Positions 1 to 7,281 of a DNA stretch of 7,281 nucleotides are shown piece after piece; within the stretch, counting starts at the first letter, position 1, and the number at the start of each line of letters is the position of its first letter. The notes below the pieces were generated by a model that was not told the DNA's origin, ran no database searches, and saw only the letters and a list, made by a program, of their open reading frames with translations. The DNA comes from Candidatus Poribacteria bacterium (GTDB lineage Bacteria; Poribacteria; DTPJ01; WJIO01), in the NCBI GenBank assembly GCA_014730235.1, contig WJIO01000018.1:1-7281 (forward strand), read 5' to 3'. A program made the position numbers and the translations under genes.

Positions 1-366
1 ATAATCCTCCACCGCAAATTTCTTACCACGAGAAATCATATGGTCAGAGACTAAAGGCACATCATTGTCATGAGGCCAATCATCCGTTTGTCTTACTGTC
101 TGGCTGATTATTCCTTTGGGTGTTTCATACTCTTTAAATAGAATCGGATAGCGTTCATCCGGTATTTCCTCCCGCCAAATACGAGTCTTTACATCGGGAT
201 GATAACTGGAAGGAGGGCTAATCGAAAGGCAATTATCTAATCCATCATCCCATCCCTCAAATGGTGGTGCCCATCCGAAAAGATTAAATATCAGGGGAAT
301 ATGGTCTGCTTCCTGTAATTCTATGGCCAGGAGCATGCGTTCTCTGGAAAATAAAGAGGTCTTCAT
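1..366 (-). CDS. Uroporphyrinogen decarboxylase-family protein, N-terminal part (runs off left edge)
   Basis: The first 122 codons are present and the frame is open to the window edge. The start reads MKTSLFSRERMLLAIELQEA and continues D-H-I-P-L, which is the typical opening of URO-D-superfamily proteins (R-E-R-x-L-x-A-x-x-x-x-x-P-D-x-I-P). Further in, a Y-E-T-P-x-G-x-I segment is followed by R-Q-T-D-D-W-P and a later D-x-x-x-x-R-x-K-x-x-V-E-D, also typical of the MtaA/CmuA-like and uncharacterised URO-D relatives rather than classical HemE. Family members decarboxylate uroporphyrinogen or transfer methyl groups from corrinoid proteins, and the substrate cannot be told from this fragment. The ATG has a GAGGA ribosome site (375-379) with an 8-base spacer. 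It starts 22 bases after the stop of the upstream gene, so the two are probably co-transcribed. The C-terminal catalytic part is not visible. Confidence 0.85.
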   Translation of the reverse strand, partial: MKTSLFSRERMLLAIELQEADHIPLIFNLFGWAPPFEGWDDGLDNCLSISPPSSYHPDVKTRIWREEIPDERYPILFKEYETPKGIISQTVRQTDDWPHDNDVPLVSDHMISRGKKFAVEDY

Positions 367-388
367 ATTAATTATCCTCATAAATGAT

Positions 389-1891
389 TTATTCTAATTT
401 CCATGAGAACGATACATCTTTCCCGCTTTCATTGTGAAACAAAACTGAATTATCATCTCCTGCACCCGGCCGAACCAATGGCATTACATCCTCTGGAACT
501 GCTCTATCTTCCTGTTTAATCTCAAGCAATGGCGTCAACTTGCTTTGAATCTCTCTTGTTCCCAGGATCAACGGTCCATAACAACCGGTAACGGCCCCTT
601 GTCCCCAGTTTCTGCCGTGTCCTGCGGCTACTGAGCAGACTGCACCACCCATATCCGAATGTTCCCGTCCTCCCCGAAGCACACGTCTTGCCATCATGAG
701 TCTTGTGGCAGCAGTTCGAAAAGCTCTTGCGGCGTAGTCAACATCTCCGGTCATCTGGTATGCCAGTGTCAAAGCCGCTGTTGATGGTTCTTTTATGGGT
801 TTAACCGAACCATCATCAGACCATTCCCCCCAGTAGATCATGTCGTTCCTGCGACCCACACCTGGTTCCCGGCGTTTCCTTTTCTGGGGAAAAACCATGG
901 CCAGTTCCTCCGGTGGTTTCTCTGGAAATCTATTGATTATATTCTGTATTTGATCATCATAAGAAGTATCCTGAAATGTCCATCTGTAGTAATATATAGC
1001 AGCCGCTGCCGGATCGTGATATGGATCGTCCAGTATAGAAATTAACGGTTCAATAATCTTAATCGCCGCTTTCTTAAAAATATCCTCGTCAGAGAGTAAA
1101 TACAGATCACCCAGGACATATATAGCACCGGAAGCCAGTAGATTCTCAATCCCGGCCATGGGATCTCCGGGAACATGATGTCCACTTCCGGCCAGACCAT
1201 GCCTGTTACTTTCGGCTAACTCGGATTCCCGCACCTCATTGCCATCCAGATCCCACAGTACCGGCATAGGTGGTTCTGCATCTATTAATCTTTTGACCCT
1301 GCCTTTACCATATTGCATGGCCCAGTCCAGGTATTGTGAATTACCAGTAACCCTATGAGCCGCAAGGGCCATATGAATAAAGCGAAAGTGTTCAGCCACC
1401 TCGTATTCAAAACGCTTTTCGCATCTAACGGTTCTGGTTCCTATATGAAAACTATTGAAGCAGTTCCGCTCTCTGTCATACCACTGGGGTATTCCATCTA
1501 TAGGGGTTATTATGTGATGAGCCGCATCAACTAATAAAGCTTTAGCTCTTTCATCCTCAGGGAACATGCCAATATACCTGGGTAGAAACAATAGAAACGG
1601 CTCAGTGCCATGATGGGCCTCAGCTTCTGGTTCATATCCATGCAAACATTCCCGTTCAACCCACCCGGCCAGGCAGTCCAAAAGATTCTCGAAATGCTCT
1701 TTGACTTTGGGATTACGGGTAATAAGATAGTGTGGCAACCATGCCAGAGCATAATTGGCTTCGTCCTCACCACCACCGTTGGGCCCAGGTCCATCCATAC
1801 GCATGCTTTGAGCAAGCCAGTTATCCATTTCTTTTCTCAGCATTTTGTAATACTTATAACATTCTTTTGTTTTTTGCATAACTGTCTCCAT
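389..1891 (-). CDS. Predicted alpha/alpha-toroid protein of unknown function (possible carbohydrate-active enzyme)
   Basis: The 500-residue protein has no signal peptide or membrane segment, so it is probably cytoplasmic. I do not recognise a named family. Alternating helices with conserved-looking aromatic, His and acidic clusters suggest an (alpha/alpha) barrel like those of six-hairpin glycosidases and some polysaccharide lyases. Examples are HHGTEPF at residues 93-99, EVAEHFRF at 165-172, and a Gly/His-rich stretch from ESNRHG to HHVPGDP at 228-244. Near the C-terminus a Gly-rich block (407-440: GGREHSDMGG, then AAGHGRNWGQG) looks like an active-site or cap element. The last 25 residues look like a short beta tail. 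The ATG has GAAGGG upstream with a 5-base spacer. A URO-D-family gene follows closely, so the two products may share a pathway. Base composition is locally richer in GC than the sigma gene. Fold assignment is inference from sequence pattern only. Confidence 0.8.
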   Translation of the reverse strand: METVMQKTKECYKYYKMLRKEMDNWLAQSMRMDGPGPNGGGEDEANYALAWLPHYLITRNPKVKEHFENLLDCLAGWVERECLHGYEPEAEAHHGTEPFLLFLPRYIGMFPEDERAKALLVDAAHHIITPIDGIPQWYDRERNCFNSFHIGTRTVRCEKRFEYEVAEHFRFIHMALAAHRVTGNSQYLDWAMQYGKGRVKRLIDAEPPMPVLWDLDGNEVRESELAESNRHGLAGSGHHVPGDPMAGIENLLASGAIYVLGDLYLLSDEDIFKKAAIKIIEPLISILDDPYHDPAAAAIYYYRWTFQDTSYDDQIQNIINRFPEKPPEELAMVFPQKRKRREPGVGRRNDMIYWGEWSDDGSVKPIKEPSTAALTLAYQMTGDVDYAARAFRTAATRLMMARRVLRGGREHSDMGGAVCSVAAGHGRNWGQGAVTGCYGPLILGTREIQSKLTPLLEIKQEDRAVPEDVMPLVRPGAGDDNSVLFHNESGKDVSFSWKLE

Positions 1892-1966
1892 ATTTTCCCT
1901 TCTGTAATAGTTGAAAAATGAAGTTCTTCAGGGTTTAGTGTAGTAATGAAAAATTTTTATAAGCAT

Positions 1967-1992
1967 GTCATTCCTGCGAAAGCAGGAATGAC
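1967..1992. repeat. Short palindromic repeat element (11-bp arms, GAAA loop)
   Basis: GTCATTCCTGC (1967-1977) and its exact reverse complement (1982-1992) flank a GAAA tetraloop. The same sequence type (ATTCC-x-GCGAAAGC-x-GGAAT) recurs between genes in many Gram-negative genomes as a dispersed REP-like or dRS3-like element, which is general knowledge and not something this single copy proves. No T-run follows it on either strand, so it is not a normal intrinsic terminator. It lies 75 bases upstream of the toroid-gene start, within its likely leader or promoter region. Confidence 0.7.
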
Positions 1993-2041
1993 GTAGAACG
2001 GTATTTAGTGACAATTAAAGAATATTAATTTTTGCGATTAC

Positions 2042-2101
2042 CATAATTAAAAAAAATCGGGATAACCTTATTTAAGGTTATCCCGATTTTTTTTAATTAT
2101 G
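2042..2101 (-). terminator. Intrinsic terminator of the sigma-factor gene, perfect 29-bp inverted repeat
   Basis: Positions 2042-2070 are the exact reverse complement of 2073-2101, with two bases between. The core is ATCGGGATAACCTTA and the arms carry eight A and eight T at the base, so a GC-containing hairpin followed by a U-run forms on either strand. It begins 10 bases beyond the sigma-factor stop codon, so termination of that gene is its evident job. Because it is symmetric it would also stop transcription entering from the left. Confidence 0.93.
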
Positions 2102-2110
2102 TAAAAATTT

Positions 2111-3529
2111 TTAGAGAAAGTCTTTTAATTTGCGAATCCTAACAGGATGGCGTAGTTTATTAAGAGCCCGTTCTTCGATCTGACGTATTCTCTCTCGACT
2201 GACACCAAAAGTACGACCTATTTGATCCAGAGTACGGGCATAGCCATCATCAATACCAAAGCGTAAACGTATAACCTGAGCTTCACGATCAGAAAGACTA
2301 CTGAGTACCTCATCAATACGTCCTAAAAGCTCGTTTTGAGCGGCTTCATTTTCAGAAGAAACGGCTTTTTCGTCTTTAATAAAGTCAGCAAGATAACTAT
2401 CCTCAGATCCTACGGGTGTTTCCAGAGAAACGGGGTGTCTTGGCATCTGAAGCAACTGCTGCACTTTTTCAGATTTTACTTGCATTTGACCGGCTATTTC
2501 TGCTACAGTTGGGGCACGACTAAGTCTTCTGGCAGCTTTAGCTGAAGCCCTCCTGAGTTCCTTGTTGCTTTCGATAATGTGAACCGGCAGACGGATAACT
2601 CCACCATAGTTTGCAATAGCTCTGGTTATAGACTGCCTAATCCACCATACAGCATAAGTACTGAATTTATAACCTTTTCGGTATTCAAACTTATCCACAG
2701 CCTGCATAAGCCCTACATTACCTTCCTGAATAAGGTCGGATGCGGATAAAGCGGGGCTTACTCCTGCATATTTCTTGGCAATACTAACAACAAGGCGCAG
2801 GTTAGCTTCGATGATCTGTTTTTTTGCACAGCTTATCATTTCAGTACCAAAGCTTATAGTGTTAAAGTTTTTGGCCAACTCTTTGCCATCAAAACCAAAT
2901 TCATCCTGGACTTCAACAAGAATTTCTTTAGCAACTTCTATTATTTGTTCCCTTAGAAAATCTTTATTTCCAGTATCAAGGGCTAAAATAATATCCTGCC
3001 GCTTAGTACCAGAAATTCTTACCAGATTTCTGAGTTGAGACATACCCAGAGCTTCGTTTGAATCAATAGTATTTATAATATCACGAAGAAAACATATATC
3101 CTCTGACATATCTTCTATCATGGAAACTATATCATCCAGATCTTCTTCTGATAAATCCGATTGAATTTCAGATATGGATTTTCTTATTATATTCTGACCC
3201 TCTTCAATCTGGGCAAAAAGTTTTACCTCATCATCTTTTGTAAGAAGAGATTGTCGCCCGATTTCCCGAAGATATATAGCCAGAGAACGTTCTAAACCAT
3301 AATTGTCATATGGTGTTATATATTCTGTTGATTCCTGATATTGATCAGAAACGCGATCCAGGCTTGACAATATCTTATAGCTATTATTATCATCGGATGA
3401 ATCATCGTCATCATCATTATTTCCCAAGTTCAGAACGTTCAGAATATCCTTATCTTCTTCCTGATCCTGGGTATGAGATTCATCCTCATCTTCATATTCT
3501 TCTACTACATCCAGTTTTTGAGTTTCCAA
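2111..3529 (-). CDS. rpoD: RpoD-family sigma-70 RNA polymerase sigma factor
   Basis: The 472-residue protein directs RNA polymerase to promoters. There is no clear region 1.1. Instead the first 80 residues are acidic, with a poly-Asp run at 39-43. Region 1.2 is at about 83-112. A variable insert follows (about 113-237). Regions 2.1-2.4 run from about 238 to 306, with [19 protein letters not shown] at 265-283 and WWIRQ at 295-299. Region 3 is at about 307-385, and region 4.2 carries a helix-turn-helix at 433-461 ([17 protein letters not shown]). Two oddities stand out. The usual D-Q-A-R-T before I-R-I-P is N-Y-G-G-V (307-311), and the 2.1-2.2 linker (255-264) is two residues longer than usual. 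The start codon is TTG, supported by a GGAG site with a 9-base spacer; the next in-frame Met is residue 137. The primary role is likely, but a group 2 alternative sigma is possible. Confidence 0.93.
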
Positions 3530-3538
3530 GGTTTTTTA

Positions 3539-3542
3539 CTCC
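3539..3542 (-). promoter_or_regulatory. Ribosome binding site that fixes the TTG start of the sigma factor
   Basis: The minus strand reads CGGAGT, then 8 bases, then TTG at 3529-3527. The GGAG core has a 9-base spacer to TTG. No ATG or GTG in frame nearby competes, so the rare start codon is supported. Confidence 0.7.
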
Positions 3543-3638
3543 GTTTAATTTTGTATTTTTAACCCTCGTTGCTAAAGGTGTTTTATATTTTGAGTGATCC
3601 GGATTAAATATAAAATACCCCGGCGAAAAAAACTATGC

Positions 3639-3668
3639 TTGACAGATTTGAATTCTCTGTGATATACT
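3639..3668 (+). promoter_or_regulatory. Plus-strand sigma-70 promoter with extended -10
   Basis: TTGACA at 3639-3644, an 18-base spacer, and TATACT at 3663-3668, preceded by TG one base upstream (3660-3661). The -35 matches consensus at all six positions and the -10 at five. The predicted start is near 3675. No minus-strand gene needs it, and it points into the small RNA unit. Confidence 0.82.
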
Positions 3669-3674
3669 TTAATT

Positions 3675-3806
3675 TTGAAATGTCCAGTAAAATGGACTCT
3701 TTAGACAAAGAAAGCTATAAAGTCAGGAATAACTTTACTTTGTCATCAAGCGATATTTTTTGCGGGTTAACGTAAACTTGGTTGGTGAACGTTAACCCTT
3801 TTTTTT
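3675..3806 (+). ncRNA. Putative structured small RNA, about 130 nt, no known family recognised
   Basis: A strong promoter and a strong intrinsic terminator bracket this interval, and no gene follows on the plus strand. Two further hairpins can be drawn. The first is GTCCA (3682-3686) with TGGAC (3693-3697). The second is a two-part stem: GACAAAG (3704-3710) with CTTTGTC (3738-3744), continuing as TAAAGT (3718-3723) with ACTTTA (3732-3737). Its loop is CAGGAATA, and a 7-base bulge (3711-3717) lies on the 5' side. The terminator stem is the third element. I see no match to 6S RNA (no closing stem between the ends), 4.5S, tmRNA or a known riboswitch. AGGA exposed in the second loop resembles a CsrA-type site, but that is weak. 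A 31-codon reading frame with no room for a ribosome site overlaps it. Confidence 0.72.
3764..3806 (+). terminator. Intrinsic terminator of the small RNA
   Basis: GGGTTAACGT (3764-3773) pairs perfectly with ACGTTAACCC (3789-3798) around a 15-base loop, followed directly by eight T (3799-3806). On the minus strand the hairpin is followed by GCAAAAAA, not a T-run, so it acts only on plus-strand transcription. Confidence 0.9.
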
Positions 3807-3875
3807 ATCCCTAACCAGTCAATATATCTTTTTAAAATACCAGAATTTTATTTCTTTCCATAATAACCAATTTTG

Positions 3876-3893
3876 TCATACTAATCATACTAA
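3876..3893. repeat. Perfect 9-bp tandem repeat
   Basis: TCATACTAA occurs twice in immediate succession. It sits about 145 bases downstream of the minus-strand promoter start, within the predicted sigma-factor leader. It could be a protein-binding site or chance in AT-rich sequence. Confidence 0.4.
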
Positions 3894-4043
3894 GATTCAC
3901 TTTAGATTTGTTAAAATATTAAAGTATTTGTGGAATTTCCAGATCAAAATGGAAGAGAAAAGTTAGATATTCCTCAATTGGTTGGTTCTGGTATGTTTCA
4001 TATATAAGATGAATAAATTTGTTTTTTTGACCATATCCTTCCA

Positions 4044-4072
4044 ATTATATCATATGAAAGAACAAATGTCAA
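4044..4072 (-). promoter_or_regulatory. Perfect consensus sigma-70 promoter, minus strand
   Basis: Reading the minus strand, TTGACA (4072-4067) is followed by exactly 17 bases and then TATAAT (4049-4044), with TG one base upstream of the -10. All twelve hexamer positions match consensus. The predicted start is near 4037. The first gene downstream is the sigma factor, whose start codon is about 508 bases away. No closer promoter to that gene was convincing, so this is its best candidate promoter with a long leader. Confidence 0.85.
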
Positions 4073-4182
4073 GAAAACTGTAATTACTACTCCTTAATTT
4101 CAAACTGATATTTGGTCTATTTTATTCCCCAAAAAAAGAAATTAAATAAAAATGCTGATGGAAAGGACTCAGTCTGAATATC

Positions 4183-4212
4183 AAAAAAGGCGATCCGGAT
4201 TGGATCGCCTTT
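4183..4212 (-). terminator. Intrinsic terminator of the pilB-HD-pilC operon
   Basis: An 11-bp stem (4186-4196 with 4202-4212; core GGCGATCC/GGATCGCC) with a 5-base loop is followed on the minus strand by six T (4188-4183, the first three shared with the stem). It lies 39 bases beyond the pilC stop codon. Confidence 0.92.
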
Positions 4213-4251
4213 GATATAATTGACATTTATGACCAGTTGAAAAGAAACTTT

Positions 4252-5466
4252 CTAACCTTCAGTACCTATAGCGTCGGCCATATTGAATATTGGCAAATAA
4301 AGACATATTAATATAGTACCAACAATAGCACCGACAAATATCATCATAACTGGTTCAATAAGCTTTGTAAGGCCTTCTACAGTTCTATCCACCTCGTCTT
4401 CATAAAGGTCAGCTATCTTATTAAGCATGTTTTCGAGGTTACCAGTGTTTTCGCCAATAATAATCATTTGATTTACCATTGGTGGAAATACTTTGTTTTC
4501 ACCCAGGGGTTTGGATATGCTGTCTCCTTGTTGTATACTATTTTTTGCATCTTTTATTGCATTGCCTATAACTCTGTTACCGGATGTATCGGATACAATA
4601 TCAAGAGCTTCCAGAATTGAGACGCCACTTGCATTCAGTAAAGCAAATGTACGGGCAAAACTTGCTACAGCTTTTTTATTAAAAAGATTTCCGAAAAGCG
4701 GCATTTTGAGTTTTATCTTATCCCAACCATATGCACCTTTTTCTGTACTTGTTATTGATCTGAATAACATGTAACAAACAATAACAGTTCCTAAAGCCAT
4801 AAGGCCCTTTGGACCCCTTATATCATTAGAAACATTTATTAGCATTTGGGTAGGCCCTGGAAGTTTACCGCCGATATTTTCAAAAACAGCCGCAAACCTG
4901 GGAACAATGAATACAATTAAACCAATTGTAATAAGTAAACAAAAGCCCAGAATAAGGGTAGGCAGGAATAGAGCAGATTTAACTTTGTTACGCAGCGCAA
5001 GCTCTTTTTCCAAAATTAATGCTAATTGATTAAAAACAGTTTCAAATGCACCACTAGCTTCACCGGCTTTTACCATGCTTATGTAAAGCTTAGAAAATAT
5101 CTTTGGATATTTAGCCATAGCTTCCGATAAGGTTCCTCCACCTTCTACCTCGTTTTTTATTTCAGCAGTAGCTTTAGATAAGGTTGGGTTAACTGTTTGG
5201 CTTGTCAGAATATCCAAACTATCTGTTAATGGTACACCTGCGTCCTGCATGGTGGCAAATTGGCGGCTGAATATTGAAAGGTCATGAACCTTTACTTTAG
5301 GTTTAAACAATTCAATGGAAGATAAAGCTTTTTTTTGCTTAATTTCCGTAACAACCAACCCCTGATTACGCAAATTAGTTACTAAACTCTGAGTATTTTC
5401 TGCTTTTGATGTCCTCTTTTCCAATAATCCCTTTTGATTTCTAACTGTATATACAAAAGTAGGCAC
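4252..5466 (-). CDS. pilC: Type IV pilus / type II secretion inner-membrane platform protein (PilC/GspF)
   Basis: The 404-residue polytopic membrane protein forms the platform on which the PilB-type ATPase acts to move pilin subunits. Two T2SSF repeats are visible. The first has FSRQFATMQDAGVPL and GEASGAFETV; the second has FARTFALLNASGVSILEAL and GENTGNLENML. Three hydrophobic segments lie at about residues 165-189, 221-237 and 371-395, the last within the conserved IEPVMMIFVGAIVG. Length and layout are typical. A GTG at 5473-5475 would add three residues, but AAGGAG overlaps that codon. The same site stands 8 bases before the GTG at 5466, giving the family-typical opening MPTFVYTVRN, so I chose the latter. 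It is the last gene of the operon with the HD protein and PilB upstream. The call could equally be GspF, since this window shows no pilin or secretin. Confidence 0.93.
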   Translation of the reverse strand: MPTFVYTVRNQKGLLEKRTSKAENTQSLVTNLRNQGLVVTEIKQKKALSSIELFKPKVKVHDLSIFSRQFATMQDAGVPLTDSLDILTSQTVNPTLSKATAEIKNEVEGGGTLSEAMAKYPKIFSKLYISMVKAGEASGAFETVFNQLALILEKELALRNKVKSALFLPTLILGFCLLITIGLIVFIVPRFAAVFENIGGKLPGPTQMLINVSNDIRGPKGLMALGTVIVCYMLFRSITSTEKGAYGWDKIKLKMPLFGNLFNKKAVASFARTFALLNASGVSILEALDIVSDTSGNRVIGNAIKDAKNSIQQGDSISKPLGENKVFPPMVNQMIIIGENTGNLENMLNKIADLYEDEVDRTVEGLTKLIEPVMMIFVGAIVGTILICLYLPIFNMADAIGTEG

Positions 5467-5474
5467 GCTACTCA

Positions 5475-5480
5475 CTCCTT
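5475..5480 (-). promoter_or_regulatory. Ribosome binding site that decides the pilC start
   Basis: AAGGAG on the minus strand has an 8-base spacer to the GTG at 5466-5464 and no usable spacing to the upstream GTG at 5475-5473, which it overlaps. Confidence 0.75.
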
Positions 5481-5502
5481 GAATTTTTATTTTAAAGCAA
5501 TA

Positions 5503-6654
5503 TTATAATCCAAGATCAAGAAAAATATCCACTAAAATAGGATCAAACAATATATCAGAATTTGATGCTATATACTCATCATCTTGATTGGATTCTTCGT
5601 ATGCTTCGGCAATTGCTATTATCCTGGCTCCTATAGGAATATCATAACCCTTTATCCTATCGGGAAAACCTGTTCCGTTCCATGCTTCATGGTGGTGCCG
5701 TATCATCGTCTCGGTTTTATTTAATAAACCGACGGGCTTGACCATTTCTGCACCAAGGATGGTATGTACTTCAGGAATTCTTGAGAGTTGACCTTCGGAC
5801 TGATTACACCTGATATCCAGTATACCCATGTCGTGTAAAGTTGAGGCATAATAAATATTCTGCAATTCATCATGTTTCATATCCAATTCACGAGCTATTT
5901 TCATAGCTGTTCTGGCGACGTTCATACAATGGCCTGATGGAACAAGACCGCTAGATTCTATCGCAGTTATAAATATTTCTATAGCATTAACAAAAAAGTT
6001 CCTTCGATTACCTGCGGATATGGCGTTTTTAACGGCAATCGCTGCCTGATAAGCCAGGATATTTAACATTTTAAGATCATCAACAGTAAATTGATCATCA
6101 TCTGAGTTTTTGTTTATTACTTCGATTATACCTATAGATTTTTTTTGCTGATTATTTATATTGCTTTTTGTTTCAGATATTATAATAGGAACACAAAGGA
6201 TACTTTTTGTTTTGAAGCTTGTAACCTTATCCACACTTCCACCAAAACGTTCATCGGAGGAGGTGTCGTTAACAATTGCGGGTAGACAATTTTTAAAGCT
6301 CCACCAAGCTATACTGGGAACAGATGAATTCACAGATAATCTCTTTAGAATATCTTTTTTTTCTCCCAGGGCAACTTTAAAGTATAATTCGTCTTTGTTA
6401 GGATCATACAACATGGTTGATCCTGTTTCGGCATCAGTAAGTTCACAGGCACATGTGCTTATCTCTGTTAGTAATGAATCAAGATCCAGAGTGGAATTCA
6501 TTATCCTGCTTATTTCAATGAGTTTCTGCTGAATGTTATGTCTTTTGGCGCCGGTTTTAATTTTACTGCCACAAAAATAGCAAAAACTTGGATTTCCACG
6601 AATGTTCTTACCACATAAATCACATACTTTATATTTAAGCATTGCTTCCAACAT
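5503..6654 (-). CDS. Zinc-ribbon, GAF and degenerate HD-GYP domain protein
   Basis: The 383-residue protein has three parts. Residues 11-28 hold a CxxC...CxxC pair (C11, C14, C25, C28), a likely zinc ribbon. Residues about 57-210 resemble a GAF sensor domain, with the typical end G-I-I-E-V-I-N-K and A-Y-Q-A-A-I-A-V-x-N-A. Residues about 220-383 are HD-GYP-like: H242, H274-D275, H297, H321-H322-E323 and GTGFP at 327-331. HD-GYP proteins hydrolyse c-di-GMP. Here the Lys of HDIGK is Ile278, the final metal-binding Asp is Glu350, GYP is GFP, and the segment with R-P-Y-R is missing before FDPILVDIFL. It may therefore bind rather than cleave the nucleotide. There is no membrane segment. ATG has GGAG with a 5-base spacer. 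The position between pilB and pilC suggests control of the pilus motor. Confidence 0.88.
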   Translation of the reverse strand: MLEAMLKYKVCDLCGKNIRGNPSFCYFCGSKIKTGAKRHNIQQKLIEISRIMNSTLDLDSLLTEISTCACELTDAETGSTMLYDPNKDELYFKVALGEKKDILKRLSVNSSVPSIAWWSFKNCLPAIVNDTSSDERFGGSVDKVTSFKTKSILCVPIIISETKSNINNQQKKSIGIIEVINKNSDDDQFTVDDLKMLNILAYQAAIAVKNAISAGNRRNFFVNAIEIFITAIESSGLVPSGHCMNVARTAMKIARELDMKHDELQNIYYASTLHDMGILDIRCNQSEGQLSRIPEVHTILGAEMVKPVGLLNKTETMIRHHHEAWNGTGFPDRIKGYDIPIGARIIAIAEAYEESNQDDEYIASNSDILFDPILVDIFLDLGL

Positions 6655-6682
6655 ATCATCTCCAGCCTTTGATATTTGAGTG

Positions 6683-7281
6683 TTACATGAAATCCTGAGT
6701 TTTCAAAATCACTTCACCAAAAGCTGTTATACCTCTGGCCACTTTTTCCATACCATCCTCACGCAAGGTTCTCATCCCTTTTGTTCTACCGATTTCACGG
6801 ATTTGCGGAGTTGAAAAGCCACCTTTAAGGATAACCTTTCGGACTTCGTCATCAATATAAAGCAATTCATGTATTGCTGTCATTCCTTTGTAACCTGTGT
6901 CTCCGCAGTTGCTGCAACCAGTACCCATGAATAATTGCAATTTTTCTGTATTAATTTTACATGCTTCTAACTCCCTTAGCATACTGGCGGTTGGAGCAAT
7001 AGGACGGCGGCATTTATCACATATTTTCCGCACTAAACGTTGAGCCATTGCTAATGTTATGGAAGAAGTTAAAAGAAATTCATTTATACCCATATCGTAT
7101 AAACGTATAATAGAAGATGCAGCATCGTTAGTATGAAGTGTACTGAAAACCAGATGACCTGTTAATGCTGCTTCTACAGATATTTGAGCTGTTTCCTTAT
7201 CACGTATCTCACCGACCATTATTACATCAGGGTCATGTCTGAGAAAAGCCCTCAATATTTCTGCAAATGTTAGCTCTATAT
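6683..7281 (-). CDS. pilB: Type IV pilus assembly / type II secretion ATPase (PilB/GspE), C-terminal part (runs off right edge)
   Basis: The frame is open to the window edge and the true start lies outside. The TTG at 7255 is internal, because the codons before it read I-E-L-T-F-A-E-I-L, matching the family's G-L-T-F-A-x-x-L-R. The visible part includes the Walker B region [14 protein letters not shown] (about 7199-7240), the His box [12 protein letters not shown], and the extended PilB/GspE zinc motif with Cys codons starting at 7021, 7012, 6916 and 6907. The family C-terminus follows (G-M-R-T-L-R-E-D-G, then R-G-I-T-x-x-E-V). The cysteines and the G-I-T-x-x-E-V end favour PilB/GspE over PilT. 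The protein is a cytoplasmic hexameric ATPase that powers pilus extension or secretion through PilC. The gene ends 28 bases before the HD-protein start. Confidence 0.93.

Follow-up and report, generated by a model that had tools for sequence, protein, structure and literature searches.

Intergenic small RNAs of the SgrS/RyhB type in E. coli combine a sigma-70 promoter of their own, hairpins, and an intrinsic terminator with at least seven T, in transcripts of the order of 100-200 nt. Hfq-binding small RNAs carry a terminator tail of seven or more T/U (PMC5558911). Hfq proteins of the cyanobacterial type are reported to lack RNA binding and to function together with PilB in pili (PMC10989914). 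Other described RNAs that invite comparison with the present locus are the cis-encoded antisense RNAs over 5' leaders, 6S RNA (RF00013), and the rimP, L10, and L20 leaders.

The window that contains the locus spans all 7281 bases of a contig (G000:C144); the Candidatus Poribacteria genome to which this contig belongs measures 5.5 Mb and is about 92% complete. The predicted small RNA on the plus strand of the window resembles the SgrS/RyhB type in layout and in size, but it has no sequence relationship to these RNAs, canonical Hfq is not evident in the source genome, and the predicted RNA lies antisense in the probable leader of another gene. Full-length complementarity to a predicted sigma factor leader and convergent promoters bring it close to the cis-encoded antisense RNAs, from which it differs in having its own strong terminator and a stable fold. 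Like 6S RNA it is small and structured and could bear on sigma-70 polymerase, in a genome with no recognisable 6S; it is, however, shorter, forms separate hairpins, and does not match the 6S model. Weak matches to the rimP, L10, and L20 leaders end in its terminator, but their scores are well under threshold and the strand carries no gene after the RNA. The features are collected in Table 1.

Table 1. Coordinates of features in the 7281-base window
Feature	Position	Strand	Remarks
Sigma-70 promoter of predicted small RNA	3639-3668	+	TTGACA-N18-TATACT, extended -10 (TGA)
Predicted small RNA	3675-3806	+	about 132 nt; predicted start 7 nt past the -10; single copy in genome
Hairpin 1	3682-3697	+	GTCCA/TGGAC, 6-nt loop; in predicted fold
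Hairpin 2	3704-3744	+	GACAAAG..CTTTGTC; apical loop AAAGUCAGGA open; in predicted fold
Weak third hairpin	3749-3763	+	in predicted fold
Intrinsic terminator	3764-3806	+	perfect 10-bp stem, 15-nt loop, U8
RpoD-like sigma factor	2111-3529	-	472 aa; regions 1.2, 2, 3, 4
Inferred leader of sigma transcript	3530-4037	-	about 508 nt; antisense to predicted small RNA
Perfect sigma-70 promoter, probable sigma-gene promoter	4072-4044	-	TTGACA-17-TATAAT
Terminator after pilC/gspF gene	4186-4212	-	separates pilC operon from sigma promoter
T2SSF/PilC (pilC/gspF) protein	4252-5475	-	
GAF-HD protein	5503-6654	-	
T2SSE/PilB-type ATPase	6683-7279	-	

Promoter and terminator of the predicted small RNA

An earlier sequence-only reading had proposed an unannotated small RNA gene at 3639-3806, with a near-consensus extended -10 promoter. 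This promoter is present: it matches the consensus at 11 of 12 positions, with TG one base 5' of the -10 element. Its class, TTGACA-N16-18-TATACT, occurs at 35 sites genome-wide against 4 for the reversed pattern that served as a control, and the class can therefore be regarded as a working motif in the source genome. The TTGACA-N16-18-TATAAT pattern gave 70 sites against 5 for its reversed form in the same genome, and 66 against 7 in another genome of the order (G001). Enrichment of both classes over the reversed controls is thus 9- to 14-fold, and roughly nine in ten of their sites lie above chance.

The perfect 10-bp terminator with eight T that the same reading had described was likewise recovered. 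The stem pairs GGGTTAACGT with ACGTTAACCC (3764-3773/3789-3798) and is followed by T8 at 3799-3806; the U run exists on the plus strand only, with none on the opposite strand. A standard terminator scan overlooked this element solely owing to its 15-nt loop. To estimate how rare such a promoter and terminator are, the gap 3530-4251 was dinucleotide-shuffled to give 6000 strands. Of these, 133 (2%) had a promoter with at least 11 of 12 matches, 3 (0.05%) had a terminator of the same class with 8 bp, and none had one with 10 bp. Not one of the 6000 contained the promoter and then the terminator, in that order, within 300 nt.

Fold and coding content

Both principal stems named earlier (3682-3697 and 3704-3744) were recovered in the predicted fold; the third, at 3749-3763, is weak and by itself carries little meaning. 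The region 3675-3810 has a predicted folding energy of -39.5 kcal/mol, where shuffled sequences average -23.9 (z -4.6), and none of 200 shuffles matched it. When the terminator is left off (3675-3764), z comes to about -3.4 to -3.8. Sliding windows along the plus strand did not place the body of the small RNA as the most structured part of the window, as dedicated terminators and a repeat score higher; the fold is good, and not outstanding for the window. The anatomy of the DNA, the predicted fold, and the place of both promoters (that of the small RNA and the one on the minus strand) in motif classes enriched in this genome are what the analysis shows.

No ORF of at least 60 aa starts on the plus strand between 3597 and 4493, which bears out the statement that no gene follows the predicted RNA 3' on its strand. 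For this reason, we set aside a reading as an orphan riboswitch or attenuator.

Searches for family members and homologues

A search of the whole window and of 161 bases against Rfam 15 at permissive thresholds gave chance matches only, and none exceeded its gathering threshold. The best bacterial cis-regulatory near-misses, the rimP, L10, and L20 leaders, scored 14 to 18 bits against gathering thresholds of 44 to 58.7. The covariance search thus agrees with the earlier remark that no known RNA family could be recognised.

Homologues of the predicted small RNA were not found by blastn in 58 genomes of the phylum, or by blastn against phages and plasmids, and its exact core pattern had no match in viral contigs. 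A covariance model could draw on this one sequence only, entered twice to satisfy the two-row form; among 84 genomes of the phylum it matched the window alone. Weak local matches of this model at 1965-2092 and 4179-4288 were set aside as other hairpins. The model thus yielded no homologue in the 83 other genomes, leaving a single sequence. It is common for a small RNA to be missing at the distance of an order or phylum, and such a result does not refute the gene.

By these comparisons, the predicted small RNA appears restricted to one genome so far and would be a lineage-restricted new example of a common kind of RNA. The suggestion that the locus holds something undescribed is accordingly borne out for the RNA itself, with no Rfam family and a restricted distribution, and not for its kind, which is common. 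In a limited literature search, no report of a small RNA in Poribacteria came up.

The sigma gene and its probable long leader

All clear genes of the window lie on the minus strand, together with two further ORFs without a family match. The sigma factor falls below the RpoD cut-off, and two longer RpoD-like proteins are encoded elsewhere in the genome. On the 3' side of its gene is a very long hairpin (2042-2101) with a 29-bp stem flanked by A and T runs, which is likely a two-way terminator and attracts spurious miRNA matches in Rfam.

The perfect promoter at 4072-4044 stands just 3' of the pilC terminator and is directed at the sigma gene, which it probably serves. Within 110 bases of the sigma gene (minus strand, 3640-3530) there is no promoter with at least 9 of 12 matches, and the gap after 4044 holds no strong minus-strand terminator. 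A sigma leader of about 508 nt is probable on these three grounds. With a weaker candidate at 3914-3884 (10 of 12, 19-base spacer), the leader would span the small RNA too. Therefore, a sigma transcript from the predicted promoters would cross the small RNA antisense. The overlap lies in the middle of the leader and comes no closer than about 145 nt to the start codon of the sigma gene; this distance, and a possible second, weaker sigma promoter, speak against the antisense reading.

Function of the predicted small RNA

We consider it very probable that 3675-3806 forms a non-coding small RNA gene that stands alone, with its own sigma-70 promoter and its own intrinsic terminator. Our analysis thus favours reading 3639-3806 as a small RNA gene that had escaped annotation. 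The promoter, the terminator, the lack of a downstream gene, and the lack of an Rfam family were all rightly seen in the sequence-only reading; the antisense position in the probable sigma leader was overlooked. This position suggests, tentatively, an RNA nested antisense within the sigma leader of about 508 nt that would act by base pairing, and on that leader before any other target. Production of the two transcripts, use of the minus-strand promoter by the sigma gene, and an interaction between the two RNAs are all inferred. The leader, complementary over the full length of the small RNA, would be the first pairing partner, and duplex formation or RNase III cleavage would then lower or tune sigma expression. 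Convergent transcription may be an additional aid to this control. The leader is ranked first as a target because it is the sole one with positional evidence; pairing with the region of the sigma translation start was no better than shuffled, and pairing with five local start regions gave no signal above shuffles.

A trans-acting RNA that pairs with targets elsewhere, its place in the sigma leader being incidental, is ranked behind the cis reading and appears rather unlikely. Such RNAs typically stand alone with a promoter and terminator of their own. The tail of eight U satisfies the rule of seven or more T for Hfq-binding small RNAs, and before the terminator there is a U6 stretch like that of the Hfq-binding module (PMC5558911). 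Seeds could be provided by the open loops at 3687-3692 and about 3720-3729. However, a single sequence does not allow a conserved seed to be defined, and the five local start regions gave no target signal. Its dependence on Hfq is also doubtful, because the best Hfq-like protein in the genome (L100, 1483-1764, minus strand) is of the cyanobacterial type, reported as not binding RNA (PMC10989914). This protein scores 40.7 bits with PF21979 (Hfq_1) against 29.6 with PF17209, and reads QKQAI where Hfq has YKHAI. The search of the genome, about 92% complete, for canonical Hfq returned this Hfq_1 protein as its best match and one second match below the cut-off. This places an Hfq_1-type protein outside cyanobacteria, in a genome that also carries pilB/pilC-type genes.

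The readings that dispense with base pairing are less probable again. The locus could be non-functional, either a fortuitous promoter and terminator pair or a source of spurious antisense transcription from the leader; no conservation was seen at any distance that could be examined, and chance is expected to account for about 11% of the sites in this promoter class (4 of 35). We regard this as improbable, since a promoter, a structured body, and a strong terminator are jointly very unlikely to arise by chance. More improbable still is a protein-binding RNA, 6S-like or CsrB-like, that would sequester RNA polymerase or a regulator. The RF00013 model found no 6S RNA in the genome (about 92% complete), which leaves that role vacant, and the locus adjoins a sigma gene; but the RNA shows three or four separate hairpins rather than a single long stem opened by a central bubble, no match to the Rfam 6S model, and only two GGA triplets before the terminator (in the stem of hairpin 1 and the loop of hairpin 2), and no CsrA was found in the same genome. 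Last comes a short mRNA that would encode a 31-residue peptide, with its ATG at 3680 and its stop at 3773-3775. Although its frame covers much of the predicted RNA, it has no Shine-Dalgarno sequence, its ATG is about 5 nt from the predicted RNA start, its stop lies within the terminator hairpin, a search of the 83 other genomes gave no homologue, and frames of such length are often expected by chance. A coding role for this frame is unlikely. A type I toxin was also considered and dropped, the 31-aa frame being hydrophilic.

The antisense reading has a wider extension, which we hold to be doubtful: the small RNA could be dedicated to adjusting, as a local switch, how much is made of a primary-like, lineage-specific sigma factor in a Poribacteria lineage without recognisable 6S RNA or canonical Hfq. 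A small RNA inside a sigma leader would suggest local control of a global regulator. If expressed, it would be an early example of a small RNA in Poribacteria.

The predicted sigma leader in a related genome

Among 58 genomes, a clear orthologue of the sigma factor was found only in G001 (64-66% identity). It lies on L032 (G001:C326), a 4968-base contig of a Candidatus Poribacteria assembly from the same order as the source; no genome closer than this, at the level of genus or family, was among those recovered. The alignment of the same gap in this nearest sigma-gene relative, which had been suggested as a check, gave no common sequence beyond chance: the gap sequence of L032 is unrelated, and a counterpart of the small RNA was not found in it. 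A perfect promoter is nevertheless present in L032 at 257-285 on the plus strand, about 412 nt before the start of the sigma orthologue. From this comparison, a long sigma leader appears common to both genomes, with the small RNA detected only in the source genome. A perfect promoter and a long leader before the same sigma gene in two distantly related genomes constitute a separate lead.

Several minor features were observed in these regions. A 23-codon frame, MVKKTNLFILYMKHTRTNQLRNI, at 4034-3963 on the minus strand of the window opens only several bases into the predicted sigma transcript and is possibly due to chance. Short inverted repeats that are alike occur at 1967-1993 of the window (GTCATTCCTGCGAAAGCAGGAATGAC) and at 22-41 on one strand of L032 (ATTCCCGTGAAAACGGGAAT), and these are probably members of a dispersed repeat family. 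Both leaders also contain AT-rich inverted repeats shortly before the sigma gene, at 3577-3619 in the window (14 bp, 93%) and at 591-634 in L032 (12 bp, 83%).
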